Assembly (NCBI GenBank): GCA_949292205.1
Contig: CASEYR010000005.1
Span: 1-61,149 of the forward strand
Reading direction: 5' to 3'
Source of the DNA: an uncultured Alphaproteobacteria bacterium
GTDB taxonomy: Bacteria; Pseudomonadota; Alphaproteobacteria; CAAHEQ01; UBA3637
DNA length: 61,149 nucleotides
Shown piece after piece: positions 1-61,149 of the stretch. The notes beneath the pieces were generated by a model that saw only the letters and a program-made list of their open reading frames with translations, did no database searches and was not told the DNA's origin. The translations under genes were made by a program, and so were the position numbers. Numbering within the stretch: position 1 is the stretch's first letter; every line of letters starts with the position of its first letter.

Positions 1-147
1 TTTAAAATTAATTTTTTTATTTTATTTACTGTTTTATTTAACTAAAAATATAATAAACTGTAATCAAAATATTATGTTATTCTTATATTGAATCAAAAAT
101 AAAACTAAAGTTTATATATTCACCAAGCCTGTCAAAAACATTTTTTA

Positions 148-176
148 TTGACAAAAAATTTAAATTCACATACTCT
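148..176 (+). promoter_or_regulatory. Sigma70-like promoter for the first gene
   Basis: TTGACA (148-153), a 17-nt spacer and TACTCT (171-176). A start near 183 would leave a short leader to the gene at 210. The rest of 1-209 is very AT-rich and I see no gene in it. Confidence 0.5.
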
Positions 177-209
177 CAACTAGAAAGATGCTAGCAACAG
201 GAGGACTCT

Positions 210-653
210 ATGGATAAACGAATCCAATCAAAGACAAGTTTTGAAAGCCTTTGTTTTCGCCAAAAAGCCATTGAACTACAATATGCAGGGCATCGTCTTC
301 CTCCGTTTGTTCAAAACATAATGGATCATTTATCCGAAGCGATTCGTCTGGAATCCAAAAAGCATAACTCAAAAAAGATGATTCCCTTTGGACTGGATTT
401 GCTGGAAACCTATTATACCAATAACGATTCGCATCGTGCCACGCTTATGCTTTCAACATTAAAAGATACGCACAATCAATATGATTATACTATATATCGC
501 GTTGATTTAGCACGCAGATATGCTCGTCTTCTTTTCCAAAAATATCCACCAATTTTGCAAAAACCCTGCAAAGTAGCATCACAAACACCGCTATCGGAAG
601 ACTACCTACCCGGCTTTGGTCCCAATACGGGGCGTAATCCTCGGGAAGATTAA
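210..653 (+). CDS. Hypothetical protein, 147 aa
   Basis: I do not recognise the family. The start follows a good ribosome binding site (AGGAGG, about 5 nt before ATG). The product is soluble and basic, has no signal peptide or membrane segment, and looks helical in its first 110 residues (a Leu/Ala/Arg pattern such as YRVDLARRYARLLF). The tail is Pro/Gly-rich and probably disordered. It is monocistronic with its own promoter and is followed by about 100 AT-rich bases without a gene. Confidence 0.6.
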   Translation: MDKRIQSKTSFESLCFRQKAIELQYAGHRLPPFVQNIMDHLSEAIRLESKKHNSKKMIPFGLDLLETYYTNNDSHRATLMLSTLKDTHNQYDYTIYRVDLARRYARLLFQKYPPILQKPCKVASQTPLSEDYLPGFGPNTGRNPRED

Positions 654-754
654 TATTTTCATGTAACTTAATCCTTCTTTTTCCTTGCTTTTTAATTTCG
701 CTTTCGTTATAAAAAGACAGGAATAATCAGGAAATTTTTTATCTGATTTAATAC

Positions 755-783
755 TTGACATTTATTATATATATTGTTATTGT
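755..783 (+). promoter_or_regulatory. Sigma70-like promoter for the CPVC membrane protein
   Basis: TTGACA (755-760), 17-nt spacer, TATTGT (778-783). The downstream ATG at 821 lies about 30 nt after the predicted start. This argues that the open frame beginning at 755 is not translated from there. Confidence 0.5.
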
Positions 784-820
784 AATACAATGTTATAATT
801 TATATGATAGGAGAAAAAAC

Positions 821-1345
821 ATGTTAAAACTCTTAACGCTTGTAACAACTTTATTGCTATCTGGAAAAGCTCTGGCTAATCCGGCGTGTCCCGTTTGTAC
901 AATTGCAATCGGAGCCTCTTTATCCATAGCCCGCAAGATGGGTGTAGACGATTGCATTGTCGGTGTATGGGGCGGAGCTCTTTTAGCCATTATCGGCTAT
1001 TGGATCATTCGTTGGTTTGACAAAAAAAAGTGGCATTTTCCATTTCGGAATGCTGTTTTAATGACTTTATCGGTCGGCTCTATTGGATTTATGTATATGG
1101 GGGAATTACACTACGACCCGTCCGTGATTGGGATTTTATACATAGACTCCTTCTTGTTTGCCACCATTTTGGGGGCCGGTGTATTTATTTTAGCCATTCA
1201 TTTTTATGAATGGATGAAGATCAAGAACGGCGGACATGCTCATTTCCCGTTTGAAAAAGTTGTCATTCCCGTTTTATCGGTTTTACTTCTTAGTTTAGCC
1301 TTTTACTATCTCCCCATTTGTAACTGTCATGCGACGATAGGATAG
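821..1345 (+). CDS. Small membrane protein with N-terminal CPVC motif
   Basis: I chose ATG 821 (RBS AGGAG 8 nt upstream) over the upstream in-frame start at 755, which overlaps the promoter. The 174-aa product starts with a signal-like segment ending near ALA-N, followed at once by CPVC, then about four hydrophobic helices and a C-terminal CNCH. Membrane proteins with this CPVCT-(I/V)-A-(I/V)-GA beginning and a following VDD recur in diverse bacteria and archaea without known function (from memory). The CxxC pair and terminal Cys/His suggest metal or thiol chemistry at the outer face, but that is inference. It has its own promoter and terminator. Confidence 0.7.
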   Translation: MLKLLTLVTTLLLSGKALANPACPVCTIAIGASLSIARKMGVDDCIVGVWGGALLAIIGYWIIRWFDKKKWHFPFRNAVLMTLSVGSIGFMYMGELHYDPSVIGILYIDSFLFATILGAGVFILAIHFYEWMKIKNGGHAHFPFEKVVIPVLSVLLLSLAFYYLPICNCHATIG

Positions 1346-1351
1346 ACAAAG

Positions 1352-1378
1352 CGGGGGCATCAAGCCTCCGTTTTTTTT
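1352..1378 (+). terminator. Rho-independent terminator
   Basis: A 7-bp stem, CGGGGGC/GCCTCCG with one G-U pair and a five-base loop, is followed by eight T. It ends the 821-1345 transcript and touches the stop of the convergent gene at 1377. Confidence 0.8.
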
Positions 1379-2015
1379 ACCAATTTTGACACAAAGCTGT
1401 CGTTTTACGATATGACTCTGGCGTATCAATTTCATAGTTTTTCTCTGCTATTTTTTTATTGATATGCTCCAAAACAGGCTGAACATCACGCATTACCTGA
1501 TTAAATTGTCGTTGAAATACAGCCTGAGCCTCGGCCTGTCCGACAACAACTTGAGGTTTTATTTTTTGAACAGCTTTATTTAATGCTTTTTCAATATCCG
1601 GTCTAAAAAAAGTCATAGCCTCTTGAGACACACGAACATGATAATTTTCATGCTCTTTAACAACGGCATACTCACAGGAGCCGGGCTTATATTTTTTATC
1701 AATAAAAACATCCAGTGTATCATATCCTATTTTCAAGCGTAGCTCACTGATTCCGACACAGGCCCGCATACCATTTTGCTTCAGATAGGGAATCCCCGTC
1801 CCCGTCATATTTAATTTTGCAACAGTCAACCCTAATGTGTTCGGAGAGACAGGAACGGGCGATCGTTTTGCAAATTCATTTTTTGACAAGTGAGTAATAT
1901 ATCGCACAACGCCGGTTTCGGCATCTAATATAATGCGCGGTGTTTGAGCTTCACAAAAAGCACTTGCATTTGAGCTTAAGAACAAAGATAATAATAGAGT
2001 ATAATACAACTTCAT
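1377..2015 (-). CDS. Secreted hypothetical protein with HExxH motif
   Basis: I place the start at 2015, where MKLYYTLLLSLFLSSNASA forms a clear signal peptide. The in-frame codons up to 2051 would hide it and overlap the divergent gene. The mature protein is about 190 aa, soluble and periplasmic. It carries HENYH, an HExxH zinc-binding pattern, inside a predicted helix (VVKEHENYHVRVSQEAM), which suggests a DUF922-like secreted metalloprotease fold. No third zinc ligand could be assigned, so peptidase activity is only suggested. Two Cys sit near the N-terminus of the mature protein and two more in the middle. It is divergent from xthA with about 30 bp between the starts. Confidence 0.65.
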   Translation of the reverse strand: MKLYYTLLLSLFLSSNASAFCEAQTPRIILDAETGVVRYITHLSKNEFAKRSPVPVSPNTLGLTVAKLNMTGTGIPYLKQNGMRACVGISELRLKIGYDTLDVFIDKKYKPGSCEYAVVKEHENYHVRVSQEAMTFFRPDIEKALNKAVQKIKPQVVVGQAEAQAVFQRQFNQVMRDVQPVLEHINKKIAEKNYEIDTPESYRKTTALCQNW

Positions 2016-2045
2016 GAAATCTACTCTATCATAAGGAATCATAAA

Positions 2046-2843
2046 ATGCAAAAGATTATTTCGTGGAATGTCGCCTCTGTCCGAGCTCGATTACCGCTGT
2101 TATTAGACTTTTTAAAAGAGGAGCAACCGGATATTGTTCTGCTGCAAGAGGTTAAAGCAACCGAAGAAACATTTCCCTTCATAGATATACAGGCAGCCGG
2201 TTATCAAGTCATATTATCCGGACAAAGGGGATATAATGGGGTCGCCATTCTTTCTCGCGAATCGCTTCAAAATCCGCTCATAAAACTTCCTGACTTTCAA
2301 GATACAACACCGCCCCAAGCTCGTTTCTGTCAAGCAGAATCATCTGATGGACTTATTTATATCAGTGTCTATGTGCCGAACGGAAATCCCCCCGAAAAAG
2401 ACCCAAGCGATACAACAAAATTGACATATAAACTACATTGGATGGACGCATTAATAAAACATATCAAGTACCTGACACAATCCGACAAAAAAGTCATTAT
2501 AGGCGGTGATTTTAATGTTATCGAAAAGGATACGGATGTGTACAATCCGGCAGCTTACAAAACGAATGCTTTGATGTTACCTTCTGTCCGAGAATCATTT
2601 TCAAGATTATCCGGACTACCGATTACAAATGCACTTCGGTTATTTCATCCGGAACCCCATACATATTCATTTTGGGACTTTCAAAAAGGGGCTTGGCCCA
2701 AAAACAACGGTATGTTATTAGACGCTATTTTTGTATCAGATAATCTGAAAGACAGCTTAACCGATGCGACCATCCACAAGCATATCCGAGGAAAACCCAA
2801 AACATCAGACCACGCTCCCGTCGGATGTCTGCTATCAGATTAA
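2046..2843 (+). CDS. xthA: Exodeoxyribonuclease III
   Basis: AP endonuclease and 3'-5' exonuclease of the exonuclease-endonuclease-phosphatase superfamily, acting in base excision repair in the cytoplasm. At 265 aa it has the normal family length. Visible motifs in order are SWNVASVRA at the N-terminus, LLQEVKA with the metal-binding Glu, GGDFNV in the middle and SDHAPVG at the C-terminus with the catalytic Asp-His. The final third contains the usual YSFWDF segment. The start ATG follows a weak AAGGA-like site. About 55 bp separate it from the ABC exporter operon. Confidence 0.93.
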   Translation: MQKIISWNVASVRARLPLLLDFLKEEQPDIVLLQEVKATEETFPFIDIQAAGYQVILSGQRGYNGVAILSRESLQNPLIKLPDFQDTTPPQARFCQAESSDGLIYISVYVPNGNPPEKDPSDTTKLTYKLHWMDALIKHIKYLTQSDKKVIIGGDFNVIEKDTDVYNPAAYKTNALMLPSVRESFSRLSGLPITNALRLFHPEPHTYSFWDFQKGAWPKNNGMLLDAIFVSDNLKDSLTDATIHKHIRGKPKTSDHAPVGCLLSD

Positions 2844-2898
2844 AAAAAACTTGAAGTTTACGTCATTTTAAGCTATAACCTCGGCAGAAAGGTTAGTC

Positions 2899-3798
2899 AT
2901 GTCTCAAGATATTATTGTCGATAATTTATCAAAGACATTCTTCGTCAAAGACCAAACCGGCACAAAGGAAGTCAATGCCGTCAAGTCTGTTTCCTTCCAG
3001 ATTGAGACAGGCACATGTGTTGCATTCATTGGTCCTAACGGAGCCGGCAAATCAACGACAATCAAGATGCTGACTTCAATTTTATTTCCATCAGGCGGAA
3101 GTGCACAAATTTTAGGATTAAATCCTTGGAAAGAAAGACGGCAACTAATGTATCGGATCGGGGCTGTTTTCGGACAACGATCACAGCTATGGTATCATTT
3201 ACCGGCTCGTTGTTCTTTTGACTTAATCGCCTCTATTTATGACATTCCGGATAAAGAAGCTCGTATCAGAACAACTGATTTAATTCATCGGTTTGATTTA
3301 AAAAAACTTATTGATAAGCCCGTTCGCTCTCTTTCGTTGGGGGAACGTATGCGTTGTGAGATCGTAGCTTCATTGATTCACGAACCCAAAGTTTTATTTT
3401 TAGATGAACCTACGATTGGTTTAGATGTGGAAGCAAAGGGTTTGATTCGGGAATTGCTATCTGATCAGGTACGTCAAAACGGAACAACGATTTTGATGAC
3501 TTCTCATGATACGGGGGACATTGAACATCTGTGCCAACGTGTGTTAATGATAAACCATGGGCGCGTTATTCTGGATACAACGGTAACAGAGATGAAACAA
3601 AAATATCTGCCACATCAAGAAATCAGCATTATCTATGATGATGGAAGCGAACAGATAATACGTATCTCATCTGACCAATCTGTCAACAAAACAATTCGGA
3701 CGTTAATCGGGAATAAGAATATCCGAAATCTGACGGTTGCAAATCCGCCACTAGAAGATATTATCCGCTCTCTTTATAAGAAGGATAAGGTGGTATGA
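2899..3798 (+). CDS. ABC-2 type exporter, ATP-binding subunit
   Basis: Nucleotide-binding subunit of 299 aa. It shows Walker A GPNGAGKS, the QRSQLW stretch at the Q-loop, the signature LSLGERMRCE (a variant LSxGE), Walker B VLFLDEPTIGLD and the H-loop TSHD. Length and the FGQRSQLW segment match the COG4586 family, always paired with COG4587 and COG3694 permeases, which follow here. The substrate of this family is unknown; some homologues are linked to export of envelope material or drugs. It overlaps the next gene by 4 nt (ATGA), so the operon is translationally coupled. Confidence 0.88.
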   Translation: MSQDIIVDNLSKTFFVKDQTGTKEVNAVKSVSFQIETGTCVAFIGPNGAGKSTTIKMLTSILFPSGGSAQILGLNPWKERRQLMYRIGAVFGQRSQLWYHLPARCSFDLIASIYDIPDKEARIRTTDLIHRFDLKKLIDKPVRSLSLGERMRCEIVASLIHEPKVLFLDEPTIGLDVEAKGLIRELLSDQVRQNGTTILMTSHDTGDIEHLCQRVLMINHGRVILDTTVTEMKQKYLPHQEISIIYDDGSEQIIRISSDQSVNKTIRTLIGNKNIRNLTVANPPLEDIIRSLYKKDKVV

Positions 3799-4580
3799 AA
3801 AAGTATATCAGAATTATGCTAACCGCTGCCTCTGATCAAATTTTTCGGATTAAGTCATTACTGGCGCGACTTTTTCTTTTAATCATCATGCTGTTTGTTT
3901 TCAATCTATTTTGGAACATTATCGGATCGGAAAAGATAGATTCAAATATCTCGGCCGTTAATTTTATCTGGTATCTTTTGTTAGGGGCTGTATTACAATT
4001 CGGCCGACCAGAAGGTCTTCACCGTCAAATTGAAGGGGAGGTTCGTTCCGGAGATATTGCTTACCGAATGATGCGTCCGGTTTCATTTATCGGTTACAAA
4101 TGTTGTGAGTCATTAGGTACTTTTTGTGTGCGACTTCCGATTTTATTATTTGTCGGGGCCGCACTGATTACTTTTTTAACAGATGGTGCTCTACCGGATC
4201 AGATACAAGCGCTACCCATTATTATCGTGTTACTGTTTGGATCTATGTTTTTACTGTCACTCGGAACGGTTTTTGTTGGTTTATCAGCTCTCTATCTTCA
4301 AGACTCTCTTCCGTTATTTTGGTTGGTTCAAAAAGGCGAGTATATTCTAGGTGGTTTATTTTTTCCGCTTACATTCTATCCGGATGAACTTTTCCGTTTT
4401 GCTCTGGCAACACCATTTGGATCAGCCGGCTATAATGTTACAAGCCTCATCTACAGATATACGCCCGAACAAGCTATAACAGCAACTTTATCTCTCGGAT
4501 TTTGGATTAGCATCATGCTTGGCATTGATTATCTATTATTTTTTATATTAAAAAGAAAGGTGTCGGTTAATGGTGGCTAA
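3795..4580 (+). CDS. ABC-2 family permease subunit (COG4587-like)
   Basis: A 261-aa integral membrane protein with about six hydrophobic segments, no signal peptide and no ATPase motifs. The charged motif between the first helices (RPEGLHRQIEGEVRSGDIAYRMMRP) matches the family pattern of an inhibitor-like cytoplasmic loop in this ABC-2 group. It overlaps the ATPase gene by 4 nt and the second permease by 11 nt. It should form a heterodimeric channel with the product of 4570-5373. Confidence 0.8.
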   Translation: MKKYIRIMLTAASDQIFRIKSLLARLFLLIIMLFVFNLFWNIIGSEKIDSNISAVNFIWYLLLGAVLQFGRPEGLHRQIEGEVRSGDIAYRMMRPVSFIGYKCCESLGTFCVRLPILLFVGAALITFLTDGALPDQIQALPIIIVLLFGSMFLLSLGTVFVGLSALYLQDSLPLFWLVQKGEYILGGLFFPLTFYPDELFRFALATPFGSAGYNVTSLIYRYTPEQAITATLSLGFWISIMLGIDYLLFFILKRKVSVNGG

Positions 4581-5373
4581 ATCAAGGCATACAACCTTTC
4601 GTTTTTGGTTACGTTTATACAAAACGGCATTTAAGCAAGCCATTGCGTTAAAAGCTTCTTTTGTTTTGCGTATTCTATTTATGATTGCCAATAATCTGAT
4701 TATGTTGGTCGGTTGGTTTGCGGTATTCAATACGTTTAAAACAATCAACGGATGGGACTTTTCCGACTTTATGTTTATGACAGGATTAGTTGTTACTTCC
4801 TTCTCAATCTGGTCTATTTTTTTTCGAGGCGCCGGCATCTATATGGCTCGTTTAATTGAGTACGGAGAGCTGGACAATTATCTTTTAGCTCCCAAAAATA
4901 TTCTCTTACACACACTCTGTTCTCGAATAGATCCGGCCGGTTTAGGGGATTTTTTATCCGGCATTATTTTACTAACGGCTTCCGGATTGGTTGGCTTTAA
5001 CAATTTCGGAGTATTGTTGTTTTGTATTATGGTCGGAGCCACTCTATTTATCAGCCTAAACATCTTTCTGGGGTCATTGAATTTTTATACGGCAGATAAT
5101 ACAGATTTAGGCGAACGTCTTTTCTACTCTTTCTTAAATTTAACAAGCTACCCCGGATGCATCTATAGTGGAGCGGTCAAATTAATTCTGCTATCCCTAC
5201 TCCCCACCGGATTAATATCTATCCTACCGGTCGAGCAAATGCACAAGACAGACACGCTATCATTGCTATGGATGCTTCTAGTAACTCTTATTGTTTTAGG
5301 CGGCAGTATCCTATTTTTCTATAACGGTCTAAAAAGATATGCCAGTGGTAATAAAATCGGAGGAAAGCTATGA
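4570..5373 (+). CDS. ABC-2 family permease subunit (COG3694-like)
   Basis: Second permease, 267 aa, six predicted helices. The loop ARLIEYGELDNYLLAPKN is the equivalent of the GDIAYRMMRP loop in its partner, showing that the two are distant paralogues forming a heterodimer. Its stop overlaps the start of the GT10-like gene by 4 nt (ATGA), so the exporter and the glycosyltransferase appear to be co-translated. Confidence 0.8.
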   Translation: MVAKSRHTTFRFWLRLYKTAFKQAIALKASFVLRILFMIANNLIMLVGWFAVFNTFKTINGWDFSDFMFMTGLVVTSFSIWSIFFRGAGIYMARLIEYGELDNYLLAPKNILLHTLCSRIDPAGLGDFLSGIILLTASGLVGFNNFGVLLFCIMVGATLFISLNIFLGSLNFYTADNTDLGERLFYSFLNLTSYPGCIYSGAVKLILLSLLPTGLISILPVEQMHKTDTLSLLWMLLVTLIVLGGSILFFYNGLKRYASGNKIGGKL

Positions 5374-6398
5374 AAAAATTTATTATGATGTTACTCTTTT
5401 TCTTAATTCCTTGCACGATATATGCATCATCTGATACCACTCCGATGAAAAAAGCAACCCTTGTTTGGTGGCCAGGCAAAAAAAATGATCTTAAAACACA
5501 CACTGTACTGCAATCATTACGGGAAAAGTTAGCAATAAAGGGGTATGATTTAAAAACTCAACATGAACACCCGCCCCAAAAAAGTGATTTAGTGTTAGTC
5601 GCTTATCCTTATTATACAGTTCCAAAAGGAATGGCTGACAAGTCTTTTCTCTGGCTTTTAGAATCGCCACTTTCCATTAGCATCCCCGCGAACAAAGAAA
5701 CGGAACAACGCTACAAAAAAATATTTACATATAACCAAGAAGTTGCAAAACGACAGAAATATGTCCGACTACCGATTTACTATGCATATCCCGATTTTAC
5801 ATTTACACCAGCTAATTTAGTTAAGAAAAAAGTCTTGGTAGCCCAAGTTGCCGGAAATCACTATAACAAAAAAACCAAATCCAACTATTTTCAACGACGA
5901 CTAGATACGGCATGGTTTTTAAAATATCACCCAAACGACATCTTATTGGCAGGACGCGGTCAATGGGATATATTTCGAAATAGTTTAGCAGCAGAAACAA
6001 GGTCCGCTTTTGATGCCCGATATAAAGGAAGTATTGATGACAAGATTCAGTTCCTGTCTAATGCTTCATTCGGATTAGCTTATGAAAACACCAAAGCTCC
6101 GGACTATGTCACAGAAAAAATTTTTGATGTCATGGCTGCGGGAACTGTTCCAATTTATTCCGGAGCCCCCAACATTGAAGAATATGTTCCCAAAGCTTGT
6201 TTCATTAATCGTGATGATTTTAAAACACCTTATGATTTGTATATATTCTTAACACGAATGTCCGGCAAAAAATATTTAAGCTATATTAACTGTATCATTC
6301 AATATATGTCACATCCCGAAACGCATATAAACACACATACACGCGTATTAGATAAACTAGTTGATGAAATGTTAACCAACCATCCGCAACAACGATAG
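5370..6398 (+). CDS. GT10 (alpha-1,3-fucosyltransferase-like) protein with signal peptide
   Basis: The C-terminal half carries the GT10 signature: FGLAYENTKAPDYVTEKIFD, then AAGTVPIYSGAPNIEEYVP, which holds the nucleotide-sugar site in Helicobacter and eukaryotic fucosyltransferases. The start is fixed by a strong RBS (GGAGG) before MKKFIMMLLFFLIPCTIYASS, which is a signal peptide or N-terminal anchor. This is odd, because bacterial GT10 enzymes use cytoplasmic GDP-fucose and are normally cytoplasmic or peripheral. The gene is coupled to an ABC-2 exporter, and a gmd gene lies 3 kb downstream. The acceptor is unknown; 342 aa is typical of the family. Confidence 0.8.
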   Translation: MKKFIMMLLFFLIPCTIYASSDTTPMKKATLVWWPGKKNDLKTHTVLQSLREKLAIKGYDLKTQHEHPPQKSDLVLVAYPYYTVPKGMADKSFLWLLESPLSISIPANKETEQRYKKIFTYNQEVAKRQKYVRLPIYYAYPDFTFTPANLVKKKVLVAQVAGNHYNKKTKSNYFQRRLDTAWFLKYHPNDILLAGRGQWDIFRNSLAAETRSAFDARYKGSIDDKIQFLSNASFGLAYENTKAPDYVTEKIFDVMAAGTVPIYSGAPNIEEYVPKACFINRDDFKTPYDLYIFLTRMSGKKYLSYINCIIQYMSHPETHINTHTRVLDKLVDEMLTNHPQQR

Positions 6399-6731
6399 TT
6401 ACCTTATTTTTTCTTCTATCAGATTTTTTAAACCATTCTGAGCTAAATCAGCCGATGTATCCGATTCAAAATCCAATTGAACGCGTTTACATCGACTGAT
6501 TTCACCGGATAAAATAGAAACAGCACTTTTCCGAATGCCACAGACAGTTGCCAAAAAATCAATTAAAGCGGTATTCGCTTTTCCTTCTACGGCAGGTGAT
6601 TGCACAGCAATTTTAATAGCCGAAGCATTCCACAATCCCTCTATACCGACTCTTTTTGCCCCGGGAGAAACACGAACGGATAAAATAAGACGACGCCCTA
6701 TACGATTTATAATTTGATGAACTGCTACCAT
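6399..6731 (-). CDS. YggU/DUF167 family protein
   Basis: A 110-aa soluble protein with the core pattern LSVRVSPGAKRVGIEG, then IKIAVQSPAVEGKAN, ALIDFLA and VSILSGEISRCKRV, which matches the conserved YggU fold. The molecular function is unknown. It is convergent with the GT10-like gene, the two stops being adjacent. The first residues, MVAVHQIINRIGRRL, may include extra sequence from an early start, since the family usually begins nearer RLILSVRV. Confidence 0.85.
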   Translation of the reverse strand: MVAVHQIINRIGRRLILSVRVSPGAKRVGIEGLWNASAIKIAVQSPAVEGKANTALIDFLATVCGIRKSAVSILSGEISRCKRVQLDFESDTSADLAQNGLKNLIEEKIR

Positions 6732-6882
6732 ATGCTATAATTTAACAGATTCATCTATAAAAATAAAGGAAAAACATATTTCCAACAGAAAATCATAAGT
6801 ATTTTTTGCAATAAAAAACTTGCATTCATATTAGATTATATGTTATTTTCATAGAAAATAATGTATTACAAAGGAAAACATC

Positions 6883-7347
6883 ATGAATATTTTTATTAAA
6901 TCAGCACTTGTTTTTTCATTTATGGTTCAGCCGGTATATGCAACCGTTATAGATGGTTGGGATATCCAAGCCGAAAGCCCAAAGGTAAGCGAGATTTTAT
7001 CCATTGAGCAAGAAGTAGAAACTTATACGGGCGATATGATGTTACATAAAATCGAACAAACTCCGTCTGATGGAAATGTCTATATTATTATTCCGATTAC
7101 AGCAAATCGAAGCGATAAAAATGCCGGTCTTCTCTACAGCACAAAGTTCCAATTACAGATCGGGAATCTGATTTTTGATCGTTTAAGTGATGACTCCTTT
7201 TTAGTAGATTACAATATCCAACCATTTACCCGACTCAATATTAAGATGGGTTCACATAAAGGCTCCTTGATTTTTGAAGTTCCGAAAATTGAATCACAAA
7301 AAGAAAATATGCTTTTATATAATGGTAAAGCAATAAATAAAAATTAA
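6883..7347 (+). CDS. Secreted hypothetical protein, 154 aa
   Basis: I do not recognise the family. The start has a modest RBS (AAAGG). The N-terminus is a signal peptide ending near VYATVIDGW, so the mature protein of about 133 aa should be periplasmic. The body is rich in beta-type alternation (NVYIIIPITANRS, KFQLQIGNLIF), suggesting a small beta-sandwich. It sits alone upstream of assT with a 92-nt gap that contains an ATACGC-TTT-GCGTAT hairpin, so co-transcription is possible but unproven. Confidence 0.6.
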   Translation: MNIFIKSALVFSFMVQPVYATVIDGWDIQAESPKVSEILSIEQEVETYTGDMMLHKIEQTPSDGNVYIIIPITANRSDKNAGLLYSTKFQLQIGNLIFDRLSDDSFLVDYNIQPFTRLNIKMGSHKGSLIFEVPKIESQKENMLLYNGKAINKN

Positions 7348-7439
7348 AAAAATACGCTTTGCGTATCCTAACTCCCTGAATCTCGGAAAGGAACAGAGCA
7401 TTAAGATACAACTTCTAAAGCTTCTTCTGGTATTAATAA

Positions 7440-9269
7440 ATGAAAAAACATTTACTTATAATCTGCATTATTATTCTGACTCTTTTAGAATTGTATCCGA
7501 TAAGTCGGCTGGTATTGATCTACTCCGATAATATACAAACAAAGAATGCCCAAGAATGCACTTATCATCTCCGACTGGGGAATATCCCTTTTTGTTTAAA
7601 TGACAACAACGATGGCTTTCTAACACCTAAAAACAATACACAAAAGTGGGAAATTTTACAGGAAACCCCCAAAAACATTATTGCCTTACAACCCGATGGA
7701 ACAGCAGTCAAATTAAAAAAAGCAAATAACCACCTGATTCCGGATAGATTAACCATAGATGAACAGATAGAAATAGAATACCAAAAAGCAGATTATACAC
7801 CGGCAATGCCTTACATTATTTTGAATCCCTACGGAAAAACACCCCTATCTGCATTATTACGATTCAGAACGGATAAACCATCACGAGTCCAGTTAACGAT
7901 TAAGGGTATGAACTCGGCACCTGATTTATCTTTTGATTATCCAAGTTATTCAATAGAGCATACTATTCCCGTCATTGGTCTATATCCGAAGTATAATAAC
8001 AAACTCATCCTAAAAATCAGCACAAAAAATATATCAAAAGAATATCCTCTTACAATTCAAACAGATATTGCAGGCCGAGATATCTTTTATTTTCCTTTAC
8101 AAAAAAAAGACACAGAAAATCATTTTTATAGCTCTTATGATGGGCTTATCTATGATGAATATGGTTTTATTCGTTACGCTCTCAATAATATCCCAGAAAT
8201 GATATATATTTTTAATGGTGAAATTATAGCAGAAGTTCGGCAAAAAGGTCTAACGCGTCTATCCATTTTAGGAAAAGAGCTACAATACTATCCTTATCCA
8301 CCGAACTTTTCATCTTTTACCCATGGAATCGGACGCATGCCGAATGGTAATTTTCTTGTCATCGGCACGCAGAAAGGCACTCAAGCAAATATTGAAGGAA
8401 CCCCTCAAGAAACACATCGAGACATTATTCTTGAGTTAGATTACCATAGCGGCAAAGAAGTCAACCGCTGGGATATTGGAGAAATATTAAATCCGGACAG
8501 AAGTGTGATTGTCCGATCTGCACAAAAAGATTATGGGGCTATTGATTGGTTACATATGAATTCCGTACAATATGATCCCTCGGACAACAGTATTGTTTTA
8601 TCCGGTCGACATGTCGGGATGGTAAAGTTTGACTATAATACAGGGCACTTAAAATGGGTTTTCGGCCCCAAACAAGGGTATAATAAATCTGGGCGAGAGG
8701 GTAAAGGACCTGCTCTATGGGATAAAGTATTAACCGCTGTAGACAAGGCGGGGAATCCTCTTTCCGAAGCGATACAAAAAGGGATAGAATCATCTCCGAA
8801 TTTTCAATGGCCGACAACAACACATGATGCGACGGTTCTGGGAAACGGTTATTTCAGTATTTTTAATAATGATGCACACGCCTATGATAAAAAAATTATT
8901 GCTAATCAAGATAGTCGAGGTATGATTTTTAAGATTGATGAAACAAATAAAACAATCCATCAGGTTTGGTCACAATCAACAGGTTTATTTTCCGGTCTCG
9001 GATCCAATATTGATGTTTTATCAGACACTAATGATATCGTTGTCTATTTATCCGAAATCATACATGATGATTCACGCCTAAAATACGGTCACTTATATCG
9101 GTATGACCATCAAACGAAACAGCCTCTGTTTGAGGCTGTATTACACCGCCATGATAATGGGTGGCATTATAGACTAGAGCCGATTGACATTAAAACGTTA
9201 ATTCTCTCAACGCCTGATTTTAACCAACTAACACACCCTATTATCCAAAGTGATTTTTTATCCGATTAA
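7440..9269 (+). CDS. assT: Arylsulfate sulfotransferase
   Basis: PAPS-independent aryl sulfotransferase, which moves sulfate between phenolic compounds in the periplasm. The 609-aa protein starts with a signal anchor. It then has a beta-sandwich N-terminal part and a beta-propeller with the family segments YDGLIYDEYGFIRY, FTHGIGRMPNGNFLVIG, DWLHMNSVQYDPSDNSIVLS, GRHVGMVKFDYNTGHLKWVF and THDATVLGNGYFSIFNND. Several His in these segments correspond to the active-site His residues of E. coli ASST, but I could not map which is the catalytic one. Two Cys (ECTY...PFCLND) near residues 39 and 52 may form the known structural disulfide that needs DsbA/DsbL-type oxidation. No dsb gene is adjacent. Confidence 0.85.
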   Translation: MKKHLLIICIIILTLLELYPISRLVLIYSDNIQTKNAQECTYHLRLGNIPFCLNDNNDGFLTPKNNTQKWEILQETPKNIIALQPDGTAVKLKKANNHLIPDRLTIDEQIEIEYQKADYTPAMPYIILNPYGKTPLSALLRFRTDKPSRVQLTIKGMNSAPDLSFDYPSYSIEHTIPVIGLYPKYNNKLILKISTKNISKEYPLTIQTDIAGRDIFYFPLQKKDTENHFYSSYDGLIYDEYGFIRYALNNIPEMIYIFNGEIIAEVRQKGLTRLSILGKELQYYPYPPNFSSFTHGIGRMPNGNFLVIGTQKGTQANIEGTPQETHRDIILELDYHSGKEVNRWDIGEILNPDRSVIVRSAQKDYGAIDWLHMNSVQYDPSDNSIVLSGRHVGMVKFDYNTGHLKWVFGPKQGYNKSGREGKGPALWDKVLTAVDKAGNPLSEAIQKGIESSPNFQWPTTTHDATVLGNGYFSIFNNDAHAYDKKIIANQDSRGMIFKIDETNKTIHQVWSQSTGLFSGLGSNIDVLSDTNDIVVYLSEIIHDDSRLKYGHLYRYDHQTKQPLFEAVLHRHDNGWHYRLEPIDIKTLILSTPDFNQLTHPIIQSDFLSD

Positions 9270-9285
9270 AGATATCTTTAAATCA

Positions 9286-10320
9286 CTATAAAATACCTTT
9301 TTCGGCACGCTCTAAATCAGCCTTCATCATCATATGACATAAATCCTGATAAGTGGTTTTAGGTTTCCAGCCCAATTGTTCCGAAGCCTTTTTAGGATTA
9401 CCAATCAAAATATCTACTTCGGCGGGACGATAGAACTTCGGATTTACACGGACGATGGTTTTATCGGTTTTTTTATCAACCCCGATTTCATCCATACCAC
9501 TTCCCTGCCACTCAATATCAAAGCCACATACTTTTCCGGCTTCTTCCACAAAATCACGAATAGGATGAGTTTCACCGGTTGCAATAACGTAAGTATCCGG
9601 CTTATCCTGCTGTAACATCAGCCACATCATTTCAACGTAATCACCGGCGAACCCCCAGTCTCGTTTTGCATTCAAATTCCCCAACTCCAGTGGTTCTGCT
9701 GTTTGCCCTGTTGTTAACCGAGCAAAATGATGCGTTATTTTTCTGGTAACAAATTCCCGTCCCCGCATCGGACTTTCGTGATTAAACAAGATGCCGGAGC
9801 AAGCAAAAACACCAAAACTTTCCCGATAATTCACACACATCCAATGAGCCATCAGCTTTGCGACCCCATAAGGCGAACGCGGATAAAAAGGCGTCTTTTC
9901 AGTCTGAGGAATTTCCTGAACTTGACCGAACATCTCTGACGTGGAAGCCTGATAAAGCTTTGTTTTCGGAGAAAACTGTCTTATAGCCTCTAATATATAC
10001 AAAACGCCGACCCCATCGGCCTGAACCGTATAAATCGGCTCGTTCCAAGAGGTTGCGACAAAACTCTGAGCCGCCAAATTATAAAACTCATCGGGCTGAT
10101 AGTTATGAATCAAGCGACAGATATTAGAAAACTCCAATAAATCAAAATCCATCAGCTCAATTTTATCAAAAATACCGTGTTCTTTAAGCTTGCAAAAGGT
10201 ATCCGTTGCCCCACGACGATAAAGCCCGATAACGCGATATCCTTTTTCCAGTAGAAATTTAGCCAGATATCCTCCGTCCTGACCGGTAATACCCGTAATC
10301 ATAGCTGTTTTTTGAATCAT
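9286..10320 (-). CDS. gmd: GDP-mannose 4,6-dehydratase
   Basis: An extended short-chain dehydrogenase of 344 aa that converts GDP-mannose to GDP-4-keto-6-deoxymannose, the precursor of GDP-fucose and GDP-rhamnose. It shows the NADP-binding [10 protein letters not shown] at the N-terminus, AQSFVATSW, STSEMFGQ, the YGVAKLMAHW catalytic Tyr-Lys pair, and RDWGFAGDYVEMMW. It overlaps the upstream glycosyltransferase by 62 nt with an internal RBS (AGGGG) before ATG 10320. No GDP-fucose synthase (fcl/wcaG) is in the window. A GT10 protein at 5370-6398 could use the end product. Confidence 0.95.
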   Translation of the reverse strand: MIQKTAMITGITGQDGGYLAKFLLEKGYRVIGLYRRGATDTFCKLKEHGIFDKIELMDFDLLEFSNICRLIHNYQPDEFYNLAAQSFVATSWNEPIYTVQADGVGVLYILEAIRQFSPKTKLYQASTSEMFGQVQEIPQTEKTPFYPRSPYGVAKLMAHWMCVNYRESFGVFACSGILFNHESPMRGREFVTRKITHHFARLTTGQTAEPLELGNLNAKRDWGFAGDYVEMMWLMLQQDKPDTYVIATGETHPIRDFVEEAGKVCGFDIEWQGSGMDEIGVDKKTDKTIVRVNPKFYRPAEVDILIGNPKKASEQLGWKPKTTYQDLCHMMMKADLERAEKGIL

Positions 10321-11527
10321 TCTTTTTCCCCTTTTTTAGATTGTTAATAATACAAGAACAAATTTGTTCTCCCGTTTTCTCCCATGAAAATTTCTGAGCC
10401 TGAATCAACCCTTGTTGATGTAGTTTCTGACGAAACTGACTATCCTGATAGACCTTTTCCAAAGCACTGACAGTTTGAAAAATCGTTACGCCGTCAATAA
10501 ATACGACAGCATTTCCACACACCTCCGGCAGTGAAGAGTTATCACAGCAAATAACCGGCGTTCCGCAAGCCATAGCCTCTAGAGGAGGCAATCCAAACCC
10601 CTCATACAAACTCGGATAAATAAAGGCTTCTGAACCCGCATACAAAGCAGGTAAATCGGTATCATTGATAAATCCCGTCAAGACAAATTGTTTTCGTAAT
10701 TCGGGATATTGATTTAAAAAAGAATCCAAAGATTTTGTTTTCGGGCCACCAATGACCAGAACAATATCCTGACACTGAGTCCTTATTAAAAATTGTCTGA
10801 AAGCCTCTATTAAATGAGTAAAATTTTTACGAGTCGATTCGGCGGATAAAGCCAAAAAATAACGCTTGTCGGAAATTCCGTATTGTCGGCGAAGCTTTTG
10901 AATTTTAGTCTGCGATATATCCGGTTGAAATCGGTCATCAACACCCAAATAGATGACACGTGTTTTCTCGAGCGGATAATCCGGACGAAATTTTAAAAAA
11001 TCCTTTCTGGAGTTTTCTGAATTAAACAATAAAAAATCACTTTGATTAGCTTGCATCCATTGACGATAAGCCTCTGAAAACTTGGAGTCAGAGTACTCGG
11101 GATGAACGATTGGAATCATATCATGCACATAACTGAAAACCGGCAAATCGGATTGATAAATCGCATCCGGAATTCGCAAATAAGAGCCAAACAGCCCATC
11201 AAATTGGCTCAAAGTAGAGGCATATTTCCGCTTTCCCAAGACCGAGAATAATCGCCCCTTTAACCGTCTTTTCCAATCGGCATCATCCGTATGGTATCTC
11301 AACAAAGGCAATCGAATAACTCTCTCTTTCAAAGAGGATAATCCCAACTCATCCAAACGCTGTAACAAGAATTTATCTTTTGTCCACAGACAGGGGTAAA
11401 CAGTCAAATGAGGATATTGAACCAGTTGTTGCAGAACAGCCTCTGTCATTCGGCAGAGTCCACTTCGACGTTCAGATGGAACCGTTGCCAGCAATCCGAC
11501 ATCGTATAAAAGACGAATCTGTTTCAT
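10259..11527 (-). CDS. Glycosyltransferase, GT4 family
   Basis: A retaining GT-B glycosyltransferase of 422 aa. The C-terminal Rossmann domain carries [20 protein letters not shown] with the E-x7-E donor-site motif, then [20 protein letters not shown]. The start has a strong GGGGG-type RBS. The acceptor is unknown; the coupling to gmd suggests a deoxysugar-containing surface glycan. The 3' end is odd: the last 20 codons read through the start of gmd in a different frame, and a slippery heptamer lies just before this (see separate entry). The true C-terminus may therefore be the shorter -1 frame ending. Confidence 0.85.
10317..10339 (-). promoter_or_regulatory. Candidate -1 frameshift site at the GT4/gmd junction
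   Basis: In the GT4 frame the codons are ctA AAA AAG GGG, which contains the heptamer A_AAA_AAG (10337-10331), the type used by E. coli dnaX. A slip to -1 would read AAA GGG GAA AAA GAA TGA. The TGA (10319-10317) overlaps the gmd ATG in the classic ATGA arrangement. Without the slip the gene runs 62 nt into gmd. Either a programmed shift, a real one-base mutation or an assembly error in the A6G4 run would explain it. Confidence 0.4.
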
Positions 11528-11644
11528 ATACCCCCTTTTTCTTTAGCAGATATATAGATATCCGTCTGCAAAAAAACCAGCCTTTATGGTATTTTTTGTA
11601 TTCAATAATGCATTTATTTGATGAAACAGATTGTTTTGAATAGG

Positions 11645-12901
11645 TTATATTAAAGATTCCATTCGCTGAGCCGCATAGGTCAAGCCCGTTCCGACACTTA
11701 ACATTTTATTTTTATCAGCCAAAACAGCATTCGGAAATAAAGATCGAAAAGTTTTTTGAACCAATGGAATCTGGCAAGAACCACCTGTTAAGATCAACAT
11801 ATCCACTTGATCGGCAGAAACACCGGATTGAATCAAGCATTCATTCATACATCGTTTAATTTTTTCAACAATTTGAAAGACATTTAATTCAAACAAATCA
11901 CGGCTCACCGAAAAGTGAAGCGTATCTTGAAACCCTTCAAAAACAGGACAAGCGGATACCTCTTGTGTTAATGCGATTTTTGTATCTTCGGCGACTTGCA
12001 ACAAGCGATGAGCCTCTTGATATTCAAGCAAATCCAACAATCGCTGAACCTTAACAGGTTCATGAGCCATTCTCAAAATATCCTGAATCATCTGTATATT
12101 TTTAAGAGTATAACAAAAGTGAATTAAGTTCCACTCTGATAAATCCAAATATAACGCATTCGGACAGATTAAATTTTTCTCACCGAAAGTTGTTCCTTTT
12201 CCGAATTCGGGCATAAAGAAGCCAAGGTTAATAGCCTTATCAAAATCATTTCCACCGATGCGAACCCCGCTTGTTGCCAAGATATCATCACGGCGATCTA
12301 TTTTTTCTTTATAGTTCGGTCCGACACGTATCAGCGTAAAATCGGAAGTTCCACCGCCCAAATCAACGACCAGAGCCAATTTTTCAGAAGTCAGCTCTTG
12401 CTCATGAAAAAAGGCAGCAGCTATCGGCTCATACTGAAAAAAGACATGTTTAAAACCGATTGATTCTGCAATTTCCGTCAAGCACTGTTTTGCAGATATA
12501 TCGGCCTGAGGATCATCATCCTGAAAATGAACAGGACATCCGATAACAGTTGTTTCAATAGGCTTTTGAATATTTTTTTCGGCACATGTTTTTAAATGAG
12601 CCAAGAACAAAGCAATCAACTGTTTAAAGTGAAAAGCCTCTCCATTAATCTGAGTAAATTTATTCATTAAATCAGAGCCAAGTATACGCTTAATACTCCG
12701 AATAAGGCGTCCTGAAGTACCATTGATATATGAATCAATAGCAGATTGTCCTAAAATGGGCGTAGATTCTTTCTCTGGGAAGAATAAGACGCTGGGAATA
12801 CTTGATTGCCCTTTTTCAATTTGGACAAGTTCAGGACCATTTGAAGATACTATCCCTATCGTTGAATTGGTTGTTCCGAAGTCAATTCCGCATACCGACA
12901 T
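11645..12901 (-). CDS. Hsp70-family protein, YegD-like
   Basis: An actin-fold ATPase of 418 aa with the phosphate-binding GIDFGTTNST near the N-terminus, the central ALVVDLGGGTSDFTL and the adenosine motif LILTGGSCQIPLVQ. It is shorter than DnaK (about 640 aa): the peptide-binding domain is missing or reduced, as in the YegD group, whose clients are unknown. A 116-nt gap without a gene separates it from the GT4 start. The gene is alone on this strand. The 170-200 bases upstream of its start are AT-rich. Confidence 0.82.
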   Translation of the reverse strand: MSVCGIDFGTTNSTIGIVSSNGPELVQIEKGQSSIPSVLFFPEKESTPILGQSAIDSYINGTSGRLIRSIKRILGSDLMNKFTQINGEAFHFKQLIALFLAHLKTCAEKNIQKPIETTVIGCPVHFQDDDPQADISAKQCLTEIAESIGFKHVFFQYEPIAAAFFHEQELTSEKLALVVDLGGGTSDFTLIRVGPNYKEKIDRRDDILATSGVRIGGNDFDKAINLGFFMPEFGKGTTFGEKNLICPNALYLDLSEWNLIHFCYTLKNIQMIQDILRMAHEPVKVQRLLDLLEYQEAHRLLQVAEDTKIALTQEVSACPVFEGFQDTLHFSVSRDLFELNVFQIVEKIKRCMNECLIQSGVSADQVDMLILTGGSCQIPLVQKTFRSLFPNAVLADKNKMLSVGTGLTYAAQRMESLI

Positions 12902-13099
12902 AATATTTCCTCCCTTTTAACAACTTGAATGAGCGGCTCATTCTAATCAAAAAGAGTTAAAAAATCAAGTAGATTAAAACAAATAATTCTTATATGAAAA
13001 ATGCCCCATCAGCTCTTAAGAAAAGAAACATAATATCTGCCAACAACCAAGACAAACAAGATCCTTTTTCCTGAATAATATACTTAACAAGGTAACACA

Positions 13100-13240
13100 T
13101 TGGCTACCGCACAAATGATGGCTTGGTTGGCTTTGCCAATCCGCGCCACCGTTCGCCTATCGGCGCAACGTCTCTCGTTCGCGCCTTTAACGCGCTCTCT
13201 CGCCGAACTTATTGTAAGTCCTCATCCCCTCGGGCTTTTC
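13100..13240. other. GC-rich, hairpin-rich intergenic segment (possible ncRNA or repeat)
   Basis: About 140 nt much richer in G+C than its surroundings and full of short inverted repeats: TTGGC-TTT-GCCAA (13127-13139), CGCC-TATC-GGCG (13154-13165), GGCGCAAC paired with GTTCGCGCC (13162-13185, one bulge) and ACTTA-TTG-TAAGT (13208-13220). It lies beyond the tRNA-Arg terminator. A frame running through it and through the antisense of the tRNA is not a credible gene. The strand of any transcript is unknown. The 200 bases before it (12902-13099) hold nothing I can identify. Confidence 0.45.
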
Positions 13241-13243
13241 CAT

Positions 13244-13273
13244 AAAAAAAATCCCCCGAAAAGGGGATTTTTT
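13244..13273 (-). terminator. Rho-independent terminator of tRNA-Arg
   Basis: On the minus strand just after the CCA end: AAAAAATCCCC and GGGGATTTTTT flank a short loop, and the stem is flanked by A and T runs, so it can work in both directions. Confidence 0.8.
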
Positions 13274-13275
13274 AA

Positions 13276-13352
13276 TGGCGCGCCCGGCAGGATTCGAACT
13301 TACAACCTTCTGATCCGTAGTCAGATGCTCTATCCAATTGAGCTACGGGCGC
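13276..13352 (-). tRNA. tRNA-Arg (anticodon ACG)
   Basis: A 77-nt cloverleaf on the minus strand. The acceptor is GCGCCCG paired with CGGGCGC, the D-arm GCTC/GAGC, and the anticodon arm TCTGA-CTACGGA-TCAGA with anticodon ACG (inosine-modified, reading CGN). The T-arm contains TTCGAAT, and CCA is encoded. Confidence 0.95.
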
Positions 13353-13367
13353 ATCGTGATGAGATAT

Positions 13368-13396
13368 TGTCTACACCATTTTCAGATAAAATGCAA
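13368..13396 (-). promoter_or_regulatory. Promoter of tRNA-Arg
   Basis: On the minus strand: TTGCAT (13396-13391), 17-nt spacer, TAGACA (13373-13368), then about 15 nt to the tRNA 5' end. Confidence 0.5.
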
Positions 13397-13440
13397 GCTT
13401 TTTTTTCAAAATATCAAAAAATTCTTCATTTTTAATTTTT

Positions 13441-13791
13441 TTATGGCCAACTCATCGGTTGTCCATCACCGTCTTGAGTAACAGTAACCATCTCAATCAA
13501 AACCCATATTCCCACAATAATTAGAGGAATAATAAAGATTCCCGTCAACAACGTAATTAGCAGCTGAGCCAACCCAACACCGTTCCGTCCGACATAGAAA
13601 TTATGGATTCCGAAAATCCCAACAAACCAAGCCAACAGCAAATAGGCCAATCGACTTTTAGCTGTTCCCTGTCCCGCCTCTTTTAAGTTTTCAGAAAGCA
13701 GAGCTTTTTTTTGTTGTTCAAACTCTTCCTGAGACAAGATTTTCTTATTTTTTAATTCAGCTAATTTTTCTAATTCTGATAATCTGGACAT
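13441..13791 (-). CDS. TM2 domain protein with N-terminal SHOCT-like helix
   Basis: A 116-aa membrane protein. Residues 5-32 form a SHOCT-like element (LEKLAELKNKKILSQEEFEQ). The TM2 domain follows: a first helix ending GIFGIHNFYVGRNGVGLAQL and a second helix, separated by the conserved polar turn. TM2 proteins are small inner-membrane proteins of unknown role. It lies 8 nt downstream of a longer paralogue at 13800-14531, so this is a tandem duplication in one operon. Confidence 0.85.
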   Translation of the reverse strand: MSRLSELEKLAELKNKKILSQEEFEQQKKALLSENLKEAGQGTAKSRLAYLLLAWFVGIFGIHNFYVGRNGVGLAQLLITLLTGIFIIPLIIVGIWVLIEMVTVTQDGDGQPMSWP

Positions 13792-13799
13792 TTTTTCTC

Positions 13800-14531
13800 C
13801 TAAAATTGAATACCGATAGTATCACCATCCACAACAGTTTGACTCGGAGCCAAAACCGAAATCATCTCCATTACATCTAGCGGCAAGCCCTTCATTAAGA
13901 CGACGGCACCGTTTTCATTATGTAAAACCATACAATCCGCCTCATCTAGAGCAGAAGGAGCATCGGACACCAAAGCATCACAGGGGACGGGAAAGTCGGC
14001 CGATCGAGCATAGTTCACCGTTGCCACATGAGCGGCATAATCCAGTATTTGATAGGCACGAAATCTCTGCATAGCAGATGTATACCCAGCTATTCCGCCA
14101 ATCAGCAAGACTCCGCCGATAACAAAGACATCTAAGACGATCTTAATCCAGCCCAAAGCCAACTGAGCCCCTCTACAAGGCAAGAAATCCTTACCGGAAG
14201 CATCTTTGTTAATCCGGAAGATATTCACAATCACCCAAATTTCGACACAGAAGAAAGACAAGAATAGTGTTAACGGGGATAACACGGTTAACACCAACTG
14301 AGCGATACCTCGTCCCTTATATCCGGCATAAAAGTTATGGATTCCCAAAGATCCACAGAAAAAGGCCAACAAAACATAAATCAGCTGTTGCTTTTGACCA
14401 GACGATGCAGAGGCTCCTATTTGAGCATCCAAAAGAGCCTTTTTCTGCTTATCAAACTCCTCTTTAGTTAAAACGCCTTTTTTACGTAGAACATCTAATT
14501 GTTCTAAATCATGACTAATTTCCATATTCAT
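13800..14531 (-). CDS. TM2 domain protein with C-terminal periplasmic extension
   Basis: A 243-aa paralogue of the next gene. A SHOCT-like N-terminus (LEQLDVLRKKGVLTKEEFDK) is followed by a TM2 domain (GSLGIHNFYAGYKGRGIAQL). An additional hydrophobic helix near residues 130-150 leads into a hydrophilic C-terminal domain of about 95 aa with two Cys (VPCDAL, EADCMV). The helix followed by an Ala-rich AMQRFRAYQILDYAA stretch resembles a pilin-like N-terminal segment, but there is no prepilin peptidase site and I would not call it a pilin. It is 5 nt downstream of the kinase fusion gene. Confidence 0.75.
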   Translation of the reverse strand: MNMEISHDLEQLDVLRKKGVLTKEEFDKQKKALLDAQIGASASSGQKQQLIYVLLAFFCGSLGIHNFYAGYKGRGIAQLVLTVLSPLTLFLSFFCVEIWVIVNIFRINKDASGKDFLPCRGAQLALGWIKIVLDVFVIGGVLLIGGIAGYTSAMQRFRAYQILDYAAHVATVNYARSADFPVPCDALVSDAPSALDEADCMVLHNENGAVVLMKGLPLDVMEMISVLAPSQTVVDGDTIGIQF

Positions 14532-14536
14532 TACTC

Positions 14537-16090
14537 CTATTGTTTTATTTCCTTTTTCAAAATACGAAAAGCTTTTTGAACGGTTTTTTCCTTTGGTCCG
14601 TCAGTCATAATCTTATGCCATTTAATCGGGCCGGTTTTAAATTGTAGCTGTAAATTCAATTCTTCTGCCTGCTTTACATCTGAGGGGTTTCTTTTACGTG
14701 TTTGAACACGCTCTGCCCGAACAGTTATCGGAGCATCCATCCAAAATCCGACAAAAGGAACACCCTCCTCTACTGCCAACGCCTCTATAGCCTTTCGCTC
14801 ATTCTCATCATAGAATAAAGCGTCTACGATAACACAAGACCCCACCGACAACCCCATCCGAGCTTGTTGACGTAAAACATCATAAACAACCTCCTCAAAA
14901 GCCGGTGTATCATAGTATTTATCCAGAGTTTGATGAGGAGCCAATCCGACAATTTGTTTTTTTACGATATCATCTCTCAAGATAACCGCCCCCGGAGCCG
15001 GATCCAATAATCCGCCCAACTCTCTGGCGACACGAGATTTTCCGCTACCGGATAATCCGCCGCAAGCAATTAAAATCGGGCAACACCCCGAGACAAAATG
15101 TTGAGCCAAATCAAAATAATGTCTAGCCTCTTTAATAACCGTGCGTCGTTCTTTTCCTTTTAATAACGTTGATTTTTTGGCACAAACAGCTGCCCGACTG
15201 GCCGCTCGCAATGATTGGTATAAAGGCAGTAAAGGAAAACCACCCACATCGTTCATATAAGCCATATAGTGGTTAAACAAGATATTTGTTAATCGGCGTA
15301 GTCCTTTTGACTCCAAATCCATCAACACAACAGCCAAATCATATAGAGTATCGACACAACTTAATGATTCATTATACTCAATCGGGCTGAAAAAAAGAAA
15401 AGACTTATTTGTATAAGCGATATTTGATAAAAGTAAATCACCGTGGCATTTTCGAACATGCCCTGTTTTCTGACGAAAACGAATCAATTTAGCTTGCTTA
15501 TTCAAAGAATCCAAGCTACTCCGAGTTAACGCATTTACCCGTTCTTTTTCAAAGATATCAGGACAAAAACAGGATAAGATAGATTCATTTTCCAAGATTA
15601 GTTTTCGAACAACATCTACGCCCCATTTTGATTTAAAGACCTTTGCTCGACCATGAAGTTCTGCTAACTTTTCGGCCAAGTCCATTGCCTCAAATCGATC
15701 AAAAGAATCACTCGGAAGCAGTTTATTCAGCAAATCAGTATCGGGAATACGCTTCATAACCAAGACCGTATCTATTTCTTTTCCGGATTTACCTCCAATA
15801 ACGATACGCCCGTTTTTCAACCGCCGAACGGCTTTTATTCCCTCAATTAAGTCTGGAGCATAAACAGCACTTCTTTTCATCTCCTGAACACAAGCCAATC
15901 GTCTTTTTTCCTGAGTTGAAAAATCCGCATCAGGATACAAAACGGCTCGCTTTAATTTGTAAACTTTATTACCGGCCAAAAACAAAATCGCAATGTGCGA
16001 TTGTCGAACCTCCACAGAAGAAACACGTCCCGAATATGTTTTCGGATCAGATAAAGCCGCTATAATATCTGCCTGAGAATCCAATATCAT
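14537..16090 (-). CDS. Fusion of aminoglycoside-phosphotransferase-like kinase and P-loop kinase
   Basis: A two-domain protein of 517 aa, matching the COG2187/COG0645 fusion. The N-terminal 310 residues are a protein-kinase-like fold with the Brenner-type motif KCHGDLLLSNI. From about residue 340 there is a P-loop NTPase with ACGGLSGSGKSRVARELG, VILRDDIVKK and CVIVDALFYDENERKAI, resembling zeta-toxin/gluconate-kinase-like small-molecule kinases. The substrate is unknown. It overlaps the CDF transporter gene by 4 nt, indicating one operon. Confidence 0.82.
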   Translation of the reverse strand: MILDSQADIIAALSDPKTYSGRVSSVEVRQSHIAILFLAGNKVYKLKRAVLYPDADFSTQEKRRLACVQEMKRSAVYAPDLIEGIKAVRRLKNGRIVIGGKSGKEIDTVLVMKRIPDTDLLNKLLPSDSFDRFEAMDLAEKLAELHGRAKVFKSKWGVDVVRKLILENESILSCFCPDIFEKERVNALTRSSLDSLNKQAKLIRFRQKTGHVRKCHGDLLLSNIAYTNKSFLFFSPIEYNESLSCVDTLYDLAVVLMDLESKGLRRLTNILFNHYMAYMNDVGGFPLLPLYQSLRAASRAAVCAKKSTLLKGKERRTVIKEARHYFDLAQHFVSGCCPILIACGGLSGSGKSRVARELGGLLDPAPGAVILRDDIVKKQIVGLAPHQTLDKYYDTPAFEEVVYDVLRQQARMGLSVGSCVIVDALFYDENERKAIEALAVEEGVPFVGFWMDAPITVRAERVQTRKRNPSDVKQAEELNLQLQFKTGPIKWHKIMTDGPKEKTVQKAFRILKKEIKQ

Positions 16091-16980
16091 GACCGCCCCC
16101 TATGATCTGCCGGCTCAGCATGAATAATGACCTCCGAATCCGGAAAGCGCTCTTTAATTCTGTCTTCAATCATATCCAAAATATCATGAGCCTGACGGAG
16201 AGTTAAATCGTCCCGCATATGGACACAAAATTGTATAAAAGCACAAGAGCCGGACTGGCGTGTCCGCATATCGTGAACATCAAAGACATCGGGAAAGACG
16301 CGAGCAATCTCCCAAATTTTTCTTCTAAAATCCTCGGGCATTTCGGCATCCATCAACATTTCAAAAGACTCTTTAACGACCTGATAAACGACATAAAAGA
16401 GGTATAAGGAAACACCGACTCCGAACAGGGAATCCACATATCTCCAATCCAAGAAATAAGAGAACAGCATTGACAAGATAACCCCGACGTTCATCAAGAT
16501 ATCGCCGGTATAATGAGCGCGATCCGCCTTAATGGATAAAGAGCCGGTTTTGCGAATAACAAAGCTTTGAAACCAAACCAGTGCGATGGTCATTAAGATG
16601 GCAACAATCGTAACGATGATACCCAAGCCGATTTGGGACAGAGGCTGAGGATTTAGCAATCGTTGTATTGATTCGATCAACAAAAAACAGCTAGCGGCAG
16701 CGATAATGAAAGCCTGCCCCAAGCCACCCAAAGCCTGAGCTTTTCCATGACCGAAACGATGGTGTTTATCCGCCGGCTCGGTCGCATGACGGATGGCGAT
16801 GGCATTAACAACAGAGGTCATCATATCTTGGGTTGAATCGAATAAACTGGACAAGATAGCAACCGACCCCGTTACGACGAAAGCGATTACCTTCAAGACG
16901 ATAAGAACGAAAGCGACACACACAGAGGCATAGCTAGCTCGTTTCATTAACTGATTATTATTATTTATTTTTTGACTCAT
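16087..16980 (-). CDS. Cation diffusion facilitator (FieF-like)
   Basis: An inner-membrane proton/divalent-metal antiporter of 297 aa with six helices and a C-terminal cytoplasmic metal-binding domain. The transport site is recognisable as two D-x3-D/H-x3-D pairs, SLFDSTQDM in helix 2 and DRAHYTGDIL in helix 5. HRFGHGKAQALGGLGQ is the family loop 2 signature. The D-D-H-D ligand set is that of FieF/YiiP-type zinc and iron exporters. It is first in its operon, divergent from the DnaJ-family gene. The promoter must lie in 16981-17087. Confidence 0.9.
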   Translation of the reverse strand: MSQKINNNNQLMKRASYASVCVAFVLIVLKVIAFVVTGSVAILSSLFDSTQDMMTSVVNAIAIRHATEPADKHHRFGHGKAQALGGLGQAFIIAAASCFLLIESIQRLLNPQPLSQIGLGIIVTIVAILMTIALVWFQSFVIRKTGSLSIKADRAHYTGDILMNVGVILSMLFSYFLDWRYVDSLFGVGVSLYLFYVVYQVVKESFEMLMDAEMPEDFRRKIWEIARVFPDVFDVHDMRTRQSGSCAFIQFCVHMRDDLTLRQAHDILDMIEDRIKERFPDSEVIIHAEPADHRGRS

Positions 16981-17087
16981 AAGCCATAATTTAACTTATT
17001 TTTTTAAATTTTTCCATAGATTTTTTAAAAATTTGCCCTATATTATATCATAATATGCAAGAATCAGGTTAGAAAAGGATATTTTTC

Positions 17088-18047
17088 ATGGCAAATCCAT
17101 ATGATTTATTAGGGGTTTCGAAGAGTGCCACAGAGGCCGAGATAAAGAAAGCCTATCATAAATTAGCACGAACACTCCATCCGGACGTCAATCCGGACAA
17201 GAGTGCGGCAGAAAAGTTCAAAGCGGTTTCAGCGGCGTACGAGCTTTTATCCGATAAGGATAAGAGAAGACGTTTTGATGCGGGCGAGATTGACGAGAAC
17301 GGGAATCCGACGCCATTCGGAGCAGGTGCATACGACCGAGGAGGCTTCGGTGGATTCAACCGCGGCGGCACATACTATCAGACCCACAACATCAACCCCG
17401 AGGATTTAGCATCTATGTTTGGCGGATCAGGCGGTTTTAATTTTGCCGACATTTTCGGGATGGGTATGGGAGGAAACACAGGACGACGTCGCTCTTCAGG
17501 TTTTAATACCTATGACTTTGGAGGCAGTTTTCAAGAGCCATCGGGTCAAGATGTTTCTTATGAATTGAGTATTCCGTTTAATTTATCCGTGACAGGAGGA
17601 GAAACGACGGTAACCTTAGCTGGAGGCAAACGAATTAAAATCAAAGTTCCGGCAGGTGTTACGGATGAATCCACACTTCGCCTGAAAGGTCAAGGTCAGA
17701 CCGGTTACAGAGGAAAAGCCGGTGATGCATTGATTAAGATAAAGGTAGAGCCGTCTCATTTATACACGCGTGAGGGAGATAATGTTTTACTAACGGTTCC
17801 AATCACATTGAAGGAAGCGATTCTGGGAACAAAAATAACGATACCGACGCCGACGGGAGAGGTAGCGATGAAAGTCCCGCCGTATACAAGCTCGGGAAAG
17901 ACACTGCGTTTAAAAGGAAAAGGCGTTACGGGAAAAGGGGATTTGTTGGTCAAACTAACAATTGTTTTGCCGGAAACACCGAATAGAGAGTTATCTGACT
18001 TTATTGCGACATGGAAAGACCCGACACCGAATCCCAGAAAATTTTAA
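17088..18047 (+). CDS. DnaJ-family co-chaperone, CbpA-like
   Basis: A 319-aa J-domain protein. The J domain spans residues 3-68 with HPD in LHPDVNPDKSAAEKF. A Gly/Phe-rich linker follows (about residues 75-150), then two beta-barrel client-binding domains (GGKRIKIKVPAGV, LRLKGQGQTGYRGKAGDAL). No CxxCxGxG zinc repeats are present, so this is a type II/CbpA protein rather than DnaJ. It stimulates an Hsp70. An AT-rich promoter region lies upstream. The gene stands alone. Confidence 0.88.
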   Translation: MANPYDLLGVSKSATEAEIKKAYHKLARTLHPDVNPDKSAAEKFKAVSAAYELLSDKDKRRRFDAGEIDENGNPTPFGAGAYDRGGFGGFNRGGTYYQTHNINPEDLASMFGGSGGFNFADIFGMGMGGNTGRRRSSGFNTYDFGGSFQEPSGQDVSYELSIPFNLSVTGGETTVTLAGGKRIKIKVPAGVTDESTLRLKGQGQTGYRGKAGDALIKIKVEPSHLYTREGDNVLLTVPITLKEAILGTKITIPTPTGEVAMKVPPYTSSGKTLRLKGKGVTGKGDLLVKLTIVLPETPNRELSDFIATWKDPTPNPRKF

Positions 18048-18112
18048 AAAATCAGAATTAGACGATTCCCTCTATTCCATTACACAAAAAGAATAAATAA
18101 CTCAGTCGCATA

Positions 18113-18147
18113 AAAAAATCGTTATCAAGAAGACTTACTTGATAACG
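18113..18147 (-). terminator. Terminator of the LOG-mlaA-mlaC operon
   Basis: A perfect 10-bp stem, CGTTATCAAG/CTTGATAACG, with an 8-nt loop. On the minus strand it is followed by ATTTTTTTA. The flanking T run is on the mlaC side of the reading direction. Confidence 0.75.
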
Positions 18148-18162
18148 ATAATTTTCAAGAAA

Positions 18163-18765
18163 TTATTTTAAAGAATCAGTAAACTGAAACTCTCTGCTTT
18201 TTGTCTCTAATTCACGGGTTAAAGCCGAAACTTGCCCACCATGAGCCTGTAAAAATGACGTATATTCATTACGATAGCTCATTGCCATACTCACGCCCTC
18301 AACAATGATATCAATAATTCGATATGAACCATTTTTTTCTCGCAACCGCCAAATGACCTCAACCGGAGGATTATTTTGAATTTGACTATCCACATACACT
18401 TGATTTTTACCGGACTCCCTTTCTCCCGTAAAAACAATCGTCTGTCCGTGATACATATCAAACCGATCGGCCCATGTTTTTGTCGTAAAATCCATAAAAG
18501 CCGTTAAAAAAGCCTCTCGTTCAGACGGAGTTGCTTTCCGCCAATAAACGCCCAACACAAACTGACCTATACTCTTTAGATCCAAGGCTTCCGTAAAATC
18601 TTTACGAAACTCAACTAATTTTTCCTCTTTTGGTTTGTCCGAAGCCAATACATTTTGAATAATTTGATCAGTCAACTGATTGACAAAAGAAACAGCCGGA
18701 GTTGCTGCAAAAGCAACTGCTGGTAACATCATCAAAGCCCAAACAAAGGCATATAATTTCTTCAT
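18163..18765 (-). CDS. mlaC: MlaC-like periplasmic phospholipid carrier
   Basis: A 200-aa protein with a signal peptide ending VAFAATP. The Ttg2/MlaC pattern follows: VLASDKPKEEKLVEFRKDF, ALDLKSIGQFVLGVYWRKAT, AFLTAFMDFTTKTWADRF and YRIIDIIVEGVSMAMSYRNEY. It shuttles phospholipid between outer-membrane MlaA and the inner-membrane MlaFED complex. The RBS is AAGGAG. It is directly downstream of mlaA (9 nt). mlaE and mlaF lie 27 kb away; no mlaD is in the window. Confidence 0.9.
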   Translation of the reverse strand: MKKLYAFVWALMMLPAVAFAATPAVSFVNQLTDQIIQNVLASDKPKEEKLVEFRKDFTEALDLKSIGQFVLGVYWRKATPSEREAFLTAFMDFTTKTWADRFDMYHGQTIVFTGERESGKNQVYVDSQIQNNPPVEVIWRLREKNGSYRIIDIIVEGVSMAMSYRNEYTSFLQAHGGQVSALTRELETKSREFQFTDSLK

Positions 18766-18774
18766 ACTATCTCC

Positions 18775-19563
18775 TTACTCATCATCTGAAAACTCATCAG
18801 GAAAATCAAACTCATAAGCCGGAGCGGATTCAGGCATATTCGGATTTTTCAACAACTCATCAATCTCTTTTTTACGATTCTGCTGATACATGCTCCGCAT
18901 TGTTGCATATAAGTCTGTAGATGATCGCTCCAGACTATCCAAGAAATCCAAAGCCTGTTCACGCACGCGGAATCCGTTAACCCCCCATACGCCATAAACA
19001 AGCCAAGGCTCGTGACGCAAAGCCCAATCAACGGGAGCCAAAAAGGAATCCACACCGATTCCGGCCGTATCTCGCACATTTGAAGGCCCCAAAATCGGCA
19101 GAACCAGATAAGGTCCGCCATTCTCAACGCCCCAAACAGCAAGAGTTTCACCAAAATCTCGCTTATCAACCGGTATATCCATTTGAGAAGCCGTATCAAA
19201 AATACCAAAGAATCCCCAAAAAGTATTAGCTGCGAAACGACCGGCAATTTGTCCGGCAGCTTTCCCTTCCCCCTGCAACAAAGCATTTACAAAATAAACA
19301 GGTTGTTTTAGGTTATTAAAAAAGTTATTAACGCCCTTTCTGACAGGGGATGGGACAACAGTCCGATATCCCTTTGCGGCAGGCTTTAAGACCAACCGAT
19401 CAACAGCCATATTAAATCCAAAAATCGTCCGATTCATTGGCTCCAACGGGTCATTGTTTTGTTCATAGATACGTAACTGTTCGGGATCGGTTGGTTTTGT
19501 GGCACATCCCCCCAAAATCAATATCATCCCCAATGCCACAAAAATCCATGTCAAATTACGCAT
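18775..19563 (-). CDS. mlaA: MlaA (VacJ) outer-membrane lipoprotein
   Basis: 262 aa with a lipoprotein signal (lipobox LGGC, Cys 20). The VacJ domain has DPLEPMNRTIFGFNMAVD, VPSPVRKGVNNFFNNLKQP, GRFAANTFWGFFGIFDTA, RDFGETLAVWGV and GPYLVLPILGPSNVRDTAG. It extracts mislocalised phospholipid from the outer leaflet of the outer membrane. The tail is acidic. It overlaps the upstream LOG-family gene by 8 nt. Confidence 0.93.
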   Translation of the reverse strand: MRNLTWIFVALGMILILGGCATKPTDPEQLRIYEQNNDPLEPMNRTIFGFNMAVDRLVLKPAAKGYRTVVPSPVRKGVNNFFNNLKQPVYFVNALLQGEGKAAGQIAGRFAANTFWGFFGIFDTASQMDIPVDKRDFGETLAVWGVENGGPYLVLPILGPSNVRDTAGIGVDSFLAPVDWALRHEPWLVYGVWGVNGFRVREQALDFLDSLERSSTDLYATMRSMYQQNRKKEIDELLKNPNMPESAPAYEFDFPDEFSDDE

Positions 19564-20158
19564 CCGAATTCCCCTGCTTAACCTTCTCCTGCTCGGCCTT
19601 TTTCATTTCTGACCGTATCATCGGCATAACGTCTTCAACAGAATCCACAAAACGAATCAAGTTTAATTGATATGGTTTAGCAAATCCCATATCAACCATT
19701 TCCTCAAGAAATTTCTTTAACGTATTATAGAAACCATCTGTATTAACGATCACGATGGGTTGGTGACTAATCCCCAGCTGACGAAGAGTCAACACTTCAA
19801 ACAATTCATCCATTGTTCCGAATCCCCCAGGTAAGATACAAACCGCATCAGCCTGTTTTGTCATGGATACTTTCCGATCATACATTGTCTGCCAAACTTC
19901 CATTTTTTGGATTTTAGTTGTCAAATCGGGTCGCTCAATGGCGTATAATGATTGTATTGTTGCCCCGATAACATAGCCATCCTCACTTAAAGCTCCATCA
20001 GCGACAGCACGCATCATGCCGGTTCCGCCCGCCCCATATATCAACTGAACATTATATTCCGCCAGAATTTGCCCCATGCGAAAAGCTTCTTTTGTAAAAA
20101 TTTCTTTTTTACCGGCCGATCCGCCACAAAAAACAACAACTGATTTAATCTGACTCAT
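19556..20158 (-). CDS. LOG-family protein (cytokinin riboside monophosphate phosphoribohydrolase type)
   Basis: A 200-aa Rossmann-like protein of the TIGR00730 group. It shows VVFCGGSAG at the N-terminus, YGAGGTGMMRAVADGA, MYDRKVSM and the signature PGGFGTMDELFEVLT, which carries the PGGxGTxxE active site. Bacterial members split nucleoside 5'-monophosphates; whether this one makes cytokinin is unknown. It is first in the operon with mlaA-mlaC and divergent from 20267. Confidence 0.88.
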   Translation of the reverse strand: MSQIKSVVVFCGGSAGKKEIFTKEAFRMGQILAEYNVQLIYGAGGTGMMRAVADGALSEDGYVIGATIQSLYAIERPDLTTKIQKMEVWQTMYDRKVSMTKQADAVCILPGGFGTMDELFEVLTLRQLGISHQPIVIVNTDGFYNTLKKFLEEMVDMGFAKPYQLNLIRFVDSVEDVMPMIRSEMKKAEQEKVKQGNSDA

Positions 20159-20266
20159 TTTTTCCTTGCTTTTAATAAATATTTTCGTTAAAACTATTGA
20201 CAGATGATGTTATATGTTTTAACGGGATATTTACAAAAGGTCAAGTCAAAAATAAAGGGATGCCTC

Positions 20267-21367
20267 ATGAAAAAGTTATATTTAGTTGCTTTTTGCCTGT
20301 TTTTTTCTGCCACCACAGTTGCACAAGATATTGAAATTCCACTGTTTGACGACACAAAGCCAAACCTGGGTCGGGATGCGAAACCATTAGACTCTATCGT
20401 TTTAACCCCCAGCCAGTTGCCGGCCGTTCGCATACCCTTGGATAATACACCTGAGGCAGAGCAACCAAGAACTGTATCACAAAGTCGCCCGTTGCCTGAA
20501 AGAAAACAAGGCTTAAAAACACCATTACGCCAAACCCCCATTCAAGTAGAACCCCTCAAAATAAATGCTGATAAAAATGAGGAAATGGCACAAGCTTTGC
20601 AAGAGCAAATCAATAAAACATCGGCCCAAAAGGCGAAGCCAACTCCAAAAAAAGAGATACGGCAAGAACCTCCGGTCTCTTCCGAAAACAAAACAATGAC
20701 GCCGAAATCATTAGAAAATCTGTTTGGAAAAACCCATGACGTTCGAACATTTGACATTGGCGGTTTTGCCTTAGGAATGACGCCTGATGAAGTTTCAGAA
20801 ACGGCTCAAGATATGGGATATCGCATCACGAAGATAGAACGCGGCATTCCTTTATTCAGAACATCTTTTTATGAGCAAAATTGCCGTGATGCCAAAATTC
20901 ATCGTCCCAATGAAATAAAGACATGCATTATCAATCAAGCCCTGAATGATGAGGTATATTATGTTTCAAGCATGACGCTGCAAAAAAAAGCGACACGCGA
21001 ATACATTCAAATTCTGTTTTCATCAAATGCAACAGATAATTTATCTTACAAGATTTTTTACGAAAACAAAGGGGACAATTCATTAAATTTCACGCGTAAG
21101 AATCTGGCAAAAAAACTCCGTCGCAAAGAAGCCTTTTGGAACTTAATGTTTGAAACATATGGTTTACCGGATGACAGTGAAAAATTGATCTGGGGTGAAC
21201 CGCAAAAGGCCTATATGCAAGCAACCATGCAGGGGTCAAATTATAATGCCTATATTGTCATGGAGGACAAGGAGATTCAAGATAAAGATTATTTTGATGC
21301 CGAAGATCAATCTAAAGACTTAGTCTACAAACATCCCTTTACATTTGCTGGAGAAGTTGAGGAATAA
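20267..21367 (+). CDS. Periplasmic hypothetical protein upstream of a Clp-like ATPase
   Basis: I chose ATG 20267 (RBS AAGGGA) because it begins a clean signal peptide, MKKLYLVAFCLFFSATTVAQD; an earlier in-frame start at 20204 would bury it. After the signal come about 130 residues of low-complexity Pro/Lys/Gln-rich linker, then a globular domain starting FDIGGFALGMTPDEVSETA and containing two Cys (NCRDAK, KTCIIN) that may form a disulfide. The family is unknown to me. The stop is 3 nt before the Clp-like gene, so they share a transcript even though one product is exported. A TTGACA (20197-20202) may mark the promoter. Confidence 0.7.
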   Translation: MKKLYLVAFCLFFSATTVAQDIEIPLFDDTKPNLGRDAKPLDSIVLTPSQLPAVRIPLDNTPEAEQPRTVSQSRPLPERKQGLKTPLRQTPIQVEPLKINADKNEEMAQALQEQINKTSAQKAKPTPKKEIRQEPPVSSENKTMTPKSLENLFGKTHDVRTFDIGGFALGMTPDEVSETAQDMGYRITKIERGIPLFRTSFYEQNCRDAKIHRPNEIKTCIINQALNDEVYYVSSMTLQKKATREYIQILFSSNATDNLSYKIFYENKGDNSLNFTRKNLAKKLRRKEAFWNLMFETYGLPDDSEKLIWGEPQKAYMQATMQGSNYNAYIVMEDKEIQDKDYFDAEDQSKDLVYKHPFTFAGEVEE

Positions 21368-21370
21368 TCT

Positions 21371-23371
21371 ATGCCGACAGACGTATCTCGTTATCTAATT
21401 AATTATACACAAATGGCCAAAGAGGGTCATTTAACGCAATTGGTTGGTCGAGAGATTGAACTGGAACGATTGATTCACATTTTGTTACGCAGCACGAAAA
21501 ACAATCCTGTTATTGTAGGGCCCGCAGGCATAGGAAAAACCGCTTTAACCGAAGGCCTAATCAGCTTTATGGCATCCGAAAACGCACCGGAGTATCTTCG
21601 CCAGAAAGAGGTTGTCGGATTAGATGTTGCCCGTTTAATGTTGGACACACGAAACGAATCGGATTACGCCGAGCTGACAAAAAGAGTCATGCAACTGGTC
21701 GTTGACAGCAATCACCAAAAGGTTTTGTATCTGAAAGATATCAGTTTTTTAGTGAATGTTGACACGAATCCGGAAAACAAGGAACCAGCCAAGTTTTTAA
21801 AATTATCTTTAACGGCTGATAATATTGATTGCATTATTGAAACAGATACGATGCATTACGTCGGCTTTATGGAAAAAGATACGACTGTTATGGGTTGTAT
21901 TCAGCCACTGCTGTTAGAAGAACCGTCATTAGAAGATAGCATTCAAATTGTTGATGCACGTAAAAGTGCTTTTGAAGAACATTACGGCGTCTCAATTCCC
22001 TTTGAAACAGTTCGTGTTGCCTGTCAGTTGACCGCACGTTATATCAAACAACGTTATTTTCCTGAAAAAGCATTGGATTTATTAGATGATTCGGCTAGCC
22101 TTTTAATGATGGATATTGCCAAAGGTGATTTAGATCCGAATTCAAACACGTTAACACCTGATTTTTGTAACAGGACAATAGCTGATTGGACAGGCATTCC
22201 GGTTGAAAAAGTAGATGCCGAAGATAAAAATCGTTTAGCGAAAGCGGAAGACATTTTACGCAAACGAGTTGTCGGTCAAGATAATGCCGTCAAAGTTGTT
22301 GCCGATGCACTGCGTCGGGCTCGCTCCGGTTTACAAGATCCCAATCGTCCGATTGGTTCGTTTTTGTTTATCGGAACAACCGGCGTTGGTAAGACCGAGC
22401 TGGCAAAGTCTCTGGCTGATTTTATGTTTAATGATGAAACAGCATTGTTGCGAATAGATATGTCCGAGTATATGGAACGGACATCGGTTACACGACTAAT
22501 CGGTCCGCCACCGGGGACACCGGGGTATGAGCAAGGAGGTTTGCTGACAGAATCTGTTCGCTTAAAGCCGTTTCAAGTTGTTCTGTTTGATGAAATTGAA
22601 AAAGCACACTTAGACATTTTGAACCTGATGCTACAGTTGTTGGATGAAGGGCGACTGACTGACAGCAAGGGTGTTACGGTTGACTTCCGAAATACGATTA
22701 TCATTTTGACATCAAACGTCGGGGCCAACTTACCCAGTTATCAACGTGTAGAAAAACTAACCGAGTATTTCCGTCCCGAGTTTTTAAACCGTTTGGATGA
22801 CATTGTTTCGTTCCATCAGTTAAAAGAAGAGCATTTACGTGTCATTGTAGACATTCACTTGAATAAGTTGTTAAAACGAGCCAAAGCCGTCGGACTTAAT
22901 GTCATTGTTGACGACAAAGCCAAGGACTGGTTTGTTGATGAAGTCTTTACATCTAAATTCGGCGTTCGTGCACTAAAGCGATTGATTCAAGAACAGGTAG
23001 AAAACCCCCTGTCTTTATTAATTATGCAGGATCGTTTAAAAGCAGGACAAGACGTTTTCTTACGTGTTGATCCCACGTCAAAGAGAAAGCTGCAAGTTTT
23101 GGCGCGAACCGTCCAAACGATACAAAAAGAAGAAGTTGTTCCGGTCTCCCTCCCTGAGGAACATAAATCTTCTGATATACCTGAGGTGGAATCAGACATA
23201 CCGACTCAGGTTAATGCGGAGCCAGAGGAAGATCCTATCCCGTCACCACCCCCCCCGCAACCCTCTGTGCCAAGTGAGAAGAAACTATCTTTTACACCGG
23301 GGGTAGATGGAAAGCTACCATCCATTTCAGATATTCTTGAGGAAACCGATTTAGAAGTTTCTCATGACTGA
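21371..23371 (+). CDS. Clp/Hsp100-like AAA+ protein with degenerate first ATPase domain
   Basis: 666 aa with two AAA modules in the ClpA/ClpB order but no Clp N-domain and no ClpB middle domain. Module 1 (from about residue 20) keeps Walker A GPAGIGKT. Where Walker B should read hhhhDE it has VLYLKDIS, and where arginine fingers are expected (ERRFQP in relatives) it has MGCIQP. Module 2 is complete: GTTGVGKTELAKSLA, VVLFDEIEKAH, LTSNVGA, FRPEFLNRLDD and GVRALKRLI. The IGL/F loop for docking ClpP is not visible. A 75-aa Pro/Glu-rich tail ends the protein. It overlaps mutY by 8 nt. Confidence 0.85.
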   Translation: MPTDVSRYLINYTQMAKEGHLTQLVGREIELERLIHILLRSTKNNPVIVGPAGIGKTALTEGLISFMASENAPEYLRQKEVVGLDVARLMLDTRNESDYAELTKRVMQLVVDSNHQKVLYLKDISFLVNVDTNPENKEPAKFLKLSLTADNIDCIIETDTMHYVGFMEKDTTVMGCIQPLLLEEPSLEDSIQIVDARKSAFEEHYGVSIPFETVRVACQLTARYIKQRYFPEKALDLLDDSASLLMMDIAKGDLDPNSNTLTPDFCNRTIADWTGIPVEKVDAEDKNRLAKAEDILRKRVVGQDNAVKVVADALRRARSGLQDPNRPIGSFLFIGTTGVGKTELAKSLADFMFNDETALLRIDMSEYMERTSVTRLIGPPPGTPGYEQGGLLTESVRLKPFQVVLFDEIEKAHLDILNLMLQLLDEGRLTDSKGVTVDFRNTIIILTSNVGANLPSYQRVEKLTEYFRPEFLNRLDDIVSFHQLKEEHLRVIVDIHLNKLLKRAKAVGLNVIVDDKAKDWFVDEVFTSKFGVRALKRLIQEQVENPLSLLIMQDRLKAGQDVFLRVDPTSKRKLQVLARTVQTIQKEEVVPVSLPEEHKSSDIPEVESDIPTQVNAEPEEDPIPSPPPPQPSVPSEKKLSFTPGVDGKLPSISDILEETDLEVSHD

Positions 23372-24365
23372 CATCAATCTTTCCGATAGTCTTTTACACT
23401 GGTTTGCACAGAATGGACGAGAACTACCTTGGCGAGTCAAGGGAAAAGCCCATTTTGACCCTTATGCTGTCTGGATTTCGGAAATTATGTTACAACAAAC
23501 AACCGTCAAAACGGTTCTGGATTATTTCGGTCGTTGGATGAAGCGTTTTCCGACACTATCTGATTTAGCACAGGCTGATTTACAAGAAGTCCTGCTTATG
23601 TGGCAAGGTCTGGGTTATTATACCCGAGCCAAAAAGATTCACGAGTGTGCTCGTATTTTAGTAGATAAATATAACGGGCAGATTCCATCGGATAGAAACG
23701 AGCTATTAAAGCTCCCCGGCATTGGAGCATATACCGCATCAAGTATTTGCTGTTTTGCGTTTAACAAGCCCGAGACTGTTGTTGATGGCAACGTCATTCG
23801 TGTCATAGCACGCCTGTATGGATTAAGGCACGCTGTTTCAAAAGAGGAAATCTACGATTTAGCCAGTCAGCTGACACCGACAGAGAACGGAGCCGATTAT
23901 GCCTCTGCCATTATGGATTTAGGGGCGACCGTCTGCACACCGGACAACCCTACCTGTATAGTCTGCCCTTGGTCAAGTCATTGTATGGCCCGCAAGAAAA
24001 ACCTCACTGATCAGATTCCCGTTATTCAAAAACCAATCAAGAAAGAGCGATTCGGAACTCTTTGGCTGATAAAAAATATGGCAGGAGCTTATTGTATCCG
24101 AAAACGACCGGGAAAAGGTCTGTTATCCGGTTTATATGAATTTCCATGGACATATTCGGACGAACCCTCTCTTTATTCAAAGGAAGAAGGTATTGGTTTC
24201 GGAAGCGTCACCCATGTTTTTACTCATTTCAAATTAAGACTGGATATTCGGATTATAAAATCTGAAACCTCTCCCGTTTCCGAAGGCGTTTTCGTTTTAC
24301 CTTCTGATTTAAAAGAGTACCCTTTTTCCACTTTAATGAAAAAAGTAATAGCAAAAATCAAATAG
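23364..24365 (+). CDS. mutY: A/G-specific adenine glycosylase
   Basis: Removes adenine mispaired with 8-oxoguanine. The 333-aa protein has the helix-hairpin-helix LPGIGAYTASSI, the catalytic Asp region VVDGNVIRVIARLYG, the early SEIMLQQTTVKTV, and a [4Fe-4S] loop C-x6-C-x2-C-x5-C (CTPDNPTCIVCPWSSHC). The C-terminal NUDIX-like domain recognises 8-oxoG (GKGLLSGLYEFPW). It is last in the operon with the Clp-like gene and convergent with thyX. Confidence 0.95.
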   Translation: MTDINLSDSLLHWFAQNGRELPWRVKGKAHFDPYAVWISEIMLQQTTVKTVLDYFGRWMKRFPTLSDLAQADLQEVLLMWQGLGYYTRAKKIHECARILVDKYNGQIPSDRNELLKLPGIGAYTASSICCFAFNKPETVVDGNVIRVIARLYGLRHAVSKEEIYDLASQLTPTENGADYASAIMDLGATVCTPDNPTCIVCPWSSHCMARKKNLTDQIPVIQKPIKKERFGTLWLIKNMAGAYCIRKRPGKGLLSGLYEFPWTYSDEPSLYSKEEGIGFGSVTHVFTHFKLRLDIRIIKSETSPVSEGVFVLPSDLKEYPFSTLMKKVIAKIK

Positions 24366-24367
24366 CA

Positions 24368-24997
24368 CTATTCAGCAACAATATCATCAAAAATGATGGG
24401 TATTTGTTTTTGAAACTCGGCTAAAACTTTTGCCATAATATGGCGAACAGTCGGATGAGCAGCCTTAGCCGTTCTCAACTTAAAGATATGCCGCCACTCG
24501 CGCAAATTTGCCGTCATAATGACCGAGGCCTTTGTTGAGTGAGGTAACATCATTCGGCATACATCGGCTTTATACCCTTTTGCAGCCAATGTATTATAAG
24601 CCTTTTCAATATCCTGCATACACGTCAACCAGACATTATAATCCTCCGTTCCGGGGACAAGTTCTGGGGGCTCCATAACCGTAATTTCCGATCCGAATTT
24701 TCCTTTACTGTAATTGCAATATCTGGTGCTTTCGATGGCAAAGCTGGCAATCCGATGACGCGTCAAATCTTTGTAAACACCGATATCCGTAATCAAGCGA
24801 ACGGTTACGGAAAAATGTTCTAACATAGCCTCGTGTTTTAATTCAATAATTTTCCGTATCATTTTTTCGGCAGAGCCAGGTTCAATTTTATCTTCGGACT
24901 TATAACAATTTCGAATACATAACTCCAAGTGCTTTAGAATCGCTTGCCCGTCAAGCGGCGTCATAATTTCAACGGAATCGGGAATAATTTTAACCAT
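24368..24997 (-). CDS. thyX: Flavin-dependent thymidylate synthase
   Basis: Makes dTMP from dUMP with FAD and methylene-tetrahydrofolate. The 209-aa protein carries the ThyX motif RHRIAS followed by FAIESTRYCNYS, plus EHFSVTVRLITD and LREWRHIFKLRTAKAAH. It is somewhat shorter than many homologues (220-250 aa) but all motifs are present. It is monocistronic with an RBS AAGGA. Confidence 0.95.
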   Translation of the reverse strand: MVKIIPDSVEIMTPLDGQAILKHLELCIRNCYKSEDKIEPGSAEKMIRKIIELKHEAMLEHFSVTVRLITDIGVYKDLTRHRIASFAIESTRYCNYSKGKFGSEITVMEPPELVPGTEDYNVWLTCMQDIEKAYNTLAAKGYKADVCRMMLPHSTKASVIMTANLREWRHIFKLRTAKAAHPTVRHIMAKVLAEFQKQIPIIFDDIVAE

Positions 24998-25087
24998 TTT
25001 TAATCCTTTCTAGTTGTCCTTCTTTTTTTGCCTGAAAGCAAGTCATCTGTCAAGCAGAAAATAACTTAAAAATGTCATAAAATCCCC

Positions 25088-25117
25088 TTGCTTTTTAGAT
25101 AAAAATGTGCCTAAATA
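25088..25117 (+). promoter_or_regulatory. Putative promoter of gap
   Basis: TTGCTT (25088-25093), 18-nt spacer, TAAATA (25112-25117), about 50 nt before the gap start. The other 80 bases of the intergenic region show nothing specific. Confidence 0.4.
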
Positions 25118-25148
25118 GGGACTGATTTTTCGTTACTGATAAATATAA

Positions 25149-26243
<1,095 letters not shown>

Positions 26244-26263
26244 TTACCGAATCTTTCTATTTA

Positions 26264-26297
26264 AACACCTCGATTAAAAATCGGGGTGTTTTTTTAT
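26264..26297 (+). terminator. Rho-independent terminator of gap
   Basis: AACACCTCGATT and AATCGGGGTGTT form a stem with a short A-rich loop, followed by seven T. The next 235 bases up to 26532 are very AT-rich and hold no gene that I can see. Confidence 0.85.
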
Positions 26298-26532
26298 TTG
26301 TCCGCACAATTAAAATATTCCGAAAATAATCTAATTCACAAAAAATAGTATTATCTTTTAAGTAGTCAATTCGTTCCGAAAATAAAATCCACATTTATAT
26401 TTTTCTTTTCATTTGATATTATAATTCTATTTTCAATATATTTTAAAATAAAAAATATATTTAAACACACTTTTAACTCTGTGCTAATCGTGTCAAAATA
26501 AAAGAATATGTTTTAGGAACAAAGGCTGACAA

Positions 26533-26886
26533 ATGGATAATCACTGTTTTATGATCAATCTCGGCACGCAAATTTCACGTTGTCGTAAGAGGCGAAAATT
26601 ATCACAAGAAGCTCTTGCTGAGAAAACAGCTAAGACCGTCAATACAATATCCAAATTGGAGCGAGGGATTGGTAATCCACAACTATCAACGCTTGTTAAC
26701 TTTGCCCAAGCATTTGATATGAAGTTATGTGAATTAATAGCAATTGAACCTGATGATCCCTTGATTCCCCGAACAAATGATAAAATCATAAACAACATCA
26801 TTGCTGTTCTCAATACATTAGATGAACAAACATTACGTATTATCTTAAAACAAGTTCAAGCATTTCAAGCACCCGATGAAAAATAA
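26533..26886 (+). CDS. XRE-family helix-turn-helix regulator
   Basis: A 117-aa DNA-binding protein. The HTH spans about residues 12-65 (QISRCRKRRKLSQEALAEKT, ISKLERGIGNPQLSTLVNFA). A short C-terminal helical tail probably dimerises. Its targets are unknown. It stands alone and is convergent with the dehydrogenase gene at 26935. The 230-nt AT-rich leader could hold its operators. Confidence 0.85.
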   Translation: MDNHCFMINLGTQISRCRKRRKLSQEALAEKTAKTVNTISKLERGIGNPQLSTLVNFAQAFDMKLCELIAIEPDDPLIPRTNDKIINNIIAVLNTLDEQTLRIILKQVQAFQAPDEK

Positions 26887-26934
26887 CAACAAAGAAATAC
26901 ATCAAAGTGATAGAAATTTCTCTATTCACTATAA

Positions 26935-27687
26935 TTAGTTATTTCTGTAATAATCATTTAATCGGATCACAGTTTGCAACAGATCCCCCAAAAGATTATC
27001 TTTGTTAAATTCGGCAAAAGCATTGACATCTTTCGGGAAGCATTTTCCGCCATAACCGGTTTTACCATCAGGTCCTGGGACATGCGTATGAGTCGGACTC
27101 AAATAACCGCTTAACAACATCCCTTGACGGACGCGTTCATAATCGGCTCCGTTTTTCTGACACAGCTCATAAATACCATTAAAATAAGTAACCGCCAAAG
27201 CCCCAAAAACATTATGTCCGTATTTTGTCAGTTCTGCTTCAAAGTTTGTCATATACAAGCGTTTTTTAGAAGCAAAAATAGCATCTAAAATATCACGTTC
27301 TCCGGTAATAATAACATCCTGATGGCAGAAGTCCTCATAAGAAGTACGTTCGGTTAAGAACTCGGGCATAAAGTAGACGGGACGATTTAATTCAGCCGTC
27401 AACTTATCTGCGGTTCCCGGCAACAGAGTCGTCCGAATAAAGACCGGCGCCATAGGCAAGTTTTTAATAATTGACTTCAGCAGAGTCAAATCTTGAGTCC
27501 CATCAGCTTCTGTCGGAATATGGATACCGATAAAAAAGACGGAACAACCGGACAAATCATCGTTAATTCCCTTCGGCGGATCCGAAATAGCCATTTGACA
27601 AGAAGTATGTTCTTTCAGCCAACGCCCGAACGCCATCCCGATAACACCATAACCGATAATACCGATTTTAATTTGATTTTGTTCCAC
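26935..27687 (-). CDS. UDP-sugar 6-dehydrogenase-like protein lacking the C-terminal domain
   Basis: The 250 aa comprise the NAD-binding Rossmann fold (IGIIGYGVIGMAFG) and the central helical domain with ELTKYGHNVFGALAVTYFN and the catalytic Cys in GYGGKCFPKDVNAF. Full-length UDP-glucose/GDP-mannose dehydrogenases are 390-450 aa; the C-terminal nucleotide-sugar domain is absent here, while the stop looks natural and the operon continues without a gap. Similar short forms exist in phages and bacteria. The substrate is uncertain. The start overlaps the DUF5665-like gene by 20 nt. Confidence 0.75.
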   Translation of the reverse strand: MEQNQIKIGIIGYGVIGMAFGRWLKEHTSCQMAISDPPKGINDDLSGCSVFFIGIHIPTEADGTQDLTLLKSIIKNLPMAPVFIRTTLLPGTADKLTAELNRPVYFMPEFLTERTSYEDFCHQDVIITGERDILDAIFASKKRLYMTNFEAELTKYGHNVFGALAVTYFNGIYELCQKNGADYERVRQGMLLSGYLSPTHTHVPGPDGKTGYGGKCFPKDVNAFAEFNKDNLLGDLLQTVIRLNDYYRNN

Positions 27688-28102
27688 TTGGTTCCTCCTT
27701 TAAATTCGAATCAACACCATCTGATAATTGATTTATTTCTTGCAATTCACTATCCGAAAGCGATTGAACCTTTTCCAATCCAGGGGTAGTTTTAACAATT
27801 TGAACAACATCCTGCAACACATCAGTCAAATAGGGTATGTTCATAGCGATTAACGCACTTAACAGCTTAAAGATAATGGCAATAACCAGAGTAGCCCCTA
27901 TTGTCAAACCAACCCCTTTTGCAATACCGCCCAACAAATTCAACCAAATTATTCGCATCGGTCGATTAAAGTTACTCAAATAATCACCGATACGCATTCG
28001 TTCCAACACGTTAGCTAGTTTTTCTAATTGAGAATAGCGTTCCTCCTCCGTCATTTCTGAAAACGGCTTAGGGGAAAGCATTTTTTTTCCCTTTAATCTC
28101 AT
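27668..28102 (-). CDS. Small membrane protein, DUF5665-like
   Basis: A 144-aa protein with an N-terminal amphipathic stretch (YSQLEKLANVLERMRIGDYL), one or two hydrophobic helices (GVGLTIGATLVIAIIFKLL) and a Ser/Glu-rich tail. The order and the WLNLLGGIAKGVG segment fit the DUF5665 family, whose function is unknown. It overlaps the GT4 gene upstream by 4 nt and the dehydrogenase downstream by 20 nt. Confidence 0.65.
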   Translation of the reverse strand: MRLKGKKMLSPKPFSEMTEEERYSQLEKLANVLERMRIGDYLSNFNRPMRIIWLNLLGGIAKGVGLTIGATLVIAIIFKLLSALIAMNIPYLTDVLQDVVQIVKTTPGLEKVQSLSDSELQEINQLSDGVDSNLKEEPSGTKSN

Positions 28103-29235
28103 AAAGACACCTTTCTGTATAAATCGATAGTCTGCTCACACATTTTTTGAATTGAGAAGCGAGATCGAACAGATGTTACCCCAGCTATTTGAATTCGCTT
28201 TCGATCACCAACGGATAAATCCAACACGGCATCTAGGCATTTTGCCAGAGCGACAGCATCTCCCACAGGGAACAGATAGCCCGTTTCGCCATCGGATATA
28301 GTTTCACAAGATCCTCCATGAGCGCTGGCAACAACAATCCGTCCCATAGCCTGAGCCTCTGTTACAGTTCGTCCAAAAGACTCCGGAACAATAGAAGCAT
28401 TAACAACGATATCGCTCATCAAATATAAAGCCGGCATATCCGAGCATGATTTAATCATTTGGACAGAAGTCTGAGGTGACAGCTCTTTTATTTTTTGTTT
28501 TAACTCCTCGGTATATTCTGTTCTCCCCTGATCCGAACCGACGAATAAACAGGTAACATCTTGATGCTTCATTATTTTCAAAGCATCCAACAATACACTA
28601 TGTCCCTTTATTTTTGTCAACCGCCCGACCAATGTAATAATTGGCTTTTCCGGCGATATTTGATAAGCTTTCATCAAGTCCGAAACCCGTTCTAGAACGA
28701 CACGTTCGGGATTAAACCGCCGAATGTCGGCACCCCGATAAATTGTTTCAATATGATCAGCCGGAACACCATAATTATCCATAATGTGCTGCTTCACAAA
28801 ATTTGACACGGCTATCGTCTTAACCCCTTCGGTCATCACTCTGTTATAAGGCTTTTTCAACCACCGAGGCTTTAAACCGTAAACCCCGTGATAAGTTGTG
28901 ATGAAGGGGACGCCCGTTCGTTTGGCAGCGTATTTAACCGACCATGCGGGAGCCCGAGAACGAACATGAACCAACGTAATTTTTTTATCTTTAATAATTT
29001 TAGCTAACCGACGCACATTTTGCCAAATCACGAACGGATTTTTACTGTGAACCGGTAACTGAATATGGGCAACCCCCAACTTTTCTAATTCCCGAACCAT
29101 CGGTCCGCCGTTAGAAACGACATAGTTTTCTATACCGGCCTGCTGCAAAGCCGCAGCCATTTCAATCGTGCCACGTTCCACTCCACCCATTTCTAAAGTC
29201 GGCAGAACCTGTAATACGACAGGAAATTGATTCAT
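28099..29235 (-). CDS. Glycosyltransferase, GT4 family
   Basis: A 378-aa GT-B enzyme. The N-terminal glycine-rich LPTLEMGGVERGTIEMAAAL binds the acceptor side. The C-terminal donor site has ITLVGRLTKIKGHSVLLDA and IVPESFGRTVTEAQAMGRIV with the E-x7-E pattern. It is probably involved in surface polysaccharide or lipopolysaccharide synthesis. It heads a run of overlapping genes through 26935. Confidence 0.88.
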   Translation of the reverse strand: MNQFPVVLQVLPTLEMGGVERGTIEMAAALQQAGIENYVVSNGGPMVRELEKLGVAHIQLPVHSKNPFVIWQNVRRLAKIIKDKKITLVHVRSRAPAWSVKYAAKRTGVPFITTYHGVYGLKPRWLKKPYNRVMTEGVKTIAVSNFVKQHIMDNYGVPADHIETIYRGADIRRFNPERVVLERVSDLMKAYQISPEKPIITLVGRLTKIKGHSVLLDALKIMKHQDVTCLFVGSDQGRTEYTEELKQKIKELSPQTSVQMIKSCSDMPALYLMSDIVVNASIVPESFGRTVTEAQAMGRIVVASAHGGSCETISDGETGYLFPVGDAVALAKCLDAVLDLSVGDRKRIQIAGVTSVRSRFSIQKMCEQTIDLYRKVSL

Positions 29236-29250
29236 AAATAATCCCTATAT

Positions 29251-29661
29251 TTATTGATAGAAGACTTGCCGATTTTGTGTAGCTGGTTTACGCTGCACGT
29301 AATCCCGAGCCTCCATACAGGCTTCATAGTCATCATAAGACATCGACCAATCGCCGGCCACCGAGTTCACATAAACGGGCTGAGCCCCCGGCATTGGGAC
29401 AAACTGAGCCCAAATACCATGATCGGATTCGTTGTCAAAGCGTAGCTCTAAATCCGGCGGAGTTCCCCATCCCCAGGGCAATCCGGGCCATTCAAAAGGC
29501 CAATAATCAGCCTGTTGCAAGCAATAGTTATGATCTCGTGCAAACCAGACCGCACCGGTATTTGGACGTTCCCAGTAAAATACTTTCTGTCCATCACCGC
29601 CACAAGCCGTTAAACACAACAAACAAAGTCCCATACACAGAAAGAGCAGCTTTTGTTTCAT
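29251..29661 (-). CDS. Putative lipoprotein, 136 aa
   Basis: The signal ends with lipobox LTAC (Cys 20). The mature part is rich in Trp, Tyr and Pro (YWERPNTGAVWFARDHNYCL, WPFEWPGLPWGWG) and contains two further Cys. I do not recognise the family. It lies between a GST-like gene and GT4 with 10-15 nt gaps, so it is probably in the same operon. Confidence 0.7.
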   Translation of the reverse strand: MKQKLLFLCMGLCLLCLTACGGDGQKVFYWERPNTGAVWFARDHNYCLQQADYWPFEWPGLPWGWGTPPDLELRFDNESDHGIWAQFVPMPGAQPVYVNSVAGDWSMSYDDYEACMEARDYVQRKPATQNRQVFYQ

Positions 29662-29671
29662 TGTTTTCTCC

Positions 29672-30355
29672 TTAAAAGTCTAAATTAGAATAAGTGGATG
29701 AGGGCATTATACCAGCTAACTTATCATTAAGTAAAGAACTAAATGAAGGTCTAGACTTAATTTTTGCATACCACAGTTTTGCATCTGGATAATTTTCCCA
29801 AGCGATTTCCCCCAAATAGTCCAGTACAGAAAGATGAGCCGCCACCGTCAAATCGGCGACAGACAAGCTGCGTCCCCCCAAATAACTACGTCTGGCAGCC
29901 AGCCAGTCGACATAGCCCAAGTATCGTTTTAAATTTTCACGACCGGCGCGAATCATCATAGAGTTCGGAGCCGTTCCGGATTTTAAAGCCTTATAAACAC
30001 GCTCACCGACCAGCGGTTTAAACACATCCATATAGAAAGAGGAATCAAACCAATTTGCAATTCGCCTAATTTCGGCACGTCCCTTTGGTGTTTCTCCCAT
30101 CAAATTCGGCAGTGAAGCAGTTTCATTGATATATTCCGAAATAGCGATATGATTACATAAGACACTTCCGTCCGGTTCGATTAAGACGGGCAAATCCCCC
30201 AACGGATTCAAATGCAAAAAGTCGGCACGACGAGCCCAAGGCACCTCATGAACCAAGCCATAAGGAATTCCTTTTTCAAACAACAGCAAACGCACCTTTC
30301 TAGAAAAAGGGCATAACGGGAAATGATACAAAGTTCGCCGCTCTGATTGAGTCAT
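29672..30355 (-). CDS. Glutathione S-transferase family protein
   Basis: 227 aa with an N-terminal thioredoxin-like domain (LYHFPLCPFSRKVRLLLFEK, then GDLPVLIEPDGSVLCNHIAI with the cis-Pro) and an all-helical C-terminal domain (SVADLTVAAHLSVLDYLGEI). The CPFS site suggests a Cys-type (omega/beta-like) enzyme. The substrate is unknown. It overlaps lpxB by 4 nt and so ends the lipid A operon. Confidence 0.85.
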   Translation of the reverse strand: MTQSERRTLYHFPLCPFSRKVRLLLFEKGIPYGLVHEVPWARRADFLHLNPLGDLPVLIEPDGSVLCNHIAISEYINETASLPNLMGETPKGRAEIRRIANWFDSSFYMDVFKPLVGERVYKALKSGTAPNSMMIRAGRENLKRYLGYVDWLAARRSYLGGRSLSVADLTVAAHLSVLDYLGEIAWENYPDAKLWYAKIKSRPSFSSLLNDKLAGIMPSSTYSNLDF

Positions 30356-31521
30356 TCTTTTTTCACACCTCCCCGATTGGAACGACTTGCCAACTTTTGA
30401 AGTTCTTCTGCTAATTTATCGGATGGAGCATGAGGATCTCCCAAGCCTAATTTTTCCAAACTTTCCCGAGTCGCCTGTTCGGGATGTTCCAACAATTGAC
30501 GCAGTGTTTCCACAACATTATCAACGGTACAATCTTCCTGCAGTAATTCGGGAATAACCTCTTTATCTACCATTAAGTTCAGCAAGTTAACAAATCGGAT
30601 TTTTAGCAATTTACGAGCAATAACTCCGGTTAGCGGACTTACCTTATAAGCGATTAGATGAGGCACGCCCGCCATAGCTAACTCGACACTGACAGTCCCC
30701 GAAGCCGCCAAAGCAACATTTGATGCGGCAAAGGCATCATACCGCTCTTTTTCCCCCATGACAATAACATGAGGAACCGGCCAATCAGCTAACTCTTTTT
30801 TAATTTTATCTGCAACGGTTGCGACTGTCGGGATAACGACGAATAGTTGAGGGATATAGCTCTGTAACAATTCGGCAGACTCTTTAAAAACCGGCAACAG
30901 ATATTTAATCTCATTTTTACGGCTTCCGGGCAAAAGACAAAGAACCGTTGAAAACGAAGGGATATTATACTTTTCACGAAAAGCCGTTCCGTTACCTTTA
31001 TCGGCTCCCCCTTCAATAACAGGATGCCCGATAAAAGTCGTTTTCATACCATGCGGTTCAAAATACTTTTTCTCATTCGGGAGCAAACAGAACAGATGAT
31101 CTACGAACTGCCCGATTTTTTTAGCTCTGCCTTTTTTCCAAGCCCACACCTGCGGAGCCACACAATGAACATGAGGTCTTTCATATCCGGCTTGTTTCAA
31201 GCGTTGATGGACTCTGGCAGAAAAGCTATAACTGTCAATCGTCATCACGATATCGGGCTTAATTTTTTGAATATCCGCAACAATTTCATCTAAATGTCGT
31301 AAGATTTTCGGAATACTCGGAATCACTTCCATAATACCCATCACCGACAAATCGGAAATATCAAACAAACTATGAAGTCCCTCTGCTTCCATTGCCTCAC
31401 CGCCGACGCCAAAAAACGAGACTTTATCTTTCATTTGTTTTTTCAACGAGCGCATTAGTCGAGCCCCCAACAAATCTCCCGACGGCTCACCTGCAATTAA
31501 GTAAACTTTTAAATCACTCAT
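30352..31521 (-). CDS. lpxB: Lipid-A-disaccharide synthase
   Basis: A 389-aa GT19 enzyme that joins UDP-2,3-diacylglucosamine and lipid X. The motifs are the N-terminal VYLIAGEPSGDLLGARLM, VDHLFCLLPNEKKYFEPHG, TVLCLLPGSRKNEIKYLLP and ALAASGTVSVELAMAGVPHL. It overlaps lpxI by 4 nt. The C-terminus has a short Lys/Arg-rich extension. Confidence 0.96.
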   Translation of the reverse strand: MSDLKVYLIAGEPSGDLLGARLMRSLKKQMKDKVSFFGVGGEAMEAEGLHSLFDISDLSVMGIMEVIPSIPKILRHLDEIVADIQKIKPDIVMTIDSYSFSARVHQRLKQAGYERPHVHCVAPQVWAWKKGRAKKIGQFVDHLFCLLPNEKKYFEPHGMKTTFIGHPVIEGGADKGNGTAFREKYNIPSFSTVLCLLPGSRKNEIKYLLPVFKESAELLQSYIPQLFVVIPTVATVADKIKKELADWPVPHVIVMGEKERYDAFAASNVALAASGTVSVELAMAGVPHLIAYKVSPLTGVIARKLLKIRFVNLLNLMVDKEVIPELLQEDCTVDNVVETLRQLLEHPEQATRESLEKLGLGDPHAPSDKLAEELQKLASRSNRGGVKKE

Positions 31522-32339
31522 GACACTCCCCCAATACCAATAATAAAGACACCTAACTTATCCGCCAAAGCAACTGTTTTTTCGGCTTCAACCATCAATG
31601 TCCCGCCGGATTCAACGGCAATTCCCTTCAATCCGGCATCAAAAACGGCTTGAACGGTATCCGGTCCGATTGTCGGTAAATCCATCCGGCGATCCTGTTG
31701 AGGTTTTGATACTTTCACCAAAACACCGCCCCCGCCCTTGCGTTTAAGTTCCTTAGTTCTCCGAATCAAAGCGGCAGTTCCCTCAATTCCTTCAACGGAT
31801 AACACCAAGCCACGTTGAACGATAACAGCCTGTCCCACATCGGCCTGTCCCAATAGTTTAGCAACCGAAAAGCCTCTGTCTATATCCGCCATATCCTTTT
31901 TATCCGGAACAGCAGTTCCATAAACACCGGAATGAACCAGCAAAGAAGGCATTAACACATCAATGCCGACGACATGGAAGCCATGACGCTCAGCCTCTCC
32001 GACGATAGCCCTTAACAAGCTATCATCTCCCAACAAGCGAAACCCCAACCGAGCCAACAAGCAAGCACCTTTAAAATCAGGAAAAATTTCGGCTAACGAG
32101 GGACGACGGACACCACCGATAAAGACGATATCCCGCACCTTTTCTTTTTTAAAAAGCCGAACAACTTGCCCGATAGCCCCGACACGAACCCAAGCCAGAG
32201 GCGTTTTTTCCGGAAAAGAAGCCTCAGTTGCATGTCCTTTCAAAGCGACAACGAAAAAAGGACGTTTTGCGGCACGACATGCCTCAATCAAACATCTCGG
32301 CAATGCTCCGTTTCCAGCAACAATTCCTAATTTTCGCAT
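31518..32339 (-). CDS. lpxI: UDP-2,3-diacylglucosamine pyrophosphatase LpxI
   Basis: A 273-aa protein of the DUF1009/LpxI family, which replaces LpxH in most alphaproteobacteria. It shows LGIVAGNGALPRCLIEACRA, VFIGGVRRPSLAEIFPD, LLRAIVGEAERHGFHVVG, and IGPDTVQAVFDAGLKGIAVE. It hydrolyses UDP-2,3-diacylglucosamine to lipid X. It sits between lpxA and lpxB as in related genomes. Confidence 0.93.
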   Translation of the reverse strand: MRKLGIVAGNGALPRCLIEACRAAKRPFFVVALKGHATEASFPEKTPLAWVRVGAIGQVVRLFKKEKVRDIVFIGGVRRPSLAEIFPDFKGACLLARLGFRLLGDDSLLRAIVGEAERHGFHVVGIDVLMPSLLVHSGVYGTAVPDKKDMADIDRGFSVAKLLGQADVGQAVIVQRGLVLSVEGIEGTAALIRRTKELKRKGGGGVLVKVSKPQQDRRMDLPTIGPDTVQAVFDAGLKGIAVESGGTLMVEAEKTVALADKLGVFIIGIGGVS

Positions 32340-32351
32340 TAAAGTTTCTCC

Positions 32352-33152
32352 TTAATCGGGTTGAAGAATCATATTTTTAGATGGATGCGTAATGAAATCG
32401 ACTATTTGACGAATATAGTCATTTTTCTGATAGAGATCGCTATTTGCGATAGTTTGAACACGATCGGCAAAAGGCATTTCATCATTTTTGTTAAAGATCG
32501 TTTTATAAGCTTTTTGCAAAGTCATAATATCTTCCTTTGACAGCCCCATCCGTTGCAAACCGATTAAATTCAATCCATTCAAACCCGAACGTGGTCCGCC
32601 CATCACAAGACCGTAAGGAATGACATCACGAACGATTCCGCACATACCGCCGATCATAGCACCGTCTCCGATGCGAGTAAATTGCAAAATAGCGGCCAAT
32701 CCTCCGATTGTCACACGGTTACCGACATGGACATGTCCGGCCAAGGTTGCATTATTACTCATCACGATATCGTCCCCCAAGACACAATCATGAGCAATAT
32801 GGCTGGCGACCAGAAAGAGATTACGATTTCCGATGGTTGTTATTTTATGATCCACATCAGATCCAACGTGAGCCGTTACATGTTCCCGAAAGGTATTATC
32901 ATCCCCTATCACCAAAAGCGCATCCGGAGCATTACTTCTTTTATGTTGAGCCAGCAAGCCCAAAGTAGCGAACGGATAGACCGTATTTCTAGCACCCATT
33001 GTTGTATAGCCGTCGACAACGACATGAGAGATTAAGCGTGTTCCCTCGCCGATTTTAACATGCGGACCAACCGTGCAAAAAGGGCCGATTTCGACATCAT
33101 TCCCCAATTCTGCTTTTGGATCAACAATAGCTGACGGATGAATTTTAATCAT
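32352..33152 (-). CDS. lpxA: UDP-N-acetylglucosamine acyltransferase
   Basis: A 266-aa left-handed beta-helix enzyme, the first step of lipid A synthesis. Hexapeptide repeats run through the first 190 residues (IHPSAIVDPKAELGNDVEIG, and VASHIAHDCVLGDDIVMSN around the catalytic His). The C-terminal helical part, LQKAYKTIFNK, is typical. The start has an AGGAG RBS. Confidence 0.96.
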   Translation of the reverse strand: MIKIHPSAIVDPKAELGNDVEIGPFCTVGPHVKIGEGTRLISHVVVDGYTTMGARNTVYPFATLGLLAQHKRSNAPDALLVIGDDNTFREHVTAHVGSDVDHKITTIGNRNLFLVASHIAHDCVLGDDIVMSNNATLAGHVHVGNRVTIGGLAAILQFTRIGDGAMIGGMCGIVRDVIPYGLVMGGPRSGLNGLNLIGLQRMGLSKEDIMTLQKAYKTIFNKNDEMPFADRVQTIANSDLYQKNDYIRQIVDFITHPSKNMILQPD

Positions 33153-33169
33153 AGGGGGACACTCCTTTT

Positions 33170-33652
33170 TTAAGCCTTTTTAAACACCATAGCACTAAAA
33201 ATCGCCTGAGACACCAACTTACCGTCAACATAAGCTTCTCCGCGGAATTTAAATACATTCCGAACGGCTTGCTCTTTTTTAACATGGAATTCAACGACAT
33301 CACCGGGCAAAACAGGTTTACGGAATTTGACCTCATCAACAGTCATAAAGTAGACACTGTTACCGCTCCGTTCTTCTTCCGGAAAAGACAACAAGACGAT
33401 AATTCCGGCGGACTGAGCCATCGCTTCAATTTGTAACACGCCCGGCATAACCGGATTACCGGGGAAGTGTCCTTGGAAGAACTCTTCGTTCATTGTCATA
33501 TTTTTGATACCAACGCCGGACACGCCCGGAACGATATCTTTCATCCGATCCACCAACAAGAACGGATAGCGATGAGGCAACAATTTTAAAATCTCACCGA
33601 TACGAACTTCCGGAATAAAATTTTCCGGTTTTTCTTGAATTTCTTCTGTCAT
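33170..33652 (-). CDS. fabZ: 3-hydroxyacyl-ACP dehydratase FabZ
   Basis: 160 aa, hot-dog fold. It shows LLPHRYPFLLVDRMKDI with the catalytic His and GHFPGNPVMPGVLQIEAMAQ with the catalytic Glu. It supplies unsaturated and saturated acyl chains and competes with LpxA for 3-hydroxyacyl-ACP. It lies 3 nt downstream of lpxD. Confidence 0.96.
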   Translation of the reverse strand: MTEEIQEKPENFIPEVRIGEILKLLPHRYPFLLVDRMKDIVPGVSGVGIKNMTMNEEFFQGHFPGNPVMPGVLQIEAMAQSAGIIVLLSFPEEERSGNSVYFMTVDEVKFRKPVLPGDVVEFHVKKEQAVRNVFKFRGEAYVDGKLVSQAIFSAMVFKKA

Positions 33653-33655
33653 TTT

Positions 33656-34741
33656 TTACCCTTTCTTTCTGAACTTTGACAAAAATTGAATAACGGCGAC
33701 CTTAAATGAAAGTTTTGGTTTACCGTCTTTTTTCTTGGTTAATCCCTGAATAGCCAAAACCTGCCGCATATACTCTTTATGAGGAACGGCGGGAGAGCCC
33801 ATTAAAATAGCACCGGCCGGGACATCACTCATCAAACCGGACTGAGCCGCGATTTGAGCACCGGTCCCGATTTTCAAGTGACCCGCAAAACCGACCTGCC
33901 CGCCGGCAACGACGAAATCACCGAAAGAGCAACTTCCGGCGATACCGACTTGAGACACCATCACACAGCATTTACCCAGTTTAACGTTATGAGCGACCTG
34001 AACCAAATTATCAATTCGACAACCGGATTCAATTACCGTATCTCCCATTGCCCCTCTATCGACACAAGTTGACGAACCGATTTCCACATCATCACCAATT
34101 ATCACGCGTCCCAGTTGAGGCACTTTCTGGGGTCCCGTTGCCGGAGACATAGCAAATCCGAAGCCATCTTGACCGATATGACACCCTGGATAAATATACA
34201 CCTGATTACCGGCGACACAATGCGACACGGTAGCGTTTGCACCGACGGTACAATCATCACCCATTTGAACACCGGCCTCAATAACGGCATTGGGCTGAAT
34301 AAGACATCTTCTACCCAGCTTAACGTGTGGTCCGATAAAAGCACCGGCTTCCACACGACACCCTTCGCCCAGCTCGGCGGTTTCATCAATAAAAGCTTTA
34401 TCCGAGATAAAAGCTTCAACGACACGGGGATAAAAAGCACTTGCCACCAAGCCGTATGATCGATGAGCATCTTTTGATATCAAGGCGATACAGCCTTCAG
34501 GGACAAAGGAAACAAATTTTTCAGGAACGATAACGGCACCGGCCTTTGTCGTTTTCAAAGACTCACGAGCTTTTGGGATAAAAGCCCAAGAAATATCATC
34601 AGGACCGGCTTCATCCAAACCGGCAACATCTTTAAAGACACGATTCTTATCAGCATCATTAGGCAAAGTGACTTCCCCCACGGAAGCCACCTGCTCTAAG
34701 GTCAGCCCATTAACTTTTTGAAAAAAGCGGGGGTCTGCCAT
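33656..34741 (-). CDS. lpxD: UDP-3-O-acylglucosamine N-acyltransferase
   Basis: 361 aa. The N-terminal uridine-binding domain (LDEAGPDDISWAFIPKARE) is followed by a long left-handed beta-helix of hexapeptide repeats and a C-terminal helix. VQVAHNVKLGKCCVMVSQVG contains the catalytic His. It is slightly longer than E. coli LpxD because of a basic tail (KKKDGKPKLSFK). It lies 3 nt downstream of skp. Confidence 0.96.
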   Translation of the reverse strand: MADPRFFQKVNGLTLEQVASVGEVTLPNDADKNRVFKDVAGLDEAGPDDISWAFIPKARESLKTTKAGAVIVPEKFVSFVPEGCIALISKDAHRSYGLVASAFYPRVVEAFISDKAFIDETAELGEGCRVEAGAFIGPHVKLGRRCLIQPNAVIEAGVQMGDDCTVGANATVSHCVAGNQVYIYPGCHIGQDGFGFAMSPATGPQKVPQLGRVIIGDDVEIGSSTCVDRGAMGDTVIESGCRIDNLVQVAHNVKLGKCCVMVSQVGIAGSCSFGDFVVAGGQVGFAGHLKIGTGAQIAAQSGLMSDVPAGAILMGSPAVPHKEYMRQVLAIQGLTKKKDGKPKLSFKVAVIQFLSKFRKKG

Positions 34742-34744
34742 AAT

Positions 34745-35371
34745 TTACTCTCCCGCCGTCAAATTGACCGTTGTCGGATCCGGATAAGCAACCGGCTTTA
34801 TGGTTTTATTTAATTCTTTGACAAAGCAATCCGTTATATTGTTTGTATCATCATTTGCATAGACAACAACGGCAGCATTCAAGACGACGCCTGCACCGGC
34901 TTTTTTAGCGACTTTCTCAAGCGTTTTTTCGACATCAGCCTGAATTTTTTCGGCAGCCATTTGCGAAGCCCCTAAAATTTGTTGAGCCTGATACCGATAT
35001 CTCTGCTGTAATTCTGCGGCTTTTTTCTGCAAAGCAACAACTTCTTTTTGATATTCGGATTCTTTCATTTTTCCTTTTTTAGAAACCAAGTCAGCATCTT
35101 CCTTTTGCAATGCGCCAAAATCTAAACCCATTTGAGCCTGCAACTTTTCTTCGTATTTACGTTGCTCTGCCACAATAGCTTTATAGGCTTCGGCTTCCTG
35201 TTTAACTTGTTCAAAGTTAACGATAACGGTTTTCTTACCGCCACACATCAGACAACTGGCACCAAAAGCGACAAGACCGGCAACGACCGCCGTTGCAAAG
35301 ATGACACCGATTTTCTTACCGCAACCGCAAGCACATACATTTACTTTTTTTTCTGTTTTCTTTTCTGACAT
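34745..35371 (-). CDS. skp: Skp/OmpH-like periplasmic chaperone
   Basis: 208 aa. An unusual N-terminus (KKTEKKVNVCACGCGKKIG) precedes a single hydrophobic helix, IGVIFATAVVAGLVAFGASC. That helix acts as a signal anchor rather than a cleaved signal, and Cys are clustered on both sides of it. The body is the typical OmpH coiled coil (VNFEQVKQEAEAYKAIVAEQ, LQKKAAELQQRYRYQAQQIL). It escorts unfolded outer-membrane proteins to BamA, the gene upstream. The N-terminal Cys-rich segment is not usual for Skp. Confidence 0.82.
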   Translation of the reverse strand: MSEKKTEKKVNVCACGCGKKIGVIFATAVVAGLVAFGASCLMCGGKKTVIVNFEQVKQEAEAYKAIVAEQRKYEEKLQAQMGLDFGALQKEDADLVSKKGKMKESEYQKEVVALQKKAAELQQRYRYQAQQILGASQMAAEKIQADVEKTLEKVAKKAGAGVVLNAAVVVYANDDTNNITDCFVKELNKTIKPVAYPDPTTVNLTAGE

Positions 35372-35373
35372 TT

Positions 35374-37632
35374 TTAGAATCCTTTCCCAAAATTTAAACG
35401 AAATACTCTTGTTTTATCCTCTTTTGCTTTCATGATCGGGTATGAAAAATCCAAGTTAATCATCCCCATCGGCGACTGCCACAAAATACCCGTACCAATC
35501 GCCATTCTTGTTTTACCGGAATAAATCATCGTTTGACGATCATAATTATCCGGTTTACCAATCCATCCTGCATCTGTGAACAACTTACCCTTGATACCTA
35601 GCTCTTTCGGTAAGCCCAGCGGAAAAACCAACTCTGCGGTAGCTGTTGCATACCAAGCGCCACCCAAAGCATCGTCCGTTGCTCGATCTCTGGCCCCCAC
35701 ACCGCCATATTCAAAGCCACGCAAAGAAACATCGCCCAAAAAGTATCTATCATTGATACGAACATTTTCACCGCCCAAGCCCCAAATACGACCGGCATCA
35801 CCACGAATGGACAAGACAACATCTTCAGCAACAGGAAAATATTGAATTCCGGTTACATTGATACGGAAAAATTTAGAATCTCCGCCCAAACCGGCGATAT
35901 CCGTTCCCAACGAAGCATAATAGCCGGTCGTCGGATTAATACGACTATCCCGTTTATCATAGACAACTTCTTGACCAATTAACGAAACCAGATTTTTTCC
36001 ACGTTGCTCTTTAATGTAGATAGAAGCATCTTCATCAATATCATTGACATCATCTTGACGAAGAGTATACCGAACCGATTGCCTGAAACGATCTGTGTAA
36101 TCCCAACCGAAGCGAACCGTTCCGCCCGTTGTTGTGTAGCTGTAAGAGCTGGAATCTTCATTATCACGCGTTGTATGGAAAATATCCACACCGGCCAGCA
36201 AATTTTTATCCATAAAATAAGGATCCGTCAAACCGATAGCGTATTGAGTTTCTTTTTGAGAAATCATAGCATTAATACCAATGACATTTCCTGTCCCCAA
36301 CACATTTCGTTCCTGAATACCGGTTTCGAACATCAACCCGTCATAAGAAGACCAACCGAATCCGATACTAAAAGCCCCTGTTGATTTTTCGGCGACATCC
36401 AACAAAACATCAGCTTTTGAAGGATCATCAGTCGGTTGCGTCTGCAAATCAACGCGACTGAAGTAATCTAGATCTTCCACTCGTTGTTTTGACCGCCGTA
36501 ACCGAGCCGCATTAAAAGCATCTCCTTCTTTAATACGAAACTCACGCCGAATAACCTTATCCAGAGTTCTGGAGTTTCCGGTAATTTTAATTTTATCAAT
36601 AAAAACTTTTGACCCTTCACTGACTTTAAAAGTCACCGAAACAGTTTTTGCTTCATCATTTTTTTGAAAATCAGGAGTAACTTCTACAAAAGCATATCCT
36701 TCATTTTCAATTTCGCCCGTAATAGCATCAACTGTTTTTTCAATGCGGGTTATATCAAAATAATCTCCGGCCTTAAACTCAATCAAGTCATTTAATTTAT
36801 CCGTCCCATGATATTCCGGCAAGGAAATTGAAATATTTGGTTGACCGAATTTATAGCGACTGCCCTCATCCACATCAATTGAGATAATAAAACCGCTTCT
36901 GTCCGGCGTCAATTCGGCCGTTGCACTTGTTACCTTAAAGTCAACATAGCCCTGTTGCATATAAAACCGACGCAACAACTCTTGATCATAGTTCAATCTA
37001 TCGGGATCATAAGTATCTGTGGACGACAAGAAACGATACCAAGCCTTTTCCTTGGTCATCATCTTATCCCGCAACGTATCTCCCGAAAAAGCCTTATTAC
37101 CGGTGATATTGATTTTCTTGACAAGCGTTTTTTCTCCTTCATCAATTTCAAAAACGATATCAACCCGATTTTGGTCTTTCTGAATAATTTTAGGAGTAAC
37201 GGTTGCCCCGAAACGGCCGTTACGCTTATAGATTTCAATCAATCGAGAAGCATCATCCTGTAATTTTTTTTGGGTATAAACCATCCGAGACTTCAATAAA
37301 ACTTCCGTTTTCAGGATATCATCATCTAAAGCTTTATTACCCTCAAAATAAACCGTATGAACGATTGGATTTTCTTCCACTTGAATATAAGCAACCCCAT
37401 TTTTCATATCAATGGAAACATCTGAAAATAAGCCGGTAGCAAACAATGTCTTTGTTGCAGCATCCAAGTCAGTCGGCGTTACATCCTCCCCCGGTTCCAG
37501 ATGCAAATAATTCATAACTGTTGCATTTTCGATTCGGCGAGTCCCCTCAATTGACACACGCTTCAAGATGGCTCCCGACACCGGAGAAGCCAAACAGGTT
37601 CCAATCAGTAAAAGTGCTAATCTCCCTTTCAT
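35374..37632 (-). CDS. bamA: Outer membrane protein assembly factor BamA
   Basis: 752 aa. Signal peptide ending VSGAILK, five POTRA domains (residues about 22-420, each with patterns such as VDAITGEIENEGYAFVEVTP) and a C-terminal 16-strand barrel. The VRGF-type motif of the Omp85 family is recognisable as DVSLRGFEYGGVG, and the last residue is Phe, as needed for barrel targeting. It is the essential insertase for outer-membrane proteins. The gene order rseP-bamA-skp-lpxD is conserved. Confidence 0.96.
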   Translation of the reverse strand: MKGRLALLLIGTCLASPVSGAILKRVSIEGTRRIENATVMNYLHLEPGEDVTPTDLDAATKTLFATGLFSDVSIDMKNGVAYIQVEENPIVHTVYFEGNKALDDDILKTEVLLKSRMVYTQKKLQDDASRLIEIYKRNGRFGATVTPKIIQKDQNRVDIVFEIDEGEKTLVKKINITGNKAFSGDTLRDKMMTKEKAWYRFLSSTDTYDPDRLNYDQELLRRFYMQQGYVDFKVTSATAELTPDRSGFIISIDVDEGSRYKFGQPNISISLPEYHGTDKLNDLIEFKAGDYFDITRIEKTVDAITGEIENEGYAFVEVTPDFQKNDEAKTVSVTFKVSEGSKVFIDKIKITGNSRTLDKVIRREFRIKEGDAFNAARLRRSKQRVEDLDYFSRVDLQTQPTDDPSKADVLLDVAEKSTGAFSIGFGWSSYDGLMFETGIQERNVLGTGNVIGINAMISQKETQYAIGLTDPYFMDKNLLAGVDIFHTTRDNEDSSSYSYTTTGGTVRFGWDYTDRFRQSVRYTLRQDDVNDIDEDASIYIKEQRGKNLVSLIGQEVVYDKRDSRINPTTGYYASLGTDIAGLGGDSKFFRINVTGIQYFPVAEDVVLSIRGDAGRIWGLGGENVRINDRYFLGDVSLRGFEYGGVGARDRATDDALGGAWYATATAELVFPLGLPKELGIKGKLFTDAGWIGKPDNYDRQTMIYSGKTRMAIGTGILWQSPMGMINLDFSYPIMKAKEDKTRVFRLNFGKGF

Positions 37633-38726
37633 CCGATTACCCTTTGTATAATTCGCGGCACATCTAAAACAAATGTGTATGCCAACAATGCAAACAAAAA
37701 AGTCATGCCTGCCCAGAGAAAAACTGTTTGCACTTTATCTGGCAACGGTTTCCGCCGAACGGCTTCAACAGCGTAAAAAGCCAGATGTCCTCCGTCCAAC
37801 AGAGGGATGGGCAACAAGTTCATAAATCCGATAGCAACAGAAATCTGAGCCACAAAGACAATCAAGCTCAACCAACCGCCTAAGAAAGCATCACCCGAAG
37901 CTTCTGCGATACCCAAAGGTCCCCGCATATCTTTAGCAGAGCGCTTTGCGGTCACGACCTGTCCCAGATACACCAGAGTATCACGGGTCATTGACAAAAC
38001 CTTTTGGCATGAACTGATAAAAGCTTCATACAAAGACAAATTATCGCGAGTTTCAAAAGCATCCAAAGATGACTTGATTCCCAAAACCGGCACATCTGCT
38101 TCATCGGAATAATTTATCAATGCCTGTGTTTCTTGTTGTTGTCCATTCCTCTCAAAACGAACCGACAAAGGCTTTCCATATTCCGTCAAACGAATTGATC
38201 TTAAAATATCTTTATATTCGCCGATATATTGCCCGTTAATTTCAACAATTCTATCTCCGACCTTCAAGCCAGCTTTATCAGCAGCGGAATCAATTTGAAT
38301 TTCACCAATAACCGGTGCAATAAAAATCTCTCCGCGCATCCACAAAACCCCCGTTAGAATTAAGATAGCAAAGATATAGTTCGTTGCGGGACCGGCAAAG
38401 ATAATCAAGGCGCGTTTCCATAGTTTCTGAGCCATAAATGTAAACGGTTTCATATCCTCGCTGACACCGGAAGAAGAAGATTTAGCACTAGCCGCATCTT
38501 CATCGCCCAACATTTTAACATATCCCCCCAACGGAACGGCACAAACTTTCCAGCGAGTTCCCCTTTTATCATTCCATCCGAAGAGCTCTTTCCCAAAACC
38601 GAGAGAGAATTCAACGACATGAACGCCACACATGCGAGCAACGGCAAAATGCCCGCCCTCATGGACGATAACAACTAATGACAACACCAGAACGAAAGCA
38701 AAGATATAAACCAAAGTCGTAATCAT
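37629..38726 (-). CDS. rseP: Site-2 protease RseP
   Basis: A 365-aa inner-membrane metalloprotease. Helix 1 contains VVIVHEGGHFAVAR with the HExxH zinc site. A single PDZ domain is visible (ADKAGLKVGDRIVEINGQYI), where E. coli has two. The last helices carry MNLLPIPLLDGGH with the third zinc ligand. It cleaves anti-sigma factors and remnant signal peptides. It overlaps bamA by 4 nt and follows cdsA directly; dxr, usual between these two in proteobacteria, is absent. Confidence 0.95.
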   Translation of the reverse strand: MITTLVYIFAFVLVLSLVVIVHEGGHFAVARMCGVHVVEFSLGFGKELFGWNDKRGTRWKVCAVPLGGYVKMLGDEDAASAKSSSSGVSEDMKPFTFMAQKLWKRALIIFAGPATNYIFAILILTGVLWMRGEIFIAPVIGEIQIDSAADKAGLKVGDRIVEINGQYIGEYKDILRSIRLTEYGKPLSVRFERNGQQQETQALINYSDEADVPVLGIKSSLDAFETRDNLSLYEAFISSCQKVLSMTRDTLVYLGQVVTAKRSAKDMRGPLGIAEASGDAFLGGWLSLIVFVAQISVAIGFMNLLPIPLLDGGHLAFYAVEAVRRKPLPDKVQTVFLWAGMTFLFALLAYTFVLDVPRIIQRVIG

Positions 38727-39569
38727 TTAGAACATCCACCCACTGTTAACCAAGGCTAAAGCCGCAGCCGTTGCGACGGACGCAAAGATCAAGCCATCTA
38801 TCCGATCAAAGATACCACCATGACCGGGGATCAGATTGCTGGAATCCTTAATATTTAAGCGCCGCTTAATAGCCGACTCAAAGAAATCACCGACTTGGGA
38901 AATAATAGCTAATCCACACGCAGATAAAATCAAGACCCGCGTCATCTGATGATAGAAAGCAGCTTCAGGCGGGATCAGATTATTAGCTTTCAGATACAGT
39001 GCAAAGATATAGGCAACGGCCATAGCGAATAAGATACCGCCGATACTACCGGACCAAGTTTTTTTAGCACTGATTTTCGGAGCCAATTTCGGTCCACCAA
39101 CAGTCTTGCCGACGATATAAGCTCCGATATCCGTAGCCCAAACGACAAAGAACAACCACAAAACAATTTCGCGACTAATCGTATCGTTGACATAGTAGAT
39201 ATATCCCAAAGACAACAAAGGCAAGCAGATATAAGGAACACCCAAAGCAAATTTCAAATGGTAACCGGACTTCCAAAAGACAACTGTTGTTCCCACCAAG
39301 ATAATCCACAGGACAAACCCCGGATTTCCTTCAGTCATAAAAGCCGTCATACAGGCGATTAGTGTCATCAAGACCTGATTGGAACACCCTTCCTTTTGGA
39401 ACATATGTCCCCATTCCCAAGCCATTCCGGTTCCCAAGATAGCCAACAAAATCGGATATAGCGGGATAGAATAATTTTCGTAAACAGCCTGTCCAAACCA
39501 AATAAAGCCCAAAACCAGCGGAGCCAAAACAACAGCTGAAATAACCCGCAAGAATAAATTTGAATGCAT
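38727..39569 (-). CDS. cdsA: Phosphatidate cytidylyltransferase
   Basis: 280 aa with about eight membrane helices. The CDP-alcohol signature near the C-terminus is complete: SAIKRRLNIKDSSNLIPGHG, continuing GIFDRIDGL. It makes CDP-diacylglycerol for phospholipids. It stands first in the envelope operon in this window; uppS and frr, normally upstream, are not here. A 60-nt gap follows to the P-type ATPase gene. Confidence 0.95.
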   Translation of the reverse strand: MHSNLFLRVISAVVLAPLVLGFIWFGQAVYENYSIPLYPILLAILGTGMAWEWGHMFQKEGCSNQVLMTLIACMTAFMTEGNPGFVLWIILVGTTVVFWKSGYHLKFALGVPYICLPLLSLGYIYYVNDTISREIVLWLFFVVWATDIGAYIVGKTVGGPKLAPKISAKKTWSGSIGGILFAMAVAYIFALYLKANNLIPPEAAFYHQMTRVLILSACGLAIISQVGDFFESAIKRRLNIKDSSNLIPGHGGIFDRIDGLIFASVATAAALALVNSGWMF

Positions 39570-39632
39570 TTTTAAATCCTTTCGTTTTTTTCTTTTGCTA
39601 CTATTACAGATTTTATCTCATCTGTCAAGATA

Positions 39633-42302
39633 TTATCGGCATTCTTTAGGTGAAACAGAGAAACGTCGTAAAACCCATTTTTCACATTCAACCATGGTTG
39701 AAACAAGTAGAGCACACCCAACAGCGATACCCCATCCCCGCCATCCGATTGAAGATGTTTTAAAAGCCTGTTGAAACAACCAAGTATAGGTAAAAATGAT
39801 CTGCAAAGCAATCATACCAAAAGCCCCCAAAAGCATTGGCTTATTTCCGACAAGTCCAGTTTGGAAGATGGATTGCCGGAAAGATCGACAAGCAAACATA
39901 AAGAAAATACCGGACATAACAATCACATTCACGACCAACGTCCGTCCTTCCGATATTGTTGCGCCATTTCGGCGAACCCACTCAAAAGCGACAAAACATA
40001 AAGCGGTCATAACAGTCATCACGCTGATAATCCGATACAAGACGGCCGGCGTTAAGATAGGAGCACTCGGACGACGAGGCTTTCTTTTCATAATTCCCTT
40101 TTCAATCGGTTCAAAAGAGAACATAATTCCCAACAAAATTGTGGTAACCATGTTAATCCACAAGATCTGAACCGGCGAGATGGGAACTGTCCAGTTAAAG
40201 AAGATCGCCAGCATCACGATTAAAGCCTCCGCAAAGCTGGTAGGCAGAGTCCACAAGATAAATTTGATCAAGTTATCAAAGACACCCCGACCTTCCTCAA
40301 CCGCAGATTCAATCGTTGCAAAATTATCATCCATCAAAACGATTGCCGCCGCTTCTTTAGCAACATCCGTTCCGTTTTTGCCCATAGCAATTCCGATATT
40401 AGCCTGCTTCAAAGCCGGCGCATCATTCACACCGTCCCCTGTCATGGCAACAATCGCTCCCGTTCCCTGCAAGGCCTTAACCAGACGCAGTTTATCTTCA
40501 GGAGCAACTCTGGCAAATACATCTATTGAGGGCGCTATTTGCTTTAACATATCGTCATCGGCTTTTGCAATCTCTGCGCCATTCATAACCCGAGCCGGAC
40601 AAGATTGACCACACAGCCCCATTTTCTCGGCAATGGCGCGAGCCGTCACGACATGATCCCCCGTAATCATTTTAACCTGAATACCGGCCGTCTGACAAGC
40701 GGCGATTGCCTGAATTGCCTCAGGTCTCGGCGGATCAATCATCGCCTGTAATCCGACAAAAATCAAATTATTTTGAACGTCTTTATGGCTGATTTCCGAT
40801 CCTTTAAAGTCAGTTCGGACAGCAAATCCCAGAACGCGAAGTCCCTGTGAAGCCAAAGATTCCATCTGTTTCAAGACGGCTTCTTTATCCATATCAACAA
40901 GCTGTCCGACATCATCCATCTGTCCGACACAAAAAGGCAAAATCGCTTCCACGGCGCCTTTAACGTAAATCACCCCATCTGCATGAAGACACGCCATATA
41001 TTGATAAGCAGACTCAAACGGGATTGACGACACACAAGCATTTTCGTTGTTAGGAGTCGCCACCTCTTTTCCACGCTTCAAAGCCGATACAAGCAAAGCA
41101 ATTTCGGTTGGATCTCCCTCGGCATCGGCGTGCATTTTATCATGTCCTAAAGAGGCAGTATTACACAACACACCGGTTTTCAAGCACATATCCAAAGCCA
41201 CATTCGGAACATTCGGCAAGATCTGACCAACGCCGTCATATCCCGTTCCGGTTACGTCAAAAGAAGAGCCTCCGGCAACGATTTTCTGAACCGTCATTTT
41301 ATTTTCGGTCAAAGTTCCTGTTTTATCCGAGCAAATGATAGAGGTACTCCCCAATGTTTCCACGGCGGGCAATTTTCGAACAATAGCGCGTCGCTTCAAC
41401 ATTCTGTTAACACCGATAGCCAAGATAATGGTAACAGCGGCGGGCAAGCCCTCAGGGATAGCGGCCACAGCCATAGCCACACCCGACATAAACGTGTCAA
41501 CAAAAGGCATACCCTTTGCCCAACCGACGATGAAAGCCAATACGGAAAAGAATACGATTAACCAAAGCAATTTCCCGCTAAAATCTTCAATTTTAACAGT
41601 CAACGGCGTCTTTAAATCAACAGCGTCATGAATCATTTGGGATATTTTACCGATTTCGGTTTCTTGTCCGATACTTGTTACAATACCTTTGCCACTGCCA
41701 AAGGTCACCAAAGTTGAAGAATACACCATATTTTTACGATCCGCCAACAAGGTTTCCGGCGGTAAAACAGAGGCATTTTTCTCCACGGGAACGGACTCAC
41801 CGGTCAAAGAAGCCTCTTCAACTTTTAAGTCTGTTACCTGAATCAAGCGAATATCAGCCGGAACTTTATCGCCCGAGTAGAGTAAAACCAAATCCCCCGG
41901 AACCAAATCACAAGCCGGCAGACTTTGAACTTGATTATCACGCACGACATGTGCTTTCAGCTCAATTGTCTGAGTCAATTTAGCTAAATCTTTTAAGGCC
42001 TTATCTTCCTGAAAAAAGCCCAGAACAGCATTCCCGATAACGACGCCGTAAATAACGGAAGCATCAACATACTCGCCCAAGAACAGAGCAATCGTCGCCG
42101 ACAGAATCAACACATAAATCAGCGGTTGATGAATTTGTAGTAAGAACCGAATCAGAGCACTTTTTCCTTTCGGTGCCGGAATTTGATTCATACCGTATTT
42201 TGCCCGAGCTGCCTCAACCTGAGTTGATGTCAATCCGGCATGAACATCTGTTTTAAAGACGTCTAAAACCGCTTCCGTCGTTTCGGCGTAAAATTGTTGC
42301 AT
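39633..42302 (-). CDS. P-type cation-transporting ATPase (type II, Ca2+-ATPase-like)
   Basis: 889 aa. The N-terminal cation ATPase domain has GLTSTQVEAARAKYGMNQIP. The actuator loop is SLTGESVPVEK, helix 4 has AAIPEGLPAAVTIIL, and the phosphorylation site is ICSDKTGTLTENKMTV. The hinge MTGDGVNDAPALKQANIG and about ten membrane helices follow. The PEGLP motif and overall length fit bacterial calcium-type PII ATPases, but the ion cannot be fixed from sequence. It may be co-transcribed with rlmH upstream (18-nt gap). Confidence 0.9.
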   Translation of the reverse strand: MQQFYAETTEAVLDVFKTDVHAGLTSTQVEAARAKYGMNQIPAPKGKSALIRFLLQIHQPLIYVLILSATIALFLGEYVDASVIYGVVIGNAVLGFFQEDKALKDLAKLTQTIELKAHVVRDNQVQSLPACDLVPGDLVLLYSGDKVPADIRLIQVTDLKVEEASLTGESVPVEKNASVLPPETLLADRKNMVYSSTLVTFGSGKGIVTSIGQETEIGKISQMIHDAVDLKTPLTVKIEDFSGKLLWLIVFFSVLAFIVGWAKGMPFVDTFMSGVAMAVAAIPEGLPAAVTIILAIGVNRMLKRRAIVRKLPAVETLGSTSIICSDKTGTLTENKMTVQKIVAGGSSFDVTGTGYDGVGQILPNVPNVALDMCLKTGVLCNTASLGHDKMHADAEGDPTEIALLVSALKRGKEVATPNNENACVSSIPFESAYQYMACLHADGVIYVKGAVEAILPFCVGQMDDVGQLVDMDKEAVLKQMESLASQGLRVLGFAVRTDFKGSEISHKDVQNNLIFVGLQAMIDPPRPEAIQAIAACQTAGIQVKMITGDHVVTARAIAEKMGLCGQSCPARVMNGAEIAKADDDMLKQIAPSIDVFARVAPEDKLRLVKALQGTGAIVAMTGDGVNDAPALKQANIGIAMGKNGTDVAKEAAAIVLMDDNFATIESAVEEGRGVFDNLIKFILWTLPTSFAEALIVMLAIFFNWTVPISPVQILWINMVTTILLGIMFSFEPIEKGIMKRKPRRPSAPILTPAVLYRIISVMTVMTALCFVAFEWVRRNGATISEGRTLVVNVIVMSGIFFMFACRSFRQSIFQTGLVGNKPMLLGAFGMIALQIIFTYTWLFQQAFKTSSIGWRGWGIAVGCALLVSTMVECEKWVLRRFSVSPKECR

Positions 42303-42320
42303 AATAACCTCCGTTATAGC

Positions 42321-42782
42321 TTATTCCCGATGATAGGGATGTCCGTCTAAAATCGTTTTAATTCTGTAGATCTGTTCAGCCAAAATCACGCGTGCCAGCA
42401 TATGAGGCATTGTCATCCGTCCAAAGGACAAGACGAAATCGGCCTTAGCCCGCGTTGAAGCGGCATGACCGTCGGCACCACCGATTAGGAAAGCGATATC
42501 CTGAACACCGCTGTCCCGCCATGAAGCGATTTTCCGAGCCAACTCCTTAGACGAAGGTTCTTCTCCGCGTTCATCTAGGACAACGATTTTAGCACCGGTG
42601 GGAACGGAATCCAACAACAGCCGTCCCTCAGCTTCTTTTAAAGCCTCTCCCGACAGAGCTCGTTTTTCCTCACTTTCTCGCACGCGAACGGGCCAGTGCG
42701 TTTTACGGATATAATCATCAATTAACGCTTCTTCGGGGCTGTTTTTCTTTAACTTACCGATAGCCGATATTAACACCCGCAT
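42321..42782 (-). CDS. rlmH: 23S rRNA pseudouridine1915 N3-methyltransferase
   Basis: A 153-aa SPOUT methyltransferase. The knot region shows IAFLIGGADGHAAS and LARVILAEQIYRIKTILDGH, and the protein ends PYHRE, as is typical. It modifies helix 69 of 23S rRNA. It overlaps the cytidine deaminase gene by 13 nt. Confidence 0.95.
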   Translation of the reverse strand: MRVLISAIGKLKKNSPEEALIDDYIRKTHWPVRVRESEEKRALSGEALKEAEGRLLLDSVPTGAKIVVLDERGEEPSSKELARKIASWRDSGVQDIAFLIGGADGHAASTRAKADFVLSFGRMTMPHMLARVILAEQIYRIKTILDGHPYHRE

Positions 42783-43183
42783 GATGACTCCCGCTTTTTA
42801 TATTTATTGGGAATTAAGTCCACTGCCGGAACAATATCAAATCCATCGACATTATCGGCAGGAACAATGACACGAGCATTCGGACCATAGTCCACGATAT
42901 ATTCGCGACACTTCCCGCAGGGAGAGATGACATAAGCCTCCGGATCTCTGACGGCAACAATCATATCTACTTCCATGTTCGGATCGGCGGTAAAAGCCAT
43001 GCCGATAGCGATAATTTCGGCACACGTTGCGATAGATGGTTGAGTCGTTCCCGCATTCAAAGCAACAAAGACCTGACCGGACTTTGTCATCAACGCCGCG
43101 GCGACAACGCTATGATGCCCTGTTTTACAGTATCTGCTTTTCAATAAAGTTCTAGCCCGCTCAATCAATTCTTCCGGAGTCAT
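42770..43183 (-). CDS. Cytidine deaminase family protein
   Basis: A 137-aa zinc enzyme with the catalytic CAEIIAIG (Cys and proton-shuttle Glu) and PCGKCREYI (two zinc Cys). Size and motifs fit the tetrameric cytidine deaminase or blasticidin-S deaminase group. The start of the sequence (HHSVVAAALMTKSGQVFVAL) is closer to the latter, so the substrate is uncertain. A basic CGC tail follows. Confidence 0.85.
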   Translation of the reverse strand: MTPEELIERARTLLKSRYCKTGHHSVVAAALMTKSGQVFVALNAGTTQPSIATCAEIIAIGMAFTADPNMEVDMIVAVRDPEAYVISPCGKCREYIVDYGPNARVIVPADNVDGFDIVPAVDLIPNKYKKRESSCGC

Positions 43184-43828
43184 TTATTCACCCATTTCCG
43201 CTATTTCTTCAATCATATCATCCAAGGATTGTTTATCGGCTTCGCGATATTCTGCCAGCTCTTCCTTGACGGTTTTCTTTAAATCAATACCTATTTTTTT
43301 CATTTTTTTCGGTTGAAGATGTCCCTGTTCATACGCTTTCATATCATCTTTAACATTATCGGGAATGACTTTTTCAACCCAGCGAGCCGTCATCTGAATA
43401 TACGGCATGGACATATTTTCCTTTTCAAGTTTCGTTAACTGTTTTTCGGACAGAATCATAGAAGCACCGATATAGATAATAGCGATTAGTAAGCCGGCCC
43501 GAAAAACGCCGAAAGCAAATCCCAACAACCGATCCAAACCACTCAAAGCACTATCCCGCAACCGACTGGCGACCTTAGCGTTGATTAACGTCATGACGAT
43601 TAAGACAACCAAAGCGACGCCCAAAGAGCCGACGATTCCGGCAATTGTCTGATTTTCAATTACCTTTCCCATGATAGGCTGAACCCAGCCATAGCTGTAC
43701 AAAGCGGCAAAGCCGGCCAACAACCAAGCAGCAATCCCCAACAGCTCCCGCACCAAGCCTCGGTACAGAGCAAACAACACCGACAAAGCCATTGTAATCA
43801 GAACTAAAATATCAATAACACCTAACAT
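43184..43828 (-). CDS. CvpA family membrane protein
   Basis: 214 aa with four membrane helices in the first 130 residues (LGVIDILVLITMALSVLFAL, GLDRLLGFAFGVFRAGLLIA), followed by a charged cytoplasmic tail. CvpA proteins are linked to colicin V production in E. coli and, more generally, to envelope homeostasis. The family usually sits beside purF; here it lies between radA and cdd. Confidence 0.88.
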   Translation of the reverse strand: MLGVIDILVLITMALSVLFALYRGLVRELLGIAAWLLAGFAALYSYGWVQPIMGKVIENQTIAGIVGSLGVALVVLIVMTLINAKVASRLRDSALSGLDRLLGFAFGVFRAGLLIAIIYIGASMILSEKQLTKLEKENMSMPYIQMTARWVEKVIPDNVKDDMKAYEQGHLQPKKMKKIGIDLKKTVKEELAEYREADKQSLDDMIEEIAEMGE

Positions 43829-43838
43829 TTTTTCTCCT

Positions 43839-45227
43839 TTATCCTTGGAATAAATCCGTCAATGATCGCAAGTGCCCAACTTCGGTAATATGAATTCCGA
43901 CATCGGGAGGCACTTTTTTAGTTGCCCGCCGAGGCGGCATCAAAGCCCGTTTAAATCCCAGTTTTGCAGCTTCTTTCAAGCGCAAATCCGGTTGAGAAAC
44001 AGCGCGCAGCTCACCCGATAGCCCGATTTCGCCAAAAACGACCATATCTGCGGGGACCGGCTTTTGTGTCAAAGCCGATACGATAGCCATAGCGACGGCA
44101 GCATCACACGCCGGTTCACTTAATCGCATTCCGCCGGCAACATTTAAATAAACATCTTTTCCGGATAACACAATACCGCACCGAGCCTCCAGCACAGCGA
44201 GAATCATAGCCAACCGATTAGCATCCCAACCGACGACGGCACGCCGTGGAGATTGTCCGCTCATCGGAGCCACCAACGCCTGAATTTCAACCAATAGCGG
44301 TCTAGACCCTTCAATTCCGGAAAAGACACAGCTTCCGGCGATATTACCACGTCGTTCTGCCAAGAACAGAGCCGATGGATTTTTAACCTCACACAACCCC
44401 TGTTCAGTCATTTCAAAGACACCGATTTCATCTGTTGCCCCGAATCGGTTTTTAACAGAGCGTAAAATACGGAAGTGATGTCCTCTATCTCCTTCAAAAT
44501 ACAAGACCGTATCAACCATATGTTCCAACACGCGAGGCCCCGCCAAGGTCCCTTCTTTTGTTACATGTCCGACCAGAAACAATGTAAAGTTCCGTCTTTT
44601 AGCCAATCGGATCAATTCATTACCGGCGGCACGCACTTGCCCGACGGTTCCCGGAGCCGAATCCAAAGTATCCGAAAACATGGTTTGAATTGAATCGATG
44701 ATAACAACATCCGGCGCATTTTCCGCATCCAGAGTCGCCACAATATCCCTTACATTTGTTGCACTGGCCAAATCAACATCGGCATTGGCCAAGCCCAATC
44801 GCAAAGCACGCAATCGCACCTGATCAACGGATTCTTCACCCGAGATATAAACACATCGCGTTGGATGCCCTTCTCTATTCACGCCGTTTGCCAGATGAGC
44901 AACCGCCTGAAGTAGCAGAGTTGATTTTCCAATACCCGGATCACCACCGACAAGGATGACGGACCCCGGCACCAAACCACCGCCACAGACGCGATCTAAC
45001 TCTCCGATACCTGATTTCAATCTAAAGATAATTTCCGGAGCCCCCTTTAAGTCCCGAAAATCCAATTTTTTACCACCGATACCGGCAGTCATCTGAGGAT
45101 GTTCAACAGTCGGCAGAGCCTCTTCGGATAAAGTATTCCACTCTCCGCACGACTCACATTTACCCGTCCATTTTGCAAAGACGGCACCACAATTTTGACA
45201 CACGAATTGACTTGTTCTTTTAGCCAT
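43839..45227 (-). CDS. radA: DNA repair protein RadA (Sms)
   Basis: A 462-aa branch-migration helicase of the RecA superfamily. N-terminal zinc finger CQNC-x12-CESC, Walker A GGDPGIGKSTLLLQ, the RadA-specific KNRFG in SVKNRFGATDE and a C-terminal Lon-like domain (FGEIGLSGELRAVSQPDLRL). It acts in recombination-intermediate processing. It is 8 nt downstream of mlaF. Confidence 0.96.
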   Translation of the reverse strand: MAKRTSQFVCQNCGAVFAKWTGKCESCGEWNTLSEEALPTVEHPQMTAGIGGKKLDFRDLKGAPEIIFRLKSGIGELDRVCGGGLVPGSVILVGGDPGIGKSTLLLQAVAHLANGVNREGHPTRCVYISGEESVDQVRLRALRLGLANADVDLASATNVRDIVATLDAENAPDVVIIDSIQTMFSDTLDSAPGTVGQVRAAGNELIRLAKRRNFTLFLVGHVTKEGTLAGPRVLEHMVDTVLYFEGDRGHHFRILRSVKNRFGATDEIGVFEMTEQGLCEVKNPSALFLAERRGNIAGSCVFSGIEGSRPLLVEIQALVAPMSGQSPRRAVVGWDANRLAMILAVLEARCGIVLSGKDVYLNVAGGMRLSEPACDAAVAMAIVSALTQKPVPADMVVFGEIGLSGELRAVSQPDLRLKEAAKLGFKRALMPPRRATKKVPPDVGIHITEVGHLRSLTDLFQG

Positions 45228-45235
45228 TTGACATC

Positions 45236-46039
45236 CTATTGAGGTACCTTAACCTCCATTTGAATGGGGCCCGAAGCGCTTCCGGCGACAAACTGACGAA
45301 CATATGGATTTTTAGTTTTATCCAGTTCTTTGACAGTTCCGATCCAGATAATTTTTCCCTCATACAGCATAGCGATGCGATCGGCTATTTTGCGAGCCGA
45401 ATTCATATCATGCGTAATTGTCAAAGCCGTTGCGCCCAGCTCTTTCACGGTTTTAACAATCAATTCGTTAATCACATCAGACATAATCGGATCCAATCCC
45501 GTTGTCGGTTCATCAAAGAAGATGACGGCGGGATCGGTAGCGATAGCTCTGGCTAGCCCGACTCGTTTCCGCATACCGCCTGACAAATCGGCGGGATAAA
45601 CATCGGCCACATCTCGTCCCAAGCCGACCTGAGCCAATTTTTTAACAGCGATTTTCCGAGCCTCTTTTCGATTCATTTTTTTATTTTGAATCAATGAAAA
45701 GGCCACATTTTCCCAGACTGTCAAGCTATCAAACAAAGCGGCATTTTGGAACAGCATCCCGAACTGAGTCAAAACCTTTTCTCTTTCTCGGCGAGACAAC
45801 TTTGCCATATCTTGACCATCGATTTCGATTTGACCGCTATCCGCCTTCAGTAAGCCCAAGATACATTTCAAAGTTACAGACTTTCCGGTTCCGGATCCAC
45901 CGATAATCACCAAAGATTCGCCTGTATTAACCGTCAAGTCCAAATCCTGTAACACGTGTTTTTTCCCGAAAGCCTTACACACTTTTTCCATTCGGATTTT
46001 AGGAACGACAGGTTTTTCTTTTCTTCCAAAAAAAGCCAT
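45236..46039 (-). CDS. mlaF: MlaF-like phospholipid ABC transporter ATPase
   Basis: 267 aa. Walker A GGSGTGKSVTLKCILGLL, Q-loop GMLFQNAALFDSLTVWENV, signature LSGGMRKRVGLARAI and Walker B VIFFDEPTTGLDPIMS. The Mla-specific GTGKS and ALFDSLTVWENV fit this family (Ttg2A). It energises phospholipid transport in the MlaFEDB complex. It follows mlaE by 10 nt. Confidence 0.93.
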   Translation of the reverse strand: MAFFGRKEKPVVPKIRMEKVCKAFGKKHVLQDLDLTVNTGESLVIIGGSGTGKSVTLKCILGLLKADSGQIEIDGQDMAKLSRREREKVLTQFGMLFQNAALFDSLTVWENVAFSLIQNKKMNRKEARKIAVKKLAQVGLGRDVADVYPADLSGGMRKRVGLARAIATDPAVIFFDEPTTGLDPIMSDVINELIVKTVKELGATALTITHDMNSARKIADRIAMLYEGKIIWIGTVKELDKTKNPYVRQFVAGSASGPIQMEVKVPQ

Positions 46040-46049
46040 TTAAATCTCC

Positions 46050-46835
46050 TCAAACGTTAAAGAAAATTTCCGTCAGGATATAGTTGAATATCAGGATTAA
46101 GATACTGGCAGAAACAACCGCATTTGTCGTTGCCTGTCCGACACCTTGGGCTCCCCCCTTACTTTGAAAGCCGTTATAGCACCCCAGCAAAGTAATAATA
46201 AATCCAAAAACAGCAGCTTTCGTCAGGCCTGAAATAATATCCATCGGCTTTAGATATTGCCACGTATTCATCAAATAAGTCGTTGCATTAAAATCCAATT
46301 TATAGACCCCGATCATATATCCACCGCAAATACCGATAATGTCGCCGATAAAGACAAGAACGGGCAACATCAAGACACCGGCCAACACGCGTGGCGCGAT
46401 GAGATATTTAAACGGATTAACCGACAGAGTGGACAAAGCATCAATTTGCTCAGTAACACGCATTGTTCCGATTTCGGCTGCCATAGCCGCTCCGATACGA
46501 CCGGCGACCATCAAACCTGCCATTACTGGAGCCAACTCTCGGGTTACCGCCACCAAAACGACCATAGCCACAGCCCCTTCGGCAGATAGTTGAGCAAATC
46601 CGGTATATGTTTGCAAGGCAATAACCATACCGGAAAACAAGGTTGTCAAAGCCACAACCGGCAAAGAATAAAAGCCGATTTCAATCAGCTGTCGGCCCAA
46701 AGATTTCAAATAGAAGGGGGGTGTTACACAATGGTAAACCGTTTCCCCGCAAAAGATTCCCAATTTACCGGCCGCCTCAAAAAAATTCAAGACGACACGC
46801 CCCAACTTGTTGATAAAAGTCAACTCGATACGCAC
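46050..46835 (-). CDS. mlaE: MlaE-like phospholipid ABC transporter permease
   Basis: I place the start at GTG 46835, preceded by AAAGGAG with 6 nt spacing, giving 261 aa. A longer in-frame ATG at 46922 adds 29 residues that look like a non-coding leader and lacks such an RBS. Five helices are predicted, with the MlaE signatures GLMVAGRIGAAMAAEIGTMR and VTEQIDALSTLSVNPFKYL, the coupling helix to MlaF. The first two residues after the start (RIEL) precede an amphipathic helix. mlaD does not follow, unlike in E. coli. Confidence 0.9.
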   Translation of the reverse strand: MRIELTFINKLGRVVLNFFEAAGKLGIFCGETVYHCVTPPFYLKSLGRQLIEIGFYSLPVVALTTLFSGMVIALQTYTGFAQLSAEGAVAMVVLVAVTRELAPVMAGLMVAGRIGAAMAAEIGTMRVTEQIDALSTLSVNPFKYLIAPRVLAGVLMLPVLVFIGDIIGICGGYMIGVYKLDFNATTYLMNTWQYLKPMDIISGLTKAAVFGFIITLLGCYNGFQSKGGAQGVGQATTNAVVSASILILIFNYILTEIFFNV

Positions 46836-46984
46836 ACAGGACTCCTTTCCGTTTTTGCTCATTTTATCGTCATTCATTTTAAAATGCAATAAAAAAACAG
46901 AGGAAGTAACGTTCATTTCCAAGAGTGAAAAGACCTTTCATAACCATATTAGGAAATAAATACCGACTTTTTCCAAAAAAGTTC

Positions 46985-47013
46985 TTGACAATCAGAAATC
47001 ACTTTGATATAAT
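46985..47013 (+). promoter_or_regulatory. Consensus sigma70 promoter of tRNA-Lys
   Basis: Perfect TTGACA (46985-46990), 17-nt spacer and perfect TATAAT (47008-47013), 18 nt before the tRNA 5' end. Confidence 0.9.
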
Positions 47014-47031
47014 CCGTTTCCATCAGAACAT

Positions 47032-47107
47032 GAGTGCGTAGCTCAGCTGGTAGAGCACCTGACTTTTAATCAGGTGGCCCTGGGTTCGAATCCCAGCGCG
47101 CTCACCA
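47032..47107 (+). tRNA. tRNA-Lys (anticodon TTT)
   Basis: 76 nt with encoded CCA. Acceptor GAGTGCG/CGCGCTC (one G-U pair), D-arm GCTC/GAGC, anticodon arm CCTGA-CTTTTAA-TCAGG and a T-arm with GGTTCGAATCCC. The mobile island starts about 80 nt after its 3' end, so it is the likely integration landmark. Confidence 0.97.
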
Positions 47108-47111
47108 TTTG

Positions 47112-47157
47112 AAACCCTTTGAAATTAAATGATTTTAAAGGGTTTTTTATTTTTTAT
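47112..47157 (+). terminator. Terminator of tRNA-Lys
   Basis: AAACCCTTT and AAAGGGTTT form a stem around an AT-rich loop, followed by a T-rich run interrupted by one A. Confidence 0.7.
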
Positions 47158-47186
47158 CTCCGGCATCATTCTTCGGCGTTTTTTGA

Positions 47187-47235
47187 ATTTTGTCCCGCTC
47201 CTGTCCCGCTTTTTTGAGTGATGATACGGGCTTTT
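47187..47235 (+). repeat. Left direct repeat of the island
   Basis: The first 28 bases (47187-47214) are identical to 61092-61119, and the next 21 match at 15 positions by my alignment (11 of 17, then four T). The core contains TGTCCCGCT twice, 11 bp apart, which could be integrase arm-binding sites. At the right copy the same sequence, read on the minus strand, carries the int RBS and the first two bases of its start codon. Confidence 0.8.
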
Positions 47236-47313
47236 GCGGGCTTTTTTATAATAAAATCCTCTTTTTATAAATCGGTCTGATTTACGTTTATTTTTGTTCA
47301 AACGAATATATAA

Positions 47314-47338
47314 TATATGTCATAAGTTGACGTATATA
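47314..47338. promoter_or_regulatory. Operator copy 1 (WYL-type candidate)
   Basis: TATATGTCA-TAAGT-TGACGTATA, an almost perfect inverted repeat with a 5-bp spacer, about 150 nt before the gene at 47484. The TTGACG at its right side may double as a -35. The same motif recurs at 49078-49098 and 55138-55160. Confidence 0.6.
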
Positions 47339-47483
47339 CGATTTATGCTGTTCATATCATCAGATAAAAAGATGTCTGAACGGATACAAAAAAGATTTCA
47401 TATACTTGCTTATGGATCATAGGAATGTTGACATCGATACAAAGATATAATGGGAAGTTTATTAACAAAGGGACCGATAATCC

Positions 47484-48356
47484 ATGATAACCAAAGAGAA
47501 AAAAGAAAAAATATTAGAACAATGTGAACGAAGGTGCCAAACCAGGCTGACGCAAAAGGCTTTTAGAAATATATTGGGATATATGGCCGATGATTTTCTA
47601 ACCCTGATCTGTTTTATGGTTGCTTATCGGAAATATCCGTATCATTTGGCCTACATGCGTTTTATCTTTGCTTTGCAATTTTTTGATTCTGCCATCTGTA
47701 AAAATAAAGCCCGACTGATAGAAGAATACTTTTTTGATCATATTGAAACGGAAGACGAGTTTTGGGACCGTCATTTACGTCACCGCTACCAAGCCCTCAA
47801 AGAGCCTTGGGATAAAGATAATACGGATCGTTATATTCGGGATAAAGAGGTTCCTCTTTACCTGTCAGAAGATATTTGTAAAAACGTTATGTTGTTTTTA
47901 AAACTGTTTATAACGGCGGTCAAATACCCGGACCGGTTTCTTTGGACGGATACCGATTTATGGCACTATGCGTGCGAGTATCTGCTTATGGATGATCGGG
48001 AAATGAGATGGTGGATTTTCGGCCCGAACGGACATAATTTATTGAATTTAATTGATGGGAAAAAGGATGATATCCACATCATTTCTACCGAACAATTTAA
48101 GAGTATTGATGGATATCAAAAATTATTTAATCACTTTCACGTGATTGCCCCACGTGTACAGATGCCAATCCATTTCCACGCGCCCGCCGGCGGTGAACTT
48201 AACCGTCAACGTGCCGTCCTTATTTTTGGTCATCGTTTGGGTCGGGTGGAAAAGATAATGCGATGCTTCCTCGGCCGTCTCGGCATCAAACAACCATTCT
48301 ACTTCGGCCGGCTCTTCCTGAAACACACCGAAAGATTTTTCGGCATATTTTTTTAG
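47484..48356 (+). CDS. Hypothetical protein, left-most island gene
   Basis: 290 aa, family unknown to me. The first 210 residues look helical and rich in aromatic and charged residues (LTLICFMVAYRKYPYHLAYM, CEYLLMDDREMRWWIFGPNG). The last 75 or so residues lie antisense to the C-terminal WYL-protein codons and have a different, His/Arg-rich composition (MPIHFHAPAG). I think the original end was near 48122 and that a deletion or rearrangement removed the stop. RBS: AAAGGG, 9-10 nt before ATG. Operator copy 1 lies upstream. The 230 bases before it hold only regulatory sequence. Confidence 0.55.
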   Translation: MITKEKKEKILEQCERRCQTRLTQKAFRNILGYMADDFLTLICFMVAYRKYPYHLAYMRFIFALQFFDSAICKNKARLIEEYFFDHIETEDEFWDRHLRHRYQALKEPWDKDNTDRYIRDKEVPLYLSEDICKNVMLFLKLFITAVKYPDRFLWTDTDLWHYACEYLLMDDREMRWWIFGPNGHNLLNLIDGKKDDIHIISTEQFKSIDGYQKLFNHFHVIAPRVQMPIHFHAPAGGELNRQRAVLIFGHRLGRVEKIMRCFLGRLGIKQPFYFGRLFLKHTERFFGIFF

Positions 48357-49058
48357 GGAGAAATCCTTCGGAAACACGAATGTATCCGGCAAAATATCAA
48401 CGCTTCGAATATTCGTTAAAATAAAATTATGAGCGGCATCCCCGAAATACCCGTCCGAATGATGTGCCACCAAATAATGATTCCTGTCCCCATATAAAAA
48501 ACCATAGGGATCAACAACATTCACACCGGTCTTTTTACTGTTTTTATTGAAATAGCGTATTTTAACTTGATGGCAACTTAAAATCGCCTCCCGAAGAGGC
48601 CGAATAATGTCGGGTGCGATTTGGATTTTAGGCCCCGGACGACAGGCAATCCCCTCCGCCCGCATTAACTCTTCGGCATCCGGCTCTATCCGACGATAGG
48701 TTTCATGCTTAATAGACGCCTTTATTTTTTCAATAATCCCTTCCAATAGTGTTGCTTTGTCGGCTAAATGACTTTTAATCAAGGCCTCTTTTGCTATATG
48801 AAGACAAGACAATTCTTCGGCCGTGAATTGGATTAAGTCTTTTAATGTCCCTTGCGGAATATACCACCGTTTTTTGCGGTCGTCCGAAACGGCTTCTTCG
48901 GCTTGCGGAAAGCGGTATAAAATCAAGTCCCGCATGCGTTCGGCCGTTCGGCGGGAAACGTCAAAACGATCCATAATATCACGGATGGCAACACCGTCTC
49001 GGGATGATTGCATCCAAATCGCCAAGTCAAGCAGGTTTTCCGTTTTTTCATAAGACAT
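48123..49058 (-). CDS. WYL-domain transcriptional regulator
   Basis: 311 aa. The N-terminal winged HTH is GVAIRDIMDRFDVSRRTAER, with a middle helical linker. The WYL domain (residues about 150-235) has the expected VNVVDPYGFLYGDRNHYLVA. A C-terminal WCX-like domain ends GGRVEMDWHLY. Regulators of this type (for example BrxR and CapW) repress phage-defence operons and are thought to sense nucleic acid or nucleotides through the WYL pocket. The operator lying between its own -35 and -10 suggests autorepression. The RBS is AAGGAG. Confidence 0.88.
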   Translation of the reverse strand: MSYEKTENLLDLAIWMQSSRDGVAIRDIMDRFDVSRRTAERMRDLILYRFPQAEEAVSDDRKKRWYIPQGTLKDLIQFTAEELSCLHIAKEALIKSHLADKATLLEGIIEKIKASIKHETYRRIEPDAEELMRAEGIACRPGPKIQIAPDIIRPLREAILSCHQVKIRYFNKNSKKTGVNVVDPYGFLYGDRNHYLVAHHSDGYFGDAAHNFILTNIRSVDILPDTFVFPKDFSLKKYAEKSFGVFQEEPAEVEWLFDAETAEEASHYLFHPTQTMTKNKDGTLTVKFTAGGRVEMDWHLYTWGNHVKVIK

Positions 49059-49075
49059 GATGAGCTCCTTTTTTT

Positions 49076-49103
49076 ATTATATGTCAAATAATGGCGTAGT
49101 CAA
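49076..49103 (-). promoter_or_regulatory. Promoter of the WYL regulator
   Basis: Minus strand: TTGACT (49103-49098), 16-nt spacer, TATAAT (49081-49076), about 20 nt before the start codon. Confidence 0.7.
49078..49098. promoter_or_regulatory. Operator copy 2, between -35 and -10 of the WYL gene
   Basis: TATATGTCA-AATAA-TGGCGTA on the plus strand. It fills the spacer of the WYL promoter, so a bound repressor would exclude RNA polymerase. It also lies 70 nt before the divergent ADP-ribosylglycohydrolase gene. Confidence 0.65.
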
Positions 49104-49167
49104 GGAGTATTTTAAGCTTTATTCAAAAGGAATATATATTATATCACTATAAACAAAGGGAGATACT

Positions 49168-49998
49168 ATGTTGGGAGCTATAATTGGCGATATTGTCGGA
49201 TCCCGTTTTGAATTTGCCAACATCAAAACAAAAGATTTTCAACTATTTGATGAACGTTGTGATTTTACGGATGATTCCGTCCTAACTTTGGCGGTGACAT
49301 GTGCTTTATTAGATTCCAAACCGGATTACTCAAATTTAAGTCGCCAAGCAATCGGATATATGCGTCGTTTAGGTCGAGATTTATATCCGGAAGGACGAGG
49401 ATACGGGGGTATGTTTCGACAATGGTTGCTATCTGATAATCCTCGACCGTATAACAGTTGGGGTAACGGTGCCGCCATGCGTGTCAGCCCGTGCGGCTTT
49501 TTCGGTCGGGATATTGCCGAGGTCAAACTGTTATCGCGACGCGTTACCGAAATAACGCATAATCATCCGGAGGGCCTAAAAGGAGCCGAAGCAACGGCGG
49601 TTGCCGTCTTTTTGGCCAAAACAGGCAAAAAAATCCCCGAAATTAAGAAATATATGTGCGACCATTATTACGATATCAATTTCACATTAGCGGCCATCAG
49701 GCCGACATACCGTTTTCGCCCGTCCTGTCAAGAGACCGTGCCACAGGCATTACAAGCATTTTTTGAATCTACAAGCTATGAAGACGCTATTCGCAATGCT
49801 ATTTCTATCGGCGGGGACAGTGATACCATCGGTGCAATTACGGGCGGTATTGCCGAAGCCTATTACGGCATACCGGATGAGATAAAAACAACTGCTTTAA
49901 CGTATTTAGATGATAATTTCAAAAAAGTTCTGAAACAAGCATATCAGGTTATATCTCAAATAAACAAAAGGTTATTGAAACAAGTGTATAATATATAG
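49168..49998 (+). CDS. ADP-ribosylglycohydrolase family protein
   Basis: A 276-aa protein of the DraG/ARH fold. Metal-binding and catalytic motifs are present: GAIIGDIVGSRFEF at the start, CDFTDDSVLTLAV with the Asp pair and SIGGDSDTIGAITGGIAEAY with the second metal site. It removes ADP-ribose from proteins, DNA or small molecules; the target here is unknown. Its place in the island beside a WYL regulator suggests a role in conflict, for example reversing a phage or toxin ADP-ribosylation. RBS: GGGAG. Confidence 0.88.
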   Translation: MLGAIIGDIVGSRFEFANIKTKDFQLFDERCDFTDDSVLTLAVTCALLDSKPDYSNLSRQAIGYMRRLGRDLYPEGRGYGGMFRQWLLSDNPRPYNSWGNGAAMRVSPCGFFGRDIAEVKLLSRRVTEITHNHPEGLKGAEATAVAVFLAKTGKKIPEIKKYMCDHYYDINFTLAAIRPTYRFRPSCQETVPQALQAFFESTSYEDAIRNAISIGGDSDTIGAITGGIAEAYYGIPDEIKTTALTYLDDNFKKVLKQAYQVISQINKRLLKQVYNI

Positions 49999-50015
49999 TA
50001 ATAAGGATAATGATT

Positions 50016-50447
50016 ATGAAAATCTTGAAAAAGGTTGATGAAATCTTAGCAATAGCACAAAGACAAGGTACTATAAAAGATTTTACTTTTTATACCTTGG
50101 ATAATGAATACGCTAACCATTATCCCCACGTGCATATTTGCATTAAAAATGATGGGAAAACAAAAGGAACTCCATTAAAGAATGGATCTAATCTTCTAAG
50201 TTTGGGCTCCATCAGACTAAGACCGGATGAAAAGTATACATTGGAAAATTTAGAATTTGAAACTGTAATCAATCCAGATATTCTAACTAGTAAAAATAAA
50301 AAGATATTCATACAGTGGTTATTAGAAGAAAATAAAAGGTTTAAAGTAAAAAATTGCTTTAAATGCGTTTCTGACTATGATGATTCTAACTCTAAATATA
50401 AAGATAGAATTAAATATCAAGTATATTTAGGAGAATTACAAAAATAG
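50016..50447 (+). CDS. Hypothetical protein, AT-rich cassette gene 1
   Basis: I place the start at the second ATG (50016), 8 nt after AAGGA; the first ATG (50010) is only 2 nt from it. The 143-aa product begins MKILKKVDE and contains YPHVHICIKNDG and a C-terminal basic beta-rich part (RIKYQVYLGEL). No family recognised. Base composition drops sharply from the gene before it, marking the left edge of an AT-rich block of four small genes. Confidence 0.55.
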   Translation: MKILKKVDEILAIAQRQGTIKDFTFYTLDNEYANHYPHVHICIKNDGKTKGTPLKNGSNLLSLGSIRLRPDEKYTLENLEFETVINPDILTSKNKKIFIQWLLEENKRFKVKNCFKCVSDYDDSNSKYKDRIKYQVYLGELQK

Positions 50448-50525
50448 AAAAAGTTACTTAGATTATATGAACGGAAAATAAAAAAGGAATACTTGAGATA
50501 TCAGGCATTATCAGAGGTTTTGTTG

Positions 50526-50894
50526 ATGAAAATACTAAAAAGAATAAATATAGAAAGTGAAATATTTATTGAACATAAAGGCAGTAAAATCTTTAAGATT
50601 AAATCTAAGACTGAATTATATGGATTAATGAATAAGATGCCATTAAGACTTTTATTTGACGGTAAAACTTTATTTGCTTGGTCAGCCTTTGATTTTGATC
50701 ATAAAGAAGTAAAGGAAGTCTTAAGAGAATACAAAGAACTTAACGATAATTTCGAAGGTTTTCTTATTGAAAAAGAACATCTGGTTCCTTCACTCCAGAA
50801 AAAATCCGGCATGGTCGAAAAATTTATTAATAGATATTTTCCAAATTGTAGAATGGAAAGAGATAAAGATGGTATAATTTTGACAAGATCATGA
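50526..50894 (+). CDS. Hypothetical protein, AT-rich cassette gene 2
   Basis: Start ATG 50526 (AGAGG 8 nt upstream), giving 122 aa. A TTG start at 50493 is in frame but has no RBS. It begins MKILKRINI, like its neighbours. It is a mix of beta strands (EIFIEHKGSKIFKIKSK) and helices, ending HLVPSLQKKSGMVEKFINRY. Unknown function. Nothing in 50448-50525 besides the leader. Confidence 0.5.
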   Translation: MKILKRINIESEIFIEHKGSKIFKIKSKTELYGLMNKMPLRLLFDGKTLFAWSAFDFDHKEVKEVLREYKELNDNFEGFLIEKEHLVPSLQKKSGMVEKFINRYFPNCRMERDKDGIILTRS

Positions 50895-50945
50895 TGAAAA
50901 TATTTATTTTTATTTCATCTTATAATATAAGAAAGGAGAATTTAA

Positions 50946-51542
50946 ATGAAATATGAAGCTTTAGCTTTTAATTTAAGCAGATTATATACTTATTTAAAAG
51001 ATTCCTCAATTGATTTTTGTATTATATCTGCTTGCAGAAATTCTCAGGAGGCAACCGAGAAAGAAAATAAAGAAAAAACAGCAGAACTTGAAAAAATAAT
51101 ACGTTCCAGAGGTTGGGGATATATCCCGGTTAAAGGCGGATATATAGAAACAAGAGGAAATGAAAAAGTTGCAGTCGAGGAGGATAGCTTTATAGTTCGA
51201 AAGTTAAATAAACAAGATGCTTTAAATCTTTGTTCTAAATTTAAACAAGATGCTGTCCTTTGGAAGGATTCCAAAGGATGCCGTTATTTAGATAAAAACG
51301 GGAATCAAGTCGGAGGGTTGTTTTCGGGATTTTCACAAGAAAAAGAAGCTGTTAAGAATTATTTTACAAAAATAAAAAGAGGAAAAAGAAAATTTGCCTT
51401 TATAGCTGAAATGCAATTAAACAGTTTAGCTAGGGCATATTCTAAAAAATTAGATGAATATAAGACTTTATTTTGGAACAAAAAATTTATGGATCAATGT
51501 GCTAAGGATATGGCAAAAGGATTCGAAAATGAAAATACTTAA
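50946..51542 (+). CDS. DUF3293-like protein, AT-rich cassette gene 3
   Basis: 198 aa with a good RBS (AAGGAG). The segment SACRNSQEATEKENKEKTAE, followed by ELEKIIRSRGWGYIPVKGGY, EEDSFIVRKLNKQDAL and CSKFKQDAVLW, matches the layout of DUF3293 proteins, which also occur in phages; the function is unknown. The C-terminal third (RKFAFIAEMQLNSLARAYSK) is extra. It overlaps the next gene by 14 nt. Confidence 0.5.
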   Translation: MKYEALAFNLSRLYTYLKDSSIDFCIISACRNSQEATEKENKEKTAELEKIIRSRGWGYIPVKGGYIETRGNEKVAVEEDSFIVRKLNKQDALNLCSKFKQDAVLWKDSKGCRYLDKNGNQVGGLFSGFSQEKEAVKNYFTKIKRGKRKFAFIAEMQLNSLARAYSKKLDEYKTLFWNKKFMDQCAKDMAKGFENENT

Positions 51543-52023
51543 GTTACTAAGTGCTAAAGAAAGAAAAGATTATCTAAGAAATGAATTTATATTAGCACAA
51601 TCTCTGCCAAGAAATAAGGTTATAGGTAAAATAGAATCTATAGCAAGAGAAATTAATAAACATATTTTAAAATGCTATTTAGAAGGAAAAGATGGTCCGC
51701 ATTGGAATCATTGGATAAGAGATGAAATTAGCACTTGGTTCCAAAAGATTAATACCTTAACTTGTAAGCATAATAATAAACCTTTAGAAGCTGATAAAAT
51801 TAAAGAAATTTTTACAGAGGAAGATTTAGATTCCCCTTTAAATTTAAAGAAAATTGAGAAATATGTTGCTCAAGCAGAGAATCTAAAACAAAAAGAAGAA
51901 TCTGGAGAAAAACTTTGGAAAAGGTTTGATGCTTTTTATTCGGAAATTTGTCCTCTTATAAGTAATTCTGGGGATTTAAGTCTAGAAAATATAAGAAAAT
52001 TAATAATAAAACATTTTTGTTAA
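51529..52023 (+). CDS. Hypothetical protein, AT-rich cassette gene 4
   Basis: Start ATG 51529, 7 nt after AAAGG; the in-frame ATG at 51454 lies deep in the previous gene. 164 aa, beginning MKILKLLSAKERKDYLRNEF and largely alpha-helical. No family recognised. It is the last of the AT-rich block. Confidence 0.5.
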   Translation: MKILKLLSAKERKDYLRNEFILAQSLPRNKVIGKIESIAREINKHILKCYLEGKDGPHWNHWIRDEISTWFQKINTLTCKHNNKPLEADKIKEIFTEEDLDSPLNLKKIEKYVAQAENLKQKEESGEKLWKRFDAFYSEICPLISNSGDLSLENIRKLIIKHFC

Positions 52024-52088
52024 TTTTGCTGAGTTTAAAATGCGACTGAACTTTAACTCCTGCTCGCTTAGGCATAAAAGCAGTTAAA

Positions 52089-52205
52089 TGGTATAACAAT
52101 CACCTTATTCCAACATTTGTCAAAGCATTAGTTTAGGCAAGAGATAAAGGGAGGTGTATTAAGTGTGGTTCTGATAAAAACATCATTTATTCTCCGATAA
52201 TTTTT
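52089..52205 (+). pseudogene. Decayed HNH endonuclease fragment
   Basis: One plus-strand frame reads WYNNHLIPTFVKALV, a stop, then ARDKGRCIKCGSDKNIIYSP, continuing IIFF. This follows the common HNH layout (IPxxVKxxVxxRDKGRCVKCGSxxNLxxDHIIP), including the CxxC pair. It has an internal TAG (52134-52136), YSP where DH is required, and no downstream remainder. It runs into the 3' end of the gene at 52187. No intact flanking HNH sequence was found. Confidence 0.55.
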
Positions 52206-52687
52206 TTTATGGCTTCCTCCCTGTCAAAGCGGATATACATGTCGCCCCAATCGTCCCAAATGTTTGTTTCAATCTCAAACAATAAAATCATTGTCGGCCA
52301 ACCTTGACCCTCAAAGCATATCTGATTCAAAGAATGATTATCCGGCCCCAAACCGACCGCTTCTTCTCCCTTTTCAACGGCATTAGAAAAGATTTTTACA
52401 ATAACGTTTTCGGGATTTCCCGTTTCCGCATCACACAGGAAATGAAGTGTCGTAATCTTTCGGTCGGTATTTTTTAAAAATTGAACAGCCTCTTGATAAA
52501 CACAAATACTTTCTTCCTCCAATGAATCCTTTTTCTCACACGATATTTTAACACATCGTTCCGTTCTATACAAAGAGCAAGCTAACATCGGTTTCATATA
52601 ACGAAAAAGACACTCACTTTCTTCACCTTTCGGGAATAACTGATGATACAATGCTTTCATCTGTACTTTGTTCAAATATTCAATCAT
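52187..52687 (-). CDS. Hypothetical protein downstream of doc
   Basis: 166 aa, soluble, family unknown. It is rich in acidic residues (ESECLFRYMKPMLACSLYRT, KKDSLEEESICVYQEAVQFL), ends in IRFDREEAIKKIIGE and contains several Cys. Its start overlaps the stop of the doc-like gene by 1 nt, so it is co-translated with it, but it does not look like a toxin or antitoxin I know. The base composition is that of the doc gene, not of the AT-rich block. Confidence 0.6.
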   Translation of the reverse strand: MIEYLNKVQMKALYHQLFPKGEESECLFRYMKPMLACSLYRTERCVKISCEKKDSLEEESICVYQEAVQFLKNTDRKITTLHFLCDAETGNPENVIVKIFSNAVEKGEEAVGLGPDNHSLNQICFEGQGWPTMILLFEIETNIWDDWGDMYIRFDREEAIKKIIGE

Positions 52688-53070
52688 TATATCTTCCTTT
52701 CAGTGTGTCGTTTTAACCAATCGGCAAAATCCCTTTGTGAAAGGGAAGAATCCGCCAAAGCCATTATAACCCGATATTTTTCCTGCCATTCGGTCCTTAT
52801 ATCCGCACCGTTCAACATTAAACAAAGCCGACAGGCAATATACGCAATCCGCTTATTCCCGTCAATAAAGGCATGATTTTTGATAAGGCCGAAGGCATAT
52901 TCACCAGCGATATCACAAATATCTGCTTGCGGTTCATAAATCCGGCGATTAGCCGCCCGACCGACAGCCGAATCCAACAAATCCTCATCCCGAATACCGA
53001 AAGGTGTTCCGAATGTTTCGGCTTGTAAACGGGCTACCCCGATTAAAGTATCTTTGGCAATCAGTTTCAT
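52687..53070 (-). CDS. doc: Doc-like toxin (Fic fold)
   Basis: A 127-aa Fic/Doc protein. The active-site loop is HAFIDGNKR, in the position of the HPFxDGNKR of P1 Doc with Ala replacing Pro, and the flanking helices are GEYAFGLIKN and IAYIACRLCLMLNG. P1 Doc phosphorylates EF-Tu; whether this one does is unknown. A 37-aa gene overlaps its start by 4 nt and is the likely antitoxin. Confidence 0.85.
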   Translation of the reverse strand: MKLIAKDTLIGVARLQAETFGTPFGIRDEDLLDSAVGRAANRRIYEPQADICDIAGEYAFGLIKNHAFIDGNKRIAYIACRLCLMLNGADIRTEWQEKYRVIMALADSSLSQRDFADWLKRHTERKI

Positions 53071-53180
53071 TTAGCAAGCTCCGCCAATAAGTCCGCATCC
53101 TCTTGCATAATACGGGTGATAAACAGCCATTCCTCATTCATTTCGACCGTCAAAATATCTTGTTCTGTCGTCATCGGCAT
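53067..53180 (-). CDS. Short acidic putative antitoxin of the Doc-like toxin
   Basis: 37 codons (MPMTTEQDILTVEMNEEWLF, then TRIMQEDADLLAELAK) with a TGA overlapping the toxin ATG in an ATGA junction. An in-frame ATG at 53174 has the better RBS spacing (AAAGG). The protein is very acidic and helical but much smaller than Phd (73 aa), with no DNA-binding half visible. The role is assigned from position only. Confidence 0.5.
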   Translation of the reverse strand: MPMTTEQDILTVEMNEEWLFITRIMQEDADLLAELAK

Positions 53181-53228
53181 ACCTTTTTATTCATCATAAT
53201 AACACATGAGCTGAAACTCAACGAAAAT

Positions 53229-53810
53229 TTACAACTTATATCGGATGGTTGTCAGCTCCAACACGAAAAAAGACAGTTGATTAAATTTCTTTTTTCGATA
53301 CAGCAACTTATCACCGTCATAAGAGACCAATACAATTTCAAAGAGCAACGGCGGCGCTCCGGCAATCGTATAAAAAGTAGCAATATGTTGAACGGCATTA
53401 AATACTTTTCGGTTTTTAAGTGTTTGCGGATCAAATGTAAAAATCAATTTTTTCGTCTGTGTTTTTTTAACGGAAAAGTGCGTATCAAAAACGGGTTGCT
53501 TCCAATCCAGCCGGACAAATCCCTCCCGAAAACCTTGCAGGCGGGCATTATGCTGATAGCGTGCCGGATTTTTTAAACGGCGTTTTAAAGGTAAATCCGT
53601 ATCCGAACTGAGCGTCGGCAGATACCAATTCGCATCCGGCGTGATCCAACCGCCCCACACATTCATTTCAAACAAAAAAGGCAAAAAACCTTTATAGAGT
53701 TTTTTAAAAGGTCTTTGCGACAACTCTTTTTCATCCAAATCGGACAAATAAGTAACCACCTCTTTGGGTAACTTTGGAAATTGTCGCAAAAAATCTTTTA
53801 AATCATTCAT
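53229..53810 (-). CDS. Hypothetical partner of the PD-(D/E)XK gene
   Basis: I use ATG 53810, 7 nt after the upstream stop; a start at 53861 would overlap that gene by 44 nt. 193 aa, soluble. The regions FLPFLFEMNVWGGWITPDAN, GFREGFVRLDWKQPVFD and THFSVKKTQTKKLIFTFDPQ suggest a beta-rich fold. No family recognised. The tight spacing implies it works with the nuclease-like protein. Confidence 0.6.
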   Translation of the reverse strand: MNDLKDFLRQFPKLPKEVVTYLSDLDEKELSQRPFKKLYKGFLPFLFEMNVWGGWITPDANWYLPTLSSDTDLPLKRRLKNPARYQHNARLQGFREGFVRLDWKQPVFDTHFSVKKTQTKKLIFTFDPQTLKNRKVFNAVQHIATFYTIAGAPPLLFEIVLVSYDGDKLLYRKKKFNQLSFFVLELTTIRYKL

Positions 53811-53817
53811 GGTTATG

Positions 53818-55089
53818 CTATTCTTTCTTGTGATTAAAGAGAGATTGTTTTTCGTCTTCATTTAATGTTTTTAACTTTTTAACCGGTTCAAGGCTTTCTA
53901 TTTTCTTAAAAATGTTTTCCCAATCCGGTTGCTCTTTTCCTTTATTTAGTTCTGTTTTATAAAGACATGTATATTTTTGACTATTATGATTTTTCACTTT
54001 CAGTTGCAAAACTTTTTCCATATTTTCTATCACCGCTTTTCTGTCTGTTTCCTCTTTTAACGGATATAGGTATAACAATAACTTTAATGATTTTTTCTGA
54101 GCGGTACAATATTCCAATGTGAAATATAAAAATTGTTGCTTCCCGTTTTGAGAGAATTCCTTATTCGCAATATTTTCGGGGTAAAAATGGCAGCGGTATA
54201 TATCTCCCTCCCGTGTCACCCAAGGTTTCGCCCAATCGGAAGAATTCTTCAAACACTTTAAAAACACATCAAAAATAACTTCATCGTTAAACATCTCTAA
54301 AATAGAGTTGTATTCCTTATCCAATTTATTGTGGGGATCTTTATTGCGAATCCATTTAATCAGAGATTCCCGATGCTTCTGGTTTGATAAAACAGCATTT
54401 TTTAGTTTGACAATTTCATCATCGGGACTTTCTCCTTCAATAATATTTTTATAATCTTGAATAACGTGTTTGATATACGGTGCCATGGAATCCCTGCGAC
54501 ATTTTAAAATCACATCCAATAAATCATTGATTTTATCATAGGTTAAATTTTCCCATCCTTTGGTATCATCTTTATCCCAAGGTGTCGGCGTCAATAAAAG
54601 ATAAGATTTTTCCGCATCTTTAAAACGTTCCCGAATATTCTGACCATTCGCCGTTGCCTCATCATTTTCTATCCAATCCCTGGTATCATCCAATTGATTG
54701 TTATTTTCCCCGCATTGACGCTTATTCTCTATAAGAATAACATAATTTTTATTCCGGACCTGATACTCAATCATAATATCAATAAGATGTTTTTTCTTTG
54801 CTTTCTTATTTTCAATAGAAAACTCACGCTCAACCGTTGGTTCTGATAAATTCCCTAAATGAATTTCTTTAAATCTATCCTCTTCAACAATTTCTTCTAA
54901 AAACAACTTTAAAAAGATATCTCCGAGGCCATGACTTTCTTTCGGATCTAACAACCATGCCAAAAAATTGGAATGGCGAATTTCGTAATTTTCCAAAGAT
55001 AATACTTTAAAAATGTTAAACTTGTTTATATACGCATTTAGTTTTCTGAATTCGGCAGATGTGATAAGAGCTTTTAATCCGGTGTCCAT
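53818..55089 (-). CDS. PD-(D/E)XK nuclease superfamily protein
   Basis: 423 aa. Near the N-terminus is ENYEIRHSNFLAWLLDPKES, followed by HGLGD. The nuclease core follows as KKHLIDIMIEYQVRNKNYVI with LIENK: the Asp of LIDIMI and the Glu-Lys of IENK give the D-x(n)-E-x-K pattern. The layout fits the PDDEXK_4 family, seen in phage-defence neighbourhoods (from memory). About 240 residues of unassigned C-terminal sequence could be a sensor or target domain. RBS: AAGGAG. Operator copy 3 lies 50-70 nt upstream. Confidence 0.75.
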   Translation of the reverse strand: MDTGLKALITSAEFRKLNAYINKFNIFKVLSLENYEIRHSNFLAWLLDPKESHGLGDIFLKLFLEEIVEEDRFKEIHLGNLSEPTVEREFSIENKKAKKKHLIDIMIEYQVRNKNYVILIENKRQCGENNNQLDDTRDWIENDEATANGQNIRERFKDAEKSYLLLTPTPWDKDDTKGWENLTYDKINDLLDVILKCRRDSMAPYIKHVIQDYKNIIEGESPDDEIVKLKNAVLSNQKHRESLIKWIRNKDPHNKLDKEYNSILEMFNDEVIFDVFLKCLKNSSDWAKPWVTREGDIYRCHFYPENIANKEFSQNGKQQFLYFTLEYCTAQKKSLKLLLYLYPLKEETDRKAVIENMEKVLQLKVKNHNSQKYTCLYKTELNKGKEQPDWENIFKKIESLEPVKKLKTLNEDEKQSLFNHKKE

Positions 55090-55137
55090 TTAATTCTCCT
55101 TTTCTTGATAAAACACACAATCATCATTATACACAGA

Positions 55138-55160
55138 CATATGTCAAAAAATGACGCATC
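55138..55160. promoter_or_regulatory. Operator copy 3, between the nuclease-like gene and the structured RNA
   Basis: CATATGTCA-AAAAA-TGACGCATC on the plus strand. It lies 49 nt upstream of the PD-(D/E)XK start and 10 nt before the TATAAT of the structured region, so one bound dimer could control both. Confidence 0.6.
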
Positions 55161-55169
55161 ATAACTCTA

Positions 55170-55415
55170 TATAATGAAAACAGTCGCCGAAGCACACGGC
55201 GACTGGGAGTTTACAACTGCCTTAGACAAAAACAGCACAATGCTTTTAGCATTTTCTGCCTGGACATCACATCGTCTCCCAGTCATAGGCACTGGGAGAA
55301 GTCCTTTTTGTTGACGGTCTGCCTTCTCTAATCACAGACCGTGTCTAAGTTCAGGCTTGTAAAGACCCGTTCGCCTAATTGCTCAGGCTGATATCATGAT
55401 ACTATATTTTGTATC
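55170..55415 (+). ncRNA. Candidate structured non-coding RNA (with -10 box at 55170-55175)
   Basis: No gene lies in 55090-55579, but 55181-55349 is packed with stems. P1 is CAGTCGCCG/CGGCGACTG (55181-55189/55197-55205). P2 is CTTAGAC/GTCTAAG (55221-55227/55343-55349) and encloses P3 AATGCT/AGCATT (55239-55253), P4 GGAC/GTCC with P5 CTCCCAGT/ACTGGGAG (55276-55283/55291-55298), and P6 ACGGTCTG/CAGACCGT (55314-55321/55335-55342). A TATAAT at 55170-55175 predicts a start at about 55182, at the base of P1. A weak GATAC/GTATC hairpin (55398-55415) may mark the 3' end. Strand and ends are inferred. Confidence 0.55.
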
Positions 55416-55579
55416 CGAATGTAAAGAATTTTTATTTTATTCCCTTTCATTATAAATTAAATAAAATATAATGAGTCATTATTTTTCAATGGATTGAAAG
55501 AAGAAAAACGTTGAGTTTTGTTTTTACTGATTATAAAATATAAAAATAAGATGATTTTATAATGAAAGAAGGGCAAAAA

Positions 55580-56176
55580 ATGGCTATCGGCAAACAAGCA
55601 AAAATTCTAACCGACAAACAACAAAAACATGTTTTGAACTACCTGACAATGACACGATACCCGCTGCGTAATCGATTAATTTTTTTATTCAGTTTTAAGG
55701 CCGGTCTTCGGGCAAAAGAAATCGCCAACCTGAAATGGTATATGGTCTGCGACTCCGAAGGGCATATTGCAACGACGTTAAAATTAGAAAACAAAGCAAG
55801 CAAAGGTAAATATTCCGGCCGTGTAATTCCTTTGCATCCGGACATCCGACAAGCTTTAAACGATCTGTATCAACAACAAGCAACTGATTATTTTACACCC
55901 CAAAACCATATTATTCAAACAGAACGCGAGAAAAGAACAACAGCACAAGTTATCGTAAACTTTTTTCACGGTCTCTATCGAGATTTAGGGTTAGAGGGAT
56001 GTTCCTCCCACAGTGGTCGTCGAACTTTTATCACAAATGCCGCCAAGAACATCGGTTTGGCCGGCGGGACATTGAATGATGTGCGTTTATTAGCGGGACA
56101 CGCTTCTTTAAACACGACTCAAAGATACATTGAATATAATACGGACGCTCAAAAACGACTGGTGAATTTAATATAA
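55580..56176 (+). CDS. Short tyrosine recombinase
   Basis: Start ATG 55580, 7 nt after GAAGGG; an in-frame ATG at 55562 has no RBS. 198 aa consisting almost only of the catalytic domain. Box I Arg is in FKAGLRAKEIANLKW, then HSGRRTF (H-x-x-R), AGHASLNTTQRYIEYN (His and catalytic Tyr). The arm-binding and most of the core-binding domain are absent, as in FimB-size recombinases. Its product could act on sites in this island. A TTGAGT-N17-TAAAAT stretch about 50 nt upstream may be the promoter. Confidence 0.85.
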   Translation: MAIGKQAKILTDKQQKHVLNYLTMTRYPLRNRLIFLFSFKAGLRAKEIANLKWYMVCDSEGHIATTLKLENKASKGKYSGRVIPLHPDIRQALNDLYQQQATDYFTPQNHIIQTEREKRTTAQVIVNFFHGLYRDLGLEGCSSHSGRRTFITNAAKNIGLAGGTLNDVRLLAGHASLNTTQRYIEYNTDAQKRLVNLI

Positions 56177-56244
56177 AACAGATGTGCAGGGATACGCCCC
56201 TTCGTCAAAGAAGCGTATACCCCCGCATATCAGAGTCTAACCCT

Positions 56245-58101
56245 CTAACCTGTTATTTTGATTTGTTCTTCGAATTCATCCTCCCAATTGTCAGTAGTTT
56301 CTTGATTTTCATGTCGTCCGTTGTTTTCCGTTGTGTTTAGAGGGGTAGATTCAATACCGACGGGGTCATCCCCCAAATACCGCTCAAAAGCTTCTTTAAA
56401 ATCATGAAGCTGATACACTTTATGATTGACTCCTCGGATATTCTTCTGAAAAGATTTAATCCCGAAATCTTTTAATAAATTACTTAATTTTTGCGGTTTA
56501 ATCGGGGTTCCTCGGTTGATTTCATTCCAAGGTCCGTCTTTTTCCGCCAATTGTTTGCACAACACTTCCGACGGAATAAATAACGTGTTATCAATTTTAA
56601 ATATATCACGAATATCCCGCAAAAGCAAAGTGGTAATCGAATCGGTATCAAACGTTGATCCTTTGGCCGATAATTTAACGGCTGCCTTACGCAATTCCTT
56701 ACCTTCTTCGACTCCGATAATATCGGCAATGGCAAACAAATGTTCCCAATTATTAAATGCACGATCACTTAAACCGTCCACAAATTTTGGAAATATTTTT
56801 ACAGCTTTGACCGCATTATCCTGCATAAAACGCAAGCATTTACGGCATATCGTATGAACCTCGGATTCAAACAATCGAATTCTTAAGGGTTTTCGCCGAT
56901 CTTTCGGTGTCGCCCTTTTCATCGAAACAATAATTGATCTGTCCATAATTGTATCCGGCAGTGTACCGATTGACGCAATAGCGCAAGCCGAAAAAGTTCG
57001 AAACATCTTAACTTCGTGTTTGTCGCCTACGACACGGGATACCGCCCCGTTGCACCGATGCCCGGAATTAATAATTCCACGCAATTCCTCGTTCGATTTA
57101 AGAAACGTATCAGCTTCATCCAATAACATCGTTGGTTGAAATTGTTCAATAAGCCGAAACATTGAAGCTGTTGTCGTACTCGATAAATTAAGCGGGCGAT
57201 AACACAGGGCACTCAATACATCCAACAGAGTACTTTTCCCGCAACGCTTTTCGGGTGAAATAATCGCCAGCCGCGGAGAAAACTCAAAGTGCCGGACTCC
57301 GTAAGTAAATAATATCCAATAAGCAATCGATATATCGGTATACGGTGGTAAAAAGACATAATCCGTAATCACGGAACGAAGTTCTGCAATCAATTCCCGA
57401 CCGTTCACCGCTTCATCAAACGGAATTATTTTTTTAAACAATGAACACGTTTCGCCGTCTGTTGCTTTTAAGTCGGATTCTTTGATATCGGCTTCCTCTT
57501 CCGGTTTTGCCGGAATATATAACGGCGTATCCGGAATTAATTGCCGGAACTTATCCGTTGTCCACCCTTCCGGAAATTCATCAGCCAAGTCCCAGCCCTT
57601 TTCAAATAAAGTCTGATCAGATTCAGGAACAGTAACGATATGAATTTCGTTTTGACCTTCCTGTAAACGCTCGGCCAAAACCGCCATGGCTTTTCGGCCG
57701 GGTTCATCGTTATCGGGAAACAAAAACACTTGACGGTTTTTAATTCCTTTGATTGCAACTTTTTTTACTTGGCCGCAACCTCCGGGCCACGTTGTAACCC
57801 AGAATTCGTTGCCAAAGTACTTTTTTGCGGCTTCTGCCGTTTTTTCACCTTCTACGATTAAAATGGGCAGATGACGCTTTTCTCTCGCCGTCTCCAAATT
57901 ATAAAGCGGCGTTTTAGAGAAGGGTAAACCTTGTGCCCATCTATTTTCTTTATCATTGAAATAACGAGGGATAACTTGTTTTCGTTCTCCGTTGTCAAAG
58001 CGATCAACAACCAAGATAACATTCCCTTTTGTATCACAATACACCCATGTGCCCGTGGCATTTTGAGCAGGTTTTATTTTTTCTTTGATTAATTTAGTCA
58101 T
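56245..58101 (-). CDS. Toprim/DUF3631-like primase-helicase
   Basis: A 618-aa replication protein of satellite elements. The N-terminal half has a Toprim-like core, LPILIVEGEKTAEAAKKYFG and VFLFPDNDEPGRKAMAVL. The second half has a P-loop ATPase, ISPEKRCGKSTLLDVLSALC (Walker A) and TMLLDEADTFLK (Walker B). The C-terminus holds a winged-helix-like stretch (LSNLLKDFGIKSFQKNIRGV). It should unwind and prime at the element origin. It overlaps the small primase-associated gene by 8 nt. Confidence 0.85.
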   Translation of the reverse strand: MTKLIKEKIKPAQNATGTWVYCDTKGNVILVVDRFDNGERKQVIPRYFNDKENRWAQGLPFSKTPLYNLETAREKRHLPILIVEGEKTAEAAKKYFGNEFWVTTWPGGCGQVKKVAIKGIKNRQVFLFPDNDEPGRKAMAVLAERLQEGQNEIHIVTVPESDQTLFEKGWDLADEFPEGWTTDKFRQLIPDTPLYIPAKPEEEADIKESDLKATDGETCSLFKKIIPFDEAVNGRELIAELRSVITDYVFLPPYTDISIAYWILFTYGVRHFEFSPRLAIISPEKRCGKSTLLDVLSALCYRPLNLSSTTTASMFRLIEQFQPTMLLDEADTFLKSNEELRGIINSGHRCNGAVSRVVGDKHEVKMFRTFSACAIASIGTLPDTIMDRSIIVSMKRATPKDRRKPLRIRLFESEVHTICRKCLRFMQDNAVKAVKIFPKFVDGLSDRAFNNWEHLFAIADIIGVEEGKELRKAAVKLSAKGSTFDTDSITTLLLRDIRDIFKIDNTLFIPSEVLCKQLAEKDGPWNEINRGTPIKPQKLSNLLKDFGIKSFQKNIRGVNHKVYQLHDFKEAFERYLGDDPVGIESTPLNTTENNGRHENQETTDNWEDEFEEQIKITG

Positions 58102-58507
58102 GTTTATTTCCTTTTATTTTTTTTGATAATTCCTTTGCTGATTTATAAAGCGAAATTCGGTTAATGTAGGCGTATAACGCTATTGCGCCCGTTCCGCCTT
58201 CACCGGTTGCAAAATCGTAAAACTGCAATGTTTGCAAATTTACGTGGAATGACCCGATATGACGGTCAAATCGGGTCGGATTTAATGCCAACCACTCGTT
58301 GCCTTCTTTTCGTCCGTGCGGGAGGAGTTGAAGAACAAATCCCGGTAATCGGACTCGAACCTCTTCATTGATTTTTGAAAAGTCCAACTTAAATTTTTGT
58401 TGTTTTCTCTTCAAGGAAATGTTATTATGACTCCGTCCCGGGGTTTGATTTTGGGATTCTTGGGTCTTTGATGCGCCAACATCAAAGGCCTTTTCTTTAT
58501 TTTCCAT
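58094..58507 (-). CDS. Small primase-associated protein (zinc-less N-terminal primase-like domain)
   Basis: Start ATG 58507, 8 nt after GAAGG; the longer frame from 58561 overlaps the next gene further. 137 aa. LLPHGRKEGNEWLALNPTRF, followed by IGSFHVNLQTLQFYDFATGE and GGTGAIALYAYI, resembles the primase N-terminal module found in front of Toprim proteins. Here it is a separate gene just upstream of the Toprim/helicase, with no zinc ligands. The first 50 residues are basic and disordered. Confidence 0.65.
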   Translation of the reverse strand: MENKEKAFDVGASKTQESQNQTPGRSHNNISLKRKQQKFKLDFSKINEEVRVRLPGFVLQLLPHGRKEGNEWLALNPTRFDRHIGSFHVNLQTLQFYDFATGEGGTGAIALYAYINRISLYKSAKELSKKIKGNKHD

Positions 58508-58739
58508 AAGTATCACCTTCCTTTCCTTCATTGATATGTTCTTCCATCCATTGAATGACATTTTCTACCGGATAAAACACTTTTCGATTTAAACGCATTT
58601 TCCCCGGAATACCTTTTTTTAATGCGTCCAGGTTTCGCATCGTTTTCGGATTTAACAAACCGCCCGAAAAAACGGCCAACTGACTTCGTTCTACCAAAGG
58701 ACTCGGCCAATTTTCTTTTAGAGATTTTAAAATCTGCAT
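58497..58739 (-). CDS. AlpA-like DNA-binding protein / excisionase
   Basis: 80 aa, a MerR-like winged helix. LVERSQLAVFSGGLLNPKTM and LNRKVFYPVENVIQWMEEH fit the AlpA family, which activates P4-type integrase or acts as an excisionase. It overlaps the next gene by 11 nt. RBS: AAAGG. Confidence 0.8.
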   Translation of the reverse strand: MQILKSLKENWPSPLVERSQLAVFSGGLLNPKTMRNLDALKKGIPGKMRLNRKVFYPVENVIQWMEEHINEGKEGDTYGK

Positions 58740-58845
58740 TTTTTCTTTTCCTTTTTAATTCTATAAAACACGATTCATTTCGCGTGCGGGGTATATATAA
58801 ACTCTGTAAACCGTTTGTTGAAGGGATAAAAAAAAGGGGGATTTC

Positions 58846-59901
58846 TTATCCCTCTTTTTTCTTCTCGGTCTCCTGCTGTTTTAGACTGTATCGAAGTTTT
58901 TGTATTCCCCGCATTGAACAAAAGTCTCGATATCGGGCAGCCGTGTTTTTTCTGATTGTTTCAAAAAAATCCTTACTTTTTCTCTGCGGTAATCGCTTTA
59001 CAAAATCTTCTAAAGTAAAACGAACAGGAGAGTAAATTTTAAAAGATTGATAGAAAAAATAAGGAATTAAATAAAGGGATTTCAAATTAAGTATGACACT
59101 CCTGCTCAGTTCTTCCTTTGAATAGGCTGATTTTCCCGGTAATTCCGATTTAGCTTTTTCAATAATTTTTCTTACGGATACCAAAATATCTTCTGTAGTT
59201 TTAAACGGGTCAATGGCAACATAAAGGCTGCCGCAATCGTTTATCGGAGCATCATTAAACAGCCCGATAAAACTGTTCGCAGGTAAAAAATCCCCGCCGA
59301 AATTATATTGAGGTTCGATTTTACGAGCAGCCGGTACATCCGATAAATAATACATAAGGATTTTACGAAGCTTTTCTTTCAATGTGTCTGCAGAAATAAT
59401 TAAGGGGGATTGACGCAGTTTTGCCATTTTATCAAGGATACTTTGTAAATCTTCGGATAATTGCATATCATTATCTATATCAATTTCCGGAATCAGTGCG
59501 CAGTACCATAACAGAGCTAAACGTTCCTCCGCATCTATTAACGCTGCTTGTTCAAAATTATCCGACAAAGACAACTGCTTGGATGAAGTACGGATAAAAT
59601 ATTGATTCAACGATACTCTGTATAACAACTGTAATTTAAAACTTTTCTCTGACCACCGCTTTATAACGGTATCTTTTATCGGTTGAAAATCATTTAGTAT
59701 TTGTGTACATATTTTCTCCAGTTCACTATCGGAAAAACCCGGCAGGGACTTTTTAGGTATATTATCTGTTACCGCAATATTTTCATCCGTTATTCTTCGC
59801 GGCTTTGGTGTATTGCGTTGTATTTCGTTAATTTTTTTAAAACTCTCCATAAAAAAATCACCCCATTCCTTGGTACATACTTCAATTTCATTATTTTCCA
59901 T
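58846..59901 (-). CDS. Hypothetical protein coupled to the integrase
   Basis: 351 aa. It is soluble, mostly helical (LLYRVSLNQYFIRTSSKQLS, EERLALLWYCALIPEI), with a basic tail. The start overlaps the integrase stop by 11 nt. Its size and adjacency to a satellite integrase resemble the DUF6387-type accessory proteins, but I am not sure of the family. The 106 bases between its stop and the AlpA-like gene hold no gene and probably a promoter. Confidence 0.6.
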   Translation of the reverse strand: MENNEIEVCTKEWGDFFMESFKKINEIQRNTPKPRRITDENIAVTDNIPKKSLPGFSDSELEKICTQILNDFQPIKDTVIKRWSEKSFKLQLLYRVSLNQYFIRTSSKQLSLSDNFEQAALIDAEERLALLWYCALIPEIDIDNDMQLSEDLQSILDKMAKLRQSPLIISADTLKEKLRKILMYYLSDVPAARKIEPQYNFGGDFLPANSFIGLFNDAPINDCGSLYVAIDPFKTTEDILVSVRKIIEKAKSELPGKSAYSKEELSRSVILNLKSLYLIPYFFYQSFKIYSPVRFTLEDFVKRLPQRKSKDFFETIRKNTAARYRDFCSMRGIQKLRYSLKQQETEKKKEG

Positions 59902-61093
59902 TTGCCAGACTCCTTTCTAAGTTTTTAACTGCTTTCTTAAACGTATTTTCACCTAAATGTGCATACCGTTCCGTCATGGAAATATTGGAATGCCCCATCA
60001 ATTTTTGAACGGTATACAAATCCACACCCGTTTGTACAAGCCAACTGGCATATGTATGCCGCAGCGTATGAAAAACAACTTTCTGCCTGCGGTCCGTGAT
60101 ACCGTTATTTAAGCCCAGTTGTTGAACTACCCGATTAAAGGTATGAGATACTTTTCGGATTTCATTTCCATTTTGGGCGGGAAAAAGCAGATCGGAGGCT
60201 TTCCATTGATTTGTTCGTTTTTTCTTTTCGATAAAAAGTTGTTTCAATTCATCTGTCATAAAAGCTGTTCTGTTCTTAACACTTTTAGTGTCTTTGATAC
60301 TAACGGTTCCTTGCACCGTATCTATATCCGCCCATGTCAATTTAAAAATTTCACCGGCTCGTAATCCGCACCACAAAGAGAGCATGGCTATTTCATACAT
60401 CTGCTCCGATTTTATCCTTAACCCTTGCATTAACAGTTCCGCTTCCTGTTTGGATAAAAAACGCTCTCGCTTGTTATCGGTCTTTAATTTTGTCACTAAC
60501 TTAACCGGATTTTTCCCCGTGATGTATTCCCGCTCCAATGCATATCGGAACAGCTTCTGTAAGCTGATGATGATATGATTGATTGTCGCCGGAGATTTAT
60601 TCTGATCCGCCATTGTTTGAGCCAGTTTTTCTATATCTTCGGGAAGAATTTTCATCATGGGTCGATCTCCGACGGAAGAACGTATCCATTTATCATACGC
60701 TTTCACTTCACTGTCAAAACTGTACCGATTAATCTTGACGCCCGCAGTCCGAACGTAATATTTATCATAAAAATCATTAAGAGTAATATTTCTTTTCTGC
60801 TCTTCCTGTTGTCGTTTTTCATCCTCTGCCAGTTTTAGAGCCGCCTGATTCCGAGCCTCTTTCAAAGTCAAACATCCATGCCCTGTCTTTTTTGCTTCCT
60901 TCAGCTCACAAAGAGTTTGAAATGCTTTTATTTCCGTCCAACCTTCCGAAGCCCATCCGAGTGCTTCTTCTTTGTCTTTCCCGTTCAACTTATACCGAAT
61001 GGTAAAATACCTGTCCGGCTTCAAACCGTGTCGCCTGGTTTCATGCTCTCGGTATCGCACACCCGTGTATTTTGTTTTCAACCAACAAACCAT
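59891..61093 (-). CDS. int: Tyrosine integrase of the island
   Basis: A 400-aa phage-type integrase. The N-terminal arm-binding domain (RYFTIRYKLNGKDKEEALGW) is followed by a core-binding SAM-like domain (SPATINHIIISLQKLFRYAL) and a catalytic domain with SLWCGLRAGEIFKLTW (Arg), HTLRHTYASWLVQ (H-x-x-R), MGHSNISMTERYAHLG (His, Tyr). The start codon lies at the edge of the right direct repeat, which supplies the RBS (AGGAG, 9 nt). The arrangement means excision would change the sequence just upstream of the gene. Confidence 0.95.
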   Translation of the reverse strand: MVCWLKTKYTGVRYREHETRRHGLKPDRYFTIRYKLNGKDKEEALGWASEGWTEIKAFQTLCELKEAKKTGHGCLTLKEARNQAALKLAEDEKRQQEEQKRNITLNDFYDKYYVRTAGVKINRYSFDSEVKAYDKWIRSSVGDRPMMKILPEDIEKLAQTMADQNKSPATINHIIISLQKLFRYALEREYITGKNPVKLVTKLKTDNKRERFLSKQEAELLMQGLRIKSEQMYEIAMLSLWCGLRAGEIFKLTWADIDTVQGTVSIKDTKSVKNRTAFMTDELKQLFIEKKKRTNQWKASDLLFPAQNGNEIRKVSHTFNRVVQQLGLNNGITDRRQKVVFHTLRHTYASWLVQTGVDLYTVQKLMGHSNISMTERYAHLGENTFKKAVKNLERSLANGK

Positions 61094-61140
61094 TTTGTCC
61101 CGCTCCTGTCCCGCTTTTTCAGATGATTTTACGGGCTTTT
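61092..61140 (+). repeat. Right direct repeat of the island
   Basis: Same sequence as 47187-47235: 28 bases identical, then a diverged part ending ACGGGCTTTT. The window ends 9 bases later, so the true right junction with the chromosome is not visible. Confidence 0.8.
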
Positions 61141-61149
61141 TTGTTATGA

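Follow-up and report, generated by a model that had tools for sequence, protein, structure and literature searches.

What is the strongly structured stretch at positions 55170–55415 of the window (the whole 61,149-nt sequence analyzed here, from a contig of an uncultured alphaproteobacterium), on which strand is it read, and does it serve either of its neighbors, a nuclease-like gene and a gene for a short recombinase? The original prediction described it as a candidate new structured RNA, transcribed from the plus strand. All stems named there are present in the sequence: P1 (CAGTCGCC/GGCGACTG), P2 (CTTAGAC/GTCTAAG), the hairpin CTCCCAG/CTGGGAG with its loop CATAGGC, and a further stem, ACGGTCTG/CAGACCGT. 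The folding energy of the 246-nt stretch is −83.4 kcal/mol for the plus strand and −92.4 kcal/mol for the minus strand (z = −6.4 and −6.3, respectively), and none of 200 shuffled sequences folded as well. With stems far beyond chance and strong covariation across homologues, this is a genuine structured RNA. Its identity as a tRNA or tmRNA was rejected, and the earlier verdict that it is not a retron, omega-RNA or tracrRNA is supported.

The strand, however, is the opposite one. A covariance model built from eight sequences with the window excluded (R1) matches the minus strand at 55201–55370 with 89.8 bits, and a second model built from 72 members (R2) gives 102.3 bits, whereas no family member is matched on the plus strand with more than 14 bits by R1 or 27 bits by R2. 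Furthermore, when the family is read as minus-strand RNA, G·U pairs outnumber A·C mismatches 292 to 51, a ratio that is perhaps somewhat inflated by the fitting of the alignment to the structure. An excess of G·U pairs on this scale points to selection on one strand, as RNA. The minus-strand scores and the G·U asymmetry turn the P1 stem of the original prediction into a terminator and leave the proposed plus-strand promoter unsupported: its TATAAT (55168–55173) sits in the A+T-rich tail behind the minus-strand terminator. With homologues placed side by side, the opposite-strand end of the element consists of a hairpin with a U-run or a ribosome-binding site, followed by a start codon. The element, proposed earlier to stand apart from its neighbor genes, is the 5′ leader of the minus-strand nuclease gene. 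Its identity as a minus-strand leader RNA, that is, its family, strand and cis position, is well supported (Table 1).

Table 1. Features of the minus-strand leader RNA, in the order in which they follow one another in the RNA, and of its surroundings in the window.
Feature	Position	Strand	Remarks
Candidate promoter	55396–55425	−	−35 TTTACA (55420–55425), 18 nt, −10 TATCAT (55396–55401); sequence
Whole leader RNA	55172–55389	−	About 217 nt, predicted start to terminator end; covariance-model matches, promoter and terminator from sequence
P0 hairpin	55373–55388	−	Predicted 5′ end; sequence, same place in many homologues
H1 hairpin CGGGT/GCCTG	55352–55369	−	Loop carries PK1 5′ strand TTTACAA (55357–55363)
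P3 5′ strand CTTAGAC	55343–55349	−	Partner GTCTAAG (55221–55227); P2 of the original prediction
P3a hairpin	55314–55342	−	86–92% of cells paired
P4 5′ strand TCTCCCAGT	55291–55299	−	92% of cells paired with mid strand
Mid strand GACTGGGAG	55276–55284	−	Partner is P4 5′ strand or X 3′ strand, never both
P5 ACGATG/CATTGT, internal loop and P6	55237–55275	−	P5: 99% of cells paired
Conserved internal loop TGATGTCCA/TAAAAG	55261–55269/55243–55248	−	
P6 hairpin	55248–55260	−	
H7 hairpin CTG/CAG	55217–55235	−	Loop carries P3 3′ strand
PK1 3′ strand TTGTAAA	55210–55216	−	Partner 55357–55363
Helix X 3′ strand CTCCCAGTC	55201–55209	−	Covariation
Intrinsic terminator CAGTCGCCGTG/TTCGGCGACTG and U-run	55172–55205	−	Sequence and scan; shares 5 nt with helix X
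Palindrome GTCA-N5-TGAC	55143–55155		Probable operator of downstream gene
PD-(D/E)XK nuclease family gene (PDDEXK_4)	53818–55089	−	Downstream gene; Pfam PF14281, E = 1e-25
Fic/Doc family protein	52687–53070	−	Same island
WYL-domain regulator gene	48123–49058	−	
tRNA-Lys	47032–47107		Adjoins island
28-bp direct repeats ATTTTGTCCCGCTCCTGTCCCGCTTTTT	47187–47214 and 61092–61119		Likely att sites
Short Phage_integrase-family protein, 204 aa	55562–56176	+	Divergent from the RNA
Integrase gene	59891–61093	−	Far end of island

The RNA contains two pseudoknots. In PK1, the H1 loop is base-paired to the strand immediately preceding the 3′ strand of helix X; in P3, the H7 loop is base-paired to the strand that directly follows H1. 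Across 71 distinct sequences, 94.7% of cells are paired, two-sided changes occur in 43 of 46 pairs, and double changes fill 767 cells compared to 200 in shuffles; in slid controls, 31–45% of cells are paired. A second, mostly new sequence set gave nearly the same picture (95.2% paired, 41 of 46 pairs, 671 versus 200 double-change cells). Pairing is high in PK1 (95% of cells, double changes in 7 of 7 pairs), P3 (97–98%, all pairs), H1 (89–92%, 4 of 4 pairs), H7 (96–98%) and helix X (97%, 6 of 7 core pairs). Plain MAFFT misplaced the pseudoknot strands, and covariance-model alignments were used instead. These models include PK1, P3, P3a, P4, P5 and P6 but not X, H1 and H7, so the agreement of the latter three was not built in.

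The mid strand has two partners, and both of its pairings covary. When P4 is swapped in for X, 94.0% of cells are paired, with two-sided changes in 42 of 44 pairs and 734 double-change cells. Helix X is almost entirely Watson–Crick and P4 is G·U-rich. One Bartonella copy carries concerted changes in all three of the competing strands (TCCCGG, CCGGGAG and CTCCCGG). The internal loop between P5 and P6 comes in two versions, which a crude motif rule assigns as TATGTCCA/YTAAAAG-like in 82 of 160 members and AATA/AATA-like in 63 of 160; within its class the loop is nearly invariant. Two features expected of a riboswitch are thus found, a gene's 5′ leader with a conserved, receptor-like fold and, from covariation and overlap, mutually exclusive structures tied to a terminator or ribosome-binding site.

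The position of the element relative to genes is equally consistent. In a set of 160 distinct members from Proteobacteria, with genes called by a simple ORF rule that leaves a few uncertain, the downstream gene is co-oriented with the RNA by 138 to 14 at a median gap of 45 nt, compared to 87 to 61 for the upstream neighbor. Terminators were found in 104 of the 160 members, compared to 24–41 in shuffles and 43 of 142 in a control region. Of these 104, 95 start within the X 3′ strand. At the other end, −10-like boxes lie 31–40 nt upstream of 37 members (about 14 in shuffles), and in the window the candidate promoter ends just ahead of P0. About one third of the members lack a recognizable terminator, and translational control must be assumed for them; in such members, for example those nearest to sRNA-Xcc1, a ribosome-binding site lies 20–50 nt downstream. 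Complements of six or more nucleotides to the H7 loop and PK1 strands are moderately enriched downstream (20 versus 9.7 and 37 versus 14.3 in permutations, respectively), which hints at translational control.

We consider it quite probable that the element acts in cis, as the leader RNA of the PDDEXK_4 gene on the minus strand, and functions as a riboswitch-like transcription attenuator, and we propose the following model. RNA polymerase would start near 55389 and synthesize the pseudoknotted receptor domain. In the OFF state, GACTGGGAG would pair with P4, and CTCCCAGTC would be free to complete the terminator. In the ON state, GACTGGGAG would pair with CTCCCAGTC to form helix X, which would remove the base of the terminator and allow read-through into the nuclease gene. 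The balance would be set by a presumed cellular signal that binds or stabilizes the pseudoknotted core. Where a terminator is lacking, these 3′ strands probably gate the ribosome-binding site instead. For the window RNA, folding with P4 and the terminator forced gave −85.1 kcal/mol and with X forced −72.8 kcal/mol, pseudoknots not being counted. As pseudoknot-free folding favors the OFF state, either the pseudoknots or a ligand must be required for the ON state. The simplest mechanism would be a terminator/antiterminator switch in which the pseudoknots and the signal together offset the cost of the ON state.

The nature of the signal is the point at which this model meets its strongest competitor. 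A protein, a translating ribosome or temperature, instead of a small ligand, might control the leader in cis; the downstream genes are very diverse and offer no single metabolic clue, and a 2021 review lists a thermometer as well as a riboswitch as possibilities for the Bartonella relatives described below (PMC8070961). According to the same review, however, trp transcription is unaffected by temperature or pH. No conserved short leader ORF was noticed in an unsystematic look, and a nearly invariant internal loop combined with a double pseudoknot is typical of receptor domains. We thus regard control of this kind as a serious but rather unlikely alternative to the ligand-responsive attenuator.

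The family extends far beyond the window. A DNA search of 142 related genomes found true homologues in three other alphaproteobacterial genomes, with several copies in two of them; the short DNA matches L005–L012 were set aside as probable chance. A three-block pattern run on GTDB contigs retrieved more members, all alphaproteobacterial, including one from Bartonella sp. DB5-6. R1 detected the RNA in 30 of 385 genomes across the class, and R2 in 38 of 43 genomes of the window's order and in 52 of 398 across the phylum; some genomes hold more than 20 copies, the maximum being 26. The window's own genome holds further copies at C3:75497–75629 (minus strand, L200) and C6:53673–53898 (plus strand, L201), along with weak RF02221 matches at C14:9911, C14:9584, C6:30176 and C4:5806. 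No phage or plasmid record matched the element by BLAST, and no viral contig matched the strict three-block pattern; a looser version of the pattern selected seven viral contigs, four with clear R2 matches. The RNA is present on viral contigs L122, L123, L127 and L128, where, as at L148, L151, L154 and L156, it precedes phage Rha/BRO antirepressor-type genes.

A PDDEXK_4 gene follows the RNA in the window and at three other loci (L002, L088 and L089), and other members precede very diverse genes. Their products include HNH and SNase nucleases, a DNA methylase, XRE-type regulators, Rha/BRO phage regulators and outer-membrane barrels, as well as prepilin-like proteins and lipoproteins, the last two assigned by sequence pattern only. 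In the sheep-colon genome RGIG5556, several copies (L004, L014, L023, L067 and L069) stand ahead of prepilin-like genes whose ends are variable and lectin-like; these genes apparently form a paralogous family of surface proteins that share one type of leader.

Two known RNAs belong to the same family. R1, trained on neither, finds both the window (89.8 bits) and Bartonella copies (59.8 and 43.6 bits), and the latter sit upstream of HTH regulator genes. By blastn, five Bartonella plasmids carry the element ahead of HTH genes. B. grahamii as4aup has one of these plasmids, and its single copy agrees with the description of the Brt RNAs (PMC5387305), which supports the identification of the Bartonella matches as Brt. 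Brt and the window RNA share the covariance model, the core, the pseudoknot strands, the three-way switching strands, a length class of about 200 nt and a position directly upstream of a co-oriented gene. They differ in that gene: Brt precedes HTH (Trp) regulator genes, in a tandem arrangement, whereas the window RNA precedes the PDDEXK_4 gene. Brt RNAs were called Bartonella-specific and proposed to act as a riboswitch for the downstream gene (Tu et al. 2016, PMC5387305). Experiments on this relative favor attenuation: Brt1 is an abundant RNA of about 200 nt with little read-through (PMC5387305), and deletion of the brt1 3′ stem-loop raises trp1 transcription (PMC8070961). A reporter placed behind brt1 becomes brighter as heme falls (PMC8070961). 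Judged from sequence, the window RNA has a terminator and a competing helix, which may act as a 3′ attenuator as in Brt.

The second known RNA is sRNA-Xcc1 (RF02221). Its 87-nt model comprises helix X, P5, P6, H7 and the PK1 3′ strand, and helices X, P5, P6 and H7 have the same order and strand in the RF02221 consensus and in the R2 alignment; the 5′ half is missing, and the family is described as a trans-acting sRNA. RF02221 matches the 3′ half of more distant family members, and in one sample of 398 genomes its matches coincide on the same strand with full-length R2 matches at 25 loci. The eight best RF02221 matches, most of which R2 misses, are followed by a ribosome-binding site and an ATG; the 140 nt preceding them contain 7-nt stretches complementary to the PK1 or the P3 strand, in most cases to both. 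In the Xanthomonas integron cassette with the widest spread, sRNA-Xcc1 itself precedes symE. At the RF02221-type loci L220, L221, L224, L226 and L227, the P3 5′ strand is repeated next to the ribosome-binding site (in L220, for example, as CTCACAG ahead of GAG), which would offer the H7 loop an alternative partner.

The window RNA departs from RF02221-type members in its internal loop (TGATGTCCA/TAAAAG compared to AATA/AATA). It has no match to RF02221 at E up to 5, below the gathering threshold of 53 bits, and a search of the element against Rfam returned no match even at a permissive threshold. The claim of complete newness is not supported: the window RNA is a divergent full-length member of a family so far known only in pieces. 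New are the full-length switching architecture, the unification of Brt with sRNA-Xcc1, for which we found no precedent in the part of the literature covered, and the cis role.

Both relatives bear on the possibility that the element is a trans-acting small RNA with a terminator of its own that merely happens to lie upstream of genes. sRNA-Xcc1 is a discrete RNA of 88 nt (PMC2996969), Brt RNAs of about 200 nt are likewise discrete, terminators occur in two thirds of the members, and Brt1 knockdown changes badA (PMC5387305). Against this, the next gene is co-oriented in 138 of 152 cases, at a median distance of 45 nt, the terminator and the switching strand overlap, and the would-be seed loops are variable yet always matched by internal partners. 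A purely trans-acting RNA is therefore unlikely; considering that sRNA-Xcc1 and Brt1 were both described as trans-acting sRNAs, a dual role is possible.

The leader and its gene are part of an island of about 13.9 kb bracketed by the 28-bp direct repeats, which are likely att sites. A gene for a WYL-domain regulator, present in the island, accompanies the RNA in five other loci (L022, L017/L026, L064, L092 and L089). The palindrome GTCA-N5-TGAC occurs at +45 to +56 nt in five loci including the window, compared to 0.09 expected, and is probably the WYL operator. It was noted before as an operator copy overlapping a −35 area; the palindrome is real, but its place is between the terminator and the nuclease gene. 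The nuclease gene would hence have a leader attenuator with a WYL-type operator behind it, and a second promoter regulated at this palindrome could let much of the nuclease expression proceed independently of the leader.

The recombinase encoded alongside is no constant partner of the RNA: among all collected loci, a homologue (66% identical) lies beside the RNA in L089, and L150 has a weak partial match. This, the one-strand selection seen in the 292:51 ratio and the terminator and ribosome-binding-site context make it highly improbable that the element is a folded DNA site, attC-like or inverton-like, for this tyrosine recombinase, despite the proximity of the two and the presence of sRNA-Xcc1 in integron cassettes. 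It is just as improbable that the RNA is the antitoxin of a type III toxin–antitoxin-like pair with the nuclease as the toxin, for although the gene order (RNA, terminator, nuclease-like gene) and the abundance of Brt-like RNAs would fit, the element has no tandem repeats, its partner is PDDEXK_4 and not a ToxN/AbiQ-type protein, and other partners include prepilin-like proteins, lipoproteins, outer-membrane barrels, regulators and phage antirepressors.

Second-messenger riboswitches of the c-di-GMP-I type occur in many copies per genome, control a diverse regulon (pilins, surface proteins, regulators and phage genes) and combine a pseudoknotted or tertiary receptor with an attenuator platform. 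The window family may work in a similar manner, by analogy, although the two have no sequence or Rfam match. We tentatively suggest, at somewhat less than even confidence, that the family forms an orphan class of riboswitches spread across the phylum, built on a double-pseudoknot receptor in two internal-loop versions, possibly for two signals, which controls nucleases, pilins, lipoproteins, outer-membrane proteins, XRE regulators and phage antirepressors, and of which Brt and sRNA-Xcc1 are partial or genus-level views.

Read from the other strand, the element is more interesting than first stated. It represents a family that is common in its order, being found in 38 of 43 genomes with up to 26 copies each, and of which the current Rfam model covers half the RNA and misses the window's branch. 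Brt1, associated with Bartonella biofilms, and sRNA-Xcc1, associated with Xanthomonas integrons, each studied on its own in pathogens, are joined in one family with a testable structure, and both would be reinterpreted as cis attenuators. The family thereby offers a clear search for the missing signal behind surface, phage and defense-like genes.
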